A stretch of DNA of 64,000 nt. Origin: Gammaproteobacteria bacterium. Lineage in GTDB: Bacteria > Pseudomonadota > Gammaproteobacteria > SZUA-229. Below are positions 1-64,000 of this stretch, piece by piece. The notes beneath the pieces are model-generated. The model was given only the letters and a program-made list of their open reading frames with translations. It searched no databases and was not told the DNA's origin. Made by a program: the position numbers and the translations under genes. The stretch spans positions 62,001 to 126,000 of the forward strand of contig JAOUKV010000005.1 in NCBI GenBank assembly GCA_029882355.1, written 5' to 3'. How positions within the stretch are numbered: position 1 is the stretch's first letter; each line of letters starts with the position of its first letter.

Positions 1-2
1 TG

Positions 3-347
3 CTTTCGGGCTTGATTTCGAACTCATCGCTTCGTAATAATGATGTATTTTGTGAGCTACTTGAGCGTTTCCAGAACAAACTCGATCAACATTTAAAACA
101 CGAAGCCAGATCGATTTACCCAGAGTTACTGAATCACGATGAGACCAACATCAAACAGATTGCCAAATCCTTTCTGGGCAATACTCACGAACTTGAACGT
201 ATACTTTCGAAATATACAAAGCGCTGGTGCAAGCACATTAATACTGAAAAACACGAAGAATTTGAAAATGAAACCAGTGAAGTATTTAGGCTGGTTAATG
301 AACGAATTCAGATGGAAGAAAAACATCTGTTCCCCGTCTTAAAATAA
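3..347 (+). CDS. Hemerythrin-like HHE domain protein, 5' end outside window
   Basis: The reading frame is open to the left edge of the window (from base 3), so the gene almost certainly begins upstream; the first possible internal start is a TTG at 12. About 114 residues are visible. Motifs HLKHEARSIYPELL near the N-terminal side and EEKHLFPVL at the C-terminus match the second and fourth helices of the HHE cation-binding (hemerythrin-like) fold, which binds a di-iron centre and handles O2, NO or iron. The first helix, with its leading histidine, is missing and should lie before the window. It is followed 34 bases later by a YdcH-family gene on the same strand. Family assignment is good; the actual ligand is unknown. 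Confidence 0.7.
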   Translation, partial: LSGLISNSSLRNNDVFCELLERFQNKLDQHLKHEARSIYPELLNHDETNIKQIAKSFLGNTHELERILSKYTKRWCKHINTEKHEEFENETSEVFRLVNERIQMEEKHLFPVLK

Positions 348-381
348 CTACTCAATTTTAATCAACCAAGAGATTATATAG

Positions 382-621
382 ATGACAATAGAACATCATC
401 CACTGATAGAAGAATTCCCAGAAAACAAAGATCAAATTCATGCACTGAAAATGAGCAATGCCCATTTCCGTCGTCTGGCACACGAATTCGAAGGTATTGA
501 TAAATCAATCGTACGCGCAGAACAAGGTTTAGAAACTGTCAATGATGATTACCTTTCAGAAGTAAAAAAAGAACGCCTACACCTGAAAGACCTGATATAT
601 CAGATGATAAAAAATCAGTAA
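382..621 (+). CDS. YdcH/DUF465 family small protein
   Basis: This 79-residue protein matches the DUF465 (YdcH) family: short, highly charged, helical, with the typical opening HPLIEEFPE and the central NAHFRRLAHEFEGIDKSIVRAEQG followed by LKKERLHLKDLIYQMI-like helix. Function of the family is not established. No signal peptide or membrane segment is visible, so it is probably cytoplasmic. It sits between a hemerythrin-like gene and a DksA-like gene on the same strand with short spacers, which suggests a small operon. Confidence 0.85.
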   Translation: MTIEHHPLIEEFPENKDQIHALKMSNAHFRRLAHEFEGIDKSIVRAEQGLETVNDDYLSEVKKERLHLKDLIYQMIKNQ

Positions 622-648
622 ATTCATACTCTTAAATACGAGAAAATC

Positions 649-987
649 ATGGAATCTATCGACAAAGTAAAAGAACGGTTGCAGTCTTTACGCGAAGAGT
701 ACACACATAGAATTGATACTATAGAGATTGAAACCCATCATAAAGAAGAGCCAGTAGAAAAAGACTTTGCCGAACAGGCAACCCAAAGTGAAAATGATGA
801 TGTTCTGGCTGCGCTCGATGATGAAGCGCAACATATGATCATGCAGGTCGATGCGGCACTTTCCCGTATTGAACAGGGCTCGTATGGCATTTGCAAAGCC
901 TGTGGTGAACCGATTGCAAATGAACGATTGTTGGCGGCTCCGTACGTCACCTTGTGTATAGGATGTGCCGAAAAGGCCTCCCAGTAG
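649..987 (+). CDS. TraR/DksA family C4 zinc-finger protein
   Basis: The 112-residue protein has an N-terminal charged coiled-coil region and a C-terminal four-cysteine zinc finger, CKAC at about residues 83-86 and CIGC near 103-106, the signature of the TraR/DksA family. Family members bind RNA polymerase through the secondary channel and adjust transcription under stress. It is shorter than E. coli DksA (151 residues), so it is likely a DksA-like paralogue rather than the housekeeping protein. The start ATG follows a weak AGAAA-type ribosome site. It ends the three-gene + strand group before sat; the 267 bases to sat contain no clear terminator. Confidence 0.85.
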   Translation: MESIDKVKERLQSLREEYTHRIDTIEIETHHKEEPVEKDFAEQATQSENDDVLAALDDEAQHMIMQVDAALSRIEQGSYGICKACGEPIANERLLAAPYVTLCIGCAEKASQ

Positions 988-1254
988 CCCTGGCCAGCCG
1001 TAGTTTCGTCTATTTGTTTAGTAAACAACTATTTGTAGGCGAATGCGCTGGTCTGGCTTGCCCCATGAGAAGAAACGATAAGCATCCTCATTAAGCTCTT
1101 TCCATCTGCACCTACCCCCAAAGCACTACATCAATCGACTACGAAAACCAGCCGTTTTACTGTAGAATCCAGCCCACAAAATTTAAGCTTTAACCTAATT
1201 TTAATAAAAGTGCTGGCTGAACGGTCAGTGTGATACCCATCCAGGAGACATTAC

Positions 1255-2448
1255 ATGATTAAACCTCATGGTTCTGACGAACTGAATCCATTGTTCGTAT
1301 ACGATACAGCTAAAAACGAAGCCCTACAGAAAGAAGCTGAAGGTCTGGCCTCTATTGTTGTTAGCTCAGCTGCAGCCGCTAACGCTGTTATGTTGGGTGC
1401 TGGTTACTTCAACCCACTAACAGGTTACATGAACAAAGCAGATGCCTTGTCTGTAGCGAATGGCATGAAAACCACTTCAGGTCTGTTCTGGCCAACACCA
1501 GTACTTAATCTTCTGCAAGATGCTGCTGGCATCAAAGCTGGTGATCGTATTGCGCTTAAAGATCCAAACGTAGAAGGCAACCCTGTTGTTGCAATCATGG
1601 ACGTTGAAGCAGTTGAAGAATTCAGCGACGAAGACATCGCTCTGATTGCTGAAAAAGTCTACGCACCTGCTGCTGGCGAAGCTCATCCTGGTGTTGATGC
1701 CTTCCTGGCACAGGGTAAAGTCTGTCTTTCAGGCCCAATCCAGGTTCTGAACTTCTCATATTTCCTGACGGAATTCCCGGACACCTTCCGTACTGCGGTT
1801 GAAATTCGTAACGAGATTGCTGAGCGCGGCTGGAAGAAAGTGGTTGCATTCCAGACTCGTAACCCAATGCATCTGGCTCACGAAGAGCTTTGTCACATGG
1901 CAATGGACCGTTTAGGTTGTGACGGCCTGGTTATCCACATGTTGCTGGGTAAACTAAAAGAAGGTGACATCCCTGCGCCAGTTCGTGATGCCGCTATTCG
2001 TAAGATGGTTGAACTGTACTTCCCTGAAAACAGCGCCATGGTTACCGGTTACGGTTTCGACATGCTGTACGCGGGTCCACGTGAAGGCGTTCTGCACGCC
2101 TTATTCCGCCAGAACATGGGTGCCACTCACTTCATCATCGGTCGTGACCACGCCGGCGTTGGCGATCACTACGGTGCTTTCGATGCGCAAACTATTTTCG
2201 AAAATGAAGTACCTGCTGGCGCACTGGAAATCGAAATCTTCAAAGCTGACCACACTGCTTACTCTAAGAAATTAGACAAGGTTGTTATGATGTGCGAAGC
2301 ACCTGATCATCAGAAAGAAGACTTTGTTTTGTTATCAGGTACTAAAGTTCGTGAAATGCTGGGTAATGGCATTGCGCCACCAAAAGAGTTCTCACGTCCT
2401 GAAGTAGCTCAAATTTTGATGGACTACTACAAAAGTTTAGACGCTTAA
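1255..2448 (+). CDS. sat: ATP sulfurylase (sulfate adenylyltransferase), dissimilatory type
   Basis: Sat interconverts APS plus pyrophosphate and ATP plus sulfate. In sulfur oxidisers it runs in the ATP-forming direction after AprBA. The 397-residue protein carries the nucleotide-binding motif QTRNPMHLAHE (residues 200-210) with the HxxH pair, and a GRDHAGVGDHYG motif near residue 295, both diagnostic of the homo-oligomeric Sat/PAPS-synthetase type, not CysDN. There is no APS kinase domain. The ATG is preceded by CCAGGAG at good spacing. It stands alone as a single-gene unit ended by a strong hairpin terminator. aprBA lies about 9.6 kb away on the same strand, so the pathway is nearby but not in one operon. 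Confidence 0.97.
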   Translation: MIKPHGSDELNPLFVYDTAKNEALQKEAEGLASIVVSSAAAANAVMLGAGYFNPLTGYMNKADALSVANGMKTTSGLFWPTPVLNLLQDAAGIKAGDRIALKDPNVEGNPVVAIMDVEAVEEFSDEDIALIAEKVYAPAAGEAHPGVDAFLAQGKVCLSGPIQVLNFSYFLTEFPDTFRTAVEIRNEIAERGWKKVVAFQTRNPMHLAHEELCHMAMDRLGCDGLVIHMLLGKLKEGDIPAPVRDAAIRKMVELYFPENSAMVTGYGFDMLYAGPREGVLHALFRQNMGATHFIIGRDHAGVGDHYGAFDAQTIFENEVPAGALEIEIFKADHTAYSKKLDKVVMMCEAPDHQKEDFVLLSGTKVREMLGNGIAPPKEFSRPEVAQILMDYYKSLDA

Positions 2449-2470
2449 TCTTTTACGCGTGTATAACGAA

Positions 2471-2509
2471 AAACGGCGCTGATCTTTCGATCAGCGCCGT
2501 TTTTTTTTA
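2471..2509 (+). terminator. Rho-independent terminator of sat
   Basis: A perfect 14-bp stem (AAACGGCGCTGATC pairing with GATCAGCGCCGTTT) closes a TTTC loop and runs into a tract of T residues, 22 bases after the sat stop codon. The outer A-rich arm also gives it some terminator quality for the convergent minus-strand cytochrome gene. Its right arm reappears in the terminator at 9331-9367. Confidence 0.93.
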
Positions 2510-2529
2510 CCTCTTCTTATACTTCTCTA

Positions 2530-3009
2530 CTATTTTCCAGGTGGTGCAAACACATGAGGCGTATGACAGCTATAACAGTTATCACCTGATTTTTTACCAC
2601 TGGCACCTTGATGCTCATTATTATGGCATACCTTACAACGGTCAGTATCAACGGCATAACCGGTCACACCAATACCTGGGTAATACCCTGTTAAATTTGG
2701 CTTTTCTAATCCAACAGTATCCGCTGTATGCGTACCATGACAGGCATTACACTTAACCATGGTATGCGTCATTTTTGATGCTGCGTACTCATTCACCAGA
2801 TTCTGATCTGTTTCATGACAGCCGCCACTTAAACAGGAATAACTGAATTCTACGGCAAAACTGGTATCAAAAACCTGTGTAGGCGCAGGATCAGGTCCAG
2901 GTCCGGCAGCTCCCATTTTAGCAGCAAAAGCTACCGAAGAACCCAGTGCCAGAATAATCAGACAGGCCAATAAAGATTTAATGGATTTGTTTAAATATTT
3001 CATTTTCAT
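2530..3009 (-). CDS. Periplasmic tetraheme c-type cytochrome
   Basis: The 159-residue precursor has a signal peptide (hydrophobic residues 11-27, cleavage after AFA at about 29). Four heme-binding motifs are visible: an unusual CX4CH (C59 to H65), then CNACH (87-91), CKVCH (125-129) and CYSCH (145-149). It has no membrane anchor, so it should be a soluble periplasmic electron carrier. Its start lies 9 bases after the stop of the NapA-like molybdoenzyme and has a strong GGAGGAG site, so the two are co-transcribed and the cytochrome is the likely redox partner. It does not resemble NapB (diheme). Family beyond multiheme cytochrome not recognised. Confidence 0.85.
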   Translation of the reverse strand: MKMKYLNKSIKSLLACLIILALGSSVAFAAKMGAAGPGPDPAPTQVFDTSFAVEFSYSCLSGGCHETDQNLVNEYAASKMTHTMVKCNACHGTHTADTVGLEKPNLTGYYPGIGVTGYAVDTDRCKVCHNNEHQGASGKKSGDNCYSCHTPHVFAPPGK

Positions 3010-3018
3010 TCTCCTCCA

Positions 3019-5493
3019 TTAAGCCTTAACTAGTTTAACGGCACAGTGTTTAAAGATAGGCTGCTTACAATCAGGATCAACCCAGTTCATAGTTAAGCGA
3101 TTAGTAGCTGTTAAACGGCCACCATTTTGAGCTTTATCCTGTGGATCAAGATCAGCAAAATGCATGGGTACAAACACCTGACCTTGCTGTACTGTTCCAA
3201 CCACCAGCGCCTTGATCACGATCTCACCACGGCGAGTAGTCAGTCGCATCATGTCACCGGAGACCACATTCATGGCTGCGGCATCATCGGGATGCATTTC
3301 CACATAATTTTCTGGCACCATTTCATGCAGCTGAGGCACACGTTTAGTTTTGGTTCGACTGTGGAAGTGTTCGATGACTCGACCAGTAATTAACCAGAAC
3401 GGATATTGGCTGTCGGGTATTTCCGGTGCTTCGATATAGTCCTTGGCCCAGAGATAGGCGCGACTCAGATTATCCGGATCAACCCAGGGTTTATCCTGAC
3501 CACCACCCTGCGAATCACCCCAGTTAGTATTAAAACGTCCATCGGTATACATGCGTGCACCGCCGTAAACATTAGTCGGTGTTGATGGCCATTGAATACC
3601 ATTATTGGCTTCTATATTCTCATAGGTCATGCCTGTCATTTCACAGATAGTACCTTCAGTACAGGCTTTCCATTCTGCAAAAGCTTCTTCAGGGGTATTA
3701 AATCCAATTAGTGAATTACCATCTTTATCGGCAAAGCGAGAATCCATAGCGGCAATTTTATCCGCCATCATCTTGCTTATTTCCAGATCAGAATAAGCAC
3801 CATAACCATCAGCACGTAAATCAAAACCGGCGGGGTTAACGGCCTGACGACCAAGATTCACTTTACGTTCTGAACAGGTGTAGGTACCGGTTTTTTCGCC
3901 CCACATAGCAGCGGGCAGGAACATATCAGCAAAATGCGTACATTCCATGGGCTCATAAATATCCTGCGCCACAATGTAAGGGCGATTTGGATTACTAAAA
4001 TCCATATAGGAGTAGAGCTTGTTCAGGTCTGGCAGAGTAACCGCAGGATTAGTTGCCTGAATCCAGAAAACACTCAACTCACCATTGCGCATCATTTCTA
4101 CCTGGCTGTTGATATCCTGATAGTCTTTATTTGAAGTAATACAGGTAGGTTTATGTGGCGGAATTTTACCTCTGTTAATATTCCAGAAATCTTCCAGCCA
4201 ACCGACGTGATCAGGATTGTAGTAATTTCTGTATCCTGCCAAAGCCGATGAAGCACCGGCTTCACGATTACTCATGGCGGTAGCCTGTCCAGTGATACTG
4301 AATGGCGATGAACCAGGACGACCAATCTTGCCCATGACCAGATGCATGGCACAAATCATCCGTACCGTATCGGTCGCACCCATAGATTGATACACGCCCT
4401 GAATAAACAACGATAACGCTTCAGGTGATTCACCAATCCATTTTGCCGCCAGTGCAATATCAGCAGCGGGGCAACCGGTAATGTTAGAGACATACTCCGG
4501 CGTATATTTAGCCACTGTCGCGGCCATGGCATCATAGTTACGCGTATGTGCGGTGATGTAATTACTGTCAGTCCAGTTGTTGGCAATGATCTGTTGTACC
4601 AGGCCATTCATCAACGCCAGATTAGTACCGGGTTTGAGAGCCAGATGTAAATCGGCACTGCGAGCAGTTTGAGTGCGGCGTGGATCGACCACGATAAGTT
4701 TTGGTGCACGTGAGGTTCTGCGCGCTTTGGCAATTCGTCGCCAGAGTTGTGGATGCATCTCGGCCGGGTTCATACCGATAACAAAGAAGCAGTCAGTATT
4801 TTCAACATCGTCATAACAACCTGGAGGGCCGTCAGAACCAAAGGTAGAAAGATAACCAACCACTGCCGCTGCCATACATAAGCGGGTATTTGAATCCATG
4901 GTAGCAGTACCGATGGCACCTTTACCTAACTTACCAAAGGCATAATAATCTTCAATGGTCCACTGACCCGTGTTGTAAGTTGCAATTGAGTCAGCGCCTT
5001 TTGCATCAACACCATCAATTATTTTTTGGCTCAGAATGGTTGTGGCTTCGTCCCAGGTGATTTTTTTCCAGTCGCCATTGGCATCGCGAATTAATGGCCA
5101 TTTACCACGATCAGGCGCTTCCAGTATTTTGTGCTCGTACAGACCTTTAACACAGACTCGGCCATTATTGGTTGGGTGATTCTCATTACCGCGTACCGCC
5201 ACGGCTTCACCGGCGGAATTAACACCAATGCTAAGACCACAACCGAAGGAGCAGTAACCGCAGACAGAATAAACCCAGCCTGTTACGTTATTAAAAGTAT
5301 CATCGGCTCTTGCATCAGAGCTGGCTAATAAATTAACGACACCACCGCCAATTACAGCCTGAGATGAAACTATTGCGCTCCATTTTAAAAAATTACGTCT
5401 TCCGTGATTAGCGATATTTGGATCTTTTTTTAGTTCTTCAATTTCGTCTTTACTAAACATTTTGACGCTTATTTCTTTCTCATTTGATGCCAT
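3019..5493 (-). CDS. Tat-exported NapA/NasA-like molybdopterin oxidoreductase
   Basis: This 824-residue protein is a bis-MGD molybdoenzyme. A twin-arginine signal (GRRNFLKWSA, residues 31-40) predicts periplasmic export. The 4Fe-4S motif uses C78, C81, C85 and C114, with K116 at the electron-transfer position. The molybdenum ligand is C206 in NTRLCMAAAVVGY, which resembles the RLCM signature of assimilatory NasA/NarB, while the following PPGCYDD and NPAEMHPQLWRR segments resemble NapA. It is therefore intermediate between the two and distinct from the true NapA at 53163-55703. It is probably a nitrate-reductase-like enzyme, but another oxyanion is possible. It forms an operon with a tetraheme cytochrome; the FNR-like regulator upstream on the same strand may control it. 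A start at residue 12 is possible, but AGGTG before the first ATG supports the long form. Confidence 0.85.
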   Translation of the reverse strand: MASNEKEISVKMFSKDEIEELKKDPNIANHGRRNFLKWSAIVSSQAVIGGGVVNLLASSDARADDTFNNVTGWVYSVCGYCSFGCGLSIGVNSAGEAVAVRGNENHPTNNGRVCVKGLYEHKILEAPDRGKWPLIRDANGDWKKITWDEATTILSQKIIDGVDAKGADSIATYNTGQWTIEDYYAFGKLGKGAIGTATMDSNTRLCMAAAVVGYLSTFGSDGPPGCYDDVENTDCFFVIGMNPAEMHPQLWRRIAKARRTSRAPKLIVVDPRRTQTARSADLHLALKPGTNLALMNGLVQQIIANNWTDSNYITAHTRNYDAMAATVAKYTPEYVSNITGCPAADIALAAKWIGESPEALSLFIQGVYQSMGATDTVRMICAMHLVMGKIGRPGSSPFSITGQATAMSNREAGASSALAGYRNYYNPDHVGWLEDFWNINRGKIPPHKPTCITSNKDYQDINSQVEMMRNGELSVFWIQATNPAVTLPDLNKLYSYMDFSNPNRPYIVAQDIYEPMECTHFADMFLPAAMWGEKTGTYTCSERKVNLGRQAVNPAGFDLRADGYGAYSDLEISKMMADKIAAMDSRFADKDGNSLIGFNTPEEAFAEWKACTEGTICEMTGMTYENIEANNGIQWPSTPTNVYGGARMYTDGRFNTNWGDSQGGGQDKPWVDPDNLSRAYLWAKDYIEAPEIPDSQYPFWLITGRVIEHFHSRTKTKRVPQLHEMVPENYVEMHPDDAAAMNVVSGDMMRLTTRRGEIVIKALVVGTVQQGQVFVPMHFADLDPQDKAQNGGRLTATNRLTMNWVDPDCKQPIFKHCAVKLVKA

Positions 5494-5875
5494 AGTGCTT
5501 CACCTTTTAATCATTTTTAAATTTAAAACACATTGCCTGACCACTGGAACATAAACTGAACCAGATGAGCAATGTGGTTTTTTAATACGCGGCCATCTTT
5601 GTCTAGAAACAAAGGTATGAGCAATGACAAATGTCACCTAAGATAATAAATTAAACAGAAATCAAACTAACTACGTGAAATAACAGATAAAAAACATTTA
5701 GCGAATAACGAGATTATAGGATTTAGAATAAAAAGCTGTTATAGGTGGATTTCAGCGGGCAAATTACCAGAATAACGATTAAAAACATAACCACATTATT
5801 CTATTAAACCTTAACTATATCTTCATATTTTTAGCCACATAACTAGATTTAATCAAATAAAAACAATGAACAAGA
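5494..5875. other. Intergenic region upstream of the NapA-like gene
   Basis: This 382-base A+T-rich stretch separates the regulator gene (its 3' end) from the NapA-like gene (its 5' end), both on the minus strand, and should hold the promoter of the molybdoenzyme operon. Two short inverted repeats are visible: CTTTGT/ACAAAG at 5597-5614 and TGACA-AA-TGTCA at 5625-5636. Neither has the TTGAT-N4-ATCAA spacing of a standard FNR/DNR box. No open reading frame is convincing. Confidence 0.5.
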
Positions 5876-6640
5876 CTAATAACCCGTACTGATTTTTTCT
5901 AGAGCAATCAGGTCAATAATGAGGAATCCTTGTCTACTGACACCAATATAACCCTCAGACTCCAGTTGCTTGATACAACGGATCAGGGTGCGCTGAGTAA
6001 TACCAAGCATATCTGCCAGTTCGATACGCGATAACAAATCACTCAGATAACTTTTTTTCAGGTTTCGCTTAAGATGCGTTTCATGCAAATAAACAAGATA
6101 GGAAGCCAAACGTTCCAGAGCATTTTTCTGCCCCAGATTAGCAATGTGCCGTATATAAGAATTCAAATTACACGACATGACAAACATTAAAGTATCTAAA
6201 ATTTCGTTATAACGCCCTGCACTATTACGCAGATCATCACATTTTAGATAGCAGACATTAACGTCACTCAACGCCTCAGCCGAGCTGGCATGTTTCTTCA
6301 GATACAAATCATCGCAGGCAATAAGATCTCCCGGTATCTGCGCCAGCTTATGTATTTGATGCTTGCCATTAGATAATGTTTTATAAACCTTAACCTCACC
6401 GGAGATTAAAACATAAAGATTTTTACAGACATCTTCTTCTTTATATAAGAAATCTTTTTTATTAAACTTTTTTAATGCCAGACTGGGTTGCAAATCCAGT
6501 TTGGCCTCGACACTCAAATTAGAAAAAAAATCAGAAGTATCCATAATACAGGAAGCACATCGTATTTCTTCAGGCTTATCTAAACAGGGACCGACTATAT
6601 TGTGTTTACGCATTTGTTGATTCAATGACTTATCACTCAT
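5876..6640 (-). CDS. FNR-like Crp/Fnr family transcription regulator
   Basis: The 254-residue protein has a cyclic-nucleotide-type sensor domain (about residues 40-160) and a C-terminal Crp-type helix-turn-helix (SRIELADMLGITQRTLIRCI, about 207-226). Near the N-terminus it has C19, C28 and C31 (CASC), and a central cysteine C130 (VNVCYLKC) aligns with the fourth iron-sulfur ligand of E. coli FNR. This is consistent with a 4Fe-4S oxygen sensor, although the N-terminal spacing differs from FNR. The DNA-recognition helix lacks the exact E-x2-S-R of FNR. It lies upstream of the NapA-like operon on the same strand and is a candidate regulator of it or of the FNR/DNR-type boxes elsewhere in the window. 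Confidence 0.8.
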   Translation of the reverse strand: MSDKSLNQQMRKHNIVGPCLDKPEEIRCASCIMDTSDFFSNLSVEAKLDLQPSLALKKFNKKDFLYKEEDVCKNLYVLISGEVKVYKTLSNGKHQIHKLAQIPGDLIACDDLYLKKHASSAEALSDVNVCYLKCDDLRNSAGRYNEILDTLMFVMSCNLNSYIRHIANLGQKNALERLASYLVYLHETHLKRNLKKSYLSDLLSRIELADMLGITQRTLIRCIKQLESEGYIGVSRQGFLIIDLIALEKISTGY

Positions 6641-6831
6641 ATTTTTATTTATGCGTTACAACAAACGCGGACAGAAATACAACTTATATTATTTTGGCAA
6701 TGCTTGCATTGGAATTTTTAGTTTATTTAATTCAATAGAAAAGGCTAATATAATAAAACTCTACATCTCACCCACAAACACATTTGAGAATGATTTTTAT
6801 TCCATAACAAGGTCACGTAAAATAAATAAAG

Positions 6832-7101
6832 ATGAAACCTAATACTTCAACCGCCATGCAGAACCTGATCGACGAGGTACGCACAACCATGCCTTTTGAT
6901 GCGGGTGAGGCCCAGCTATGCGCAGATTCATGCAATGGTTGTTCGCTGAAGTTATTGGAGTTTCTTGATATGGAGTTACAGGATTGGGAACAGAAGTTAC
7001 AGGAGGGTGTTGAACCTAGTTTTGGGGATATTCATAAAATGGGTAAGACTTGTAAAAAGATTTATATGGTTTTGAAGAAGAATGGATTGGTTGAAGAATA
7101 A
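6832..7101 (+). CDS. Small cysteine-containing conserved hypothetical protein
   Basis: This 89-residue acidic protein is not recognised as a named family. It has a compact cysteine cluster, LCADSCNGCSLKLL, at about residues 29-42, plus one cysteine near residue 73, with no signal peptide or membrane segment. A three-cysteine cluster suggests metal or iron-sulfur binding, but that is inference. It starts 191 bases from the divergent FNR-like regulator gene and lies just upstream of an acyltransferase gene. The ribosome site is weak (AATAAAG); an internal ATG at residue 9 is an alternative start. Confidence 0.6.
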   Translation: MKPNTSTAMQNLIDEVRTTMPFDAGEAQLCADSCNGCSLKLLEFLDMELQDWEQKLQEGVEPSFGDIHKMGKTCKKIYMVLKKNGLVEE

Positions 7102-7173
7102 TTTTATCTGCCTACTTTGCCCTCCATATTAACTGCATTGATCTCTGCTACCCGCTGCGCGCATAATGCTACC

Positions 7174-8580
7174 ATGGAAAGCACAATTACCCTGCCGCTA
7201 TGGCTGTTTATATTACTGATTGCATTCGCCGCGATCATGGTAATTGATCGTATTCTACTACCAGGCATGCGCTGGTATTTACGCCGCAGAGTCAATCGTG
7301 TCATTGATGAAGTCAGCACTCGACTCGATATCGAAATTCGCCCATTCCAGCTAACCCGCAGACAAAACTTAATTGACCAGTTGGTCTTTGACGACAAGGT
7401 AATCGAAGCCGTCAAACAACATGCTGCTGAAAACGATATGCCGACAGCTATTGCTCAGGCCAAAGCGGTCAAATACGCAAAAGAAATTGTACCTAGATTT
7501 AATGCCTATATTTATTTTCGCCTGGGCTACTGGTTCGCCAAAAAAGTAGCTCGCTTAGTTTATCGTGTTCGCGTTGGTTTCTACGACGACGAAGGCCTGA
7601 AAAACATACCACAGGGATCAAGCGTGGTCTTTGTCATGAACCACCGTAGCAATATGGATTACATCCTGGTGTCATTTCTAGTCGCAGAAAAAACCACACT
7701 GTCCTATGCCGTGGGTGAATGGGCACGTATCTGGCCATTACAAACATTAATTAAATCCATGGGTGCATTTTTTGTGCGTAGAAATTCAGGTAACAGCCTG
7801 TATCGAAAAGTACTGGAACGTTATGTCAATATGGCGACACGCGCTGGCGTTTGTCAGGCCGTTTTTCCTGAAGGCAGCTTAACCAAAGACGGCTCCCTGC
7901 GTGAAGCCAGATTGGGTTTTATGGATTACATGTTACGTGATTATCATCCGGACATTGATAAAGACATCGTCTTTGTTCCTGTCGGTATCAATTATGACCG
8001 AGTCATTGAAGACCGTAGTTTATTACGCAAACTTAATCCGGATGCAAGCAAACGAAGTATCTGGTTTATTATCAAAACTACACTGGGGTTTTTACACAAA
8101 ACCCTGATGCTTTCACGAAAAAACCGATGGCGACGTTTTGGTTATGCCAGCGTCAATTTCGGCAAGCCAGTGTCGGCTAAAACATACTGCCAGCAACAAC
8201 AGGTTGATTTCAGCAAACTAGAAACAGAACAACGCTTTGCAAGCGTAAAAAACCTCGCTGACGTGTTAATGAAAAACATCAGCGACGTAGTGCCAATAAC
8301 ACCAGTCGCACTGATGTCAGAAATTTTATTATCAAAACACGAAGACTGGCACAGCGAACTGGAAATAAAAACCAGGGCCCTGGCACGAATAGATAAATTA
8401 AAAGAACAAGGCGCACCGATAAACATATCATCGAGCGCCTGCGAACAGGTGCTTGCTGGGGCACTAGATATTTTAATAGGACGTGGATTAGTGAAAAACA
8501 AAGATAACTTATTAAAAGTCGATCAGGATGCCATGGATGTTTTGGTTTATTATGCCAATTCGATTAGGCAGTGGAATTAA
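7174..8580 (+). CDS. PlsB/PlsC-type phospholipid acyltransferase, membrane-bound
   Basis: Acyltransferases of this superfamily move acyl chains onto glycerol-3-phosphate or lysophosphatidate. The four blocks are visible: NHRSNMD (catalytic H-x4-D), GAFFVRR, VFPEGSLTKDG and FVPVGINYD. The blocks look closer to glycerol-3-phosphate acyltransferases (PlsB) than to short PlsC, but the protein (468 residues) is far shorter than E. coli PlsB. One membrane segment lies at residues 5-25 (PLWLFILLIAFAAIMVI). I chose the ATG at 7174; the longer frame would begin with a TTG at 7117 without a ribosome site and would push the membrane segment inward. Substrate is not certain. Confidence 0.75.
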   Translation: MESTITLPLWLFILLIAFAAIMVIDRILLPGMRWYLRRRVNRVIDEVSTRLDIEIRPFQLTRRQNLIDQLVFDDKVIEAVKQHAAENDMPTAIAQAKAVKYAKEIVPRFNAYIYFRLGYWFAKKVARLVYRVRVGFYDDEGLKNIPQGSSVVFVMNHRSNMDYILVSFLVAEKTTLSYAVGEWARIWPLQTLIKSMGAFFVRRNSGNSLYRKVLERYVNMATRAGVCQAVFPEGSLTKDGSLREARLGFMDYMLRDYHPDIDKDIVFVPVGINYDRVIEDRSLLRKLNPDASKRSIWFIIKTTLGFLHKTLMLSRKNRWRRFGYASVNFGKPVSAKTYCQQQQVDFSKLETEQRFASVKNLADVLMKNISDVVPITPVALMSEILLSKHEDWHSELEIKTRALARIDKLKEQGAPINISSSACEQVLAGALDILIGRGLVKNKDNLLKVDQDAMDVLVYYANSIRQWN

Positions 8581-8650
8581 AAAACAAAAGCATTCACCGC
8601 AGAGACGAAAAGAATACAGAGAACAACTAGATAAAACGTACGATATGTAC

Positions 8651-8677
8651 GGTGCAATAAACGTAGCGCATTGCACC
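8651..8677. repeat. Intergenic inverted repeat GGTGCAAT/ATTGCACC
   Basis: A perfect 8-bp inverted repeat, GGTGCAAT at 8651-8658 and ATTGCACC at 8670-8677, sits between the acyltransferase and the outer-membrane protein gene and is followed by CTACC. Its form (GGTGCAATnnnCGTAGCGCATTGCACC) is like the short palindromic elements often scattered between genes in proteobacteria. Just upstream, 8590-8606 reads CATTCACCGCAGAGACG, another motif of the same sort. Only one copy is visible in this window. Confidence 0.6.
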
Positions 8678-8748
8678 CTACCTTGCTAACACTACGCTAA
8701 AGTCGATAGCAAAAATAAATTATTAACAACAAAACAGCAGGAACGCCC

Positions 8749-9303
8749 ATGAAAAAAATATTACCCATAATTTCAACTACATTAATTCTTACATCACTAA
8801 CAACACAAGCAAGCAATCTACTTCTTGAAGCAGGTTTGCACTTTGGTGGCGATGAACTAGCCAGTGTAGGCTTTGCTGGTGGTAGCTCAGAATCAATAGA
8901 GGCTGGTGGTCTAATTTCACTTTCAGCGGGTTTAGTATCCGAAATAGATGAGGGTCTGAAATTAAGAACCACCATAGGCATCAAATTCGATAGTATAACC
9001 GCAAGCAACGGTGACCTTGATTTTACCCGTTACCCTGTCAGCGCCATGTTGTTTAAAAATGGAGAGGTATTCAATGCGGGCATTGGTGCTACTTACCACC
9101 TAAGTCCAGAATTTGAGTCAACAGGATTCGCTGGTGATTTTTCTGTCAGTTTCGACAATGCATTTGGTTTTGTAGCTGAAGTAGATTACAAACTTGGTGA
9201 AAAAGCCTATGTAGGTCTAAAAGCAACCATCATTGATTATGAAATCGGATCATCAAAAATTGATGGCAACAGCTTTGGTGTAGTCATCGGCACAAGTTTT
9301 TAA
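8749..9303 (+). CDS. Small outer-membrane beta-barrel protein (YfaZ-like)
   Basis: The 184-residue precursor has a clear signal peptide (MKKILPIISTTLILTSLTTQA) and a mature part of about 163 residues made of alternating strands rich in glycine and aromatic residues, ending in a terminal phenylalanine, as expected for a barrel inserted by the BAM machinery. Size and pattern resemble the YfaZ group of small outer-membrane proteins, of unknown function. An AGGA site precedes the ATG. It is probably monocistronic, ended by the hairpin at 9331-9367. Confidence 0.7.
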   Translation: MKKILPIISTTLILTSLTTQASNLLLEAGLHFGGDELASVGFAGGSSESIEAGGLISLSAGLVSEIDEGLKLRTTIGIKFDSITASNGDLDFTRYPVSAMLFKNGEVFNAGIGATYHLSPEFESTGFAGDFSVSFDNAFGFVAEVDYKLGEKAYVGLKATIIDYEIGSSKIDGNSFGVVIGTSF

Positions 9304-9330
9304 TACATTGATAATTTATTGTCATATATA

Positions 9331-9367
9331 AAAAATGGTATTGATCGAAAGATCAGCGCCGTTTTTT
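9331..9367 (+). terminator. Imperfect terminator sharing the sat terminator arm
   Basis: The hairpin has GATC-GAAA-GATC at its tip, A-T and G-C pairs outward with three G-U pairs and one mismatch, then a T tract. The right arm (GATCAGCGCCGTTTTTT) is the same as in the sat terminator at 2489-2505, while the left arm has diverged. Confidence 0.7.
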
Positions 9368-9468
9368 GAGGGAGAATGGATTGGTGGGGAGGGGGTGGTT
9401 TTTTACATTCGGAGTTGGCTGTGTTAAAAAATCAATGCGAATTAGACATTAACAAAATAGGGCAAGAC

Positions 9469-10668
9469 ATGAGTACTTCAAATAAAGATATGCCAGATGA
9501 TAAAGGTTACTTCGGTGAATATGGTGGACAGATTATTCCACCACCACTTGTTGAAATCATGAACGATATTGATACCGCCTATAAAGAAATCATTCAGACA
9601 AAAGAATTTCAAGATGAATTACAGCAACTTAATGCTGATTACGTCGGTCGTCCCAGCCCCATTTACTTTGCAAAACGCCTGAGCGCTGAAGTGGGAGGTG
9701 CTCGCATTTTCTTAAAACGCGAGGACTTAAATCACACAGGTGCTCATAAAATCAACCATTGTATAGGCGAAGCATTATTAGCGAAATACATGGGAAAAAC
9801 CAAAGTTCTTGCAGAAACAGGAGCTGGGCAACATGGTGTAGCATTGGCAACAGCTTGTGCATTAGTCGGTCTGGACTGTGAAATTCATATGGGTGAGGTA
9901 GATATTGAAAAAGAACACCCTAATGTGACCAAGATGAAAATTTTGGGCTGTAAACTCGTCCCTGTATCACGTGGCACTAGAACACTTAAAGACGCTGTTG
10001 ATAGCGCCTTTGAAGAATACCTGAAAGACCCTGTTAATTTTTTCTATGCCATTGGTTCAGTGGTTGGCCCCCATCCTTTTCCAAAAATCGTTCGCGATTT
10101 TCAAAGCATCGTAGGCAGAGAGGCACGTGAACAATTTCTGGCAAAAGAAAAAAAATTACCTGATACACTGGTTGCCTGTGTCGGTGGCGGTTGCAATGCT
10201 ATTGGTTTATTTACCGCTTTTTTAGATGACGCATCAGTAAAAATGATCGGTATAGAACCCGCAGGCAAAGGCCTTGATACAAATGACCATGCCGCCACAC
10301 TAACGCTAGGTACAAAAGGCGCGATTCACGGTTTTGAATGCTATACATTGCAAGACAATGAAGGCAACCCCCTGCCCGTCTACTCCATTGCATCGGGTTT
10401 AGATTACCCCGGCGTTGGACCACAACATTGTCATTTAAAAGATATCAAGCGAGTGAGCTACGAAGCTATCGATGATAAAGAATGCCTGGATGCATTTATG
10501 CAACTTTCTCGCCTTGAAGGTATTATTCCCGCACTTGAAAGCGCACACGCAATTGCTTATGCAATGAAAATAGCAAAAGACATGTCAGACGATCAAACCA
10601 TTCTGGTGAACTTATCGGGTCGCGGTGATAAGGATGCGGATTTTGTTGCTGATTATTTGGGGCTTTAA
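9469..10668 (+). CDS. trpB: Tryptophan synthase beta chain, stand-alone copy
   Basis: TrpB condenses indole with serine to tryptophan using PLP. The 399-residue protein has the Schiff-base lysine K94 in HTGAHKIN, the catalytic glutamate E116 in [20 protein letters not shown], and the C-terminal [11 protein letters not shown]. The PLP-phosphate loop reads GGGCNAIG, with cysteine (C242) where E. coli TrpB has serine. No trpA or other trp gene is adjacent, so it may be an extra copy or may pair with a distant TrpA. I chose the ATG at 9469 (AGGG seven bases upstream) because the longer frame from 9376 adds 31 residues absent from the family. Confidence 0.9.
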
Positions 10669-10688
10669 GGGGGTTTAGGAGGAGCACC

Positions 10689-10784
10689 GTAGGATGCGGT
10701 GAATGTTTTTTATGAACCGCATCATTCGCAACTCCAAACAAAACCTTCTCGACAGATGCGGTTCGCAAACTCACCACATCCTAC
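10689..10784. repeat. Nested inverted repeat element downstream of trpB
   Basis: Outer arms are GTAGGATGCGGTG (10689-10701) and CACCACATCCTAC (10772-10784), 12 of 13 bases complementary. Inner arms GAACCGCATC (10714-10723) and GATGCGGTTC (10755-10764) are perfectly complementary. It resembles small non-coding palindromic elements dispersed in proteobacterial genomes. The right outer arm with flank (CTCACCACATCCTAC) recurs at 58826-58840. The following bases (10800-10828, CTCGTCGCTGCGCTCTGCC region) look like a second intergenic repeat type. Confidence 0.75.
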
Positions 10785-10839
10785 AAAAAAAACAAGATTC
10801 CTCGTCGCTGCGCTCTGCCGGAATGACAGAAATAAAAAC

Positions 10840-11475
10840 CTAAAACTTCGGCCTAGGCACAAACGCAACCTCATCCCCATGTTCAATCAAAGTATAAGGT
10901 TCCGAAAACTGCTTATTAACTGTAACCTGAACCCGATCATCAGCAAACGCTTCTTGCCAACGTTGTCCCCTGTTCCGTATCCACTTCAATAAAGTTTCAA
11001 CATTAACCACCGCATCTGGCACAACAACCTCTTCTTCGTCCTTAGTCGCAACTTTTGCCAGCTCGATAAAGTAAACCAGCTTAATAGTGACTTTGCCATC
11101 TTCACCAAGTACACGACCTTCACCACGTTTTAAATTATGCGCTGCTAGCTTTTTTAAATAATCTGCCCAGTGTTGTTCATAATTCACACCCAGCTCGTGC
11201 AGGCTAGCCCATGAATAGATACCGGTATCGTGCCCATCATCAAAATTGATTTTTAATGCATAACTGCCCTGGGGCTCCATACTGGAAATATTGACCAGTT
11301 CTTTACCGTGTACCGGCCTGGTCATGGTTTTGACTTCTGCCGAGTTGGAAAAGACACGTAGATATTCACAGGGATATTTGAAGCGGAAACCATCAGAAAA
11401 GGCGAGTTCTAATAAACGAGATTTCTGATGAAGGTTGATTTCGGTGGGTGATACGTGAGTTTCTTGTTCTGACAT
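10840..11475 (-). CDS. DUF971 (GBBH-like N-terminal) and MoaD-like fusion protein
   Basis: The 211-residue protein has two parts. Residues about 10-100 form a DUF971 domain, the fold seen at the N-terminus of gamma-butyrobetaine hydroxylase (LLELAFSDGFRFKYPCEYLRVFS, YALKINFDDGHDTGIYSW). Residues about 130-211 resemble MoaD/ThiS ubiquitin-like sulfur carriers (VYFIELAKVA, HGDEVAFVPR). The MoaD part lacks the C-terminal Gly-Gly needed for adenylation and thiocarboxylate formation; it ends RPKF. It is therefore unlikely to act as a normal sulfur carrier and may serve in protein contacts. DUF971 relatives are linked to iron-sulfur or molybdenum cofactor proteins. Gene is convergent to trpB. Confidence 0.75.
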   Translation of the reverse strand: MSEQETHVSPTEINLHQKSRLLELAFSDGFRFKYPCEYLRVFSNSAEVKTMTRPVHGKELVNISSMEPQGSYALKINFDDGHDTGIYSWASLHELGVNYEQHWADYLKKLAAHNLKRGEGRVLGEDGKVTIKLVYFIELAKVATKDEEEVVVPDAVVNVETLLKWIRNRGQRWQEAFADDRVQVTVNKQFSEPYTLIEHGDEVAFVPRPKF

Positions 11476-12038
11476 GGTGATAATTCATTTCTGCACTGGT
11501 TAATTTGGGCGTTATTCTACCCGTTATCCCTGTCAGTTATAGCCCAAACATCTTAAGGATAATGATTCTCAGTTAGAGCATGTCATAGGGTTATCTATAT
11601 TATTGATTTTTAAGGGTTAATATAAAAGTATCTCCTCATAAGTAAAACTTATCAGTGCAGTAGTAAGTTGATTAGGTATTTGCTGAACAAACCGTTATGG
11701 TTCATCTCCGTAATGGCCTGTTTTCTTTGCTTTTTGACTGGCTTTGGGCATAGAATATGTGCCCTCATTTAGTACTTGGGGATGATTCACCGGTACCAAT
11801 AAAATTTTTCTCCTCTGTATAGAGCGATGATTTGCAACATTGTTTTACACAGATGAGGTTCAGATGGTTGTATTTTAACCGTCTAAAAACGATTTCAATT
11901 CTAGCAGGCTTGTTATGCAAGTCTAATGAGATGAAGAAAAAGGTAGTGATTGACGTAATGAACCGCTCTGTCGGAACTTTATTTTGGAAGCTACCGCAAC
12001 TGCAATTGCAAAAAACTAAACTCTAGGAGTTAATAATA
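11476..12038. other. Leader/promoter region upstream of aprBA
   Basis: This 563-base non-coding stretch holds the divergent promoters of the DUF971-MoaD gene and aprBA. It is A+T-rich, with a short imperfect inverted repeat AGATGGTT/AACCGTCT at 11862-11884. No FNR-type box and no convincing protein-coding frame were seen. The long leader may indicate regulation at the RNA level, but nothing specific can be named. Confidence 0.4.
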
Positions 12039-12512
12039 ATGCCTACTTTTGTACGTACAGAAAAGTGTGATGGGTGTAAAGGTCAAGACCGTACGGCTTG
12101 CATGTACATCTGCCCTCATGATCTGATGAAACTGGATAAAGATGGTTCTGACACTGGTCACGCCATGAAGTCTTATAACCAGGAACCTGAGCAGTGCTGG
12201 GAATGCTATTCCTGCGTTAAAATCTGCCCACAAAACGCTATCGAATGCCGTCACTATGCTGACGTTGTTCCTTTGGGCGGTTCAGTACAGCCTCTTCGTG
12301 GTACTGATTCAATCATGTGGACCATCAAGTTCCGTAACGGAACTATGAAGCGTTTCAAATTCCCAATCCGCACCACCGCTGAAGGTTCTATCGATCCTTA
12401 TGCAGGTAAAGCTGACGCTGACATGGCTAAGATCGAAGACAACGGTTTCTTCAATCACAATGAACAGAATGGCTACCGCGCTGGCGATCGTAGCGAACTG
12501 ATCAATCTTTAA
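12039..12512 (+). CDS. aprB: Adenylylsulfate (APS) reductase beta subunit
   Basis: AprB passes electrons between the FAD of AprA and the respiratory chain through two 4Fe-4S clusters. Cluster ligands are C10, C13, C21, C25 and C53, C56, C59, C63, with the family-typical DGCKGQDRTACMYICP opening. The C-terminal tail of about 90 residues, which wraps AprA, is present (157 residues in total, full length). The ATG has an AGGAG site. It lies 20 bases before aprA. No aprM or qmo gene follows, so the membrane partner lies elsewhere. Confidence 0.97.
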   Translation: MPTFVRTEKCDGCKGQDRTACMYICPHDLMKLDKDGSDTGHAMKSYNQEPEQCWECYSCVKICPQNAIECRHYADVVPLGGSVQPLRGTDSIMWTIKFRNGTMKRFKFPIRTTAEGSIDPYAGKADADMAKIEDNGFFNHNEQNGYRAGDRSELINL

Positions 12513-12532
12513 TATTAAGAGGTTTAAATAAA

Positions 12533-14518
12533 ATGGCTGAATTTGGAAATCCTGAAGTCATCGAAGAGAGTGTAGACATTCTCCTTATCGGTGGCGGTAT
12601 GGCCTGTTGTGGTACAGCGTTCGAACTTCCTCGCTGGATCGAAGCATCAGGTAAAGATATTACAGTTCGATTAGTTGATAAAGCGGCTATGGATCGCTCT
12701 GGTGCTGTTGCACAGGGTCTGTCTGCGATCAACACTTACATTGGTCCAGAGCAAGATCCTGCTGACTACGCTCGTATGGTCTCTAATGACCTTATGGGTA
12801 TCACTCGTGATGATTTGGCATACGACTTAGGTCGTCATGTTGACGAATCTGTACATTTGTTTGAAGAATGGGGTCTACCTATTTGGAAACTTGACGAGAA
12901 CGGTGAGCGTTTTGACGGTTCTAAAGGTATGACTTCATTGAAAGATGGCGGCAAACCTGTACGTTCTGGTAAATGGCAGATCATGATTAATGGTGAGTCT
13001 TACAAATGGATTGTTGCTGAAGCTGCTAAGAAAGCTTTGGGCATCGAAAACATTTCTGAGCGTGTATTCATCGTTAAACTGATTAACGATAAGAATGATC
13101 CTAGCCGCATCGCTGGTGCTGTTGGTTTCTCTACTCGTGACAACAAAGTAATTGTATACACTGCTAAAGCAATTCTTCTTGCTGCTGGTGGTTGTGTAAA
13201 CATCTTCCGTCCACGTTCTGTTGGTGAAGGTACTGGTCGTGCTTGGTACCCAGTTTGGAACGCAGGTTCAACTTACTCAATGGCTGCTGAAGCTGGTGCT
13301 GAGTTGACACTGATGGAAAATCGCTTTGTACCTACTCGTTTCAAAGACGGTTACGGTCCTGTTGGCGCCTGGTTCCTGTTGTTCAAATCTAAAGCTACAA
13401 ACGCTTATGGCGAAGCTTACATGGAAAAGAACAAAGCAATGTTGGACGACTATCCTCCATACGGCGCTGCAGCAGTTCCTGCTTCTTGTCTACGTAATCA
13501 CTTAATGCTTAAAGAGATGAAAGACGGTAACGGTCCTATCTGGATGGATACTGTGACTGCTCTTGCTAACCTGCGTGAGACTCTGTCTCCTCGTGAAGTT
13601 AAGCATCTTGAAGCTGAAGCATGGGAAGATTTCCTTGACATGTGTGTTGGCCAATGTGGTATTTGGGTTGGTGAGAACATCGAGCCAGAGAAGAAAAACT
13701 CTGAGTTGATGCCTACTGAACCATACCTACTGGGTTCACATTCAGGTTGTTGTGGTATCTGGACTTCAGGTCCTACAGATGTTGGCGCGCCAACAACTGA
13801 AACAGAGCCTGGCGTACCTGATCACCTTCCACAAGGTTGGAACTGGGGCTACCGTGGTATGACCACAGTAAACGGCCTGTTCACAGCTGGTGATGGTGTT
13901 GGTGCTTCTGGTCACAAATTCTCTTCAGGTTCTCATGCTGAAGGTCGTATGTGTGCTAAATCAATGCTGAAATACGTTTTAGACAATGCTGACTACAAAC
14001 CTGAGTTAGATACTTCTGTTGAAGATTTGGTTGCAGCGGTTATTAAACCTGCTAAGACTTTCCTTGAGCATAAAGACTACTCAACAGCGATCGACGTTAA
14101 TCCTAACTACATCACTCCAAAAATGTTGCAGTTCCGTCTGCAAAAAATTATGGATGAGTACGTAGCTGGTGTTGCAACTTACTACAACACTAATGCGGAA
14201 ATGATGCAGGTAGCTGGCGAAAAGATCGACATGCTTAAAGAAGATGCAGAGAAAATGCGTGCTAAAGACCTTCACGAATTACTTCGTGCCTGGGAAAACT
14301 ACCACCGCATCATCACTGCTGAAGCTCATCTGAAACACATTGAGTTCCGTCAGGAATCACGTTACCCAGGTTTCTACTATCGTACAGACAAGAACTTTGT
14401 CGACGAAGAAAACTGGCATTGTTTCGTGAATTCAATTTACGACAAAAAGACTCAAAAGTTCACATGCTTCAAGCGTGCGCACGTTGACTTGGTAGACAAG
14501 TCTAAATTGTTCAAATAA
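12533..14518 (+). CDS. aprA: Adenylylsulfate (APS) reductase alpha subunit
   Basis: AprA is the FAD subunit that, in sulfur oxidisers, forms APS from sulfite and AMP in the cytoplasm. The 661-residue length is normal. An FAD-binding GGGMACCG motif lies at residues 20-27, and the family segments RPRSVGEGTGRAWYP, GVGASGHKFSSGSHAEGR (flavin contact) and the C-terminal helical domain are all present. It is second in aprBA and ends in a strong terminator. Codon use is strikingly regular (many GCT, GGT and CGT codons), in keeping with high expression. Confidence 0.98.
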   Translation: MAEFGNPEVIEESVDILLIGGGMACCGTAFELPRWIEASGKDITVRLVDKAAMDRSGAVAQGLSAINTYIGPEQDPADYARMVSNDLMGITRDDLAYDLGRHVDESVHLFEEWGLPIWKLDENGERFDGSKGMTSLKDGGKPVRSGKWQIMINGESYKWIVAEAAKKALGIENISERVFIVKLINDKNDPSRIAGAVGFSTRDNKVIVYTAKAILLAAGGCVNIFRPRSVGEGTGRAWYPVWNAGSTYSMAAEAGAELTLMENRFVPTRFKDGYGPVGAWFLLFKSKATNAYGEAYMEKNKAMLDDYPPYGAAAVPASCLRNHLMLKEMKDGNGPIWMDTVTALANLRETLSPREVKHLEAEAWEDFLDMCVGQCGIWVGENIEPEKKNSELMPTEPYLLGSHSGCCGIWTSGPTDVGAPTTETEPGVPDHLPQGWNWGYRGMTTVNGLFTAGDGVGASGHKFSSGSHAEGRMCAKSMLKYVLDNADYKPELDTSVEDLVAAVIKPAKTFLEHKDYSTAIDVNPNYITPKMLQFRLQKIMDEYVAGVATYYNTNAEMMQVAGEKIDMLKEDAEKMRAKDLHELLRAWENYHRIITAEAHLKHIEFRQESRYPGFYYRTDKNFVDEENWHCFVNSIYDKKTQKFTCFKRAHVDLVDKSKLFK

Positions 14519-14543
14519 TTTTTGAATAATTAAGTCTTAAGAG

Positions 14544-14574
14544 TCCGGGTGCCGTAAGGTGCCCGGATTTTTTT
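14544..14574 (+). terminator. Rho-independent terminator of aprBA
   Basis: A 10-bp stem (TCCGGGTGCC/GGTGCCCGGA, two G-U pairs) with a GTAA loop is followed by seven T residues, 26 bases after the aprA stop. Confidence 0.92.
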
Positions 14575-14601
14575 ATTAAGGGATAGTGACAATATACTTA
14601 A

Positions 14602-14658
14602 TAAATAAGGTTTTATGATTCCGAGACCCTTGAAAAATGAGTCTTAAAACCTTATTTA
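14602..14658. repeat. Long A+T-rich inverted repeat after aprA
   Basis: A perfect 14-bp inverted repeat (TAAATAAGGTTTTA at 14602-14615, TAAAACCTTATTTA at 14645-14658) encloses 29 bases. It lies between the aprA terminator and the YkgJ gene. It could be a second transcription stop, a processing hairpin or an operator for the downstream gene; the sequence does not decide. Confidence 0.65.
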
Positions 14659-14691
14659 CTTCATTCCTGAGTTTACACAAGCAGGAATACC

Positions 14692-15642
14692 GTGAACCTA
14701 AAAAAATTTATATCAGGTAATGTTATGAGTGACGAAAAAATAGAACTTCCACACAACAGCCCAGTACAGCCAACTCGTCTTGAACTTGAAGACACAATTA
14801 AATTCCGCTGTCATAAAGATATTTCATGCTGGAACCAATGTTGCGCGAGAGCAGATGTAACACTTGCACCTTATGACATCATCCGTCTAAAAAAACGCAT
14901 GAACATGGACTCCACCGAGTTCCTTGCACAATATTCAGTTCCGTTTGAAATTGATGCTCACGGTATTCCCGGTATCAAATTACGTACCGATGACTCAGGC
15001 GCCTGTCAGTTTATGACTAATGAAGGTTGTTCTGTTTATGAAGATCGTCCAACCGCCTGTCGTTACTACCCCTCTGGCCTGCTTTCCATGCGCGCACTGG
15101 GTGAAGCGAAAGACGAACAACACTTTTTATTGATTAAGGAAGATCATTGTAAAGGACACGAAGAAGATAACATCATCACTATCGGTGATTACCGTAAGGA
15201 ACAGCAAGTTGAAGAATTTGATGAATTGAATCGTGATTTTTACCGCATCATTCTGAAGAAGAAATCAACGGGTCCGACCATTGGTGCGCCTTCGGACATG
15301 AGCCTGCAGTTGTTCTTTATGGCCAGCTACGATGTTGATCGCTTCCGTCGTTTTGTCATGAGTGAAAACTTCATTAAAATATATGACATCACTGATGAAG
15401 AGTACGATTCACTTGAAAAAGATGATGTTGCATTAATGCAATTCGGTTTTACTTTAATGAAGCAGGTATTCTTTGGTGAATTATCGATTAAAGAACGCGA
15501 AGGCGCGTGGGACAAACGAGCCGATGAGCGTCGTGAAATTCTTGAGTATCGCAAAAAGGTAGAAATTGCTGAGCATGAGAAGAAGCAGGAAGAAGCACGC
15601 AAAGCTGCAATCGACTCAGGAACAGAACACGCAGAAGACTAA
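14692..15642 (+). CDS. YkgJ family cysteine-cluster protein
   Basis: The 316-residue protein has the CxxxCxxxCC-type metal-chelating cluster of the YkgJ (UPF0153) family near the N-terminus (FRCHKDISCWNQCC), and two more cysteines in the GCSVYEDRPTACRYYP motif, typical of the zinc/iron-chelating domain. The C-terminal third is charged and helical. It follows aprBA, so a role in metal or iron-sulfur handling for that enzyme is possible (inference). The start is a GTG at 14692 with AGGAA close upstream; an ATG at 14725 (residue 12, AGG seven bases upstream) is an equally good alternative and would drop 11 residues. It is probably co-transcribed with the phosphodiesterase gene 5 bases downstream. 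Confidence 0.85.
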   Translation: MNLKKFISGNVMSDEKIELPHNSPVQPTRLELEDTIKFRCHKDISCWNQCCARADVTLAPYDIIRLKKRMNMDSTEFLAQYSVPFEIDAHGIPGIKLRTDDSGACQFMTNEGCSVYEDRPTACRYYPSGLLSMRALGEAKDEQHFLLIKEDHCKGHEEDNIITIGDYRKEQQVEEFDELNRDFYRIILKKKSTGPTIGAPSDMSLQLFFMASYDVDRFRRFVMSENFIKIYDITDEEYDSLEKDDVALMQFGFTLMKQVFFGELSIKEREGAWDKRADERREILEYRKKVEIAEHEKKQEEARKAAIDSGTEHAED

Positions 15643-15647
15643 ACACT

Positions 15648-16172
15648 ATGAGTTTTTCAGTAAAAGTAGGCATTCTTTCTGATACCCACGGTCATATTGA
15701 TGATCGTATTGTTGATGTTATCAGCGATTGTGACTTTGCCATTCACGCCGGCGATATCTGTGGTGCCCACATCCTTGAGAAGCTAAGACCTCGCATCGAT
15801 GTGATTGCCGTGGCGGGTAACAATGATCACACAGCAGTCTGGCATGAGGATGAAGCTGAAATCGTCTCTGCCCTGCCGAAATCAACGCAGCTATCATTGC
15901 CCGGTGGCATCATCATTATCGAACACGGCCATCGCTTAGGCAACAACCCTGAACACGATCAATTCCGCTGGGATCATGCTGAAGCGAAACTAGTGATTTA
16001 TGGGCATACCCATAAACGTATTATCGACCAGACCGCCGAGCCCTGGGTCGTTAATCCAGGTGCGGCTGGTAATGTAAGAAATCACGGTGGCCCTTCCTGT
16101 CTGGTACTTCATGCTTCTGAAGCCAACTGGGAAATTGAAACAGTTTTATTCGCAGAGAGTGTCGCAGCTTAA
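15648..16172 (+). CDS. YfcE/MJ0936-type metallophosphoesterase
   Basis: The 174-residue protein contains all motifs of the small calcineurin-like phosphodiesterases: SDTHGH (residues 11-16), HAGDICG, AGNNDH, EHGH and YGHTHK, which together bind two metal ions. Related proteins hydrolyse phosphodiesters, but the natural substrate is not known. The start lies 5 bases after the YkgJ gene, so they form one operon. Confidence 0.9.
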   Translation: MSFSVKVGILSDTHGHIDDRIVDVISDCDFAIHAGDICGAHILEKLRPRIDVIAVAGNNDHTAVWHEDEAEIVSALPKSTQLSLPGGIIIIEHGHRLGNNPEHDQFRWDHAEAKLVIYGHTHKRIIDQTAEPWVVNPGAAGNVRNHGGPSCLVLHASEANWEIETVLFAESVAA

Positions 16173-16232
16173 AACCCATTGCTAGTTAAAAGCATTTTTT
16201 ACTGAAGACATTCAACGCCTAACTAATAACTT

Positions 16233-16967
16233 TTACGCCTTTATATAGACCCAACCATCCTGCAGACGATTAGGGATTATATCTTTAGCTGTTTTATCAG
16301 TATTCACGCCCGGCATTAGAACAATTTCAACACCTTCTATTTTATTTGCATTAGCAATAGAACGCTTACAAGCAAAAAATGATACCCCCTCATTATCAAT
16401 CATTTTTTGCACACGATCAATATAAGGGGATACATCTGGCCGAAAAATATTTATCCCTTCTTTATTAGTAACCACTTCCAGTTTCATTGGTAGGTTGGCT
16501 TTACGGTAAGTTGCCAGCAAATTATCAGCCTCATTAAGCGCCGAATTAACAACGCGAAAATCACCAGAATCAATATGTAAAACAATTTTGCGTTGCACAT
16601 GATCTACCATGACACGATTGGCAACATATTGAAAAGTGTTCTCAGCGGAAACCGCATTAATTGAATTAGGGCTGTATTGATAGGTTGCCCAACCCAATAT
16701 CACACCTACAACTAATGTAATAGAAGCAGCAACAGCCTTTATATAAATTGAATTTAAATTGGTTTGCCTACTGGCTTGATAACGTGATGCTGGGACCTCA
16801 CTGTAAGCATAACCCACTAACTCACGCACGGCCTTTAACTGACAAACACGCTCACGTAAAACTTTATCACCAAGCAAGGCTTGATGAATTTCATTCATTT
16901 CATCGGTATCGAGTTGTTTATCGATAAATAAATTTAATTTATCTTCAGTAATTTCATTAGCACTCAT
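16233..16967 (-). CDS. Anti-sigma factor with periplasmic DsrE-like domain
   Basis: The 244-residue protein joins a short cytoplasmic anti-sigma-like helical region (about residues 5-55, ITEDKLNLFIDKQLDTDEM), one membrane span (about 77-96) and a C-terminal domain (about 127-244) of the DsrE/F-like fold. The DsrE-like part ends with the family-typical GWVYIKA and has one conserved cysteine, C200, in VSFFACKRSI. The zinc-binding H-x3-C-x2-C motif of ZAS anti-sigma factors is absent. It overlaps the sigma factor gene by one base (TAATG), which fits a sigma/anti-sigma pair. The divergent gene at 17724 encodes a soluble DsrE-like protein with the matching VTFSACKNTI, so the outer domain may sense a sulfur-related signal, or bind that protein. 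The sensing role is inference. Confidence 0.8.
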   Translation of the reverse strand: MSANEITEDKLNLFIDKQLDTDEMNEIHQALLGDKVLRERVCQLKAVRELVGYAYSEVPASRYQASRQTNLNSIYIKAVAASITLVVGVILGWATYQYSPNSINAVSAENTFQYVANRVMVDHVQRKIVLHIDSGDFRVVNSALNEADNLLATYRKANLPMKLEVVTNKEGINIFRPDVSPYIDRVQKMIDNEGVSFFACKRSIANANKIEGVEIVLMPGVNTDKTAKDIIPNRLQDGWVYIKA

Positions 16968-17515
16968 TACTTAACCCTCCGCAACTTAAATTCAACCAGT
17001 TCATCTGAACCAAAGTCCAGTAACTGATGTTTTAAGTTTTTACGTGCCCTAAATAAGCGACTCATTACCGTACCAACCGGCACATCTATAATTTCAGCGA
17101 TCTCGGCATAACTAAAGCCTGCAAAGTCCGCCAAAGTCACCACTTCTCTCAATGGCATGGGCAGCTGCTCTATTGATGTACGTACTCGATCAACTATCTG
17201 GGATTGCTGATAACTTTCAGCATGCTCTAGTTGAGCATCATCATGCATTTCTACAAATTCAACATTTCTGCCTTTAACTCGTAAATAATCCTGCCAACAA
17301 TTAAATAATATCCGATACAACCAGGCATCCAGTGTTCCAACATCCCGTAATTTAGCCGCATTTTTTATCGCCTTATAGATAGCTTCCTGCGCTAAATCGT
17401 CTGCCAATGCGGCATCATGACACCATGAATAGGCGATGCGATAGAGCTTATTACGACGCGCTGAAAATTCTGATTTCAACGAAATTGCAGCCAACATGTT
17501 TTTTACAATTTTCAA
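16967..17515 (-). CDS. ECF-type RNA polymerase sigma factor
   Basis: The 182-residue protein has sigma-70 region 2 (YRIAYSWCHDAALADDLAQEAIYKA with AWLYRILFNCWQDYLR) and region 4 (LREVVTLADFAGFSYAEIAEIIDVPVGTVMSRL) and little else, the layout of extracytoplasmic-function sigma factors. The start is an unusual TTG at 17515: it has GGAGG seven bases upstream, while the first ATG (17497) would be 25 bases away. It is translationally coupled to the anti-sigma gene. A GGAATAAA-N13-CGTCTATA promoter just upstream suggests that the factor drives its own gene. Confidence 0.9.
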   Translation of the reverse strand: MKIVKNMLAAISLKSEFSARRNKLYRIAYSWCHDAALADDLAQEAIYKAIKNAAKLRDVGTLDAWLYRILFNCWQDYLRVKGRNVEFVEMHDDAQLEHAESYQQSQIVDRVRTSIEQLPMPLREVVTLADFAGFSYAEIAEIIDVPVGTVMSRLFRARKNLKHQLLDFGSDELVEFKLRRVK

Positions 17516-17535
17516 AATAATTCCTCCAACTCCTA

Positions 17536-17564
17536 TATAGACGTCGCTGGCATCTATTTATTCC
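17536..17564 (-). promoter_or_regulatory. Predicted ECF-type promoter of the sigma/anti-sigma operon
   Basis: Read on the minus strand, GGAATAAA (17564-17557) and CGTCTATA (17543-17536) are 13 bases apart, giving GGAAT-N16-CGTC, standard ECF -35/-10 architecture. It lies 20 bases above the TTG start. The same spacing and similar boxes occur on the opposite strand at 17633-17661. Confidence 0.65.
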
Positions 17565-17632
17565 AATTTCACTACAATATTTAATTTTCTTATGCGCTCA
17601 TTCTAACAGCATGAATATATTCATTAAAAACA

Positions 17633-17661
17633 TGAATATTCTCAAATCATCTGCGTCTTTA
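17633..17661 (+). promoter_or_regulatory. Predicted ECF-type promoter of the DsrE-like/porin operon
   Basis: TGAATATT (17633-17640) and CGTCTTTA (17654-17661) are separated by exactly 13 bases, the same arrangement as in the sigma gene's promoter. It lies about 63 bases upstream of the chosen start. A direct repeat of CATGAATAT overlaps the -35 side. Confidence 0.6.
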
Positions 17662-17723
17662 TACTAAGTGCCCTCAACGGCATCATAACAAATAGATTTT
17701 TAATAATAATGAGTGGAGTCAAA

Positions 17724-18155
17724 ATGAGAAAATTTTATAAATCACTGGTCTTGCTGGTGGCCATGGCATTCATAGCCCCCGCGCACGCTGCTAACGATTT
17801 TGCTGAGGAAAAAATCGTCATACAAATCAGCGACCCCGATCCTTTCAAACAAACACAGGTGCTCAATGTCGCCAACAACCTGATCAAACACTACGGTAAA
17901 AATAAAGTTTCCATCGAAATTGTTGCTTTCGGCCCTGGCTTACGTCTTTTATTTGAGGACAATGTAAACAGTGGCCGTATTGATAGCCTTACAACAGATG
18001 ATGTCACTTTCTCTGCCTGTAAAAACACGATAACAGCCATGACTAAAAAACTGGGACATGCCCCTGCACTACATAGCAATGCAACACCTGTGACTGCTGG
18101 AGTGGTACGTATTATCGACCTGGTTAATCAGGACTACAAACTAATTAAACCTTAA
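17724..18155 (+). CDS. Periplasmic DsrE-like family protein
   Basis: The 143-residue precursor has a signal peptide (MRKFYKSLVLLVAMAFIAPAHA) and a mature DsrE/F-like domain. Family marks include VSIEIVAFGPGLRLLFEDN and the single cysteine C99 in VTFSACKNTI. Cytoplasmic DsrE-type proteins carry sulfane sulfur on a cysteine in sulfur metabolism; whether this exported relative does the same is unknown. I chose the ATG at 17724 because GGAG lies five bases upstream; the ATG at 17709 has none and would place five extra residues before the signal. It is divergent from the ECF sigma pair and 59 bases before the porin gene. Confidence 0.85.
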   Translation: MRKFYKSLVLLVAMAFIAPAHAANDFAEEKIVIQISDPDPFKQTQVLNVANNLIKHYGKNKVSIEIVAFGPGLRLLFEDNVNSGRIDSLTTDDVTFSACKNTITAMTKKLGHAPALHSNATPVTAGVVRIIDLVNQDYKLIKP

Positions 18156-18214
18156 ACACAATTATTTTAACTATGGGCTGTAACCATTTCAGCACATTGT
18201 AGACTTATGGAGAG

Positions 18215-19504
18215 ATGAGAGTGATAAAAAAACAACTAAAAAATATATTAATTGCGGCGGCCACGTTTGGCGCCATGACTGCATCAACGACACAGGCAGC
18301 TAACTGGCTAATGCTTCAGGGCACTGAACCCTCTGGCGCAGCAGAGCGTGACCACGTATGGGGTTTTATACAGGCTCAATATCAAGATGATAAAAGTGAC
18401 CCCAATGGTGCAGGTGGTTATATTCCCCCAAAACTGATTGGACCTAACCTGGACTCTCAGAGTGCTTTTAATGTTAACCGTGCACGTATTGGTGTACGTG
18501 GAACAGGAATGCCCCTGGACAGCAACGTAAATTACTTCATTCTTACTGAAATGGGTAATAACGGTATTACTGCACCTGGCGGTTACAATGCAGCATTAAC
18601 CGATGCCAGCATTACGTTGAACCACATACCAGGTGCTCGTCTACGCATAGGTATGTTCAAATATCCTGGTGCCGAAGAAGGCCTGCAAGCAATTCATGTG
18701 TTCGACTACATCAACTTCACTAGCGTCACCAACCAGATGTTGCTGGAACGTTTCCCTCAAGCCAGTGATGCCAATGTGCCACCAACAGCGACGCCTGATG
18801 CAAATATGGCTGCATACTCTAGATCGGTTGGTGCATTCCGTGATACGGGTATTCAAGTATTTGATACCTTTAAGTCTGATAACTGGGAACACAGCTACGC
18901 CATCATGGTGGGTAATGGCAATGGGCTCAACTTTGGTGACAATGATGACAATATGGATACCTACCTGTATTGGTCATCTGAATTGGTACTTGGTGGCAAA
19001 GGTGGCCGTCGTTCAGGACTGAAACTATTTGCATGGAATCAGGATGGCAAACGAACCAGTACCGTCGACAAGACTCAGGAACAGGATCGTACTCGTACCG
19101 GGTTTGGTGTCAAATATCTCGGCAAACTATTTCGTGTAACAGCTGAATACATGAAAGGTGAAGGGATGATTTTTCAGGGACAACACCGCCCGGGACATAT
19201 CTACAATAATGAAGAGGCTGACGGTGCATATATCGAAGGTGGCTGGTACATAGCAAATACAAACTTTGAGATCGATCTACGCTATGACACCTACACTCGC
19301 GGTGAAAACCACCCCACTTCGGCAGCAAATGATGAAAGTACCGCAGATACGATGACAATTGGAACCCAGTACCATTTTAACAAAAAGACACGCCTCAATC
19401 TTGAGTATGCTAATCGTGACTATGAGTCAAATACTGCTGCTGTTGAAGCTCAGCAAAAAGATGTGGGTGGACGTCTGGCTGTACAGGTAACTCATATCTT
19501 CTAA
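18215..19504 (+). CDS. Outer-membrane porin, phosphate-selective O/P-like
   Basis: The 429-residue protein has a signal peptide ending near residue 28 (STTQA-A) and a beta-barrel body ending in HIF, a terminal aromatic typical of porins. Segments such as NVNRARIGVRGTGMPLDSNVNYFILTEMG and GARLRIGMFKYPGAEEG match the OprO/OprP-like group. Its substrate cannot be read from the sequence. The ATG at 18215 sits only two bases after GGAG; the GTG at 18221 has better spacing and may be the true start. It is probably co-transcribed with the DsrE-like gene and so part of the ECF regulon. Confidence 0.85.
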   Translation: MRVIKKQLKNILIAAATFGAMTASTTQAANWLMLQGTEPSGAAERDHVWGFIQAQYQDDKSDPNGAGGYIPPKLIGPNLDSQSAFNVNRARIGVRGTGMPLDSNVNYFILTEMGNNGITAPGGYNAALTDASITLNHIPGARLRIGMFKYPGAEEGLQAIHVFDYINFTSVTNQMLLERFPQASDANVPPTATPDANMAAYSRSVGAFRDTGIQVFDTFKSDNWEHSYAIMVGNGNGLNFGDNDDNMDTYLYWSSELVLGGKGGRRSGLKLFAWNQDGKRTSTVDKTQEQDRTRTGFGVKYLGKLFRVTAEYMKGEGMIFQGQHRPGHIYNNEEADGAYIEGGWYIANTNFEIDLRYDTYTRGENHPTSAANDESTADTMTIGTQYHFNKKTRLNLEYANRDYESNTAAVEAQQKDVGGRLAVQVTHIF

Positions 19505-19566
19505 AGTTGATTGGATAAAAACTATAAAACCTGTGTAAATCATCATGTTATGTGATTTACACTTTG

Positions 19567-19592
19567 AAGGGGTTCGAAAGAACCCCTTTTTT
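19567..19592 (+). terminator. Terminator of the DsrE-like/porin operon
   Basis: A perfect 9-bp stem AAGGGGTTC/GAACCCCTT with a GAAA loop is followed by a T run, 63 bases after the porin stop. Confidence 0.92.
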
Positions 19593-19595
19593 TCG

Positions 19596-19751
19596 TTTAC
19601 ATTTTTTAAACTTGTAGATCACACGGCTGGTGCTGAAAAAGTTAACATGCAATTACGGCCGACCGAGTTACTTATTTTTGGCAACCCCAAAGTAGGCACA
19701 CCATTGATGTTGTGCTCACAAACTGCTGCTTTAGATTTACCGCAAAAATAG
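19596..19751 (+). pseudogene. Relic of a DUF302 protein
   Basis: This frame reads VDHTAGAEKVNMQLRPTELL, then IFGNPKVGTPLM, then LDLPQK and a stop. This is the central core of the DUF302 family (DHaaGA-K-v-m-LRPTELLIFGNPK-GTPLM). The family's N-terminal half and the C-terminal strand (the part normally reading like VLVWED) are missing: the left side runs into the porin terminator and the right side ends at a stop. It has no start or ribosome site of its own. It is best read as a degraded fragment. Confidence 0.75.
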
Positions 19752-19770
19752 CAACAGAGTAAATCTATTT

Positions 19771-20637
19771 TTATTTCGATGGTAATTTTAAAAAAGATAA
19801 ATATTCTAGCAAAATAGTCCTATTCTCCATGTTACTGAAAATTGAATTATGAGTACCACTAACTGCTTGCAGTTTTTTTGGCTCGCTGCTTGCCTCATAT
19901 AAAACCTCCGCATGATCAAAAGATATCATCTCATCCTGTTTACTGTGCATCAGCAGTAAGGGAATCGGTGCAATCATCGCCACTGAATTCAATGGCCGAT
20001 AACTGTTATCAACAGTAAAAGATAACGGCCATTGAAGCAGCCAGGTTAGCCAGCTAGTAGATAACACATCCTGGGTAACATCATGATAATCAGAAAAAGC
20101 TTCAACCGTAATCAATGTTTTTATTTTATCCTTATAGTCACTATGTGCCACTGCATAAATTGCCAGACTACCACCCAGGCTATACCCCATAACAATCAGA
20201 TTTTCATTCTCAGCTAATTGCTTTACACTGTACTCGATCATGATTTCCGCATCACCGATCACTGCATCAAGCTGAGCACTGCCTTCGGATTTTCCATAAC
20301 CACGATAATCAAAAAGGTAAACATCGTAACCATACTCGGTCAACCAGTAAACGTGAGCAAAATGCGTGGAGATATTTTCACCATTGCCGTGAAAAAATAA
20401 AACCGTGCCCTGCACTTCGCCTCTAGCTAATAATTTCCAGCCATGTATTTTAATCTGGTCGCTGGTTTTAATTTCCACGTCCTCATACATCACGCCCAGC
20501 CTATCCGGTGTAGCATATTGGATACGTTGCGGCTGAAACAAAAGATGTGTGCACGCTGACAATGTCCCCGACAGCATTAAGCTCAGAAGTATTTTCAACC
20601 AAATCACATATATTCGATTATTAATAAATAGAAACAT
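19771..20637 (-). CDS. Alpha/beta hydrolase, probable lipoprotein
   Basis: The 288-residue protein begins with a signal of the lipoprotein kind (LSLMLSGTLSAC, lipidated cysteine near residue 29), followed by an alpha/beta hydrolase domain. The nucleophile elbow GYSLGG, an acid residue in HSKQDEMISF and a histidine in GTHNSIF form the catalytic triad; FFHGNGEN is the oxyanion-hole segment. It resembles the BEM46/serine aminopeptidase S33-like group. Substrate is unknown. It runs convergently toward the DUF302 relic. Confidence 0.85.
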   Translation of the reverse strand: MFLFINNRIYVIWLKILLSLMLSGTLSACTHLLFQPQRIQYATPDRLGVMYEDVEIKTSDQIKIHGWKLLARGEVQGTVLFFHGNGENISTHFAHVYWLTEYGYDVYLFDYRGYGKSEGSAQLDAVIGDAEIMIEYSVKQLAENENLIVMGYSLGGSLAIYAVAHSDYKDKIKTLITVEAFSDYHDVTQDVLSTSWLTWLLQWPLSFTVDNSYRPLNSVAMIAPIPLLLMHSKQDEMISFDHAEVLYEASSEPKKLQAVSGTHNSIFSNMENRTILLEYLSFLKLPSK

Positions 20638-20966
20638 TTTTAAAAATAAATAAGTAAAGGCTAATATTTATCATGGCTCCAATGAAACGCTTTTAATGAC
20701 GAGAAATACAAACATCGTAACCCACTGATATTCATAATAAAAACAGATTTATCGCTATTTATTCCTGTATTACATTGATCCAAATAAAGCAGATTTTGAC
20801 TGAATTATACCTGACCACATAATTAGTTTTTAGTTATTAGATATATTGGAGAATGACCGTATTTTATTTTAAAAAAACTTAAATATAGACTTGCACCCAC
20901 GCTTGTAGTTGTCATATGATCATGCTTCGTTATAAAAGAAGAAACTTCTTCCTATGGAGATCAATA
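20638..20966. other. Intergenic region between the hydrolase and DUF3015 gene
   Basis: This 329-base A+T-rich stretch should hold two divergent promoters. It has no convincing coding frame. Just before the DUF3015 start a small hairpin AGAAG-AAA-CTTCT is visible (about 20938-20952), followed by GGAG. Confidence 0.4.
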
Positions 20967-21440
20967 ATGAAAAAAACGATTATAAGTATTGCACTGTTAG
21001 GCCTTTCATCAACAGCTATGGCTGAAGCTCCCGGTGGCCCAGGCTGCGGTTGGGGTAATATGTTATTTGAAGGCCAATCAGGTCCTGTTCAATTCCTTGC
21101 AACAACCACAAATGGTACTTCTGGTAACAAAACCTTTGGTATGACATCAGGCACCAATGGTTGTTCTATGAATGGCACACTAACTTATGGCGGCGCATCG
21201 CTACTAGGCTCCATCATGGGTGAATTCTCAGAAGATGTTGCTCGTGGTGAAGGTGAAGCGTTGAACGCTGTAGCTGTTATGTACGGTGTTGAGCAACAGG
21301 ATCGTGCCAGCTTTGCTACTGCAATGCACACAAACTTCCAGACACTCTTCCCTAATGAAGATGTGACTGCAGAAGAAGTGATGGCTTCTATGAATGAAAT
21401 CATGAAGGCTGATGCAGATCTGGCAAAATACGCTGCCTAA
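20967..21440 (+). CDS. DUF3015 family secreted protein
   Basis: The 157-residue precursor has a signal peptide (MKKTIISIALLGLSSTAMA) and a mature part beginning APGGPGCGWGNMLFEGQSG, the hallmark of DUF3015, with a second conserved cysteine in TSGTNGCSMNG; C-terminal helices follow. Function of the family is not known. The ATG at 20967 has GGAG eight bases upstream; the longer frame from 20916 would place 17 residues before the signal peptide and is not favoured. It is a single-gene unit with its own terminator. Confidence 0.9.
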   Translation: MKKTIISIALLGLSSTAMAEAPGGPGCGWGNMLFEGQSGPVQFLATTTNGTSGNKTFGMTSGTNGCSMNGTLTYGGASLLGSIMGEFSEDVARGEGEALNAVAVMYGVEQQDRASFATAMHTNFQTLFPNEDVTAEEVMASMNEIMKADADLAKYAA

Positions 21441-21464
21441 GCACTAGCTTTTTAAGCGTTTAGT

Positions 21465-21500
21465 AAAAAGCCCCGTTTCTTCGGACACGGGGCTTTTTTT
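21465..21500 (+). terminator. Terminator of the DUF3015 gene
   Basis: A perfect 12-bp stem (AAAAAGCCCCGT/ACGGGGCTTTTT) encloses a 10-base loop and runs into T residues. Confidence 0.93.
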
Positions 21501-21547
21501 GAAATACGATTTCAATAAAAACAACCCGTACACAACATCAACTCATA

Positions 21548-23458
21548 ATGCCGTCCGTTTACATCAAAAATCCGCCTAACCGCTTCGCACTAGTTTTATT
21601 CCTGTGCATTTCATCTCAATTTTTTTCATCATTGAGCTATGCCAACACTGACTACATTAATTCACTGCAACAGCAGGTGATTGAACAAGAGCTTTGGCGA
21701 GAAAAAGAATGGATAAATCTTCTACATTACGATGTTCTTGATAAGATTGATGACGAATACATCAGTCAGGTCGATGATGATCGGTTTTTTAATGCTAAAG
21801 ATGGAAAAACAAATTCAAAAGCTGAATTACTAGAAACCATTGCATCTTTTTTCAACACTGATGTAAATAATGACTCTCACACACTATGTCATTTTGTTGC
21901 ACGTTTTGACTGGTTAGATAAAAAATTATCTTTTGAAAAAAATAAATTACCCACAGTTCATTGCAAAGAATATAAGCAATGGCGTGAACAGGTCGATGCT
22001 GACCATGTCACCATGATATTCCCGGCCTACCACCTGAACAGCCCATCATCAATGTTTGGTCATACGCTATTAAGAATGGACAAGAAATTCGGTAATAATG
22101 AATCCGAATGGTTATCATATTCGGTTAATTTTGGCGCTAAAACTAATGCCGATGACAATTCAATTTTTTATGCTTTTAAAGGGTTAGCAGGCGGTTACCC
22201 GGGAATTTTTATTGTCACACCGTATTTTGAAAAAATACAGGAATACAATCGAATTGAACATCGTGACATCTGGGAATACCCATTAAATCTCACTGCTGAT
22301 GAAACCCATAGAATGCTTCAACACCTATGGGAACTCAAAGAAATTAACTTTGATTATTTCTTTTTTGACGAAAACTGCTCCTACCGGTTACTGGAATTAT
22401 TAGAAATTGCCCGTCCAGGCATTGAACTCACCGATAAATTTACCATGACAGCAATACCAGTAGACACTGTCAGAGCCATTGAGCAGGCTAACTTAATTCA
22501 AAGCACCCATTATCGTCCATCACAAGCCAGCGCTTTACAACACTTACTAAATAGTATGAGCGATACTGAAAAAACACTTGTTCTACAACTGGCTGAAGAC
22601 ACTGGTATTATTGAAACAGAAAAATTTAAGGATCTCTCTCTAACAAAACAACATAAAATTGTTGATGCCACTTATAAATATATTCGATTTCAACAAACAA
22701 GAGCCGTACGTGACCCTGTTTTGGCAAAACGCAGTTACCAACTACTCAAACAGATCAATACTTACCCACTAATAAAACCACCTGTTTACAACGTACCAAC
22801 TTCACCTGAGTTAAGCCATGATAGCCGCCGATTCTCTATTGGTGTAGGTGAACGACTAAATCAGTCTTATGGTGAATTAAGCTACAAATTCACTTTCCAC
22901 GATTTAGAAGATAATACAAAAGGATTTTTGCAGGGCGCACAAATTAATATGGGGTTAATCCAGGTAAGGTCAAATAATCAGGGAACAAAACTTCACCGTT
23001 TTGATGTGGTTGATATTTTTTCTATTACACCACGGACGGACTTCTTCCAGCCGCTTTCATGGCGCATTTATACAGGCTTAGAACGACAACCCACCGGTGT
23101 AGAAGATGATCTTGTATCGCACGTCACAGGTGGTGCAGGCGTATCCTATGAACTTTGGCAGGACAGTCGGATTTATGGTCTAGGTATGTTTCGTCTTGAG
23201 CATAACAATGACATGAATAACAGTGTCGAACCAGGTGTCGGTTTACTCACAGGTTTATTACAACACTTTGATGGTAGCACGGCTCATATTGAGTTAAGCG
23301 GCGAACAATTTAAAGATAATATTTATCGAGTTAGAAGCTCATATAAACATAACTTTTTTATCAGCACTAATCACTCACTAAAACTGACTGCAAAACGTGA
23401 ATGGCATTCTTCGATTAGATTTTCTGAATTGAATTTAAGCTACCAATATTACTTCTAA
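21548..23458 (+). CDS. DUF4105 (Lnb N-terminal-like) envelope protein
   Basis: The 636-residue protein has a signal peptide (about residues 13-33) and a DUF4105 domain with the conserved motif PSSMFGHTLLRMD near residue 165 and FFFDENCSYRLLELLE near 280, which hold the putative catalytic cysteine and histidine of this papain-like fold. The C-terminal 230 residues alternate in beta-strand fashion and end in YYF, so the protein may be a barrel with a periplasmic catalytic domain. The natural reaction is unknown. Start is an ATG with little ribosome site. Confidence 0.8.
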   Translation: MPSVYIKNPPNRFALVLFLCISSQFFSSLSYANTDYINSLQQQVIEQELWREKEWINLLHYDVLDKIDDEYISQVDDDRFFNAKDGKTNSKAELLETIASFFNTDVNNDSHTLCHFVARFDWLDKKLSFEKNKLPTVHCKEYKQWREQVDADHVTMIFPAYHLNSPSSMFGHTLLRMDKKFGNNESEWLSYSVNFGAKTNADDNSIFYAFKGLAGGYPGIFIVTPYFEKIQEYNRIEHRDIWEYPLNLTADETHRMLQHLWELKEINFDYFFFDENCSYRLLELLEIARPGIELTDKFTMTAIPVDTVRAIEQANLIQSTHYRPSQASALQHLLNSMSDTEKTLVLQLAEDTGIIETEKFKDLSLTKQHKIVDATYKYIRFQQTRAVRDPVLAKRSYQLLKQINTYPLIKPPVYNVPTSPELSHDSRRFSIGVGERLNQSYGELSYKFTFHDLEDNTKGFLQGAQINMGLIQVRSNNQGTKLHRFDVVDIFSITPRTDFFQPLSWRIYTGLERQPTGVEDDLVSHVTGGAGVSYELWQDSRIYGLGMFRLEHNNDMNNSVEPGVGLLTGLLQHFDGSTAHIELSGEQFKDNIYRVRSSYKHNFFISTNHSLKLTAKREWHSSIRFSELNLSYQYYF

Positions 23459-23470
23459 AAACAATCGTCA

Positions 23471-24688
23471 TTAAGAAAAACAAAGATAATTAACTGGATC
23501 ACCTTTCTTAATCGCCTGCCCTACAGCTGCCTCAACCAGTCCATCTGCCCAGCACGCCGAGCTCAAAACACCCGAACCTTGATGTGGATACAAAGTTGCC
23601 AGCAAGCCTTTATCCGATTCAACCAGACGAACGCGTAGATATTCCTGCCTTTTTAAACTGGGCCAGTCAAAGTCTGAGATTACGGGCATTCTAGTCGGGG
23701 AAAATTTATTTGCACCTTGCAGCTTTAGGATCAAAGGTTTTACGAATAACAAAAACGTAACAAAAGTAGATACAGGATTACCGGGCAAACCCATGAAGAT
23801 TGCATTAGCCACTTTCCCGTAAGCCACTGGCTTGCCGGGTTTCATGGCAATACGCCACATTTTCAACTCACCCAGTTGTTCCAGTGCAATACGTACGTAA
23901 TCCTCTTCACCAACAGAAACACCACCACTGGTAACCACCAGGTCAGCATCCGACGAGGCTTTCTTCAATACTTCAAGTGTCGCTTCCAGAGTGTCCGGCA
24001 CAATACCTAAATCTAAAATCTCACAGCCGGTTGCCTGTAATAATCCTTTGATGGTGTATTTATTAGAATTATAAATCTGACCTTCACCTAACTTATTACC
24101 CGGCTCAATAATTTCATCGCCAGTAAAAAAGGTCGCCACTTTTAACTTTCGTGTTACTGAAACTTTAGCCAGACCGACTGAAGCTAATAAGCCCAGTTCC
24201 TGTGGTCTGAGCCTATGCCCTGCACTAAGCACCACACTACCCTGTAAAATATCTTCACCCGCACAACGGATATTTTGCCCCGCTTTTACAGGTTTATTTA
24301 TGATAACTAAATCACCATCCCTGTCGCAATGTTCCTGCATCACGACTGCATTGGCATTGGCAGGGATCGGTGCACCGGTAAAAATTCTTGCTGCCGTACC
24401 TGCCTCCAGTTGACCACCAATTTGTCCAGCCGGTATTCGCTGCGTCACTGCAAGCTGGGTGCCGACTTCAACACAGTCCGCATAACGTACAGCATAACCA
24501 TCCATTGCACTATTATCGTACCCAGGCACATTGATCGTAGAACGTACCTCTTCTGCCAATATTCGACCTAGTGCATTTTCGATATCAATGATTTCTGACT
24601 GCTCGACGGCGACAGTCGGCTCAAGAATACGGGTAATCGCTTCGTCAACAGAAATTAATGACGGTGATGAACAACAATCTTCTGACAC
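23471..24688 (-). CDS. moeA: Molybdopterin molybdotransferase
   Basis: MoeA inserts molybdate into adenylated molybdopterin in the cytoplasm. The 405-residue length is normal. Typical segments include VPGYDNSAMDGYAVR, AGQIGGQLEAGTAARIFTGAPIP, VVTSGGVSVGEEDY and FMGLPGNPVSTFV. It lies 29 bases downstream of moaB on the same strand, and the product is needed by both NapA-type enzymes in this window. Confidence 0.96.
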   Translation of the reverse strand: MSEDCCSSPSLISVDEAITRILEPTVAVEQSEIIDIENALGRILAEEVRSTINVPGYDNSAMDGYAVRYADCVEVGTQLAVTQRIPAGQIGGQLEAGTAARIFTGAPIPANANAVVMQEHCDRDGDLVIINKPVKAGQNIRCAGEDILQGSVVLSAGHRLRPQELGLLASVGLAKVSVTRKLKVATFFTGDEIIEPGNKLGEGQIYNSNKYTIKGLLQATGCEILDLGIVPDTLEATLEVLKKASSDADLVVTSGGVSVGEEDYVRIALEQLGELKMWRIAMKPGKPVAYGKVANAIFMGLPGNPVSTFVTFLLFVKPLILKLQGANKFSPTRMPVISDFDWPSLKRQEYLRVRLVESDKGLLATLYPHQGSGVLSSACWADGLVEAAVGQAIKKGDPVNYLCFS

Positions 24689-24717
24689 AATGGCACCTAT
24701 CTCTATTTTTATAGTAA

Positions 24718-25236
24718 TTATTTTTCAAGCAAGCGAGGCATCAATTCAACCATGTTGCACGGACCATTTCGGAAATCCAGCTGAGAACTTATAACTTTGT
24801 CCCAGCCGGTACGGCATGCACCAGTCGAACCGGGCAAACAGAAAATAAATTTTCCATTAGCGGTACCGCCCAAAGCTCGCGAAGCCACCGTCGAGGTACC
24901 AATTTCTTCATAGGAAATCAAACGGAACAATTCACCAATACCAACAATTTCTTTATCCAATAATGGCAACACTGCTTCCGGTGTAATATCGCGTCCTGTC
25001 AATCCGGTGCCACCGGTAGAGATCACAACATGAACTTTATCATCCGCAATCCAGCGAGACATCACTTCCCTGATTCTATAAATGTCATCAACCACTATCA
25101 CTTTATCGACACATTGATGACCTGCTTCAGTTAGACGATCAACCAGAGTTTTACCAGAGGTATCATTTTCCTCTGTACGGCTATCGGATACAGTCATTAC
25201 TGCAATGTTAACTGGAATTAGTTTACGTTCGCTCAT
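24718..25236 (-). CDS. moaB: Molybdopterin adenylyltransferase (MoaB-type)
   Basis: The 172-residue MoaB/Mog-fold protein has SDSRTEENDTSGK, the STGGTGLTGRDITPEA loop and the C-terminal LPGSTGACRTGW, all characteristic of MoaB. It adenylates molybdopterin before MoeA acts. It heads the moaB-moeA operon, divergent from moaA; an FNR/DNR-type box lies 70 bases upstream. Confidence 0.95.
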   Translation of the reverse strand: MSERKLIPVNIAVMTVSDSRTEENDTSGKTLVDRLTEAGHQCVDKVIVVDDIYRIREVMSRWIADDKVHVVISTGGTGLTGRDITPEAVLPLLDKEIVGIGELFRLISYEEIGTSTVASRALGGTANGKFIFCLPGSTGACRTGWDKVISSQLDFRNGPCNMVELMPRLLEK

Positions 25237-25305
25237 AATTCAACTTCTTGCTATCGCATGGCTTTAGTTAAGATGCATACTATTCTAAAACCAAGAGTTT
25301 GGAAA

Positions 25306-25319
25306 TTGATACACATCAA
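25306..25319. promoter_or_regulatory. FNR/DNR-type box between moaB and moaA
   Basis: TTGAT-ACAC-ATCAA is a perfect match to the Crp/Fnr-family anaerobic box. It lies 70 bases above the moaB start, near position -41.5 for a promoter at about 25271, and 167 bases above moaA. Thirteen of its bases recur in the box at 44920-44933. Confidence 0.8.
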
Positions 25320-25485
25320 AATACGCCTGCTCGAAGTCAACTACAGTGTATTTATTGCTTTTTCATGACATTTTTCATTAAAAAGACCTGTTTCACTGTG
25401 TTATCGTCTTGCTCGCAGCAAGGAAATTGAACAACAATCTGAGGTAAAATGAGTCTCATCAACTTTATGTGACCCATAACTACGT

Positions 25486-26487
25486 ATGATAATGACAGCA
25501 GACAATAACCATTCACTCATCGACCCTTTTAAAAGAAAGATTGAGTATTTACGTCTGTCTGTCACAGACAAGTGCAATATGCGCTGTTTCTACTGCATGC
25601 CCAAAGGTTTTAAAGGTTTTGAGCAACCCGAGCGCTGGCTGACCTTTGATGAAATTGAACGCGTTGTTGGCACCTTTGCTGAGCTTGGCGTCTCCCGCAT
25701 ACGAGTAACCGGTGGTGAACCTCTAGTACGCAAAAACCTCGACCAACTAGTGCACCGTATCAATCAACTACCTGGCGTAGAAGACCTGTCGTTGAGCACC
25801 AACGCGACATTGCTCGCACATCAGGCTCATTCATTACATCAAGCAGGCGTATCTCGCCTCAACATCAGTCTGGATTCACTCAGACCCAAACGCTTCAAAG
25901 AAATTACCGGTAGCGAACTTCAACCCGTACTTGATGGCCTGATGGCCGCAAAAGCAGAAGGCTTCAGCCCCATCAAAATCAACATGCTGGCTATGAAAGG
26001 CATCAACGATGATGAATTCGAGGATGTGGTTGAGTACTGCATTGAAAATGACTTCACCCTGCGTTTTATCGAAACTATGCCCATGGGTGACACCGGTGTG
26101 AATGCCGGCGATCATTATCTTGATCTGGCTGAAGTAAAAGGTCGCCTTGGTCAACGTTTCGATTTGATACCTGGCGTTATGCCCGGTGGCGGCCCTGCTC
26201 GCTACGTTCAAGTGAAAGGAACTGACTTACGTATTGGTTTTATTACCCCCATCTCGCAACATTTTTGTGAAACCTGTAACCGTGTACGATTATCAGTTGA
26301 TGGTACTTTGTATCTTTGCCTGGGTCAGGAACATAAATATGAATTACGCCCTCTGCTAAGGCAAGGCATAAGTGACGATGGACTCAAAAATGCCATCATG
26401 GAAGCGATCAGCATCAAACCTGAAAAGCATGAATTCCGCGATAAACCTGACCAGGTTGTACGTTTTATGAACATGACTGGTGGTTAG
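25486..26487 (+). CDS. moaA: GTP 3',8-cyclase
   Basis: MoaA is the radical SAM enzyme for the first step of molybdenum cofactor synthesis. The 333-residue protein has the N-terminal cluster motif C30-x3-C34-x2-C37 (CNMRCFYC), a second cluster motif C261-x2-C264-x13-C278 and the essential C-terminal Gly-Gly. All key residues are present. It is divergent from moaB/moeA, so the three likely respond together to the box in between. Confidence 0.97.
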   Translation: MIMTADNNHSLIDPFKRKIEYLRLSVTDKCNMRCFYCMPKGFKGFEQPERWLTFDEIERVVGTFAELGVSRIRVTGGEPLVRKNLDQLVHRINQLPGVEDLSLSTNATLLAHQAHSLHQAGVSRLNISLDSLRPKRFKEITGSELQPVLDGLMAAKAEGFSPIKINMLAMKGINDDEFEDVVEYCIENDFTLRFIETMPMGDTGVNAGDHYLDLAEVKGRLGQRFDLIPGVMPGGGPARYVQVKGTDLRIGFITPISQHFCETCNRVRLSVDGTLYLCLGQEHKYELRPLLRQGISDDGLKNAIMEAISIKPEKHEFRDKPDQVVRFMNMTGG

Positions 26488-26789
26488 CAACCACCACCCA
26501 ATCCCTCTTTATCGTTCTTGATACGTATTTATGCCATTTCTCCAATAGGCATGTCCTCTCTGTAATTATCCAAATATATTTTGTAACCGCGCACACGTCG
26601 TAGTACTATTGCGAACGAATATTAAACTTGATGAAAATCAATATATTAGCGTTATCTTATTTTTAGTTGACGTATGTCAAAGACATACAGCACATATAAG
26701 AATATCTTCACACACGTATAAATTTTCAAACTACCAAATTAAACAAGTACAGAATTACCAACTGGAAAACCAAGTAGGAGTTAAAATTA
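26488..26789. other. Upstream region of nirS with promoter
   Basis: About 300 non-coding bases after moaA. The main feature is the DNR-type box at 26667-26680. No terminator hairpin for moaA is obvious. Confidence 0.5.
26667..26680 (+). promoter_or_regulatory. DNR/NnrR-type box upstream of nirS
   Basis: TTGAC-GTAT-GTCAA is a perfect palindrome of the denitrification-regulator type (C instead of T at the fifth position of each arm). It lies 110 bases upstream of the nirS start. Confidence 0.78.
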
Positions 26790-28454
26790 ATGAACGTTAA
26801 ATATAAAACAAAATACGGAGCAGCTTTACTAGCTATCTGCGTAGGCATGGCAGCGTCTTCAGGCGTCGCTTTTGCTAAAAAGAAAGAATTCAAACCCCTA
26901 AATAAGGCTGAATTCGAAAAAGCTAACAAAATGTACTTCGAGCGTTGCGCTGGTTGTCATGGTGTTTTGCGTAAGGGCGCGACAGGTAAAAACCTGGAGC
27001 CAGAGGCAAACAAAGCCAAGAAAACCAAAGGTACTTTGAAACTAGGCACCAAACGTCTTGAGAAGATTATCACTCAGGGTACTGAGGGTGGTATGAACAA
27101 CTTCAACGATATCTTCAACAAAAAAGAGATTAATCTGCTAGCTCGTTACATCCAAATGGAACCACCTGTTCCACCAGAAAGATCTCTAGCTGAAATGAAA
27201 GCAAGTCATAAGGTTTATGTACAACCTAAAGACTATCCTACCAAACCAATGCATGGCCGTAACTGGGAGAACTTCTTCATCGCCATCGAACGTGATGCGG
27301 GCAAAATTGCAATCATTGATGGTGACAAAAAAGAAGTAGTTGCTCATGTAGATACAGGTTACGCAGTACACGTACTGAAAACCGTTGAACATCATCAGAC
27401 TCTGCATGCTAAAGACGCTGGCCGTTTCTGGTACATCATGGGCCGTGATGGCTTGATGACCAAGATTGATCTATGGGCTATGCCTAAGAATATGAAAGTC
27501 GCTTCTGTTCAGGTTGCTTATGACGCACGTGATGTTGCTGTATCAGGTGATGGCAAATACGTTATCGGTGGCGGTTACTGGCCTCCTCACTTCGTTATCG
27601 CTGACGCCGAAACAATGGAACCACTGAAAGTGGTTTCTGCACGTGGTGTTAACGTTGACGGTGAGTATGTAAACGAGTCTCGCGTTGCGGCTATCTATGA
27701 CACTCCAATGGCTACCAGCTGGTTAGTGGCTATGAAAGAGCTAGGTCAGATGTGGCAGGTAGACTACAGTGATCTTGATAATATGAAGATCACCAAAATC
27801 GACTCTGCTAAGTACCTGCATGACGGTTTCTACGATCCAACAGGTCGTTACTTCCAGATCGCTGCTAACGCATCTAACAAGATGGTAGTTGTTGATACGG
27901 TAACTCAGAAGTTGGAAGCAATGATCGATGTTGACAAGAAACCTCATCCTGGTCCTGGCGCTAACTGGAACGACGACAAGTGTGGTCCTGTTTCTGGCAC
28001 AACTCATCTAGGTGTTGGTAAAGTCAGTGTTTGGGGTAATGATCCTAAAGGTCATAAAGATCAGGCATGGAAACTTTGCTACACAGTTGATACCGACGGT
28101 GCAGGCGTATTCTTACGAACACATCCTAAAAGTGATTACGTTTGGATAGACCAGACTAAACACCCTGAGCCAGCTATTCAGCAATCAGTTAAGGTTCTCG
28201 ACAAGAAGACTCGTAAGATTGTTAAAACCATTCAGTTGACCACGAAGAAAGGCTACGCAGCTGTTCACTTTGAGTTCAACAAAGATGGCACTGAAGTTTG
28301 GGCCTCTGTATGGAATCGTTCAGATAGTCTGAAACCTAACGGTGAAATCATCATCTTTGATGCTCAGACACTGGAAGAAAAAGCACGTGTTAAAGGACTT
28401 TATGCTCCAACAGGTAAGTTCAACGTGTACAACCGCGTTAACCACGTAACTTAA
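26790..28454 (+). CDS. nirS: Cytochrome cd1 nitrite reductase, first copy
   Basis: NirS reduces nitrite to NO in the periplasm. The 554-residue precursor has a signal peptide ending AFA (residue 29), a heme c domain with CAGCH (C53-C56-H57) and an eight-bladed heme d1 propeller. Both active-site histidines are kept: H344 (YLHDG) and H386 (PHPGPGANW), with the same 42-residue spacing as H327/H369 of P. aeruginosa NirS. After that the sequence differs from the classic WATSHLGD form, reading SGTTHLGVGKVSVWG. It is thus a divergent NirS compared with the second copy at 33942-35879. A DNR box precedes it and an imperfect hairpin follows. Confidence 0.92.
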   Translation: MNVKYKTKYGAALLAICVGMAASSGVAFAKKKEFKPLNKAEFEKANKMYFERCAGCHGVLRKGATGKNLEPEANKAKKTKGTLKLGTKRLEKIITQGTEGGMNNFNDIFNKKEINLLARYIQMEPPVPPERSLAEMKASHKVYVQPKDYPTKPMHGRNWENFFIAIERDAGKIAIIDGDKKEVVAHVDTGYAVHVLKTVEHHQTLHAKDAGRFWYIMGRDGLMTKIDLWAMPKNMKVASVQVAYDARDVAVSGDGKYVIGGGYWPPHFVIADAETMEPLKVVSARGVNVDGEYVNESRVAAIYDTPMATSWLVAMKELGQMWQVDYSDLDNMKITKIDSAKYLHDGFYDPTGRYFQIAANASNKMVVVDTVTQKLEAMIDVDKKPHPGPGANWNDDKCGPVSGTTHLGVGKVSVWGNDPKGHKDQAWKLCYTVDTDGAGVFLRTHPKSDYVWIDQTKHPEPAIQQSVKVLDKKTRKIVKTIQLTTKKGYAAVHFEFNKDGTEVWASVWNRSDSLKPNGEIIIFDAQTLEEKARVKGLYAPTGKFNVYNRVNHVT

Positions 28455-28483
28455 TAAACAAAAGGGTTACATGTAAAGAAATG

Positions 28484-28512
28484 GGGCGGACGTACAAAAT
28501 GTGCGTTCGCCC
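28484..28512 (+). terminator. Imperfect hairpin after nirS, possible terminator or attenuator
   Basis: A 13-bp stem with two G-U pairs (GGGCGGACGTACA/TGTGCGTTCGCCC) and an AAA loop is followed by TACTTTT. The GGGCG...CGCCCTAC form also resembles dispersed intergenic repeats. It could reduce read-through into the NirT-like gene. Confidence 0.6.
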
Positions 28513-28606
28513 TACTTTTAACTAAACAAAGCAGGTATTACACAAGCGACTTTATTTAAGGTTTCTTTTTTAATACACAATAAATAAAATCAAGGTAATC
28601 GAAACC

Positions 28607-30355
28607 ATGACAAACTCACCAAAAAAATTCGGTTTAATGTCGCGCAAGGTCCTGATGGGTACCACACTCGGTGCGGCACTATTTTTCATGATTATCGGTG
28701 TTATCTTCTGGGGCGGTTTTAACACTGCAATGGAGGTCACCAACACCATGGATTTCTGCATCTCCTGCCATGAGATGGAAGAAAATGTCTTCCAGGAATA
28801 CAAAAAAACCATTCATTACACCAACCGAAGTGGTGTTCGTGCCGCCTGCTCAGACTGCCATGTGCCTCGTCCGTGGATACACAAAGTTGTACGAAAAATA
28901 CAGGCCAGTAATGAGGTGCTACACAAGATACTCGGTACCATTGATACCCCAGAAAAATTTGATGCCAAACGTTTACACCTGGCAAAAAATGTATGGCAAG
29001 CAATGAAATCAACCGATTCACGTGAGTGCAGAAACTGCCACCATTTCGACTCCATGAACCCTGCTGATCAGAAAAAACGTTCTCGTAAACAGCATGCTAC
29101 GGCCATGGAAAATGGTAATACCTGTATTGATTGCCACAAAGGTATCGCGCACAACAAGGTTCATGATCAACTTAGTGAAGAAGAGCTGGATGAAATATCA
29201 CAAGCGGTTCCAGAAAATAAACGCCCCATCGCTCCGCAATGGCAGGCATTTATTGATAACGGTAAAAAACTCGTTACAAACAAAGATGATGCCACCACTG
29301 AAGCACCCGCTATAGTTGAAGATGCTCAGGAATCCTCTCCTGTCGAAACAGCTCCCGTAAGCAAACCTGCAACTACACCAGCGACTTCTTCATCTAGTTC
29401 AAGCATAGACTGGAGTGGTATAGAGCCCGCAGAAGTCATCCTGTTCTTCCCGGGTCAGGCTTCTATGGAATGGATACTGAAAGGTAGTGATCACGGTGGC
29501 AAACGAGCCTTCGCCTCCGGTGATCGTTGCTTCGAATGCCATGAAGGTGAGGAAGTAGATATCGGTGACCTGATTGCCTCTGGTGAAAAAGTGGAACCTA
29601 CACCAATCCCCGGAAAGCGTGGCAGCATTCTGGTTAATGTGCAGGCGGCGCACGATGCCGACAACCTGTACATGCGCTTCCAATGGCCAGATGGTGAACA
29701 CGCGCCTACTCCTTTTGCGGAGGGTGGCAAGATGGATTCAAAAAATCCAATTAAACTGGCGATAATGCTTTCGACTGACAGTGAAGATGATCCAAAAGTG
29801 GAATTTGCAGAACGTGCCGGTTGCTGGCAAACCTGCCATCACGATGCTAACTACATGCCTCACCAGCCTGATAAGTCAGCATTGGCAGGAAGTCGTCTAG
29901 ACACCAGCAATGGTTTCACGAAATACCTGAAAGAAAGCCGCACTTCTATTGAAATTGAAGGTAAAGATGGTAAAAAACGTGGTGGCTGGGACAAGTTGAA
30001 AGATGCTGCTGAAATTCAGGCCGCACTGGAAAATGGTTCTTTCATGGATTTATTACGCTACAAGTCCGGCACCGGTGAATCTGAAGACGGCTACATCCTC
30101 GCAGAGCGCGTCATGACCGGTGGTCAGGGTGTGAATTTCACTGGCAGCCTTGCTGATGGTGTCTGGACAGTTGAAATGACTCGTAAACTAACCTCTAACA
30201 AACTCGGTGATGTCAGCATGAGCGCCGATCAGATGTACAACATCGGTTTTGCCATTCATGATGATTACAGTAATAGTCGTTTTCACCATGTTTCACTGGG
30301 TCTGAAACTGGGCTTTGATAACGAAGATGCAGAGATCAATGCGATAGGCAAGTAA
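28607..30355 (+). CDS. NapC/NirT tetraheme quinol dehydrogenase fused to EB_dh-like heme domain
   Basis: The first 190 residues are a NapC/NirT protein: one membrane anchor (about 15-35) and four c-heme motifs at C51, C81, C141 and C173. These oxidise quinol in the membrane and pass electrons to periplasmic reductases. A Ser/Thr/Pro-rich linker (about 230-266) follows, then a domain of about 310 residues resembling the cytochrome c-552/ethylbenzene-dehydrogenase-gamma heme-binding fold, with a fifth CXXCH (C308-H312) and an unusual CX3CH (C406-H411). Its position between nirS and nirN suggests that it delivers electrons to NirS. The N-terminal half is strikingly similar to the NapC encoded at 58005. 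Confidence 0.88.
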   Translation: MTNSPKKFGLMSRKVLMGTTLGAALFFMIIGVIFWGGFNTAMEVTNTMDFCISCHEMEENVFQEYKKTIHYTNRSGVRAACSDCHVPRPWIHKVVRKIQASNEVLHKILGTIDTPEKFDAKRLHLAKNVWQAMKSTDSRECRNCHHFDSMNPADQKKRSRKQHATAMENGNTCIDCHKGIAHNKVHDQLSEEELDEISQAVPENKRPIAPQWQAFIDNGKKLVTNKDDATTEAPAIVEDAQESSPVETAPVSKPATTPATSSSSSSIDWSGIEPAEVILFFPGQASMEWILKGSDHGGKRAFASGDRCFECHEGEEVDIGDLIASGEKVEPTPIPGKRGSILVNVQAAHDADNLYMRFQWPDGEHAPTPFAEGGKMDSKNPIKLAIMLSTDSEDDPKVEFAERAGCWQTCHHDANYMPHQPDKSALAGSRLDTSNGFTKYLKESRTSIEIEGKDGKKRGGWDKLKDAAEIQAALENGSFMDLLRYKSGTGESEDGYILAERVMTGGQGVNFTGSLADGVWTVEMTRKLTSNKLGDVSMSADQMYNIGFAIHDDYSNSRFHHVSLGLKLGFDNEDAEINAIGK

Positions 30356-30374
30356 GTAATCTATAACTCCCATC

Positions 30375-30407
30375 AAGGCCGCAGGGATTCTCCCTGCGGC
30401 CTTTTTT
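30375..30407 (+). terminator. Strong terminator after the NirT-like gene
   Basis: A perfect 13-bp stem (AAGGCCGCAGGGA/TCCCTGCGGCCTT) with a TTC loop is followed by a T tract. Confidence 0.95.
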
Positions 30408-30460
30408 GTATACTAGACCTCGGTTATGATTAACTGAACCGAATTCAGGAGGACAAGACC

Positions 30461-30790
30461 ATGAAGTGGAGACTACTGCTAGCAATTTTCATAATAGCGC
30501 TCAGCTTCCGTTTGGCTGTGGCAGGTGATGAAGCACCGCTGGTTATAATCGATAAATTTAAATTCATACCACAAGAAATCACCATAAAACGCAATCAAAC
30601 ACTGCGTTGGGAAAATCATGAAAAACGCCAATATCACAGCGTCTGGTTTGAAGCATCGGGTGAAGAAGAACCGGAAGATTATTTATTCCCGGATGATTCC
30701 TACGAACGTAAATTCAAAGCAACTGGCTCATTCCCTTACCGCTGCGGCCCGCATCCAGAAATGACTGGAATAGTCCATGTCACCGATTAA
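30461..30790 (+). CDS. Plastocyanin/azurin-like cupredoxin
   Basis: The 109-residue precursor has a signal peptide (residues 1-21) and a cupredoxin domain of about 88 residues. The type 1 copper ligands are H59 (QYHSVWF), C95, H98 and M101 (RCGPHPEM). It is therefore a periplasmic one-electron carrier. Its location just before nirN and among nir genes suggests that it supplies NirS or NirN, as azurin and cytochrome c551 do in other denitrifiers (inference). A strong AGGAGG site precedes the ATG. Confidence 0.88.
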   Translation: MKWRLLLAIFIIALSFRLAVAGDEAPLVIIDKFKFIPQEITIKRNQTLRWENHEKRQYHSVWFEASGEEEPEDYLFPDDSYERKFKATGSFPYRCGPHPEMTGIVHVTD

Positions 30791-30822
30791 CCTGCATAGT
30801 TTCACACAGAAAAATAATATTC

Positions 30823-32397
30823 ATGATCCATAAAAACATTTTCCTGAGCAGCATTTTCTGCTCACTGCTTATAATGCTATCAAATTCTGCACTCGCTAAA
30901 TCTGTCGATGATGTAAAAAAAATATACAAAAACAACTGTGCCGAGTGCCACAGTGAACACCGTCTTGGCGGCATGGGGCCTGCGCTGTTACCCGAAAATC
31001 TGAAACGACTAAAAAAGAAAGCCGCCACTGAAGTTATCAAAAATGGACGAGTCGCGACTCAAATGCCATCCTTCAAAGAAAAACTTTCAGATAAAGAAAT
31101 TCAGTCACTGGTTGACTACGTCTACACACCTCTGGAAAAAACACCGCTATGGGGTATGGCTGAAATCAAAGCCAGCCAAATTATCCATAATAAGGAAAGT
31201 GATTTATCCAATAAACCTGTTTATAAAGTAGCAGACCCACTAAACATGTTTCTGGTGGTTGAGCTGGGTGACCACCATGTGACCCTGCTCGACGGCGACA
31301 AGATGGAACCTATCCACCGTTTTAAATCTCGTTTTGCATTACACGGCGGCCCTAAATATTCACCCGATGGCCGCTTTGTTTATTTTGCCTCACGTGATGG
31401 CTGGATCAGCAAATACGACATCTACAACCTGAAACTGGTCGCCGAAATACGTGCTGGTATCAATACCCGTAATCAGGCAGTTTCTGCCGATGGCCGTTAC
31501 GTTATGATTGCAAACTATCTGCCGCATACTTTAGTACTGCTAGATGCTCGTGATTTAAGCCCAATAAAACTCTACGATGTCAAAGATGCTAATGGTAAAA
31601 CATCCCGTGTAAGCGCTGTATACACAGCCCCCCCACGTAACAGTTTTGTCGCCGCACTCAAAGATATACCTGAGTTATGGGAAATTTCTTACGATGATAA
31701 TCCGCCGATGGGATTTGGCACGTGGATGCACGATTACCGTCCCGACTCTGGTGAAAATACTCAGGCCGATCCATTCCCCGTGAGAAAAATTAAAGTCAGT
31801 GAGTATCTTGATGATTTCTTTTTTGACCAGGAATATGTCTCACTCATCGGTGCTTCTCGTGAAGGCAAAGGTCAGGTTGTCGATATGGATCTTGGCCGTG
31901 TCGTCGTCTCCGACCTCAAACTTCCCGGCATGCCACACCTCGGCTCAGGCATTACCTGGGAGTATAAAGGTCGTCAGGTACTTGCCACACCTAACCTGAA
32001 AGCCAATAACGTCAGTGTCATTGATATGGAAACCTGGAAAACTATAAAGAACATTGAAACTCTAGGCCCTGGTTTCTTCATGCGTAGTCACAAAAACTCA
32101 GCCTATGCCTGGGTAGATGTTTTCTTCGGTCCCAATAAAGATGCGGTCCACGTGATCGACAAAAACACACTGGAAATCGTCAAAACCCTGCGCCCAGCTC
32201 CCGGAAAAACCGCTGCACATGTCGAATTCACCCGTGATGGAAAATATGCATTGCTCAGTATCTGGGACACAGATGGAGCGGTAATTGTTTATGACGCCAA
32301 AACACTGGAAGAAATAAAACGCCTGCCAATGAACAAACCTTCCGGTAAATATAATGTATTCAACAAAACACGATATTTAGAAGGAACAAGCCATTGA
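30823..32397 (+). CDS. nirN: NirN, heme d1 maturation dehydrogenase
   Basis: NirN is a NirS relative that oxidises dihydro-heme d1 to heme d1. The 524-residue precursor has a signal peptide to about residue 25, a heme c motif CAECH (C39-C42-H43) and a d1-type propeller. The first NirS active-site histidine is replaced (YLDDFFF instead of LHDG) while the second is kept (MPHLGSG), which separates NirN from NirS. It lies 32 bases after the cupredoxin gene and overlaps the next small membrane-protein frame. Confidence 0.93.
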   Translation: MIHKNIFLSSIFCSLLIMLSNSALAKSVDDVKKIYKNNCAECHSEHRLGGMGPALLPENLKRLKKKAATEVIKNGRVATQMPSFKEKLSDKEIQSLVDYVYTPLEKTPLWGMAEIKASQIIHNKESDLSNKPVYKVADPLNMFLVVELGDHHVTLLDGDKMEPIHRFKSRFALHGGPKYSPDGRFVYFASRDGWISKYDIYNLKLVAEIRAGINTRNQAVSADGRYVMIANYLPHTLVLLDARDLSPIKLYDVKDANGKTSRVSAVYTAPPRNSFVAALKDIPELWEISYDDNPPMGFGTWMHDYRPDSGENTQADPFPVRKIKVSEYLDDFFFDQEYVSLIGASREGKGQVVDMDLGRVVVSDLKLPGMPHLGSGITWEYKGRQVLATPNLKANNVSVIDMETWKTIKNIETLGPGFFMRSHKNSAYAWVDVFFGPNKDAVHVIDKNTLEIVKTLRPAPGKTAAHVEFTRDGKYALLSIWDTDGAVIVYDAKTLEEIKRLPMNKPSGKYNVFNKTRYLEGTSH

Positions 32398-32426
32398 TCC
32401 CGCGCATAATTGTTGAGCATTTCACC

Positions 32427-32744
32427 ATGGATAAAATAAAAAATATAATTCTCTGGCTTATTATAGGTCCTGCGCTGGCTCTCCTGCTTTCTACTATTAG
32501 CTGGAATATTTTCGATCAATTATCACCAGGGAAACTAAGCGACATAAGCACATTATTTACCTTGTACCACAAGGGGTTACTATTATCACTACTCACCCCC
32601 TGGGGATGGCTTATGTATGGAGGCTTGCTATTGATGTATTCCAATAAACTTAAAATGGGACTTTCATGCACGCTCGGCGGAGCTGCATTATTTGGTATTT
32701 TCTGGCCGATATGGGCAGCAGATATAAGCTTATCGTTAGCCTAA
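32427..32744 (+). CDS. Small integral membrane protein, unknown
   Basis: About 105 residues with three predicted membrane spans (IILWLIIGPALALLLSTI, GLLLSLLTPWGWLMYGGLLL, CTLGGAALFGIFWPIW). No family recognised. I chose the ATG at 32427; a TTG overlapping the nirN stop (32394) would add 11 residues. It follows nirN directly and is probably translated from the same message. Role unknown; association with nitrite respiration is by position only. Confidence 0.6.
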   Translation: MDKIKNIILWLIIGPALALLLSTISWNIFDQLSPGKLSDISTLFTLYHKGLLLSLLTPWGWLMYGGLLLMYSNKLKMGLSCTLGGAALFGIFWPIWAADISLSLA

Positions 32745-33106
32745 TTTTTTAAAGACTGTATAGAACTACTGCAATAATTTCTTTTGCTAGTCTCTCCCCG
32801 CTTCACCAGTGTCATGCATTTAGACCAGTCGAGGACATTAGTTATCTGTACCACTTCATTATCAAAATTAATATGATAAAAATTCCGGATTTTACTGGAG
32901 GCCGAAGCATGACCAAATTCAGAAAAACTGAGCTTACTTTGAATACATCGACTTTCTATGACAGGGATATTAGACGCAGAAAAAACCCCATCAAGCATCA
33001 ATGCTTTTTGCTGGCATTGTTCCAGTGTTTCTGTATTCACAAAAGAAGCATTGATGTCACCTGCCCCATTCTGCGTAAGCACAATTAACAGGAAGACTGT
33101 TTTCAC
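32741..33106 (-). CDS. Hypothetical secreted protein
   Basis: The 121-residue protein has a short hydrophobic N-terminus (MKTVFLLIVLTQNGAGD) that may be a weak signal, and four cysteines (LEQCQQKAL, SRCIQSK, SKCMTLV, NYCSSS) that could form two disulfides. No family recognised. It runs convergently to the membrane-protein gene, overlapping it by four bases. Confidence 0.55.
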   Translation of the reverse strand: MKTVFLLIVLTQNGAGDINASFVNTETLEQCQQKALMLDGVFSASNIPVIESRCIQSKLSFSEFGHASASSKIRNFYHINFDNEVVQITNVLDWSKCMTLVKRGETSKRNYCSSSIQSLKN

Positions 33107-33143
33107 TTAATGAACAGGGGATAAACTGAAAGTGGGTTGACGC

Positions 33144-33710
33144 CTACTTCACGCCTTTCGAAATCATAAAGCTACTATATTCCTTATCAGTGCCGTTGAT
33201 ATGATTGATCAGCCATTCACTGAGATAATTGAGCGCGTTTTCCATAGCTGTATCGCTGTCTTTCTCGTACTCAGCGAGCACTTCTTCAACCTTGTTAATC
33301 ATTTTCACATGCTGAGCCTTATGTGGCTCAAAATCAGGATAGCCATTCTGCTCCATCATTTTTTCTTCATAGCTAAAGTGCGTTTTGGTGTAATCGACAA
33401 GTTCATCTAAAGCTTCTCGTTCGAATTCCTCACCGGTGGAGTATTTCACTGCTGTCTGTAACTGATTTATCAAGCCGATCAATTTTTTATGCTGTTGGTC
33501 GATAGATTTGATACCAACGCTATAGTCATCCTTCCACACCAAATAATCTTTTGCGGCTATTTTTCTGTACAAAAAAGGGATAGCAACCAACACAGCCACT
33601 AAGAACCATGTCAATGGACTGGTAGGACCAGCCATGAAACCCAGTATTACGGCCACGATGAGCGTGAGAATAATAAGTGAAACACCGAACATACTTGCAT
33701 TTTGATTCAT
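33144..33710 (-). CDS. Membrane-anchored bacteriohemerythrin
   Basis: The 188-residue protein has two membrane spans at residues 8-30 and 32-47, then a bacteriohemerythrin domain with the di-iron ligands in IDQQHKKL, HFSYEEKMM, PHKAQHVKMI and LINHINGTDKEY. Hemerythrins bind O2 or NO reversibly; membrane anchoring may supply O2 to or protect membrane enzymes. It lies between nirN and the second nirS. The unrelated soluble hemerythrin gene at 48794 has a DNR-like box; here none is clear. Confidence 0.9.
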   Translation of the reverse strand: MNQNASMFGVSLIILTLIVAVILGFMAGPTSPLTWFLVAVLVAIPFLYRKIAAKDYLVWKDDYSVGIKSIDQQHKKLIGLINQLQTAVKYSTGEEFEREALDELVDYTKTHFSYEEKMMEQNGYPDFEPHKAQHVKMINKVEEVLAEYEKDSDTAMENALNYLSEWLINHINGTDKEYSSFMISKGVK

Positions 33711-33883
33711 AAAAAGCCTCTTATTTATAACAACCCAATAAATTTCTTAGCAATATCAAGCAATTAGCTCTATTGCTTCCCTTCATCCTGCACATGCTAA
33801 CGTGTAATGGGCATTTTATGCTGGTAATTCCTTAAAACCAAGAACAACTCGAATTTATTATGACTTATATCGACTTTCTAGAA

Positions 33884-33916
33884 TAAAAAAAGGGGGAAGC
33901 TCATAAGCTTCCCCCT
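33884..33916 (-). terminator. Terminator of the second nirS
   Basis: On the minus strand an 11-bp perfect stem (AGGGGGAAGCT/AGCTTCCCCCT, loop of 4) is followed by six or more T residues, 26 bases after the stop codon. Confidence 0.93.
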
Positions 33917-33941
33917 GTTCTAGTTGCTCAGCTAGTAAAGG

Positions 33942-35891
<1,950 letters not shown>

Positions 35892-36152
35892 CTATAAACA
35901 CTATTAATAAAATTAAGAATAATCCTGCTTTTACCGGAGCACTCTCAAAGAACTCTTCCATACAATCTAGCCACTCTAAATGTTTGCTATGCACGATTAA
36001 GTTGCATTTATTTCAAAACAGCAGATAGAATAGCTAACAGACATTTTTTAGACGTTATCTAAGTCTCAAACATACTTTTAAATATAAAAATATGAATAAG
36101 ATGCAAAATTATTTATATTTTTATACTTATAACCCGCTCACCAAGAGGGATA

Positions 36153-36166
36153 TTGATCCAAATCAA
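36153..36166. promoter_or_regulatory. FNR/DNR-type box upstream of the second nirS
   Basis: TTGAT-CCAA-ATCAA matches the consensus in both arms. It lies 274 bases above nirS on the minus strand and about 400 above nirE. Confidence 0.7.
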
Positions 36167-36451
36167 TTATACAACCAATAAACCTCTAAATATCAACGAA
36201 TTAATTTAATAATTAAAAAAAACTATATTAATAACATTTAAAATACGATACGTAATAAATAATTTTTATATCTTATATCGGAATTAATTTGTAATTATCA
36301 AACAGATATCTATAAAAATACCATTCATACATTTAAAAACTTAAATAATTATCATTAATATTAAGTTATCTAATAATCCACAATAATTTTTTATAAACAC
36401 CACTAGAATACAAACGGCCTTCCTTTTAGAATCTGTCTACTATGACAGGCC

Positions 36452-36465
36452 TTGACCTAAATCAA
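36452..36465 (+). promoter_or_regulatory. FNR/DNR-type box upstream of the nirE operon
   Basis: TTGAC-CTAA-ATCAA lies about 100 bases above the chosen nirE start. It overlaps the ATG at 36465, which argues that this ATG is upstream of the transcript and not the start codon. Confidence 0.75.
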
Positions 36466-36563
36466 TGACATACAGCCCCAAGCAGGCCATCATTACACCC
36501 ATGTGTGAGCACATAATCAGCAAGGAAAATCTCACCTACCTTTTAACTACTGACGGTTTTTTT

Positions 36564-37358
36564 ATGCGAGATAATGGCTTCGTTTCACTGGTCGGTGCTG
36601 GACCTGGAGACGCTGAACTGATGACAGTAAAAGCAGTACGCTTACTTCAACAAGCCGATTTCGTTATTTATGATCGCCTTGTTTCTACAGATATTCTCGA
36701 TTTAATTCCCGCAGGTGTCAGTCGTGTTTCCGTAGGTAAAGAAGTCGGCAAACACTGTGTACCTCAAGATCAGATCAACGAAACTATAGTCAACCTTGCC
36801 AAATCTGGTCGTAAGATCGTACGCCTCAAGGGCGGCGATCCTTACATGTTTGGCCGTGGGGGTGAGGAGGTATTAGCACTCAAACAACACAAAATCGCTT
36901 TTGAAGTCGTGCCCGGCGTTACCGCCGCATCCGGTTGCAGTGCGTATAGCGGAATTCCACTGACACACCGTGGCATGAGCCGCAGCGTACGTTTCATCAC
37001 CGGTCATTTTAAAAATGATGAACCTCTGGATATCAACTGGCAGCGTGTTGCTGATCCAGATTGCACACTGGTCATCTACATGGGACTGGGCAACCTGTCT
37101 CACATCTGCAATGCACTGATTGATGCAGGCCTGAGTTCATCAACACCAGCCGCCGCTATTGAAAATGGCACCTCAAAAAATCAACGACGTGTTCTATCAC
37201 AACTCGATCAATTACAGGATGACGTAAACCAGTCCGGATTAGCCGCTCCCGTTATGATTATTATTGGTAAAGTGGTTTCGCTTGCCGAAGAACTCGATTG
37301 GTTCCAGAATGCATTAGAGGAGTCTGGATATGCTGAAGATGCGGCTGTTAATAGTTAG
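36564..37358 (+). CDS. nirE: Uroporphyrinogen-III C-methyltransferase for heme d1
   Basis: NirE makes precorrin-2, the first step toward heme d1. The protein of about 264 residues has the SUMT motifs VSLVGAGPGD, YDRLVS, LKGGDPYMFGRGGEE, VPGVTAASGCSAYSGIPLTHR and IENGTSKNQRR. It opens the nirECFDLGHJ operon, which defines it as NirE rather than CobA/CysG. I chose the ATG at 36564: the longer frame from 36465 begins inside a DNR box and would add 33 unrelated residues. An ATG at 36501 is another option. It overlaps nirC by 29 bases. Confidence 0.93.
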   Translation: MRDNGFVSLVGAGPGDAELMTVKAVRLLQQADFVIYDRLVSTDILDLIPAGVSRVSVGKEVGKHCVPQDQINETIVNLAKSGRKIVRLKGGDPYMFGRGGEEVLALKQHKIAFEVVPGVTAASGCSAYSGIPLTHRGMSRSVRFITGHFKNDEPLDINWQRVADPDCTLVIYMGLGNLSHICNALIDAGLSSSTPAAAIENGTSKNQRRVLSQLDQLQDDVNQSGLAAPVMIIIGKVVSLAEELDWFQNALEESGYAEDAAVNS

Positions 37359-37644
37359 TCTGATGCTTAATTCAGGGCTAGCATTGGCAGAGGTCTCAGC
37401 ATCGCGCCAGATCGAACTCACGCATTTGCTAAAACAGGATTGCGGCTCCTGCCATGGTATGACCCTCAAGGGAGGTCTCGGCCCTGCCCTGTTACCCGAA
37501 CAACTCGATGGTAAATCCACCGATTATCTAGTCATGACCATTCTCGAAGGTCACCCCAACACAGCCATGCCAGGTTGGAAAACTATGTTGTCCACAGACG
37601 ATGCTTTATGGATAGCCAATCAAATCAAACAGGGTCTTGATTAA
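37330..37644 (+). CDS. nirC: Cytochrome c55x
   Basis: The 104-residue precursor has a signal peptide (residues 1-20) and one heme motif CGSCH (near residues 38-42), with GGLGPALLPEQL and MPGW toward the axial methionine. NirC donates electrons in nitrite reduction or d1 maturation. The ATG has a good AGAGGAG site that lies inside the end of nirE; nirC then overlaps nirF by one base. Confidence 0.92.
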   Translation: MLKMRLLIVSLMLNSGLALAEVSASRQIELTHLLKQDCGSCHGMTLKGGLGPALLPEQLDGKSTDYLVMTILEGHPNTAMPGWKTMLSTDDALWIANQIKQGLD

Positions 37645-38822
37645 TGATTCGTACTGCACTTATTTCACTGACACTCTTATTTATAACGCCAACACTGACC
37701 CTGGCGGCTGAGATTCGCGGCACTGGAGACCTCGGCCTGGTCATCGAACGCGCCAGCGGTAGTATTCAAATTATTGAAACCACTAATAACTCCAGCCTGG
37801 GTCGCGTAGAAGGACTGGGGGATTTATCGCATGCCTCAGCAGTGTATTCCCGTGACGAACGCTACGCCTACATCTTTGGCCGCGATGGTGGGCTCACCAA
37901 AGTCGATGTACTTACACAGAAAATCGTTAAACGTACGCTACAGGCTGGTAACAGTATCGGTGGTGCTATTTCACAAGATGGCAGGCTGGTCGCCGTTTCC
38001 AACTACACACCCGGTGGCGTAAAAATATTCAGTTCGAAAACACTGGAACTGGTGGCTGATATTCCTGCCACTTACGGCGATAAAGGCCAAACCTCAAAAG
38101 TGATTGGTCTGGTTGATGCCCCCGGTCAAAAGTTCGTTTTCAGCCTGTGGGATGCTGATGAAATCTGGATCGCTGATATGTCGAAACCAGACAAACCACA
38201 GATTCAGAAATTCAACGATATCGGACGTAATCCCTACGACGCCCTGATCTCCCCCGATGGCCGTTATTATATTGCAGGCCTGTTCGGTGAAGATGGCATG
38301 GCATTACTCGACCTGTGGCACCTCGATGCCGGTGTGAAACGCATACTGAACAATTACGGCAAAGGTGAACAGAAACTCCCTGTTTATAAAATGCCTCATC
38401 TCGAAGGTTGGGCAATGGCTGGCACGCATGCTTTTGTACCCGCCGTGGGACGACACGAAGTACTGGTGATTGATACCCAGACCTGGACAGAAGCTGGACG
38501 AATCAAAGTACACGGTCAACCTATCTTTGTTATGGCGCGCCCTGATGGTCGTAATGTTTGGGTCAATTTTGCGATTCCTAACAATGACACCCTACAGGTC
38601 ATCGATACAGAGTCACTAAAAATCATAAAAACCTTACAACCCGGCAAAGGTGTTTTGCACATGGAATTTGAACCCCGAGGTGAACAAGTGTGGGCTTCGA
38701 TACGTGACGATGACCAGCTTGTAATTTATGACACAGATACTTTTGAAGAACAGCTAAGGCTGCCGGCCAATAAGCCCAGCGGTATTTTTTCAACCGCGCG
38801 CGCGCATAAAACGGGCCTCTAA
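37644..38822 (+). CDS. nirF: NirF, heme d1 biosynthesis protein
   Basis: The 392-residue protein is a d1-type beta-propeller without heme c, with a signal peptide (residues 1-21). Hallmarks include AYIFGRDGGLTKVD, VSNYTPGGVKIF and MPHLEGWAM. NirF binds a late d1 precursor in the periplasm and works between NirJ/NirDLGH and NirN. It is longest-conserved as neighbour of nirC. Translation overlap with nirC suggests coupling. Confidence 0.95.
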   Translation: MIRTALISLTLLFITPTLTLAAEIRGTGDLGLVIERASGSIQIIETTNNSSLGRVEGLGDLSHASAVYSRDERYAYIFGRDGGLTKVDVLTQKIVKRTLQAGNSIGGAISQDGRLVAVSNYTPGGVKIFSSKTLELVADIPATYGDKGQTSKVIGLVDAPGQKFVFSLWDADEIWIADMSKPDKPQIQKFNDIGRNPYDALISPDGRYYIAGLFGEDGMALLDLWHLDAGVKRILNNYGKGEQKLPVYKMPHLEGWAMAGTHAFVPAVGRHEVLVIDTQTWTEAGRIKVHGQPIFVMARPDGRNVWVNFAIPNNDTLQVIDTESLKIIKTLQPGKGVLHMEFEPRGEQVWASIRDDDQLVIYDTDTFEEQLRLPANKPSGIFSTARAHKTGL

Positions 38823-38837
38823 GCAGAGATTATTATT

Positions 38838-39851
38838 GTGGAAGATCTAACCGAAAAACTGCTCAATGACTTTCAACGTAACTTTCCGTTGAACCCGCTG
38901 CCATTCGAACAGATTGCAATAGCATTGAACACCAGCACTGAAGTAGTTATTGAAAAACTGAAAGAACTACAGGCAAAAGGTGCAGTTAGCCGCGTCGGTC
39001 CTGTGTTTAGCCCAAATACGGTCGGTGTCAGCACCCTCGCCGCCATGGCTGTACCTGCCGATGAGCTAGAACAGATTGCAGCACAGGTCAGTGCTTACGA
39101 ACAGGTGAACCATAATTACGAGCGCGAGCACGCATTCAATTTATGGTTCGTTGCCACCGCTGACAATCAAAATACCTTACAGAACACACTAAGCAGCATC
39201 GAGAAACAAACGGGTTACAAAGTATTATCTCTGCCTTTACTCAAGGAATATCACATTGATCTCGGTTTCCGTATGGACCTGAAAGATCGTGAGGGTATCG
39301 ATAAAGTTGAAAGCAGCTCGATGAGCGCAGCAGCATCTATTTTAACCGCCGAAGCACAACTGGCCAGTGCCGAAGATTTAATCGAAGTCATTCAAAGCGG
39401 TCTGCCGCTAGTTGCACGCCCCTATCAGGAAATTGCCCAACGACTGGGCTGGTCTGAGCAGATGGTTATTGAAAAACTAAAAACAATGATTGATGGTGGC
39501 ATCATCAAACGCCTTGGCATAGTGGTGCGCCACCATGAACTGGGTTATCGAGCCAATGCCATGGTCGTCTGGGATGTGGCTGATGATCAGGTCGATCAAC
39601 TAGGCCAACAACTGGGCATGCAGGACTGCGTCACCCTCTGTTATCAGCGCCCTCGTATGCTGCCTGAATGGCCATACAATCTATTCTGCATGGTACATGG
39701 CCGCAGTCGTGAAGAAGTACTCGAATGCATAGACACCATGACCGAAGGTCTCGGCCTCGAAAATATCCCTCATACCGTGCTGTTTAGCGGTAGACGCTTC
39801 AAGCAACGTGGTGCAATTTATCGTAAGATCAATCAAGAAGCCAAACACTGA
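38838..39851 (+). CDS. nirDL: Fused siroheme decarboxylase NirD-NirL
   Basis: The 337-residue protein joins two Lrp/AsnC-type siroheme decarboxylase units: residues about 1-150 (NirD-like, NYEREHAFNLWFV) and about 175-337 (NirL-like, RRHHELGYRANAMVVWDV-type segment with CYQRPRMLPEWPYNLFCMVHG). Together with NirG and NirH it removes two acetate side chains from siroheme to give didecarboxysiroheme. The start is GTG at 38838. The fusion of D and L is seen in some denitrifiers. nirG and nirH remain separate here. Confidence 0.93.
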   Translation: MEDLTEKLLNDFQRNFPLNPLPFEQIAIALNTSTEVVIEKLKELQAKGAVSRVGPVFSPNTVGVSTLAAMAVPADELEQIAAQVSAYEQVNHNYEREHAFNLWFVATADNQNTLQNTLSSIEKQTGYKVLSLPLLKEYHIDLGFRMDLKDREGIDKVESSSMSAAASILTAEAQLASAEDLIEVIQSGLPLVARPYQEIAQRLGWSEQMVIEKLKTMIDGGIIKRLGIVVRHHELGYRANAMVVWDVADDQVDQLGQQLGMQDCVTLCYQRPRMLPEWPYNLFCMVHGRSREEVLECIDTMTEGLGLENIPHTVLFSGRRFKQRGAIYRKINQEAKH

Positions 39852-39861
39852 CAGGTTTACG

Positions 39862-40305
39862 ATGGATCAGCTGGACAAAAATATCATCAATACTCTACAG
39901 TATGATTTCCCCGTCTGTGAGCGTCCTTTCGCCCAGCTGGCTGAAACGCTGAATAGTACTGAAGATGAATTGATCAATCGCGTTCAGGCAATGCTGGATA
40001 ACGGCCTGCTGACACGCTTTGGCCCCATGTATAACGCGGTTAATATGGGCGGTGCGCTCAGCCTGTGCGCAATGAAAGTTCCTAAAAACCGCTTTGACGA
40101 TGTTACTGAACAGGTCAATGCCTTCCCGGAAGTTGCGCATAACTATCAGCGCGATCATGAAATGAATATGTGGTTTGTATTGGCGACTGAAACACAACAA
40201 GAACTTAACAACACACTCAACGCCATTGAAGATACCACTGGTATTCCCGTCTACAACATGCCCAAAGAAAAGGAATTTTTTGTCGGTCTGCATTTCAAAG
40301 CTTGA
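39862..40305 (+). CDS. nirG: Siroheme decarboxylase subunit NirG
   Basis: The 147-residue Lrp/AsnC-like protein matches the first half of NirDL (FPVCERPFAQLAETLN, HNYQRDHEMNMWFV, LPKEKEFF-like end). I chose the ATG at 39862; the longer frame from 39808 overlaps nirDL and adds 18 residues. It is 15 bases upstream of nirH. Confidence 0.93.
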   Translation: MDQLDKNIINTLQYDFPVCERPFAQLAETLNSTEDELINRVQAMLDNGLLTRFGPMYNAVNMGGALSLCAMKVPKNRFDDVTEQVNAFPEVAHNYQRDHEMNMWFVLATETQQELNNTLNAIEDTTGIPVYNMPKEKEFFVGLHFKA

Positions 40306-40320
40306 AACGAAGATATCAAT

Positions 40321-40842
40321 ATGAATCAAGCCGTGGAAAATAAAAACGTTGATAATGATGAGCTGGATCGCCGCATCGTCATGGCAACACAATCTGGCCT
40401 ACCAGTGGTGGCAGAACCCTATCATCAGATTGCCAAACAGCTCGACATTCCAACTCAGTTACTCATGGATAGACTCAATGCGATGAAACAGGATAATCGT
40501 ATTCGTCGCATCGGTGTCGTACCCAATCATTACAAACTGGGTTATACCGCCAACGGCATGTCCGTTTGGGATGTCGACGATGCCATCATCAATGAAGTTG
40601 GTGAACAGTTAGGCAAACTCGACATGGTCACGCACTGTTATCAGCGTCCACGTTTTTTACCCGAGTGGTCATATAATTTATTTGCTATGGTACATGGCCA
40701 TGATCGCGAAGAAGTTTTAAGCAAGGTTGAGCAAATCGCTGAACTACTGGGCAATAAAGCACACAAACACGATATACTTTTCAGCACACGCATACTCAAA
40801 AAGACTGGCCTGCGCCTTAAAGAAAAAGCCAAGGAAAAATAA
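40321..40842 (+). CDS. nirH: Siroheme decarboxylase subunit NirH
   Basis: The 173-residue protein matches the second half of NirDL (SGLPVVAEPYHQIAKQL, HYKLGYTANGMSVWDV, CYQRPRFLPEWSYNLFAMVHG). It contains the conserved histidine/arginine region of these decarboxylases. It ends two bases before nirJ, which suggests coupling. Confidence 0.93.
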   Translation: MNQAVENKNVDNDELDRRIVMATQSGLPVVAEPYHQIAKQLDIPTQLLMDRLNAMKQDNRIRRIGVVPNHYKLGYTANGMSVWDVDDAIINEVGEQLGKLDMVTHCYQRPRFLPEWSYNLFAMVHGHDREEVLSKVEQIAELLGNKAHKHDILFSTRILKKTGLRLKEKAKEK

Positions 40843-40844
40843 AG

Positions 40845-42044
40845 ATGTTTCGTATCTCACAATATATGCAGGAACTGGTTAATCCATCAGACAGCCCTCG
40901 TCCACGCAAGCCAAGCGGACCCGTTGTTATCTGGAATTTAATACGACGCTGTAACCTGACCTGCAAACACTGTTATGCAACTTCTGCCGATAAAGATTTT
41001 CCAGGTGAGTTAAGCACTGAACAGGTCAATGGCGTGATGGACAATCTCAAATCATTCGGGGTGCCGGTACTGATACTCTCGGGTGGTGAGCCATTAATGC
41101 GCCCTGATATTTTTGAAATATCACACCGAGCTAAAGAAATGGGATTTTATGTTGGACTATCAACCAATGGTACTTTGATCTCCGAAGACAATATCCAGAA
41201 CATTGTTGACGTCGGTTATAACTACGTCGGCATCAGTATCGACGGCATGCGTGAAACGCACGATAAATTTAGACGTAAGCAAGGTTCATTCGATGAAGCC
41301 ATGCATGGCATTCGTTTATGTCACGACGCTGGAATAAAAGTAGGCCTACGCTTCACGTTAACGCAGGACAACAAAAAGGATTTCCCCGATCTGCTCAAGC
41401 TGATGGATGATGAAGGTATCGACAAGTTTTATTTATCGCATCTCAACTATGCAGGTCGCGGTAACAAAAACAGACGTGACGACCTGCATCATCAGATGAC
41501 ACGCGATGCCATGGACCTAATGTTCGAGACCTGCCTCGCAGACGTAAAGGCTGGACGTAAACGCGAATTTGTCACCGGCAATAATGATGCTGACGGCCCT
41601 TACATGCTGTTATGGGCAAGAAAGAATCTGCCTGAACATGCCGACCACCTTGAGCAGTTATTAAAACAATGGGGAGGTAATTCTTCAGGTGTAAACATCT
41701 CCAATATTGATAATATTGGCAATGTTCATCCCGATACCATGTGGTGGGATTACACTATCGGTAACGTAAAAGAGCGGCCATTCTCAGACATATGGATGGA
41801 TACGACTGATCCATTAATGGCAGGCCTTAAACTCAAACAACGTCCGGTAGAAGGTCGCTGTGCAACATGTACATATCGCGACATCTGTGGCGGCAATACC
41901 CGTACGCGTGCCTGGCAGCTTACTGATAATTTCTGGGCAGAAGATCCTGGTTGTTATCTGGATAATGATGAGATTGGTGTTGATGAAAATCAACAACGAC
42001 TGGAGTTGACCGCTTATTCACGCAGACAAAAAGCCTCTAGCTAA
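40845..42044 (+). CDS. nirJ: NirJ radical SAM protein of heme d1 synthesis
   Basis: NirJ swaps two propionates of didecarboxysiroheme for oxo groups. The 399-residue protein has the radical SAM cluster C36-x3-C40-x2-C43 (CNLTCKHC), the GGEP motif, and a C-terminal SPASM-like cysteine-rich region (CATCTYRDICGG... CY). It is the last recognisable d1 gene of the operon, followed by a DUF420 protein. Confidence 0.95.
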   Translation: MFRISQYMQELVNPSDSPRPRKPSGPVVIWNLIRRCNLTCKHCYATSADKDFPGELSTEQVNGVMDNLKSFGVPVLILSGGEPLMRPDIFEISHRAKEMGFYVGLSTNGTLISEDNIQNIVDVGYNYVGISIDGMRETHDKFRRKQGSFDEAMHGIRLCHDAGIKVGLRFTLTQDNKKDFPDLLKLMDDEGIDKFYLSHLNYAGRGNKNRRDDLHHQMTRDAMDLMFETCLADVKAGRKREFVTGNNDADGPYMLLWARKNLPEHADHLEQLLKQWGGNSSGVNISNIDNIGNVHPDTMWWDYTIGNVKERPFSDIWMDTTDPLMAGLKLKQRPVEGRCATCTYRDICGGNTRTRAWQLTDNFWAEDPGCYLDNDEIGVDENQQRLELTAYSRRQKASS

Positions 42045-42089
42045 AACTGACGCTTGATCCCAATAAAAATCCAGACCAGATAAACTAAC

Positions 42090-42536
42090 GTGACACTTGA
42101 AACACTAATACCTTACCTGCCACATCTACAAGCATCACTGAATGCACTCGCGGCCTTCCTGTTAGTAAATGGATATCGCTTTATAAAACAGAAAAATCTT
42201 CGGGCACATCGGATCTGTATGACAGCAACACTGATAACCTCTGCATTTTTCTTAGCTTCGTATTTGACTTACCATATTAACGTTGGCTTCCACCCGTTCA
42301 CTGGGCAAGGAATAATAAGATACTTTTATTTTACTATTCTCATTTCACACGTGACGCTTGCTGCAACTCTGGTGCCAATGGTTATTATTACAGCCACACT
42401 TGCATTTAAAGGTAACATCATTAAACACCCTCGCATTGCACGCTGGACTTTACCTATCTGGCTGTATGTTTCGATTACCGGTGTAGTTATTTACCTTTTC
42501 GTTTTTCACTTGTACTCTTCTCCAGTGCACACATGA
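42090..42536 (+). CDS. DUF420 membrane protein (CtaM/YozB-like)
   Basis: The 148-residue protein has four membrane spans and the conserved histidines and arginines of DUF420 (KNLRAHRICM, YLTYHINVGFHPFTG, ILISHVTLAA, HPRIARWTLPIWLYVSITGVVIYLFVFHL). Relatives are assembly factors or accessory parts of heme-copper oxidases. The start is GTG at 42090. It lies after nirJ, and the heme-copper enzyme genes are 3.4 kb further on, so it may serve that enzyme (inference). Confidence 0.88.
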   Translation: MTLETLIPYLPHLQASLNALAAFLLVNGYRFIKQKNLRAHRICMTATLITSAFFLASYLTYHINVGFHPFTGQGIIRYFYFTILISHVTLAATLVPMVIITATLAFKGNIIKHPRIARWTLPIWLYVSITGVVIYLFVFHLYSSPVHT

Positions 42537-42590
42537 AAAATAACTAACACCTCTTTCAATCACCTAATTTATTTACAGGCAGGAATAACT

Positions 42591-42782
42591 ATGGAATTTA
42601 TATACTTCACAACCGCAGGTTTAGTTCTTTACTTTGGTTCCAGCTGGATTCTAACTCGAATAGAACAGGCTAGAGGAAAACAATTCAAACATCGTGATCT
42701 GGTGTTTTTTGGAATTATCCTGGTACTATCAGTTAGTACATTTAATATGATTCAGTATTTAACAACGGGTAGCCTGGGTTAA
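42591..42782 (+). CDS. Small two-span membrane protein, unknown
   Basis: 63 residues, with spans at about 3-20 and 38-55 and a charged middle (RIEQARGKQFKHRD). A good AGGCAGGA site precedes the ATG. No family recognised. It follows the DUF420 gene and could be a small subunit or assembly factor of a respiratory complex. Confidence 0.65.
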   Translation: MEFIYFTTAGLVLYFGSSWILTRIEQARGKQFKHRDLVFFGIILVLSVSTFNMIQYLTTGSLG

Positions 42783-42792
42783 ATTATTCAAC

Positions 42793-43323
42793 TTACTTTA
42801 TGACAAAGCCCTGACCGAATTCAAAACCAATCAATAATATCTGTGCAGGATTAATATCTATATCTTGATTAAAGCTATGATTAAAACCTTCCTTTAGAAC
42901 ACTATCGTCCATCTTTATCGCCAGATTGTGTCTGCCTGCAGAAACTTTAACACTGTGATAAATATCAACACCGCTATCTTTAAAAAGCCCTGGAGCTTCA
43001 GCGGTATGCGTGTACATAGGAGCACCGTCAAGAAGAACCTCTATAATGATAGGTGAACGCTCTCGAGTACAATCCATAGGTGCTCTCATATTGGGAGATA
43101 ATTTCATCAGCTCCTTTTGAGTGCGTTTATGACATGGCTCACGTATCTCTCCCGCATGCGCAAAAGAAATGGTTAAGACTGCTTCATCATCGGCCAACTG
43201 CCGATAGCTAGGTGAAGTAGATAAAAACCAGATCAACCACATAAAAATGCTGTAATTAACGGCTTGTAGAAAATACCTGAATAATTTATTTTTAAAATCA
43301 AACATCTGATAACTCTTTACCAT
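42793..43323 (-). CDS. Hypothetical membrane-anchored protein of respiratory cluster
   Basis: The 176-residue protein has one N-terminal span (about 17-34) and an outer domain with two cysteines (EPCHKRT, PMDCTRE) and beta-type segments (SPIIIEVLLDGAPMYTHTAEAPGL, HSVKVSAGRHNLAIKMDD). No family recognised. It overlaps the 3' end of the cytochrome b fusion gene by 26 bases, so the two are translated together. Confidence 0.65.
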   Translation of the reverse strand: MVKSYQMFDFKNKLFRYFLQAVNYSIFMWLIWFLSTSPSYRQLADDEAVLTISFAHAGEIREPCHKRTQKELMKLSPNMRAPMDCTRERSPIIIEVLLDGAPMYTHTAEAPGLFKDSGVDIYHSVKVSAGRHNLAIKMDDSVLKEGFNHSFNQDIDINPAQILLIGFEFGQGFVIK

Positions 43324-44875
43324 CTACCTGATCAGATGGTGCAATTTGCTCATTGATGACCAGCAATTCATTTCGAAAAACCTTTAGTTCTTTTTCAATA
43401 GATGTCTTGTCCGTCTCAGCCCCTCCAAAAACTTTTATACGCCTTCGATCTGCGCGACCTCGAAGTATGGGCTTACGTTCGCCTGAAAACCTTTTTTCAA
43501 CCCAAAGATTACCAAATCGGTAAAAACAGTCATTATGACGACAGCCAACAACCATCACACCATCTGCACCATTCTTTAATGCATACTCAACCAGTGTCGG
43601 TGGAATCATGCCACTACACCTTAATTTGACCCCTTTGGTTTCATTGTTATCAAGTTGATTAACATTAAAGCCATGGTCACAACCAACCATAAGAATATTG
43701 GCTGACCCAGTCATTGCCAATACGGCCTCTTTAGTCATAGTGCGTACTTTATCTACGGGTAGATCTGGTAGATCAATACCGGTTTTAAGTTCTTCATTTG
43801 CCTGTCTAAAAGGATTTGAAGATGGACATGAACCCATACAAATACCACAAGAGGCACAGAGCGCGGGATCAACAACCACTTCTTTTTCATATTTCGCACC
43901 ATCCGTGCGCGCTTGTACAGAGATCGCTTCAAAAGGACAGTCATCAAAACACAACTCACAACCATTACAATGCGCTAGATCAACTACGGCAGCAGGGCCA
44001 TCTTTTTTAGGCGGTATCCAGGGTAACAACATTAAGATAACGGTAATTAGTGTTGCCAGTATCCATGTTTTACCTTCTGACCAGTAATCCATCAGCGGAT
44101 AAGCATTAAGATAGAACCAGTCGAGTTGCAATACCGTTGGCATAGAACTCAAATCTGCAGGCCCATGACTCACTGCTGGTTTAATAAATGACAATACCAG
44201 CAATGCCAAAAGCGTACCTATGGCAAGGCCCCTGGGTGGGTTTATATCGACATTTGAAAGCCTTTTCACGTGCAACCACAATAGAAAAAACAATATCAGC
44301 GGCTGACCTAATAGATGTAAAAATTCTATAAGAATAAAGAAGCGATCTGTCATCTGTCCTTGCAGGAAGTTACTCGTCATCGAACTTGAAAATATAGGCA
44401 GGGAATCAAGAAGTCTTGCAGAGCCAATAGCTACATACTGTGCCAGTTCATCCCATACCAACCAGTAACCCGTTATACCTAGCGTCACCACAAGCCATAG
44501 TATTGGCAAACCAGATACCCAGGAAAACCATCGGAAACCATGGTAACGACCCGCTGCAAACTCCTTAAAGAGATGTAACAGAATAGTAATAATGGCAGCG
44601 TCAGAAGCATAACGATGCAGGCTTCTCATCACACCTGCGATATACCACTGTTCATGTGTTATATATTCAACGGAATCATAAGCGCCATCAATACTTCCAT
44701 GAAAAATACCAAATAGATAAAGACCTGTAACCAGAATTATCCAGAACAAAAAGAATGTCAGTGTGCCAAGGTGGTACATGGGATTCCATTCAGTACCAAA
44801 GGACATGTTAAACCAGGATTCCAAAGCCAAATAGGCTCTTTTAATAGGGTTAATTAACACTGGGTTTTCTCTCAT
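43298..44875 (-). CDS. Cytochrome b / 4Fe-4S / MvhD-like fusion protein
   Basis: The 525-residue protein has three parts. Residues about 1-300 are a cytochrome b N-terminal-type domain with about six membrane spans and paired histidines (RSLHRYASDA, LLHLFKEF, LHLLGQP, LWLHVKRL). Residues about 306-370 form two 4Fe-4S motifs (CNGCELCFDDCP and CASCGICMGSCP). Residues about 385-500 resemble MvhD, the methyl-viologen-reducing hydrogenase delta subunit, with three to four cysteines (VGCDHG, LRCSGMIPP, VVGCRHNDC). The architecture suggests a quinol-linked electron-transfer module between membrane and cytoplasm. Its partner is unknown. A near-perfect FNR/DNR box precedes it. Confidence 0.85.
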   Translation of the reverse strand: MRENPVLINPIKRAYLALESWFNMSFGTEWNPMYHLGTLTFFLFWIILVTGLYLFGIFHGSIDGAYDSVEYITHEQWYIAGVMRSLHRYASDAAIITILLHLFKEFAAGRYHGFRWFSWVSGLPILWLVVTLGITGYWLVWDELAQYVAIGSARLLDSLPIFSSSMTSNFLQGQMTDRFFILIEFLHLLGQPLILFFLLWLHVKRLSNVDINPPRGLAIGTLLALLVLSFIKPAVSHGPADLSSMPTVLQLDWFYLNAYPLMDYWSEGKTWILATLITVILMLLPWIPPKKDGPAAVVDLAHCNGCELCFDDCPFEAISVQARTDGAKYEKEVVVDPALCASCGICMGSCPSSNPFRQANEELKTGIDLPDLPVDKVRTMTKEAVLAMTGSANILMVGCDHGFNVNQLDNNETKGVKLRCSGMIPPTLVEYALKNGADGVMVVGCRHNDCFYRFGNLWVEKRFSGERKPILRGRADRRRIKVFGGAETDKTSIEKELKVFRNELLVINEQIAPSDQVDGKELSDV

Positions 44876-44919
44876 ATAAACGAATTGGCAAGTTTAGCAT
44901 TTTGGTATATTAACCACTA

Positions 44920-44933
44920 ATGATACACATCAA
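44920..44933 (-). promoter_or_regulatory. FNR/DNR-type box before the cytochrome b fusion
   Basis: ATGAT-ACAC-ATCAA differs from consensus only at the first base and shares 13 of 14 bases with the moaB/moaA box. It is centred 51 bases above the start of the minus-strand cytochrome b gene and overlaps the stop codon of the SCO gene. Confidence 0.65.
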
Positions 44934-45781
44934 GTATCGAGATGTTGGCTGGTTTTACGCCACTCCTTAACAATCAATACGGCAGTAAATAAAATAATCA
45001 CTGCACCAATCAACATCCCCAGAAACAATGAGTAATCAAAGAAATAACCATCACGTACCGGGTCATATGTAGTACAGAATAATTTAATTTTATTAGTCAG
45101 ATCAGCAAGAAATGTTTGATCCATTTTTGGCTGCCCTAACACCAGTTCTTTTAATGGCTCAATCAACAAAGGGGTATCAAACACCTGCCCATAAACCTGT
45201 CGATAAACCTTACCTTCTGCATCGATAACGGTTGCCTGAATTAGATGATCAAAACCACTGGCCGATGGGAAATAAATAAAACCTGTCTCTTTAGAAAGGC
45301 GCTGAACTTCTTCAGCTGAAATAGTTAACAGATGCCAGTCCTTGTTATGTATGCCCTGTTTGTTTGCGAAATACTGCATGGCATCGGGTGTATCCACTGG
45401 CGTATCAAAACCAACAACGGCAACAGAAAAATTATCCTTACCCAGTGCATCACGTGCCTTTTCCACGACCTTGGCTAAATGCCGCGTTGTCATCGGGCAA
45501 ATCTGATAACAGCTGGTATAAACCATACTCAACACCAGAGGCTTTCCCACAAAATCACTCATGGAAACTGATTGCCCTTGTGCATTGATAAATGCATATT
45601 CTCCCAGCCTTTTACCAATCACATTTTGACTGGTTTTAAGAGCAATATCATAGTTAAAACCCTCTTTTAAATCAGGCTTTTTTTTAGAGGAAATTTCACC
45701 TGCTAGCGGTGTATTTGCATAAACAGCGAGCTGAGGAAATAACAATACCCACAAAAAGCTGAACGTCAGAAATAACTTCAT
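44930..45781 (-). CDS. SCO1/SenC family copper chaperone, membrane anchored
   Basis: SCO proteins load copper into CuA sites. The 283-residue protein has a signal peptide (residues 1-22), a thioredoxin-fold domain with the copper motif CYQICP (C-x3-C), a histidine in GFDHLIQ, and a C-terminal membrane span (about 250-273). Copper ligands are complete. It is placed 132 bases downstream of the heme-copper operon on the same strand, past a terminator, and upstream of the cytochrome b fusion. It is one of two SCO genes flanking the CuA-containing enzyme. Confidence 0.9.
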   Translation of the reverse strand: MKLFLTFSFLWVLLFPQLAVYANTPLAGEISSKKKPDLKEGFNYDIALKTSQNVIGKRLGEYAFINAQGQSVSMSDFVGKPLVLSMVYTSCYQICPMTTRHLAKVVEKARDALGKDNFSVAVVGFDTPVDTPDAMQYFANKQGIHNKDWHLLTISAEEVQRLSKETGFIYFPSASGFDHLIQATVIDAEGKVYRQVYGQVFDTPLLIEPLKELVLGQPKMDQTFLADLTNKIKLFCTTYDPVRDGYFFDYSLFLGMLIGAVIILFTAVLIVKEWRKTSQHLDT

Positions 45782-45852
45782 GCTTACCTATATTTAAAGT
45801 GAAAAACTTGTGAAAGGGTATCACAAAAGACAAAAAACAAACTTTATAAAAT

Positions 45853-45891
45853 ACAAAAAAAACGCGGGTCAGCCAAAGGCTTTCCCGCGTT
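45853..45891 (-). terminator. Terminator of the heme-copper operon
   Basis: On the minus strand AACGCGGG/CCCGCGTT (8 bp) with an inner AGCC/GGCT helix is followed by a run of eight T residues, 22 bases after the subunit I stop. Confidence 0.9.
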
Positions 45892-45913
45892 CTTTTATTA
45901 CTGACTACTACAG

Positions 45914-47644
45914 CTAGCCAATTGGCCAAACTGATGATAGATAGTCCCAGTTGATCGCGTAGTAAACAACGAAACAAACCAGTAGCGCCAGGGCAAGAAC
46001 AAATGTTCCCGGTGCTTCGAAACCACCGCTATGATCATGTTCTATAGGCTCGGCTCTTTCCAGGCGAGGTGGCTGCTCAACATTATAAACAGAATCAGCC
46101 AGTGGGATACCACAGAAACCCTGGAATAGACCTGCTGATGGCTCTAGTTTTTTACCGAAAAGCAATGAGCCAACAGTAACAATTAAGAACATTGCGCCAC
46201 CGAGAACACCCAGCACACCACCGATTCCACCGACGGCCATCATCATATAAGCCGTGCCTGGATATTCAAAACTCAAAGCAGCACCAGTAAAGTCCATGTC
46301 CCAATGACGACGTGAAACACCAAGAGTACCTGCACCCAGTAAGAACAGGATCATGATTGTCATGCCAAGTGAGAAAACATAAGGCTGTAACTTAGCCATC
46401 CACGGTAGGAACAATGCACGTCTAAACAACACTGGAATCAACAAATAAGTTAATGCCATGAATGTCAGCGTTGTACCCACTGCTACCGTTGCATGGAAAT
46501 GCGCAGGCACGTAAATGGTATTATGGATGATCAGGTTAATCTGCTCAGTACCCATAACAACACCTGTAATACCACCGATGAAGCCGAAGATAATCAGAGC
46601 GAAGAAGAAGCCTGAAAAGACGGGATTGCCCCATGGTGCTTTACGTAACCATTCAAACAAGCCCTTAGTGTAACCCTTCGAGCGTTGAGCTACTTCCATC
46701 GCGCCAGGAACAGTTAAACCATGGATCATACTAGCCAATACAGCCAAGTACATCGCATAACTGGTGTTAAAGATCTTCCACTCAGAGCTAACGCCTGGAT
46801 CAACCAGAATATGATGCGCACTAGCTAATTGCAGGAAGAAGATATAAAGCAGGAATGCAAAACGACTGACTTTTTCAGACATTGGACGAGCGCCAAACAA
46901 AATACCTGTAATCAAATACCAGATAGAGACATGTGCAGCAACATTGATCTGTTGTGATGAATGTCCTAATGCCCACCAGATAATACGGTACATTTCAGCA
47001 TCAATATGATTGATATAGCCAATAGACCAAAGGAAGGTTGGGAACAGGATAATCGCACCTGATGCAATAGTAAAGATCGCAATAATACAGGCCGTTAAAG
47101 CACCAAAAGTGACCAGAGGAATTGAGCCATCATAAGTCTTATCATCTTTTGCAAGAACCAAAGTACCCAAAAAGACAAAACAGCCAATCAATGCACCTAC
47201 TGCAAAAAGAATCAGACCCAGATAAAAATGAGGAGCTGCCTGCATAGGCACGTATGAAGTCATCATGACGCTTGAATTACCCTGCAATACAGCAACGTTA
47301 TTCATAACAGCACCAATAATCATCAAAGCAAAACCAGCCCACGCCCAACCGGGAGCAGCCAGCCTACTTCGTAACAATGTCGATGATGCAAAGTAAAGAA
47401 CAGCCATCTCGAAAAAGATAACCCAGAAAATTAATGCATTAATACCATGAGCAGTTAATACCTGATAGAACAGGTCTGCAGGCAACAAATGCACTTCCTG
47501 CCAGCGAGTTAAAATAACACCAAGCGCTAAAAGACCAGCAATAAGCAGAAAAACAACACCCGCCACAGCGTTGACTTTCATCAAGCTCTCAGCAGATCTG
47601 TCAAAATAAAAGCCCGAATCGGGACAAACTCTAAATCGTGCCAT
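45914..47644 (-). CDS. Heme-copper superfamily subunit I lacking the oxidase tyrosine
   Basis: The 576-residue protein has about 12-14 spans. Metal ligands are conserved: H66 (low-spin heme), H228, H277 and H278 (active-site metal), H382 and H384 (hemes). The residue four after H228 is glutamine (Q232, in GHSSQQ), where oxidases have the cross-linked tyrosine (GHPEVY) and cNOR has the catalytic glutamate. No tyrosine is seen at the cbb3 position in helix VII either. These features, with the denitrification setting, fit an alternative NO reductase such as the eNOR-like group rather than an O2 reductase, but this is inference. The GGAG site supports the start. Confidence 0.8.
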   Translation of the reverse strand: MARFRVCPDSGFYFDRSAESLMKVNAVAGVVFLLIAGLLALGVILTRWQEVHLLPADLFYQVLTAHGINALIFWVIFFEMAVLYFASSTLLRSRLAAPGWAWAGFALMIIGAVMNNVAVLQGNSSVMMTSYVPMQAAPHFYLGLILFAVGALIGCFVFLGTLVLAKDDKTYDGSIPLVTFGALTACIIAIFTIASGAIILFPTFLWSIGYINHIDAEMYRIIWWALGHSSQQINVAAHVSIWYLITGILFGARPMSEKVSRFAFLLYIFFLQLASAHHILVDPGVSSEWKIFNTSYAMYLAVLASMIHGLTVPGAMEVAQRSKGYTKGLFEWLRKAPWGNPVFSGFFFALIIFGFIGGITGVVMGTEQINLIIHNTIYVPAHFHATVAVGTTLTFMALTYLLIPVLFRRALFLPWMAKLQPYVFSLGMTIMILFLLGAGTLGVSRRHWDMDFTGAALSFEYPGTAYMMMAVGGIGGVLGVLGGAMFLIVTVGSLLFGKKLEPSAGLFQGFCGIPLADSVYNVEQPPRLERAEPIEHDHSGGFEAPGTFVLALALLVCFVVYYAINWDYLSSVWPIG

Positions 47645-47645
47645 C

Positions 47646-48191
47646 TTAATTCTCCTTCACGTAAATTTTGCCAAGCATGGTGTGGTGACCGATGCCGCAA
47701 TATTCATTACAAACAACAGTAAATTCACCAGCTTGATCAGGAGTCACATTGATGACCATCTCATAACCAGGAACAACCTGTAAATTGATATTAACTGGCT
47801 GCAGAGAAAAACCGTGGTTCCAATCCATCGAACCTAAATGTAGTCGATAGGTCTCACCTTTTTCAAGATTGAGAATTGGATACCATTGCCAGAGTCTGCC
47901 TAGCATATAGATATCACTACCTGCTGGAGGTGTCACAATCGGCATGCCAGATTGCTCTTCTACACCAGTTTGGTATTCTGCAACGAAAGCTTCTACAGAC
48001 TCGCCATATTTTTCTGCGTTTGTTTGATAGGCTTCAGTAGAAAGGTTTTGTTTTCCATAAACATGCCAATAAGGCATCATGAAAAACATAATTAAACACC
48101 AGACTAAGGCAATACCTGCCCAGATAATTTCTTGTTTGCCAACGGGGACGTTCCACCATATCCGGTCAGCGGGGGGTAAAAATGAACTCAT
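47646..48191 (-). CDS. Heme-copper subunit II with CuA site
   Basis: The 181-residue protein has one membrane span (about 22-42) and a CuA cupredoxin domain. CuA ligands H126, C161, C165, H169 and M172 (CNEYCGIGHHTM) are complete, with E163. It should pass electrons from cytochrome c or cupredoxin to subunit I. I chose the ATG at 48191, with GGAG upstream (GAGGAGAATCCT). The longer frame from 48275 has no site and runs into the small gene before it. It ends two bases before subunit I. Confidence 0.92.
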   Translation of the reverse strand: MSSFLPPADRIWWNVPVGKQEIIWAGIALVWCLIMFFMMPYWHVYGKQNLSTEAYQTNAEKYGESVEAFVAEYQTGVEEQSGMPIVTPPAGSDIYMLGRLWQWYPILNLEKGETYRLHLGSMDWNHGFSLQPVNINLQVVPGYEMVINVTPDQAGEFTVVCNEYCGIGHHTMLGKIYVKEN

Positions 48192-48201
48192 AGGATTCTC
48201 C

Positions 48202-48363
48202 TCATTTAGCGATAGGTAAGGTTGCGACTTCCATAACACCCCAGAGGGTATAGAAAACCGTAGGCATTGCCACACCTATGAATAATAGTAAAAACGGGTT
48301 ATCCAGCATTCGCTGAAAAAAAGGAATCCGCTCTGGTTTCGGCAAGTTATTTTCTTCTGACAT
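48202..48363 (-). CDS. Small single-span membrane protein, first gene of the heme-copper operon
   Basis: A 53-residue frame too short for a usual gene call. It begins MSEENNLPKPERIPFFQRML and has one hydrophobic span (about 23-42, NPFLLLFIGVAMPTVFYTLW). A strong AAGGAG site lies 7 bases above its ATG, and its stop is 10 bases before the subunit II start, with a GGAG between. The operon structure and ribosome site make a real gene likely. It may be a subunit IV-like stabilising helix or assembly factor. Confidence 0.75.
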   Translation of the reverse strand: MSEENNLPKPERIPFFQRMLDNPFLLLFIGVAMPTVFYTLWGVMEVATLPIAK

Positions 48364-48547
48364 GCTGAATCTCCTTCAAGATTATTGATTATAATTATTA
48401 GTTTACTGAGCACAGTATATACACCATCATTCCGATTTCAATGCCATATTCTGACACCAATCCAAACAATACACGCAACCCTACAGCGTACAACATTCAT
48501 ACGCCTGTAATTAGTGAGAAAGATTATAGAATCTCAAGATATAGGAC

Positions 48548-48561
48548 ATGATCTATATCAA
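48548..48561 (-). promoter_or_regulatory. FNR/DNR-type box upstream of the heme-copper operon
   Basis: ATGAT-CTAT-ATCAA has one mismatch (A for the first T). It lies about 185 bases above the small first gene on the minus strand. Confidence 0.6.
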
Positions 48562-48697
48562 CTTAGTTAGACAAGAAGACGGGGGCTTGCTCATAAGATA
48601 TCATCAGATAGAATGTGGCATTGCAGCAGATTTTAACAAACTCGACAGCGTCATGCACGCCAGGTTTCAAGTTTTGATGTATTAGATACATATAATA

Positions 48698-48711
48698 TTG
48701 ATCTACACCAA
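48698..48711 (+). promoter_or_regulatory. FNR/DNR-like box upstream of hemerythrin gene
   Basis: TTGAT-CTAC-ACCAA has one mismatch (C for T in the right arm). Centred near 48704, it fits activation at -41.5 for a start near 48746. Confidence 0.55.
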
Positions 48712-48793
48712 AGCACAGGCTATTAAGAATAGATTAGAATCCACACCTCACCCTATTGAATAACACATGATTAGTTATAGCAGAGGTCTGCAA

Positions 48794-49201
48794 ATGGCAT
48801 TAATTGAATGGCGCGAAGAATATTCGACTGGAATATCTGGCGTTGATTTTGAACATCAGGAGCTTATAGCTTTAGTTAACTCTGTTTACGAGATGCTGGG
48901 CGATTCATCGAGCAAAACCAACATCATCAACTGCCTGGGCGACATTTACGGAAGCATCTCATCTCACTTTGCGCTCGAAGAACGCTGGATGGAGCAAAAT
49001 GACTATGATGATTATAAAGCCCATAGAGAAGATCATGAGCGCCTACTGGACGATATTGGCGACATCACTGACGATGTTGAAACCAGCCACGAGCTTAATG
49101 AAGAACAATTACGCGAAAGACTGAGCAACTGGTTTCTAAACCACTTCAAAACACACGATGCCCGTCTACACCAATTTGAAACATCGAAGAAACATACATA
49201 A
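48794..49201 (+). CDS. Soluble bacteriohemerythrin
   Basis: The 135-residue protein has the hemerythrin ligands in VDFEHQELI, HFALEERWM, AHREDHERLL and NHFKTHDARL. No signal or membrane span is seen, so it is cytoplasmic and should bind O2 or NO at a di-iron site. I chose the ATG at 48794 (GAGG seven bases upstream), which opens with the typical MALIEWREEYSTGI; the ATG at 48767 would add 9 residues. It overlaps the ctaA start (ATAATG), suggesting co-translation. Confidence 0.9.
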   Translation: MALIEWREEYSTGISGVDFEHQELIALVNSVYEMLGDSSSKTNIINCLGDIYGSISSHFALEERWMEQNDYDDYKAHREDHERLLDDIGDITDDVETSHELNEEQLRERLSNWFLNHFKTHDARLHQFETSKKHT

Positions 49202-50241
49202 TGACTCAATCTTTCTCTACTCCTGATTCAGATAAATCAATCGCAATCTGGCTACTTATTTGCTGTGCAACGGTATTTGGCATGGTCGTACTGGGTGGCG
49301 TTACCCGCCTCACCGGTTCTGGTCTCTCCATGGTGCAATGGGCACCCATAATGGGTATATTGCCACCACTTAATCAGGAAGCATGGCAAGAAACATTTAA
49401 CCTTTATCAGCAATTCCCCGAGTTCCAGATAAAAAACTTTCATATGACTCTGGAGGATTTCAAATCTATATTCTGGTTTGAATATTCACATCGATTACTG
49501 GGTCGCGGCATTGGCATTATATTTTTCCTGCCGTTCCTGTTTTTCTTTTTCACTGGAAAGGTCAACAAATCCCTAACACCTAAATTAGTCACCATGTTTG
49601 TACTGGGTGGACTCCAGGGATTGATGGGCTGGTATATGGTAAAAAGCGGTCTGGTAGACGACCCGCACGTCAGCCAATACCGACTGACGGCGCACCTGAG
49701 CCTGGCCATTATTATTTATGCCTACATGTTTTGGGTTGCACTAGATCTTCTATCTCCAAAAACAAGTTCTGTAGCCATAGCTACTGATCAAAAACTCGTG
49801 CGACTCTCAACTATAATCTCCTCAATGGTTTTTATCACTATCATGTCTGGTGGTTTTGTTGCAGGTACCAAAGCAGGCTTTGCCTTTAACACCTTCCCTT
49901 TAATGAATGGACAATTAATTCCCGATGGTCTGTTTTCAATAGAACCCATCTGGCATAATTTTTTCGAGAACATCATCACCGTTCAGTTTGATCACAGGGT
50001 TTTGGCGACCCTGCTTTTTCTAATCATTCCAACTTTCTGGCTAAAAAGTAGAAAGCTCAAATTAGAGCCGATGTCTCACCTCGGTATTCACCTGCTACTT
50101 GCAGCACTGATACTACAAATCACACTTGGCATCTCCACTTTATTACTAGTTGTGCCTGTTTCACTGGCTGCAGCACATCAGGCCGGAGCCGTAATACTAC
50201 TGACTGCTGCATTATTTGTTAGCCATCAGCTTCGAAGATAA
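49201..50241 (+). CDS. ctaA: Heme A synthase (CtaA/COX15)
   Basis: The 346-residue eight-span protein converts heme O to heme A. Conserved segments include GGVTRLTGSGLSM, EYSHRLLGRGIG (heme-ligand histidine), LGGLQGLMGWYMVKSGL, TAHLSLA, and QFDHRVLAT and AAHQAGAV with the second pair of histidines. Its presence suggests that a heme-A-containing enzyme is made; the heme-copper pair at 45.9-48.2 kb is the nearest candidate. No ctaB lies here. Probably co-transcribed with hemerythrin and SirB2-family genes. Confidence 0.93.
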   Translation: MTQSFSTPDSDKSIAIWLLICCATVFGMVVLGGVTRLTGSGLSMVQWAPIMGILPPLNQEAWQETFNLYQQFPEFQIKNFHMTLEDFKSIFWFEYSHRLLGRGIGIIFFLPFLFFFFTGKVNKSLTPKLVTMFVLGGLQGLMGWYMVKSGLVDDPHVSQYRLTAHLSLAIIIYAYMFWVALDLLSPKTSSVAIATDQKLVRLSTIISSMVFITIMSGGFVAGTKAGFAFNTFPLMNGQLIPDGLFSIEPIWHNFFENIITVQFDHRVLATLLFLIIPTFWLKSRKLKLEPMSHLGIHLLLAALILQITLGISTLLLVVPVSLAAAHQAGAVILLTAALFVSHQLRR

Positions 50242-50269
50242 CTGTTCCCACTTTAAAGCTACATAGGTC

Positions 50270-50641
50270 ATGCTGGTCAAATATATCCACGTATCATCTG
50301 TTGTTCTCACACTGATATTTTTTATCATCAGAGGGATATGGATGATCATGGATATGGAGCTACTTAAAAAAAAATGGGTAAAAATACTGGCACCGATTAT
50401 CGATAGCGTATTACTTGTCAGTGCAATCCTGTTAGCCATAGAGACGCATCAATATCCATTTTCAGATCACTGGTTAACAGCAAAAGTTTTAGCCCTGATC
50501 GCTTATATAGCACTAGGTATGGTTGCACTTAATTATGGCAAAACAAAAAATATCCGGATAACAGCATGGCTGGCTTCACTACTCTGTTTTGCCTACATTG
50601 CCTCTGTCGCCATTAGCCGTAATCCAGTAATATTCCATTAA
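50270..50641 (+). CDS. SirB2-family membrane protein
   Basis: The 123-residue protein has four spans and the SirB family marks (YIHVSSVVLTLIFFIIRG, HWLTAKVLALIAYIALGMVALNYG). The role of SirB proteins is not settled. It lies 28 bases after ctaA on the same strand. Confidence 0.87.
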   Translation: MLVKYIHVSSVVLTLIFFIIRGIWMIMDMELLKKKWVKILAPIIDSVLLVSAILLAIETHQYPFSDHWLTAKVLALIAYIALGMVALNYGKTKNIRITAWLASLLCFAYIASVAISRNPVIFH

Positions 50642-50679
50642 CAATTTTCACAGACAAATAACAAAGAGACACCAACATA

Positions 50680-51180
50680 ATGAAAAACACGCTAACCAAT
50701 TCTTTATACGCAGCTATATTTGCACTGCTCACTATTATTTCAGGAAATGCTTTTTCTGAGCAAACATCAACAAGCCTTGATATTCTCGCAGGCCATTTCT
50801 CCAGAGAAGGTAATAACGGCTCACCCGCAAAAGAAACGAAAAATAATATTTATATAAAAATGTACGCTGAACAATGGATTGCTCTTTTATATGTACCTTA
50901 TCCCTATGCGACCAAGGTCTCCCCTACTATGATTGATGAGGTCTTCAAAAACATTAAACTTGGGTCAGAAAGCGGCTCATTCACAAGAGACACATTTGGC
51001 GTGCTTGAGGAGGCAGCCACCACACACGTAGAAAAGTATGAAATGGTTGAAGGCCAGCTGCAATTTCAATGTGGCTCAATAAACCCCTGCGCCGTCAGAT
51101 TTTATGATGACTACATAGAACTCGTTAAAAGCGGAATTATCAACGAACATATTATTAAGTTTGATCATATAACTAAATAA
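50680..51180 (+). CDS. Hypothetical periplasmic protein
   Basis: The 166-residue precursor has a signal peptide (residues 1-26, ending AFSE) and two cysteines near the C-terminus (FQCGSINPCAVRF) that could form a disulfide. No family recognised. It follows the SirB2-like gene by 38 bases and ends five bases before the convergent SCO gene. Confidence 0.65.
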   Translation: MKNTLTNSLYAAIFALLTIISGNAFSEQTSTSLDILAGHFSREGNNGSPAKETKNNIYIKMYAEQWIALLYVPYPYATKVSPTMIDEVFKNIKLGSESGSFTRDTFGVLEEAATTHVEKYEMVEGQLQFQCGSINPCAVRFYDDYIELVKSGIINEHIIKFDHITK

Positions 51181-51185
51181 CAACA

Positions 51186-51824
51186 TTATTTTGATGTATA
51201 AAATCGAATTTTTTTATACAGGGAGACGATGGTTTCAGGAATATGTGGCTGTGAAAAGGAAGCCATTACCTTTGTATCTGGTGCAACAAGGAAAATAGCG
51301 CTGGTGTGGGCTACCAGATACTCTCCGGGTGATATTTCCTGCCCCATCATATAGCCCGCACCAAATGACTGTGTAAAATTATCGATATTCTTTTTATCGC
51401 CAGTAAGACCAATAAAATCCTTATTAAAGAATGTTACATAATCTGTAAGACTATCCACCGTATCACGCTCAGGATCAACTGAGACAAATATAATTTGTGT
51501 GTCCGGAAAAATATCAACATGCTCTTTGCCAAGCCTGTCCATTACTGAATTTAATGTATGAAGCGTAGTTGGACAAATATCAGGACATGAAGTGTAACCA
51601 AAAAAGACAAATGACCATTTGTCCTCAAATAGACTCTCATTGATCAACTGCCCCTTTTGATTAATTAACTCAAATGAGTTTAGCTGTCTTGGTTCTGCTC
51701 GAAGAACACCCATTAATTCCTGTGGCGGACTCGAACTTTGTGAAGCAATATTCCAAATAACCGCTATCAGAAACAGAAAAAACAGCGTGGCTACCGCCCT
51801 ATATAACTGACTACTTTTTATCAT
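51186..51824 (-). CDS. SCO1/SenC family protein, second copy
   Basis: The 212-residue protein has one N-terminal span and a thioredoxin fold with the copper motif CPDICP (C-x3-C) and a histidine in VAHTSAIFLV. It is likely a periplasmic copper chaperone for CuA. I chose the ATG at 51824 (MIKSSQLYRAVATLFF), preceded by TGGA; the longer frame from 51866 overlaps the upstream gene deeply. It overlaps the end of the small gene 51811-52047 by 14 bases. Confidence 0.9.
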   Translation of the reverse strand: MIKSSQLYRAVATLFFLFLIAVIWNIASQSSSPPQELMGVLRAEPRQLNSFELINQKGQLINESLFEDKWSFVFFGYTSCPDICPTTLHTLNSVMDRLGKEHVDIFPDTQIIFVSVDPERDTVDSLTDYVTFFNKDFIGLTGDKKNIDNFTQSFGAGYMMGQEISPGEYLVAHTSAIFLVAPDTKVMASFSQPHIPETIVSLYKKIRFYTSK

Positions 51825-52047
51825 TTTTTTTCCATTGTTTAACGGCCCAGATAAAAAAACTAACAATCATGACTATATTAACAATCATGCCTATACCAAA
51901 AAACACTGTCAGATCTGCCTTGCCAGGCTGTACATTTGGAGCTAATTGAACCTGTTGATCCATCGAAGCTTCACTTGATCCTTGAAAAGAAACATTTGCT
52001 ATTTTTAACTCAGTTTTAATACTATTCTGTGCTAATAAATCAACCAT
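51811..52047 (-). CDS. Small single-span membrane protein upstream of SCO
   Basis: 78 residues, with one span at about residues 47-68 (LTVFFGIGMIVNIVMIVSFFIWAV) and a lysine-rich end. An internal ATG (51963) would make a 50-residue form. No family recognised. It overlaps the SCO gene by 14 bases, which suggests co-translation, so a role in oxidase or heme-copper assembly is plausible. Confidence 0.6.
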   Translation of the reverse strand: MVDLLAQNSIKTELKIANVSFQGSSEASMDQQVQLAPNVQPGKADLTVFFGIGMIVNIVMIVSFFIWAVKQWKKNDKK

Positions 52048-52180
52048 TTTTAAATATCTACCTAATAATTACCTGGCAACAGAGGAATTGTCACACAGTG
52101 AACAAACACAAGAAAAAGCCTACATACGAAGCATAAACACACGTCCAATTCTACACCAAGATAGCATCAACTTACTTTAT

Positions 52181-52198
52181 TTGATTAAAATTAATCAA
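52181..52198. repeat. 18-base palindrome in the napF upstream region
   Basis: TTGATTAA and TTAATCAA are perfect inverted arms separated by AA. The spacing between TTGAT and ATCAA is eight bases rather than four, so it is not a canonical FNR box, but it could be an operator for the divergent small membrane protein/SCO operon, whose start is 134 bases away. Confidence 0.5.
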
Positions 52199-52287
52199 AA
52201 ATCCAACTTTTCTTACCATAAAAATAATTAGCATAAATTTCAATCTAATCTGTACCCATTTTGCCATCATTTTCAAACATCATAAAC

Positions 52288-52301
52288 TTGACGCATATCA
52301 A
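52288..52301 (+). promoter_or_regulatory. FNR/DNR-type box of the nap operon
   Basis: TTGAC-GCAT-ATCAA matches the anaerobic box and is centred about 70 bases above the napF GTG, suitable for activation from -41.5. Confidence 0.75.
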
Positions 52302-52363
52302 AAACCCTTGTAACTAATAAGCCTATTCTGCATGCATGTTTATATTTATGCGAACCAATTAAC

Positions 52364-52855
52364 GTGAGTACTGCCATCAACAGAATGCAGTTTCTGCGCG
52401 GAGATTATTCGGGGAAAAAATCCCCGATAAGACCTCCCTGGGCAGACACTGAAAAAAGATTCACACATTTATGTGATAGTTGTGGTGAATGCATCAAACA
52501 GTGCCCAACTCAAATAATTCAAAAAGGTCGTGGTGATTACCCAGTCATTAACTTTAATGCTGGAGAGTGTTTGTTTTGCAATGAATGCGTTGATGCCTGT
52601 AAAACCAAGGCACTAACAATAATCGAAGGCCAGCAACCCTGGTCAGTTACCGCCTCCATTAATACCAAAACATGTCTCGCATATAACAATACCGAATGCC
52701 GCAGCTGCTATGACCCATGTGAAGTCAGTAGCATCAATATGACAGCACGTATTGGCGGTGTATCCATCCCCCTTCTAAATACTAGCTTGTGTACCGGCTG
52801 TGGTGCCTGTTTTGCCATCTGCCCGACTAAAGCAATAACAATGATTACACATTAA
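52364..52855 (+). CDS. napF: NapF ferredoxin-type protein
   Basis: The 163-residue cytoplasmic protein has four-cysteine iron-sulfur motifs (CDSCGECIKQCP, CLFCNECVDACK, CTGCGACFAICP, plus CRSCYDPCE), the NapF pattern. It is involved in maturation of NapA before export. The start is GTG at 52364. It opens the napFDAGHBC operon in the order known from E. coli. Confidence 0.93.
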   Translation: MSTAINRMQFLRGDYSGKKSPIRPPWADTEKRFTHLCDSCGECIKQCPTQIIQKGRGDYPVINFNAGECLFCNECVDACKTKALTIIEGQQPWSVTASINTKTCLAYNNTECRSCYDPCEVSSINMTARIGGVSIPLLNTSLCTGCGACFAICPTKAITMITH

Positions 52856-52870
52856 TAACTGAGGTTAATT

Positions 52871-53119
52871 ATGAATATCAGCGGTGTACTTGTACGATCT
52901 TATCCGGAAAATATCCAGTCCGTCTGGCAAGAATTAACAACGATTGATGGCGTTGAAGTTCATGGCAGCAATGACGATGGCCGCATGGTTGTAACTGTAG
53001 AACAGGAAAATGCAGGACTGTTATCCGACATGCTCGGAAAAATGAATGATATCCACGGCGTTTTATCGACGTCAATGATTTACCACGAATTTGAAGAAAC
53101 CAATATTAAAGAAAACTAG
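52871..53119 (+). CDS. napD: NapD chaperone
   Basis: The 82-residue ferredoxin-fold protein binds the Tat signal of NapA and prevents early export. Conserved start ([15 protein letters not shown]), [17 protein letters not shown] and [14 protein letters not shown] match NapD. It lies 15 bases after napF; the napA ATG is 43 bases later. Confidence 0.93.
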
Positions 53120-53162
53120 GTCTCTAAATACAGAGACTCCAAGGTCAATAGGAGGCCGAGCA

Positions 53163-55703
53163 ATGAAACTGACTCGAAGAGATTTCATTAAGTCCAATGC
53201 GATAGCAGCAACCGCAACAGCAGCCGGTATTACCATACCTGGTGTAAAAGAAGCATTGGCAAAATCAAAAGATTCCATTCGCTGGGACAAGGCTCCGTGT
53301 CGTTTTTGCGGCACCGGCTGCAGCGTACTGGTAGGTACTAAAGCTGGCCGCATCGTCGCCACACAAGGTGACCCCGATGCGCCGGTTAACCGAGGTCTCA
53401 ACTGCATCAAGGGCTATTTCCTGTCCAAGATCATGTATGGCAAGGACAGGTTAACAACGCCACTACTTCGTATGACTAATGGAAAATACGACAAAGAAGG
53501 CGACTTCACCCCGGTTAGTTGGGACCAGGCCTTTGATGTCATGGAAGAAAAATTCAAGACTTCTCTCAAGCATGATCTTGAAGTCAATAAAGGTAAAGAA
53601 CCTGAAGAAATTGTATCCTCTGTGGGTATGTTTGGTTCTGGGCAATGGACCATCTGGGAAGGTTACGCCGCCTCCAAACTTTTCAAGGCTGGCTTCCGCT
53701 CCAACAACATCGATCCCAATGCTCGTCACTGCATGGCTTCCGCTGTAGGTGCGTTCATCCGTGGTTTTGGTGCTGATGAACCCATGGGTTGTTATGACGA
53801 TCTGGAACACGCTGATGCCTTTGTACTTTGGGGTTCCAACATGGCGGAGATGCATCCTATCCTCTGGTCGCGTCTCACCGACACACGCTTGTCAAAACCC
53901 GGCAGTGAAGTACACGTATTATCCACCTTCGAGCATCGCTGCTTTGACCTGGGTGATAACAACATGGTGTTCACGCCACAGACTGACCTGGCGATATTGA
54001 ACTACATTGCGAACTACATCGTTCAGAACAAAGCCTACGACAAAAAGTTCCTCGACAAACACGTCAACTTTACCAAAACACCAACCGATATCGGTTATGG
54101 TTTGCGTCCTGAACACGAGCTACAGAAGAAAGCTAAGAATGCGAATAAGGGCAAACTGAGCAAAATATCATTTGATGAATATGCTAAGTCTCTTGAACCA
54201 TACACACTTAAATATGCCTCCGAACTTTCTGGTGTGCCCGAAGATAAACTTTTACGCTTAGCCAAGCTTTATGCTGACCCTAAGAAAAAGGTAACTTCAT
54301 TCTGGACCATGGGCTTCAACCAGCATACTCGTGGTGTTTGGGCCAACGGCCTGATGTACAACGTGCATCTATTAATGGGCAAGATTTCCGAACCCGGCAA
54401 CAGTCCTTTCTCACTAACTGGTCAACCCTCAGCTTGCGGCACTGCGCGTGAAGTAGGTACATTTGCACATCGCCTACCTGCTGATTATGTAGTCTTCAAA
54501 AAACCTCATCGTGACTTTGCAGAAAAAATCTGGAAACTACCTGCTGGTATGTTGCCCGGTAAAAAAGGCTATCACGCAGTATTACAAAACCGTATGTTGA
54601 AAGACGGCAAGCTCAACGCCTACTGGGTACAATGTAACAATAATGTGCAGGCTGGCGCCAACATCAACGAAGAGATTCTCCCCGGTTACCGCAACCCTGC
54701 TAACTTCATTGTAGTCTCGGATCCCTACCCGACAGTCACAGCCATGGCCGCTGACCTGATTCTACCGACTGCCATGTGGACAGAAAAAGAAGGCGCTTAC
54801 GGTAATGCTGAGCGTCGCACCCAGTTCTGGCGTCAACAGGTGAGTGCACCCGGTGAATCCAGGTCTGATATGTGGCAAGTAGTAGAATTCTCCAAACGCT
54901 TCAAGACCGAAGATTGCTGGCCTGCCGAGATGCTCGATGCCAATCCACAATACAAAGGTAAAACTTTGTACGAAGTGCTTTATGCCAACGGTCAGGTAAA
55001 TAAATTTCCGAAAGTCACTGTGAAAGACAGCGATGGTAATGAATACGCCAATGATGAAATGGACCACTTCGGTTTCTACATCCAGAAAGGCATGTTCGAA
55101 GAATACCGTAGATTCCAGCTGGAAGGACCAAAGAAAGGTCACGAACAGGCTGACTTCGACACCTATCACAAAACACGCGGATTACGCTGGCCTGTGGTTG
55201 ATGGTAAGGAAACACTTTGGCGTTATCGTGAAGGTTACGACCCCTATGTTAAAGCCGGTGAGGGTGTTAAGTTCTATGGCAAACCCGATGGTCGTGCCAA
55301 TATTATTACCGCACCTTATGAACCTGCCGCTGAAAGCCCAGATGAAGAATTTGATTTGTGGCTGAGCACTGGTCGTGTATTAGAGCACTGGCATTCCGGT
55401 TCGATGACACGCCGTGTACCCGAACTGTATCGTGCATTCCCGGATGCAGTTATCTTCATGCACCCCAACGACGCTAAAAAACGCGGTTTGAGTAGGGGTC
55501 TGGCTGCCAAGGTCGTCAGTCGACGCGGTGAAATTACAGCACGTATCGAAACACGTGGCCGTAACAAACCACCCGAAGGTCTGATCTTTGTGCCATGGTT
55601 TGATGCATCACGGTTGATCAACAAGGTCACTCTGGACGCCACTGATCCGTTGTCAAAAGAAACCGACTACAAGAAGTGTGCGGTTAAGGTAGTCAAGGCT
55701 TAG
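53163..55703 (+). CDS. napA: Periplasmic nitrate reductase catalytic subunit
   Basis: NapA reduces nitrate to nitrite in the periplasm. The 846-residue protein has a Tat signal ([11 protein letters not shown]), 4Fe-4S ligands C46, C49, C53 and C81, K83 between cluster and molybdenum site, and the molybdenum ligand C190 in [10 protein letters not shown], followed by the NapA-typical [21 protein letters not shown] chose the ATG at 53163 because of a strong AGGAGG site and the Tat signal; the longer frame from 53091 overlaps napD. Normal length. Confidence 0.97.
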
Positions 55704-55729
55704 TAATAAGCAAACTACGGACACAGAGA

Positions 55730-56602
55730 ATGATTCAGTCATCAACAAGCCGAACACCCGACTCAAGCAGTCGTCGTCGCTTCCTCGTAAGCAGTGCTCG
55801 CACTGTGAGTAGCGCCGCACTGCTAGGGCTGGGTATCGGCCTGTATTCACGGCAATCGGTTTCACTGCCGGCAGAAGCCTTGCGTCCACCCGGCGCACTC
55901 GCTGAAGCGGATTTTCTCAGTGCCTGTATACGTTGCGGGCTGTGTGTTCGTGATTGCCCGTTTGACACGCTGAGCCTGGCAAAACTGGGCGATCCGGTTA
56001 CCACCGGCACCCCCTATTTCACTGCCCGTGATGTGCCCTGTGAAATGTGCGATGACATTCCCTGCGTCAAAGCCTGCCCAAGTGGCGCACTGGATCATAA
56101 TCTTGAAAAAATCGACGATGCGCGTATGGGTCTCGCGGTTTTACTCGATCAGGAAAACTGCCTCAACTTTCAGGGGCTACGTTGCGATGTTTGTTATCGC
56201 ATCTGCCCGGCCATCAACGAGGCGATCACACTCGAACACGTATCCAATGTTCGCAGTGGCAAACACGCCATGTTTATTCCCACGGTACATTCCGATCACT
56301 GCACTGGTTGTGGTAAATGTGAACGTGCCTGCGTACTCGAAGAAGCGGCCATCAAAGTATTGCCCTTACGCCTTGCCAAAGGTGAACTAGGGCACCACTA
56401 TCGCTGGGGCTGGAAGGAAAAAGAAAAAGCTGGCGGCAGTCTGGTAACGCCAGATAGTGAACACAAGTTCAACTTGCCCGAAGGTCAACACTACGAATAT
56501 GAAGATCAGGGTCTGATTTTTGATGACAACACATCAAACAACTCCCCCTTTTCAAGCGACCCTCTGAAAACCTTAAATCAAGGTATGAAGGAATCGCTAT
56601 GA
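55730..56602 (+). CDS. napG: NapG ferredoxin-type protein
   Basis: The 290-residue protein has a Tat signal ([10 protein letters not shown]) and four 4Fe-4S motifs ([46 protein letters not shown]). With NapH it forms an alternative quinol-oxidising route to NapC/NapB. It overlaps napH by four bases. Confidence 0.95.
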
Positions 56603-57516
56603 TCATGTCACGACAACCTGGCACAGAAGCGATACAAAAAAATGGCTGGTTACTTGCTCACAAGTGGCTGTTAGCCCGTCGCATTAGCCAGTTAACTATT
56701 CTGACTTTATTCATGATCGGCCCATGGTTTGGTATGTGGTTAATCAAGGGCAACCTTAACTCCAGCCTGATACTTGACACTGTGCCACTGACAGATCCCT
56801 ATATATTGCTGCAATCTTTGTTTGCCGGTCATAACCTTGAGACAGTAGCAATAACTGGTGCAGCAATTGTGCTGGCATTTTATTTACTGGTGAGTGGCCG
56901 TGTATATTGTTCCTGGGTCTGCCCGGTCAACATGATTACCGATTTAGCCCATTGGTTGCGCCAACGTCTTAATATCAAAAACGCTTCCAGCATCTCAAAG
57001 AATTCACGTTACTGGTTACTTGCCGTCACTCTATTACTTGCACTCATTACTAACAATCTGGCATGGGAAGTGGTAAACCCCGTATCCATGATGCATCGCG
57101 GATTAATATTCGGCATGGGCATGGCATGGACAGTCTTACTCGCGATCTTTCTTTTTGATTTACTGGTAAGTCGCCGCGGCTGGTGCAGTCACTTGTGTCC
57201 GGTTGGTGCTTTCTACAGTTTACTAGGTACACACAGTCCTTTACGTATACGTGCCGATGCGCGGGCGCAATGTGATGACTGTATGGACTGCTTTGTTGTT
57301 TGTCCCGAGCAACAAGTGATACGTCCTGCACTAAAAGGTGCGGACAAGAACATTGGGCCGGTGATCACATCCGCCAACTGTACTAATTGCGGTCGCTGCA
57401 TTGATGTATGCGCCAAAGAAGTTTTTCATTTCGGCTTACGTTTTAATAATAAAGAAAAACATAAGCACCATTTTAACAATCAGACCAAAAATTCTACTGG
57501 AGCAGAGGTTTTATGA
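56599..57516 (+). CDS. napH: NapH membrane ferredoxin
   Basis: The 305-residue protein has four membrane spans and two cytoplasmic CxxxCP-type motifs (CSWVCP near the N-terminal half, CSHLCP later) followed by two 4Fe-4S motifs ([23 protein letters not shown]). It partners NapG. The overlap of four bases on both sides (ATGA) shows tight coupling with napG and napB. Confidence 0.95.
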
Positions 57517-57971
57517 TGATTAAAAAACTATCCATAATCGCATCACTTACGCTTGGCTTGCTTGCAGCCACAGCTTCTATGCAATCACACTCAACCGGAG
57601 TCGAATCACTACGTGGTGCTTCAGATCTAGATCAGGATTCCATGGCACCTGAAAACAAAAAATACGCAAAAGATGGTCAACCCATCGCGCGTGATTATGT
57701 TCAGCAGCCACCGTTGATTCCACACAAGGTTGACCGCTATACGATTAATCTTAAATCAAACAAATGTTTATCCTGTCACAGCTGGAAAAACTACCGCGAG
57801 GCCGGCGCAACAAAAATTAGCCAGACTCATTTTGAAGATAGAGATGCACATGTATTAGCGAATATCTCGGGTCTTCGTTACTTTTGCACCCAGTGCCATG
57901 TACCACAGGTGAATGCACCTGCACTGGTTGAAAATAATTTCAAACCAATAACCGCCATCAGCGGACAATAA
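57513..57971 (+). CDS. napB: NapB diheme cytochrome
   Basis: The 152-residue precursor has a signal peptide and two heme motifs (CLSCH near residue 88, CTQCH near 129) with conserved histidines in SQTHFEDRDAH. NapB passes electrons from NapC to NapA. Confidence 0.95.
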   Translation: MMIKKLSIIASLTLGLLAATASMQSHSTGVESLRGASDLDQDSMAPENKKYAKDGQPIARDYVQQPPLIPHKVDRYTINLKSNKCLSCHSWKNYREAGATKISQTHFEDRDAHVLANISGLRYFCTQCHVPQVNAPALVENNFKPITAISGQ

Positions 57972-58004
57972 AAATACTGCCAATAACAGCTAACGGGTAT
58001 AGTT

Positions 58005-58634
58005 ATGAGCAACAATAATTCGGAAGAATGTAACGACAAAATGATCTGTCGACTATGGCAGCTACTTAAAGTGCCTTCAGCAAAATATAGTTTAGGCATT
58101 CTGCTGGTAGCAGGCTTTGTCTCAGGTATTATTTTCTGGGGTGGATTTAATACCGCCATGGAAATGACCAACAATGAAGAATTTTGTATTTCATGTCATG
58201 AAATGAAAGACAACGTCTATCAGGAATACAAACAAACTATTCATTACAGCAATCGCACTGGCGTACGCGCTACCTGCCCTGACTGCCACGTACCAAAAGA
58301 ATGGCAGCATAAGGTAGTGCGAAAAATACAGGCCAGCAACGAGCTGCTGCACAAAGCGCTAGGTACCATTAATACACGTGAAAAGTTTGAAGCCAAACGT
58401 CTTCAACTCGCAAACAATGTTTGGGAAGTGATGAAGAAAACAGATTCACGTGAATGCCGCAACTGCCACAACTTTGAGTTCATGGACTTTGGTGAACAGG
58501 GACGACGTGCAGTTAACCAGCACTCAACCGCGCTTGATGAAGGCAAGACTTGCATCGATTGTCATAAGGGTATTGCACATGAGTTGCCTGATATGCATGA
58601 GGTTGATCCAACCGCGGTGGTTGGGGATATTTAA
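58005..58634 (+). CDS. napC: NapC tetraheme quinol dehydrogenase
   Basis: The 209-residue protein has one membrane anchor (about 29-47) and four heme motifs at C61, C91, C151 and C183 (CISCH, CPDCH, CRNCH, CIDCH). It oxidises membrane quinol for NapAB. It is nearly the same in pattern as the first 190 residues of the NirT-like fusion at 28607, indicating a recent duplication. It ends the nap operon, with a terminator after. Confidence 0.95.
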   Translation: MSNNNSEECNDKMICRLWQLLKVPSAKYSLGILLVAGFVSGIIFWGGFNTAMEMTNNEEFCISCHEMKDNVYQEYKQTIHYSNRTGVRATCPDCHVPKEWQHKVVRKIQASNELLHKALGTINTREKFEAKRLQLANNVWEVMKKTDSRECRNCHNFEFMDFGEQGRRAVNQHSTALDEGKTCIDCHKGIAHELPDMHEVDPTAVVGDI

Positions 58635-58662
58635 TCAGGATACGGTTTATCCATGAAGTATG

Positions 58663-58691
58663 ACAAAGCCCGGTTTATCCGGGCTTTGTTT
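58663..58691 (+). terminator. Terminator of the nap operon
   Basis: A perfect 11-bp stem (ACAAAGCCCGG/CCGGGCTTTGT) with a 5-base loop is followed by T residues, 29 bases after the napC stop. The AAAGCCCGG core is repeated in the terminator after the napC relic at 61912-61947. Confidence 0.88.
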
Positions 58692-58825
58692 TATAAGCGT
58701 ATCTATACATGGAAGTATTTTGTAAATTCCTACTATTCTGAAATTTCAGTAGTAGTGGATATTCGCACCCACAGGCGAGGCACTTTTTTATTCTGCACAT
58801 CCATGTGCTCCACCCCTCAGACACC

Positions 58826-58840
58826 CTCACCACATCCTAC
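58826..58840. repeat. Copy of the 10.7-kb repeat arm
   Basis: CTCACCACATCCTAC matches bases 10770-10784 exactly. Only this arm is present; the left arm is lost or was never there. It lies at the 3' end of the PstS-like gene. Confidence 0.6.
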
Positions 58841-58844
58841 GAGC

Positions 58845-59261
58845 TTAATTTCTGAAGTCGTATACCACTTTCATAGATTGAGTAAGCTGATTAGCGGGTA
58901 TGTACGTCACTGCATAATCATTATTATTTAGTTCTTCTACTAATGACTTATTCTCATCAAAACTTCTTGGTGGTTTACCTTTACCTGTGAAAATCAATTT
59001 ACTCCAGTAAGACTTAAGCTGTGAAATGGTCTTTCCTGTAATAACTTTATAAAATTCTGTCTTACAATCACTATCGCTAAGTTCAATAGCTGTTACACGC
59101 TTGCCTTCACTGTTTCGATTGGTTTTTGCCATAAATATATTAGTAACTTCACGTTGGCTCATCTTGGAAATTGGTGAATCCAGACTTGCTACTACCACAA
59201 TTTCTGCTCCTACCGTTGATGAGCACATAATCAATAACAAAGCTGCAATAAAGGTGCGCAT
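58845..59261 (-). CDS. Small PstS-like periplasmic substrate-binding protein
   Basis: The 138-residue precursor has a signal peptide (residues 1-19) and a single lobe of the PBP/PstS type (ISKMSQREVTNIFMAKTNRN, YWSKLIFTGKGKPPRSF, DYAVTYIPANQL). These short proteins are annotated as phosphate-binding-like but lack the second lobe, and the ligand is uncertain. It overlaps the porin gene upstream by one base (TAATG), so the two form one operon. Confidence 0.8.
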   Translation of the reverse strand: MRTFIAALLLIMCSSTVGAEIVVVASLDSPISKMSQREVTNIFMAKTNRNSEGKRVTAIELSDSDCKTEFYKVITGKTISQLKSYWSKLIFTGKGKPPRSFDENKSLVEELNNNDYAVTYIPANQLTQSMKVVYDFRN

Positions 59262-60391
59262 TAGAAAAGCCCCTCAAAAACAACCGTGTAAACATCAGCA
59301 TCAGTCTCGCTTGGTAATGGGCTAATTGTGTCTTTCATAGTGACACTATCCCACTGAATTTTTAATGCATAACTATCGCCTATGTCATAACGAAAACCCA
59401 GTGCGTAAGCTTCACTGCTTCTTTCTCCATCTGCTGATAGCGGCAGTGTACCTGGAGGTGGGGGACCGGGCGGTAGCACCGCACCGGCAGGCAGAATCAC
59501 TGGTGAAAATTCAGCTGATCTTGCGTTATACATGATATATGGAGTCAATCGATCAATCTGATAACCAAGTGACATATAGGATATATTCATATCCGGGTAT
59601 GATTCAGCTTCACCTTTTGTCACTCCTACATGAAAAATGAAACTATCTACTAAATATTTAGCTTCTAAACTTATCATGTTGATTTTAGCATCACGCTGAA
59701 TTATTAAATCGTTGTACGTGTAAAGATCAAAATAAGCATTAAAAAGTGCAATTTTAAGCCAATTGTCATCTTTTTCTATCTGGGTGGAAAGCAACCTCAC
59801 TTCATTATCTTTAACAACATCTTTAAAGTGATCTGATTCACCATAGGCGGCATGTAGTTTAAGGTTGTAATCACCAATAAAATAAGTTTTCAGTAGTTCA
59901 ATACCCTCATAATCATCAAAGCCCCCTGCACCATTACTAGGTACTAAAGGTCTTACCCAAAGACGACTATATCCAACATAACGTAGCTCAGTACCCTGTA
60001 AAAAAGGTAGTTTAAGTTTTCCTGCACGCAAAAATAAATCATTACCAAAATCATATTTTAAATAGGCCCATTCAAGAATTGGGTCATATTCATCTGCTGA
60101 CTGTTTGGCACTAATACCTTGAATCGCCAAAGATAAGTTATCACTAATGTTGTAATCTAACTGTACCCCTATAAGCGTACCATCATAAACAACTTCATCT
60201 TTATTAAGAGATGATGCAGAACCTAAAATACTGGGTAGCACAATGCCATTATCATCTGCCATTGTGGCATCAATTGTAAAATAGCCATTAAGGCTAAGAT
60301 TCTCAGTAATTTCTACAGAGTAAGCAGCACATGAAAATGCCTGCAGAAAAACTAGAATAAGAATTAATCGTATGTATTTTTTATATGCCAT
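59261..60391 (-). CDS. Outer-membrane porin-like beta-barrel protein
   Basis: The 376-residue precursor has a signal peptide (about residues 1-25) and beta-strand body ending LF, as in trimeric-type porins. A proline-rich loop (LPPGPPPPGTLP, near residue 310) lies in an outer loop. It heads the operon with the PstS-like gene and is divergent from a diguanylate cyclase gene, so the three may form a sensing module. Confidence 0.8.
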   Translation of the reverse strand: MAYKKYIRLILILVFLQAFSCAAYSVEITENLSLNGYFTIDATMADDNGIVLPSILGSASSLNKDEVVYDGTLIGVQLDYNISDNLSLAIQGISAKQSADEYDPILEWAYLKYDFGNDLFLRAGKLKLPFLQGTELRYVGYSRLWVRPLVPSNGAGGFDDYEGIELLKTYFIGDYNLKLHAAYGESDHFKDVVKDNEVRLLSTQIEKDDNWLKIALFNAYFDLYTYNDLIIQRDAKINMISLEAKYLVDSFIFHVGVTKGEAESYPDMNISYMSLGYQIDRLTPYIMYNARSAEFSPVILPAGAVLPPGPPPPGTLPLSADGERSSEAYALGFRYDIGDSYALKIQWDSVTMKDTISPLPSETDADVYTVVFEGLF

Positions 60392-60474
60392 GGATACACT
60401 TATAGCAGATGTAGTTATTTTGGCTATACTGTTAAAGTCATTTATTTAAATTAATAATAAGAATATAAAACAAC

Positions 60475-61764
60475 ATGATAAATCTAACTATATTTCAAAA
60501 AATGTTAGTAACACCGGTGTTAGGTATAATTTTATATACTTCTTACCTGTTTTATATACATATTGAACATCAGCATAGTAGCGATTCAATTGAGATGATA
60601 CGTGATAGCTATTTGCCTGCACTAAGCCTGGTTAACGACAACATTCATATATTTGAAAATATTTCCATAGAGTTTAAAGATGCGGTGACAGCGGGAGAGA
60701 AACTATGGGTTGAAGAAAACAATATCAGAAAGGAAAAATTTGAAAAAAACATAAAAAAAATAATCACCTATAAATCTCTGGTTGATACTAAAGTAATCAA
60801 TCAACTACATAATTCATTTTCTAATTTTTATGATAATTCATACAAGCTATCTATTAATTTAATAGAAAACAATGACAAATACAGACACAATAATGAATTG
60901 ATTGACAACATTAACATGTATTTTCATGATACAGAATTACAATTACATAATTTAAAAAATAATATGCAAGAAAATTTTTCAGCTAGCATAGACAATATCC
61001 GCAGCCGTATGGATCATCTTGTGGTTGTTGGTATTTTCATGTTGATATTTCTATTAATTCTTATTGCGCTACTAAGCTTTGTTATATCACTGTCAACACG
61101 CAGAAGCTTACAGGGCATTATTCAGCCTCTTATGAAAATGGCTCAAGGGCAACCTGACTATACACACCGTTTACCTTTAAACACAAAGGATGAGTTAGGT
61201 GAACTTTCTCACTGGTTCAATGTGCTTTCTAAAAAACATGAGCAAGACTACAAAAGAATAGAAAAATTATCTATAACCGATAAGCTTACACAATTATACA
61301 ATCGCACCATGATAGATGACATATTGGAAAAATCGTTCAGCAGATCTCAGAGATACCAGGAAGAAATTTCTATAATACTAATTGATATAGATAAATTTAA
61401 AGAAGTTAATGATACATATGGACACCAAACAGGTGACCATGTATTGCAGAAACTAGCCAATATATTACAAGATAACACTCGAAGTAGTGATTCAGTTGGC
61501 CGTTGGGGAGGGGAAGAATTTATTGTTATTACTAGCAACACAGGAAAATCTGATATCGCTATCATGGCGGAAAAATTAAGACTAACTATAGAGAGCTGCG
61601 ATTTTGATAACGTTGGGAAAATAACCGCCAGTTTTGGTATAGCTAATTATGAATCAGGAGACAGCGTAGAAAGCTTAACTAGAAGAGCCGATGTTTGTCT
61701 TTATTTAGCAAAAAAATCAGGCAGAAACAAAGTTATTGATGATAACAGTATTGCAAAAAAATAG
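60475..61764 (+). CDS. Membrane sensor diguanylate cyclase (GGDEF)
   Basis: The 429-residue protein has a span at about 7-27, an outer helical sensor of about 150 residues, a second span (about 180-205), a HAMP-type linker and a C-terminal GGDEF domain. The active motif is GGEEF (345-349), and a product-inhibition I-site RSSD (336-339) lies five residues before it. It should make cyclic di-GMP from GTP and be feedback-inhibited. Divergent from the porin/PstS-like operon. Confidence 0.92.
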   Translation: MINLTIFQKMLVTPVLGIILYTSYLFYIHIEHQHSSDSIEMIRDSYLPALSLVNDNIHIFENISIEFKDAVTAGEKLWVEENNIRKEKFEKNIKKIITYKSLVDTKVINQLHNSFSNFYDNSYKLSINLIENNDKYRHNNELIDNINMYFHDTELQLHNLKNNMQENFSASIDNIRSRMDHLVVVGIFMLIFLLILIALLSFVISLSTRRSLQGIIQPLMKMAQGQPDYTHRLPLNTKDELGELSHWFNVLSKKHEQDYKRIEKLSITDKLTQLYNRTMIDDILEKSFSRSQRYQEEISIILIDIDKFKEVNDTYGHQTGDHVLQKLANILQDNTRSSDSVGRWGGEEFIVITSNTGKSDIAIMAEKLRLTIESCDFDNVGKITASFGIANYESGDSVESLTRRADVCLYLAKKSGRNKVIDDNSIAKK

Positions 61765-61828
61765 TCTGTTCAAGTTAGCAAATCATCCCAACCATACTCT
61801 TGCATTCCGGAACATATGCCGAAACCGG

Positions 61829-61894
61829 GGTATTGCCCACGAATTGCCGGATATGCATGATGTAGATCCCGCCTCCTCGGTGGGCAGCATTTAA
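61829..61894 (+). pseudogene. Relic of a napC/nirT 3' end
   Basis: This frame reads GIAHELPDMHDVDP and then ASSVGSI and a stop. The NapC at 58005 ends GIAHELPDMHEVDP and then TAVVGDI and a stop. The preceding bases (from about 61799, CTTGCAT) also recall the last heme region but are disrupted. No start, signal or heme motif remains, so it is a fragment of a former napC/nirT copy, with a related terminator behind it. Confidence 0.8.
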
Positions 61895-61911
61895 ACTTAA
61901 GATCTAAAGCT

Positions 61912-61947
61912 AAAAATAAAGCCCGGTTAATCCGGGCTTTATTTTTT
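61912..61947. terminator. Bidirectional terminator between the napC relic and nhaA
   Basis: A 15-bp stem (AAAAATAAAGCCCGG with CCGGGCTTTATTTTT) and a 5-base loop with T tracts on both sides. It serves the plus strand genes and the convergent nhaA. It is related in sequence to the nap terminator at 58663. Confidence 0.9.
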
Positions 61948-61955
61948 AAACAAAA

Positions 61956-63314
61956 TCATTTTTCTTTATTCTCAGCCGTAAAATACAACCAGAGAAAGCC
62001 AGAAATACCGGCGATAACTGAGGCGAAAAGAATACCTGTTTTAGCCATCAGCAATTCGTGCGGATGATGAACGAAACCAAGTTCGGCAATAAAGATCGAC
62101 ATGGTAAAACCAATTCCTCCCATCAGCGCGACACCAACAATGTGCTTAAAATTCAGACCTTGAGGCAGCACGGTAAAACCCAGTTTTACAGCAAGCCAGG
62201 AAAACCCGGCAATGCCGATCAATTTTCCAAAAACCAATCCCACGGCTATACCCATTGATACTGGATGAGTGATGATAGCACCCAAAGCAGACAGGTCGAT
62301 CGGAATACCCGCATTGGCCAACGAGAAAATCGGAATAATTATATATGCCGTAGGCAGGTGCATTTTATGTTCCAGTATCTGAGCAGGCGCTTGCACCATA
62401 TGCACCCCCTCCTCCAGGGCCTGAACCCGGCTACGCAGCTCAATATTTCTAACGATGTTGTTTTCATGCTGGTAGGCGCGTTTAATATGCACCACCATTT
62501 CATTAATATGCGACAGGAATCGTTCTGCATCGTATTTTGGTCGCATGGGAATGGTAAAGGCTAGAATGATACCCGCGAGGGTCGCATGAACACCGCTCTG
62601 TAACATTGCTATCCAGAGCACCACACCAACCATCATATAAGGCAATGGCCTACGTATGCCGCCAAGATTCAACGCCATCAGTAATAAAAACAAAACGCCA
62701 GCTATCATCAATGCAGCAAAATTGATTGTTTCGGTATAAAACACTGCAATGACCAAAACAGCACCCAGATCATCAACAATCGCCAAAGCGACCAGAAAGG
62801 TCAACAGTTTATTAGGTACCCTGTTACCCAATAGCGCCAGTGTCCCCAGTGCAAAGGCAATGTCAGTGGCCATGGGCACACCCCAGCCATTCATGGCGTG
62901 CCCTTCAGGATTGAAACCAATATAAATAAGAACAGGCACCAACATACCGCCAACCGCTGCAATAATGGGCAGCATTGCCTGCCTGAGATCAGCAAGCTCT
63001 CCCACCAGAATCTCACGTTTCAGCTCCAGGCCGATGACGAAAAAAAACATCGCCATCAAACCATCGTTGATCCAGTGATGCAGTGATTTCGATAATTGAA
63101 AACCCTCTACACCAATAGTGAAGGTTAATTCAAGAATATGATGATAAGCCTCATTCCACGGGCTATTGGCAATGGCGAGTGCGGCAATAGCACATATCAT
63201 GAGCAGAACACCACTGGTGGTCTGGCGGTGAATAAATTCTTCCAGAGGGCTTAAAATCAGGTCGAAAGCCTTTTCCCATGGAGCAACGTATTCTTTTTTA
63301 TTCAGTTTTATCAT
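61956..63314 (-). CDS. nhaA: Na+/H+ antiporter NhaA
   Basis: The 452-residue protein has about 12 spans with the NhaA signatures (FFVIGLELKREILVGEL, MATDIAFALGTLALLG, VALAIVDDLGAVLVIAVFYT with the two adjacent ion-binding aspartates, VGVALMGGIGFTMSIFI). It exchanges sodium for protons and controls internal pH. It is longer than E. coli NhaA (388), with an extended loop around residues 280-320. Confidence 0.95.
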   Translation of the reverse strand: MIKLNKKEYVAPWEKAFDLILSPLEEFIHRQTTSGVLLMICAIAALAIANSPWNEAYHHILELTFTIGVEGFQLSKSLHHWINDGLMAMFFFVIGLELKREILVGELADLRQAMLPIIAAVGGMLVPVLIYIGFNPEGHAMNGWGVPMATDIAFALGTLALLGNRVPNKLLTFLVALAIVDDLGAVLVIAVFYTETINFAALMIAGVLFLLLMALNLGGIRRPLPYMMVGVVLWIAMLQSGVHATLAGIILAFTIPMRPKYDAERFLSHINEMVVHIKRAYQHENNIVRNIELRSRVQALEEGVHMVQAPAQILEHKMHLPTAYIIIPIFSLANAGIPIDLSALGAIITHPVSMGIAVGLVFGKLIGIAGFSWLAVKLGFTVLPQGLNFKHIVGVALMGGIGFTMSIFIAELGFVHHPHELLMAKTGILFASVIAGISGFLWLYFTAENKEK

Positions 63315-63373
63315 TCAAAATATCCAAAGTGAAAGTTAATTATTTTAATCAGGCTATCCAACAGAAAAATTTA

Positions 63374-64000
63374 TTACTCAATATTGAGTTGACCTTGAAC
63401 ATGTTCTGCAAATCCTGCGCCTGCTTCAGTATAGATGTTGAACACAGCAGTAGCACCTGAGTTCCGTAACAATGGCTCTTCATCTACAAATCTTGCTATT
63501 GCAGCAATTTTTCCAGAAAAAGATATTCTCCGTAGTTGCTGCAAAGCATCCAGATTAGCCTGAAGATTTGGCAGCGCCAGCATCACTAGCTTTATACTGT
63601 GATCTTGTTCGACTTTATCCCAGAAGTCAGCATCACTCGGATCACCGTGCAAAATATTGTGCCCCTCTGACTGATGACTTTTGACTCGCTCAGCATCAAA
63701 ATCAATACCGACAACCGTAGCCCCATAGAGCTCATGTAATTTCTCATAAGCACCACCGCCTACTCGACCCATGCCAAAGATAGCAATGGTTGAGCCGTGC
63801 ATATCCAGCAACGAATCATCCGCAAGCCTCTGCTTACGCTGAAACCTCATCCAGATGCTTCTAAACTGGCTATAGATCCTGTCATCAAAGTCATTGAGTG
63901 GCGCAGCAATAACAAAAGAGAACGAAAGCGCAATTGCAATGACGACTAACCAGTCGGCACTCAGCCAACCATTCATCACACCAATGGCGGCGACAATCAG
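63374..64000 (-). CDS. Kef-type cation/proton antiporter, C-terminal part cut by window edge
   Basis: The frame is open to the right edge and its first residues are a membrane span (LIVAAIGVMNGWLSADWLVVIAIALSFSFVIAAPL region), so the transport domain lies beyond the window. After this, residues about 50-200 form an RCK/TrkA-N domain (GSTIAIFGMGRVGGGAYEKL, GIDFDAERVKSHQSEGHNILHGDPSD) that binds nucleotide and gates such transporters. A KefB/KefC-like or CPA2 protein is likely. It is 59 bases upstream of nhaA on the same strand, so ion homeostasis genes are grouped. Confidence 0.8.
   Translation of the reverse strand: MIVAAIGVMNGWLSADWLVVIAIALSFSFVIAAPLNDFDDRIYSQFRSIWMRFQRKQRLADDSLLDMHGSTIAIFGMGRVGGGAYEKLHELYGATVVGIDFDAERVKSHQSEGHNILHGDPSDADFWDKVEQDHSIKLVMLALPNLQANLDALQQLRRISFSGKIAAIARFVDEEPLLRNSGATAVFNIYTEAGAGFAEHVQGQLNIE

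Follow-up and report, generated by a model that had tools for sequence, protein, structure and literature searches.

In ECF systems an anti-sigma factor keeps its sigma factor bound until a signal arrives, and in the RpoE–RseA system, whose class I anti-sigma factor is a membrane protein, RseA is bound by RseB. RpoE–RseA resembles the locus described here in several respects: (i) sigma and anti-sigma factor are encoded in one operon; (ii) the anti-sigma factor has a single membrane span; (iii) the ECF-type promoter is self-regulated, with GAATA at -35 and CGTC at -10; and (iv) the N-termini of some homologues of our anti-sigma factor give weak matches to zf-HC2 or RseA_N. The two systems differ in that the outer domain of the anti-sigma factor studied here is DsrE/F-like, with one invariant cysteine, and in that the predicted targets are sulfur-oxidation genes.

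Control of sox genes by ECF sigma factors has been described in Arcobacter butzleri, where microarrays and mutants showed that such factors affect sox expression (PMC3445524); that paper mentions no DsrE domain, the regulons are broad and overlapping, and the signal is not known there. In Sinorhizobium meliloti, according to the part of the source available, the RpoE1 and RpoE4 pairs of group ECF26 answer sulfite derived from thiosulfate and taurine, and their regulon is small and includes their own operon, as here; however, they control the sulfite dehydrogenase SorT rather than Sox, and the same part of the source describes no DsrE outer domain (PMC3511301). In Hyphomicrobium, sox genes are controlled by sulfane sulfur through the repressors SoxR and sHdrR with SoxT1B, a YeeE-like protein being involved (PMC10451225, PMC11582611). 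SoxR and sHdrR are cytoplasmic ArsR-type repressors and SoxT1B is the membrane signal unit of SoxR, whereas in the present system the sensor domain would lie outside the cytoplasm. The sensing of reduced sulfur outside the cytoplasm by sulfur oxidizers has been stated to be poorly understood (PMC11582611). Finally, MTH1491 (1L1S), YchN and DsrEFH share their fold with two proteins of our locus, and the conserved cysteine aligns with MTH1491, but these are stand-alone proteins that are not fused to an anti-sigma factor. Literature searches combining DsrE with anti-sigma factors returned nothing relevant and no described equivalent. Since ECF control of sox has already been shown in A. butzleri (PMC3445524), the new part is the proposed sensor domain, together with a coherent predicted sulfur-oxidation regulon.

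The sequence evidence presented below concerns architecture and fold, the invariant cysteine, gene order, a shared promoter motif that recurs at sox genes, and the position of the pair in some sox clusters. On this basis we consider it probable that the DsrE-type anti-sigma/ECF pair is an envelope sulfur-sensing switch for Sox, or dissimilatory sulfur oxidation, whose signal is read through Cys200 of the anti-sigma factor.

The locus lies in the 64-kb stretch of DNA that was analyzed as a whole (the window). An earlier, sequence-only reading of this stretch had called four genes, all of which are confirmed by the open reading frames of the window. On the minus strand, the ECF sigma factor gene (16967..17515, TTG start) is followed by the gene for the membrane anti-sigma factor (16233..16967), the final base of the former being the first base of the latter. 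Divergent from these, on the plus strand, are the genes for an exported DsrE-like protein with a signal peptide (17724..18155) and, in line with it, for a Porin_O_P-type outer membrane porin (18215..19504; 32.8 bits against a Porin_O_P cut-off of 20.9). Between the two operons are two predicted ECF promoters, both kept in relatives: one for the sigma/anti-sigma operon (17540..17563, minus strand; GAATAAATAGATGCCAGCGACGTC, then TATATA) and one for the dsrE-porin operon (17634..17657, plus strand; GAATATTCTCAAATCATCTGCGTC, then TTTATA). The dsrE reading frame is open from an ATG at 17709, and counted from there the cysteine in the VTFSACKNT motif of the exported protein is C104; the ATG at 17724, which lies behind GGAG, is the likelier start and makes this residue C99, the number it was given in the earlier reading. 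About 1.7 kb from the locus, at 12039-14518, the window encodes the adenylylsulfate reductase subunits AprB and AprA, which pass their NCBIfam cut-offs, as the earlier call of aprBA had it.

The sigma factor matches Sigma70_r2 (50.5 bits) and Sigma70_r4_2 (61.1 bits), both above cut-off, as well as the sigma70-ECF model TIGR02937 (83.8 bits, cut-off 42.9), and it contains only sigma regions 2 and 4, as expected of an ECF factor. The anti-sigma factor has the layout of a class I membrane anti-sigma factor: its gene lies directly behind the sigma gene, and the 244-residue protein consists of predicted cytoplasmic helices (8-56), a single hydrophobic segment that would span the membrane (about 73-96) and an outer DsrE-like domain (about 124-243). 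No credible match to a known anti-sigma domain family was obtained for the N-terminus of the window protein, and its Pfam matches to Nup188_N and VipD-like_C were rejected, as they are below cut-off and biologically senseless. Among 18 homologous N-termini, ten weakly match zf-HC2 (E up to 0.1) and one matches RseA_N, which is in keeping with a putative class I anti-sigma domain.

The DsrE-like nature of the outer domain, proposed from the letters alone in the earlier reading, is borne out both by sequence comparison and by structure prediction. Residues 125-243 of the anti-sigma factor match MTH1491/1L1S with an E value of 5.9e-7 and the exported protein does so with an E value of 1.9e-6, while the two window proteins match each other at 30% over 93 residues (E 9e-6). 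AlphaFold2 models of both proteins were built from alignments and compared with solved structures by Foldseek. For both, the best solved relative is 1l1s, with TM values (by target length) of 0.88 for the outer domain of the anti-sigma factor (E 9e-8) and 0.92 for the exported protein, followed by ST0148, YchN and DsrEFH chains; 2pd2 was also matched. Neither window protein matches PF02635 (DsrE) in a Pfam search, and it is on the grounds of fold and homology that we name them DsrE-like; this family is matched by 17 of 24 exported homologues and by four of 25 anti-sigma homologues at E up to 0.01, and a second exported DsrE (locus L343) passes it with 41.7 bits (cut-off 22.7).

The lone conserved cysteine of DsrE-family proteins suggests a sulfur-carrying thiol. 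The cysteines that the sequence-only reading had singled out are indeed conserved, as members of the DsrE/F-like family would lead one to expect: C200 is present in all 72 distinct full-length anti-sigma homologues, in which it and Asp16 are the sole positions without exception, and the cysteine of the exported protein in 24 of 24 homologues. C42, the second cysteine of the window anti-sigma factor, is kept in only two thirds of the homologues.

Of the 54 genomes that represent the order, 41 have a relative of the anti-sigma factor. A draw from the whole phylum gave a match at E up to 0.001 in 23 of 397 genomes, of which only three besides the window's own genome match over the full length; viral contigs yielded no relative of the anti-sigma factor. 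Where records with the locus bear a name, they are of metagenome-assembled Gammaproteobacteria, in some cases under the labels Thiotrichaceae, Thiotrichales or Arenicellales. A search for the gene order in relatives found it kept across most of the order, in most loci with enough flanking sequence: the sigma/anti-sigma pair, divergent from it a dsrE gene, often with a second one, and a porin gene.

This arrangement bears on an alternative in which the outer domain is a docking module and no sulfur sensor, so that the exported DsrE-like protein would bind there, much as RseB does to RseA, and report how much of it is present or how far it is loaded, while control of sox would remain with the sigma factor. 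Such binding would fit with the same fold in both proteins, with the dsrE gene beside the pair in most loci and with the established tendency of DsrE-family proteins to form oligomers. However, a cysteine that is invariant in the anti-sigma factor itself goes beyond the need of a pure docking surface, and some paralogous pairs lack an adjoining dsrE gene; we regard this alternative as unlikely, and prefer sulfur sensing through Cys200.

The two divergent promoters share an ECF motif, GAATAW-N14-CGTC(T), with T-rich sequence behind it. There is one copy per direction, and the window has no others, against 0.21 sites expected. Nearly all close relatives have this pair of sites, so that a predicted self-regulated promoter common to the own and the divergent operon, typical of ECF systems, can be recognized in them. 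In a more distant clade (genera g5, g7, g8, g10 and g14), TGGAATAW-N15-CATCT is found instead, again in both directions; the -10 element therefore appears to have shifted together with the sigma factor. Genome-wide, the broad pattern GAATAWN{14,15}CGTC is too frequent to be informative (28 matches in the own genome, 22 in a reversed control), and tighter versions were therefore used. Of the strict form, GAATAWN14CGTCTNTA, the window's own genome has three sites, two being the divergent promoters and the third lying upstream of soxB.

This soxB site is 119 bp upstream of the gene, on another contig than the window, in a genome whose SoxB, SoxX, SoxY, SoxZ and SoxA pass the NCBIfam equivalog cut-offs. 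Within the order, GAATAW-N{14,15}-CGTC precedes soxB in 21 of 28 genomes from genera with this motif and in none of 12 others, at a conserved distance (about 119-126 bp) in many genomes, and it precedes soxX in nine of 49, seven of these belonging to genus g2. In total, 30 sites were seen in 89 soxB and soxX upstream regions, compared to 0.31 expected from simple letter shuffles of the same regions. A match at soxB of genome G047, with a longer spacer and 275 bp upstream, is probably due to chance. Relaxed motifs were also searched, and no convincing site was found at soxX of the own genus or at soxB of the CATCT-type clade, which has its own divergent pair; a near-match was seen at three of five soxX genes in genus g14 of that clade. 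With no motif at soxX, the sigma factor would govern Sox only in part in the window's own genus.

A scan of 12 genomes for the motif, in which about half of all matches would be due to chance according to a reversed-pattern control, placed it in front of YeeE/YedE-type sulfur transporter genes in four genomes (the two that were scanned reach 195-201 bits for PF04143). It likewise preceded second dsrE genes in three genomes and, in one, a gene for a SoxAX-binding-like protein, whose 69.5 bits fall short of the cut-off of 95.

Outside the family, five of 27 soxB genes carry the motif. These five are found among the 13 genomes with a full-length DsrE-type anti-sigma factor, one of these proteins being slightly shorter than full length, versus none among 14 genomes without it (Fisher p 0.016), and the spacer at soxB (15 or 16) equals that at the sigma gene's own promoter in four of the four genomes in which both are readable; as lineages are related, these counts and those of linkage are not fully independent. 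In three distant genomes, moreover, the sigma/anti-sigma pair is located inside a sox cluster. In two of them (Bacterium BMS3Bbin13, locus L319, and locus L329), porin-dsrE is divergent from sigma-antisigma-soxX-soxY-...-soxB; in the third (L109), a YeeE gene, soxY, sigma, anti-sigma, soxY, soxX and soxB follow one another on a single strand. The sequence-only reading had linked the locus to sulfur oxidation by way of sat and aprBA; the link itself stands, as the sigma factor's predicted motif is found at sulfur genes including soxB and the pair lies in sox clusters of distant genomes, but the data favour Sox over sat and aprBA.

As to mechanism, the anti-sigma factor would hold the ECF sigma factor with its class-I-like cytoplasmic part and sense a reduced sulfur species with its periplasmic DsrE-like domain, through the invariant Cys200. 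The likeliest signal may be sulfane sulfur handed on as a persulfide: sulfane sulfur that arises or is bound in the periplasm while thiosulfate or sulfide is oxidized would modify Cys200, either directly or via the exported DsrE-like protein. That protein may act as donor or as co-repressor, or it may be no more than a sulfur carrier under regulation. The sigma factor would then be let go, by a change of shape or by proteolysis, and would transcribe its own operon, the dsrE-porin operon and soxB, with soxXYZA, the YeeE/YedE sulfur transporter and further dsrE genes as possible additional targets depending on the lineage. We put forward more tentatively, as a possibility with somewhat less than an even chance, that a sulfur-carrier fold has been turned into a periplasmic anti-sigma sensor in which persulfidation of Cys200 from outside, with the exported DsrE-like protein as donor or competitor, directly releases the sigma factor that makes Sox. 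If true, the cell would sense external reduced sulfur without importing it. In many genomes of a group of uncultured sulfur-oxidizing Gammaproteobacteria, the system is a conserved candidate for such sensing, for which a sensor residue, a promoter motif and a set of predicted targets can be named. With it, the path by which external sulfur would act on sox transcription becomes open to test; the DsrE fold would gain a new role, in sensing, and the system could find use as a modular reporter of sulfur.

A general envelope redox or oxidant-stress system, in which the cysteine would react with oxidants and the sulfur genes would be part of a wider response, seems to us quite improbable. Many ECF systems do answer envelope stress, and in some relatives the motif is also found at a TlpA-like thioredoxin gene and at rpoD; however, the recurrent targets are the sulfur-oxidation genes soxB, soxX, yeeE and dsrE, and the pair is located inside sox clusters in distant genomes. 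That the sox promoter matches are non-functional, the system regulating only itself and the dsrE-porin operon, would agree with the genome-wide picture in the distant clade, which shows mainly the divergent pair, and with the motif-free soxX of the own genus, but is very hard to believe given the excess of sox sites over expectation, their conserved distance from soxB and the lack of the soxB motif where the anti-sigma factor is absent.

Several further arrangements were noted among the relatives. At six loci (L095, L097, L098, L099, L101 and L103), paralogous pairs of sigma and DsrE-anti-sigma factor have another divergent operon with neither dsrE nor porin, its products being an exported protein (PGTPVCLEANYMMADAMN...; about 510-590 residues) and a lipoprotein-like one (about 210-260 residues); genome G050 has both a pair of this type and one of the dsrE-porin type. 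Divergent from a DsrE-anti-sigma pair at L093:4864-6909 is a gene for a large exported SoxB/5'-nucleotidase-like metallophosphatase (HTGDIHGHMVPR). In other families (L405-L416 and L420-L422), sigma factor, anti-sigma factor and a DsrE2-type exported protein are encoded in one same-strand run, with no porin in the sequence stretch examined. Three genomes (L269, L341 and L349) have a copy of the sigma-factor motif in front of rpoD, the housekeeping sigma gene, at a distance of about 140-255 bp. In genome G011, a gene for a TlpA/ResA-like exported thioredoxin (L289:1596-2144) opens the divergent operon before the second dsrE and has its own copy of the motif. At L371 and L376, both from the CATCT-motif clade, the motif stands before a gene for a lipoprotein that has an NAEWRDTGK stretch, like that of the SoxAX-binding protein of L286.

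Follow-up and report, generated by a model that had tools for sequence, protein, structure and literature searches.

The question raised by this locus is whether two operons that diverge from one intergenic region, one for an ECF sigma factor and its anti-sigma factor and the other for a secreted DsrE-fold protein and a porin, follow a single sigma factor, and what signal that sigma factor might answer. Our reading, which we hold to be quite likely, is that the divergent promoters are those of an ECF26-like sigma factor and that the anti-sigma factor, through a DsrE-fold domain, reads sulfur and frees the sigma factor to act on its own operon, on the dsrE-porin operon, and on soxB. Computation supports the promoters and their conservation, the domain architecture, and the link to soxB. 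Features are listed in Table 1 by position in the window, meaning the whole stretch of 64,000 nucleotides that was analyzed.

Table 1. Features of the divergent sigma/anti-sigma and dsrE-porin locus, in window coordinates
Feature	Position	Strand	Remarks
DsrE-fold domain of anti-sigma factor	16239..16595	-	Residues 125-243; Cys200 is codon 16370-16368
Anti-sigma factor, 244 aa	16233..16967	-	Anti-sigma part at the N terminus, a single membrane helix (about 75-97), DsrE-fold domain at the C terminus
ECF sigma factor, 182 aa	16967..17515	-	Probable TTG start with GGAGG before it; -10 box 20 bases upstream
Predicted promoter of sigma/anti-sigma operon	17536..17564	-	ECF26-type; -35 GGAATAAA at 17557-17564, -10 CGTCTATA at 17536-17543
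Predicted promoter of dsrE-porin operon	17633..17661	+	ECF26-type; -35 TGAATATT at 17633-17640, -10 CGTCTTTA at 17654-17661
Secreted DsrE-fold protein, 143 aa, signal peptide	17724..18155	+	Reading frame open from 17709; invariant Cys at codon 18018-18020
Outer-membrane porin (Porin_O_P-like), 429 aa	18215..19504	+	Second gene of the dsrE operon; Pfam PF07396, E 5.7e-8

Both sites of the original prediction, GGAATAAA-N13-CGTCTATA on the minus strand and TGAATATT-N13-CGTCTTTA on the plus strand, are present where it had placed them. It had called them facing promoters, which is wrong; they stand back to back, their -35 boxes separated by 68 bases. The minus-strand site points leftward, toward the sigma gene, and its plus-strand counterpart points rightward, toward the dsrE-like gene, ending 62 bases before the likely ATG of that gene. 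The plus-strand site is the weaker match (TGAATATT instead of GGAATAAA). The 13-base gap between the 8-mers corresponds to GGAATA-N15-CGTC in the spacer count used below.

A scan with the full pattern, KGAATAWW-N13-CGTCTWTA, gave exactly two matches in the genome of 2,882,775 bases, both at this locus, and one match for the reversed pattern; as these two sites were the source of the pattern, the count is circular in part, and relatives provide the independent test. Looser cores were at or near background in the same genome, with 9 sites for KGAATA-N15-CGTC (15 in the reversed control) and 12 for KGAATA-N16-CGTC (6 in the reversed control), so that the short core alone defines no regulon; a genome-wide regulon drawn from it was rejected for the same closeness to the control. 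Among these 21 short-core sites, an intergenic position, a CGTCT box, and a following gene come together only in the two window sites and in one site before soxB. All three are computed promoter predictions; if they are true promoters, transcripts should start a few bases 3′ of CGTCTNTA upstream of the sigma gene, dsrE, and soxB.

The anti-sigma factor of the window was searched for in 369 genomes of the class, giving some match in 89 and a full-length protein in 65. Our set of 65 loci (67 sigma genes, 39 divergent dsrE genes) joins 60 stretches from the best-scoring full-length rows with the window and its four nearest relatives (L033-L036); one genome (G067) was excluded, as its contig ends inside the locus. 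Within 350 bases upstream, GAATA-N15/16-CGTC was found before 46 of the 67 homologous sigma genes and 23 of the 39 divergent dsrE genes, while controls gave a mean of 0.12 loci per set (50 dinucleotide shuffles) and none in reversed sequences. When spacers of 8 to 24 bases were scanned, the sigma set fell at 15 (13 loci) and 16 (33 loci), with one locus at 8 and none elsewhere; the dsrE set was split between 15 (11 loci) and 16 (12 loci), with single hits at spacers of 9, 23, and 24. In the four nearest relatives, the sigma promoter reads TGAATAAA-N13-CGTCTMTA, and the motif also stands before dsrE. Most of the 21 sigma regions lacking a CGTC match carry a GGAATA-like box with CATC as the -10 element, and once either -10 variant was allowed with a -35 of [GT][GA]AATA, sites appeared in 62 of 67 sigma regions and 30 of 39 dsrE regions (mononucleotide shuffles, 0.33 and 0.23, respectively; reversed, 0).

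The -10 variants suggest that the two promoters of one locus follow the same sigma factor. Where both promoters could be classed (28 loci), 23 were CGTC at both, 4 were CATC at both, and 1 was mixed, an agreement with a Fisher p of 2.4e-4 that ignores shared ancestry; the remaining 11 dsrE rows had CATC only at sigma (5), CATC only at dsrE (2), CGTC only at sigma (2), or neither (2). Conservation across species before both genes, together with the match to a published consensus considered below, thus supports the shared ECF promoter motif that had been proposed. The retention of the motif before homologous sigma genes favors the predicted autoregulation, and its retention before dsrE, along with the -10 variant common to both promoters, favors the predicted control of the DsrE-like/porin operon.

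The sigma sequence itself is tied to the promoter sequence by a split at residue D76 (window numbering). This residue is D at all 46 CGTC loci and at about 1 of 16 CATC loci, where about 15 have another residue (Q, E, S, and G among them); D76 was picked post hoc as the best class-separating column among roughly 155 aligned sigma positions, and the comparison leaves out five sigmas with no classed promoter. Judged from its place in the sequence, D76 sits where region 2.4, which we take to be the reader of the -10 box, is expected. The CATC relatives (L104, L110, L117, L120, L121, L123, L125-L127, L131, and others) combine the changed -10 box with loss of D76, and one can envision a natural shift of -10 recognition. 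Together with D76, the CGTC/CATC split provides a natural experiment on how ECF sigmas recognize the -10 box.

The anti-sigma factor is the unusual member of the pair. A family profile built from 48 of the 67 anti-sigmas matched MTH1491 (1l1s) with an E of 1.5e-21 over residues 125 to 243, and Cys200 is invariant in all 48. Pfam matches among these 48 were weak for the N-terminal part (zf-HC2 in 20, RseA_N in 8) and included DsrE PF02635 in 22. The C-terminal part also resembles the secreted DsrE protein encoded across the intergenic region (30% identity, E 9e-6 by BLASTP), with the invariant cysteines aligned. The structure model made from five close sequences was poor (pLDDT 47), and the DsrE fold of this domain rests on the sequence profiles. 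The membrane helix was read from the sequence; because this one hydrophobic stretch has basic residues before it, the DsrE-fold domain is probably outside the membrane, in the periplasm.

For the secreted protein, the family profile (33 of 39 members) likewise reached 1l1s, with an E of 1.2e-17; PF02635 was matched by 30 of the 33, and the cysteine is invariant in all of them. Its AlphaFold2 model (pLDDT 82) superposes on 1l1s with a TM of 0.92 by target length and an rmsd of 1.5, and only weakly on DsrEFH. Single-sequence Pfam and NCBIfam scans of the window's anti-sigma factor and DsrE-like protein gave chance-level matches, with none to PF02635, so profiles from relatives were needed to reach 1l1s. 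A search of the genome with the secreted-protein profile returned just two proteins, the secreted DsrE protein and the anti-sigma factor. The gene order dsrE-porin is common to most of the divergent loci. Both domains have the fold and the aligned cysteine in common with MTH1491 (1l1s) and ST0148 (2pd2); those two are stand-alone PDB chains, in contrast to the present fusion of the domain to an anti-sigma factor and to its secreted second copy. In the literature outside subscription journals, we found no paper joining a DsrE domain to an anti-sigma factor.

Several loci carry additional copies of these genes. In six of them (L092, L094, L096, L122, L129, and L134), the anti-sigma gene is directly followed, on its own strand, by a second, stand-alone DsrE-fold gene, and two (L092 and L094) have tandem sigma/anti-sigma pairs. 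At L193 (G334; 1005-2059), a GGAATA-N16-CGTCT site stands ahead of ORFs for a short ECF-like sigma factor and an anti-sigma-like protein of 104 aa, which may be a decayed second copy.

To what known group does the sigma factor belong? It matches Sigma70_r2 (E 1.8e-13), Sigma70_r4_2 (E 8.1e-17), and TIGR02937 (83.8 bits, cut-off 42.9), with sigma regions 2 and 4 only, as is the rule for ECF sigmas. An alternative ATG start lies at 17497; the TTG/GTG start and a purine-rich Shine-Dalgarno sequence are kept in the four close relatives. In a tree of 63 rows, the family, represented by 35 of its 67 rows (a random draw plus the window), is sister to Sinorhizobium meliloti RpoE6 together with five alphaproteobacterial sigmas encoded on plasmids (support 96/87), while 22 other ECF rows lie outside this grouping; with RpoE6 as the sole named ECF26 reference and few other groups, this speaks for nearness to ECF26 and not for formal membership. 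The published ECF26 consensus has GGAATA at -35, GT or CGTC at -10, and a spacing that differs by 1 base between promoters (PMC6180224, PMC6527743); the window sites and those of relatives match it. The motif itself is therefore already known as the ECF26 consensus and is not new.

This kinship also brings in the best-surviving alternative, that sulfite is the signal and that what the DsrE-fold domain binds is sulfite itself or a sulfonated thiol, not a persulfide. RpoE1, RpoE4, and RpoE6 of S. meliloti and SigE of Starkeya novella have the promoter consensus in common with the system found here, and in those systems too a sigma gene is followed by that of a membrane anti-sigma factor, with a link to sulfur metabolism; RpoE1, RpoE4, and SigE are reported to answer to sulfite (PMC3511301, PMC6527743). 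However, their targets are sorT and sorAB, whereas soxB is a probable target here, and no sulfite oxidase was seen among the predicted targets of the present system. A DsrE-profile search found no match at the loci encoding RpoE6 and its alphaproteobacterial relatives, which implies that the sensor differs, and a DsrE-fold C-terminal domain is not described for EcfR1, R3, R4, or R6 in the portions of PMC6180224 available to us. The partner expected for an ECF26 sigma factor is a COG5662-type anti-sigma factor, in which an N-terminal anti-sigma domain and a membrane helix precede a periplasmic C-terminal domain; the protein of the window may be of this type. The gammaproteobacterial host and the conserved divergent dsrE-porin operon also set the present system apart. 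We regard a sulfite signal as unlikely, if worth keeping in mind.

The reading in which the circuit serves sulfur oxidation draws on the third intergenic site in the genome, TGAATA-N15-CGTCT, which lies 115 bases before soxB (G000:C50; the product is SoxB by NCBIfam, 731 bits against a cut-off of 550). Among soxB upstream regions of 500 bases, the motif was found in 20 of the 66 that come from genomes encoding the anti-sigma factor and in none of the 40 whose genomes lack it (p 2.3e-5, ignoring shared ancestry), and it was absent on the other strand and in reversed sequence. A looser -35, GAA[AT]A, gave 20 of 66 versus 2 of 40 (p 0.0024). From this set, two truncated regions (L155, L172) and two duplicates (L237, L238) were dropped, and two genomes (G001, G126) contributed two regions each; the 40 controls were drawn from 86 soxB genomes lacking a full-length anti-sigma factor. 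As 46 of the 66 regions have no motif, the predicted control of soxB is lineage dependent. SoxB itself (E below 1e-100) is encoded in 64 of the 65 genomes with a full-length anti-sigma factor (the exception being G055) versus 86 of 304 others, where the 304 include 24 genomes whose DsrE matches were all either partial or stand-alone. The regulon thus probably also includes soxB.

The longer pattern gave 52 sites in 20 genomes. Some precede genes whose products, named by sequence resemblance, are soxX-Y-Z-A-like (G080, G334), a YeeE-like transporter (G250), or further secreted DsrE-like proteins (G371, G080). Others lie inside genes (L182 at 1544, L184, L187, L195, and L196) and were set aside as likely chance or coding conservation. 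Upstream of the genome's own soxXYZA, no site with fewer than two mismatches was found. In two relatives close to each other, L189 (G370) and L190 (G372), near-identical promoter sites are followed by a gene for a 322-aa exported, solute-binding-like protein. In the genome from which the window comes, MsrP, a periplasmic methionine sulfoxide reductase, is encoded past soxB at a distance of about 2.4 kb (L147, 11040-11990, minus strand). Within the window, a ferredoxin-like gene and aprA (adenylylsulfate reductase, TIGR02061) lie about 3 kb from the locus (12039-14518), which fits a sulfur-metabolizing organism.

The promoters could instead belong to an ECF sigma factor of a circuit that senses envelope or redox stress, with the DsrE-fold domain serving solely for structure or protein-protein contacts. 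In its favor, the porin gene is one of the envelope, several copies of the sigma/anti-sigma pair occur in some genomes, and, to our knowledge, not all DsrE-fold proteins have been shown to carry sulfur. Against this stand the cysteine that never varies in either protein family, the near-total co-occurrence with soxB, a motif before soxB found only where the anti-sigma factor is present, and the sites that relatives have before soxXYZA-like genes and the YeeE-like transporter; we find a stress circuit rather improbable. Last, short cores are frequent, and the two sites might be a chance resemblance in an AT-rich intergenic region, with the true promoters elsewhere, e.g., those of a housekeeping sigma factor, but conservation at fixed spacing with shuffles near zero makes this very improbable.

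We therefore return to a sulfur-sensing circuit, in which one promoter would drive the operon of the sigma factor and its anti-sigma factor and the other that of the secreted DsrE-fold protein and the porin. We imagine that the N-terminal part of the anti-sigma factor keeps the sigma factor at the membrane and that the C-terminal DsrE-fold domain reads a sulfur signal at Cys200, the likeliest being sulfane sulfur, or a species akin to it, carried on the cysteine, with release of the sigma factor as the outcome. Once free, the sigma factor would activate its own gene and the dsrE-porin operon and, in this genome as in many related ones, soxB as well. Sulfur binding or transfer by the conserved cysteine is a prediction, and the secreted DsrE protein could be a sulfur carrier, a buffer, or a feedback partner. 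More tentatively, and at somewhat less than an even chance, these proteins may form a so far undescribed class of one-step sulfur sensors, in which the extracytoplasmic DsrE-fold domain of the anti-sigma factor takes sulfane sulfur on its invariant cysteine and controls gammaproteobacterial sox genes, with the secreted DsrE protein as its soluble counterpart; by delivering sulfur to the sensor or draining it away, that protein would provide a built-in feedback.

Other regulators of sulfur oxidation offer partial parallels. ECF sigma-2 of Arcobacter butzleri is likewise linked to sox and activates the sox operon (PMC3445524); the accessible text of that paper has no mention of DsrE. The ArsR-type SoxR and sHdrR of Hyphomicrobium also control sulfur oxidation genes and answer to sulfane sulfur (PMC10451225, PMC12423496). 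They are cytoplasmic repressors, whereas here an activator is paired with a sensor domain predicted to lie outside the membrane.

The circuit formed by the sigma factor, the DsrE-anti-sigma factor, and the DsrE-porin operon, together with soxB as a predicted target, seems to be a variant of the ECF26 type that has not been described before. The ways in which regulators in sulfur oxidizers detect sulfur outside the cell are said to be poorly understood (PMC11582611). If our reading is true, a compact and widespread two-protein system couples a likely periplasmic sulfur-binding fold directly to a sigma factor and sox genes, and Cys200 of the anti-sigma factor, D76 of the sigma factor, and the promoters provide testable handles. 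The bacterium may use this circuit to sense sulfur outside the cell and switch on its sulfur oxidation genes.
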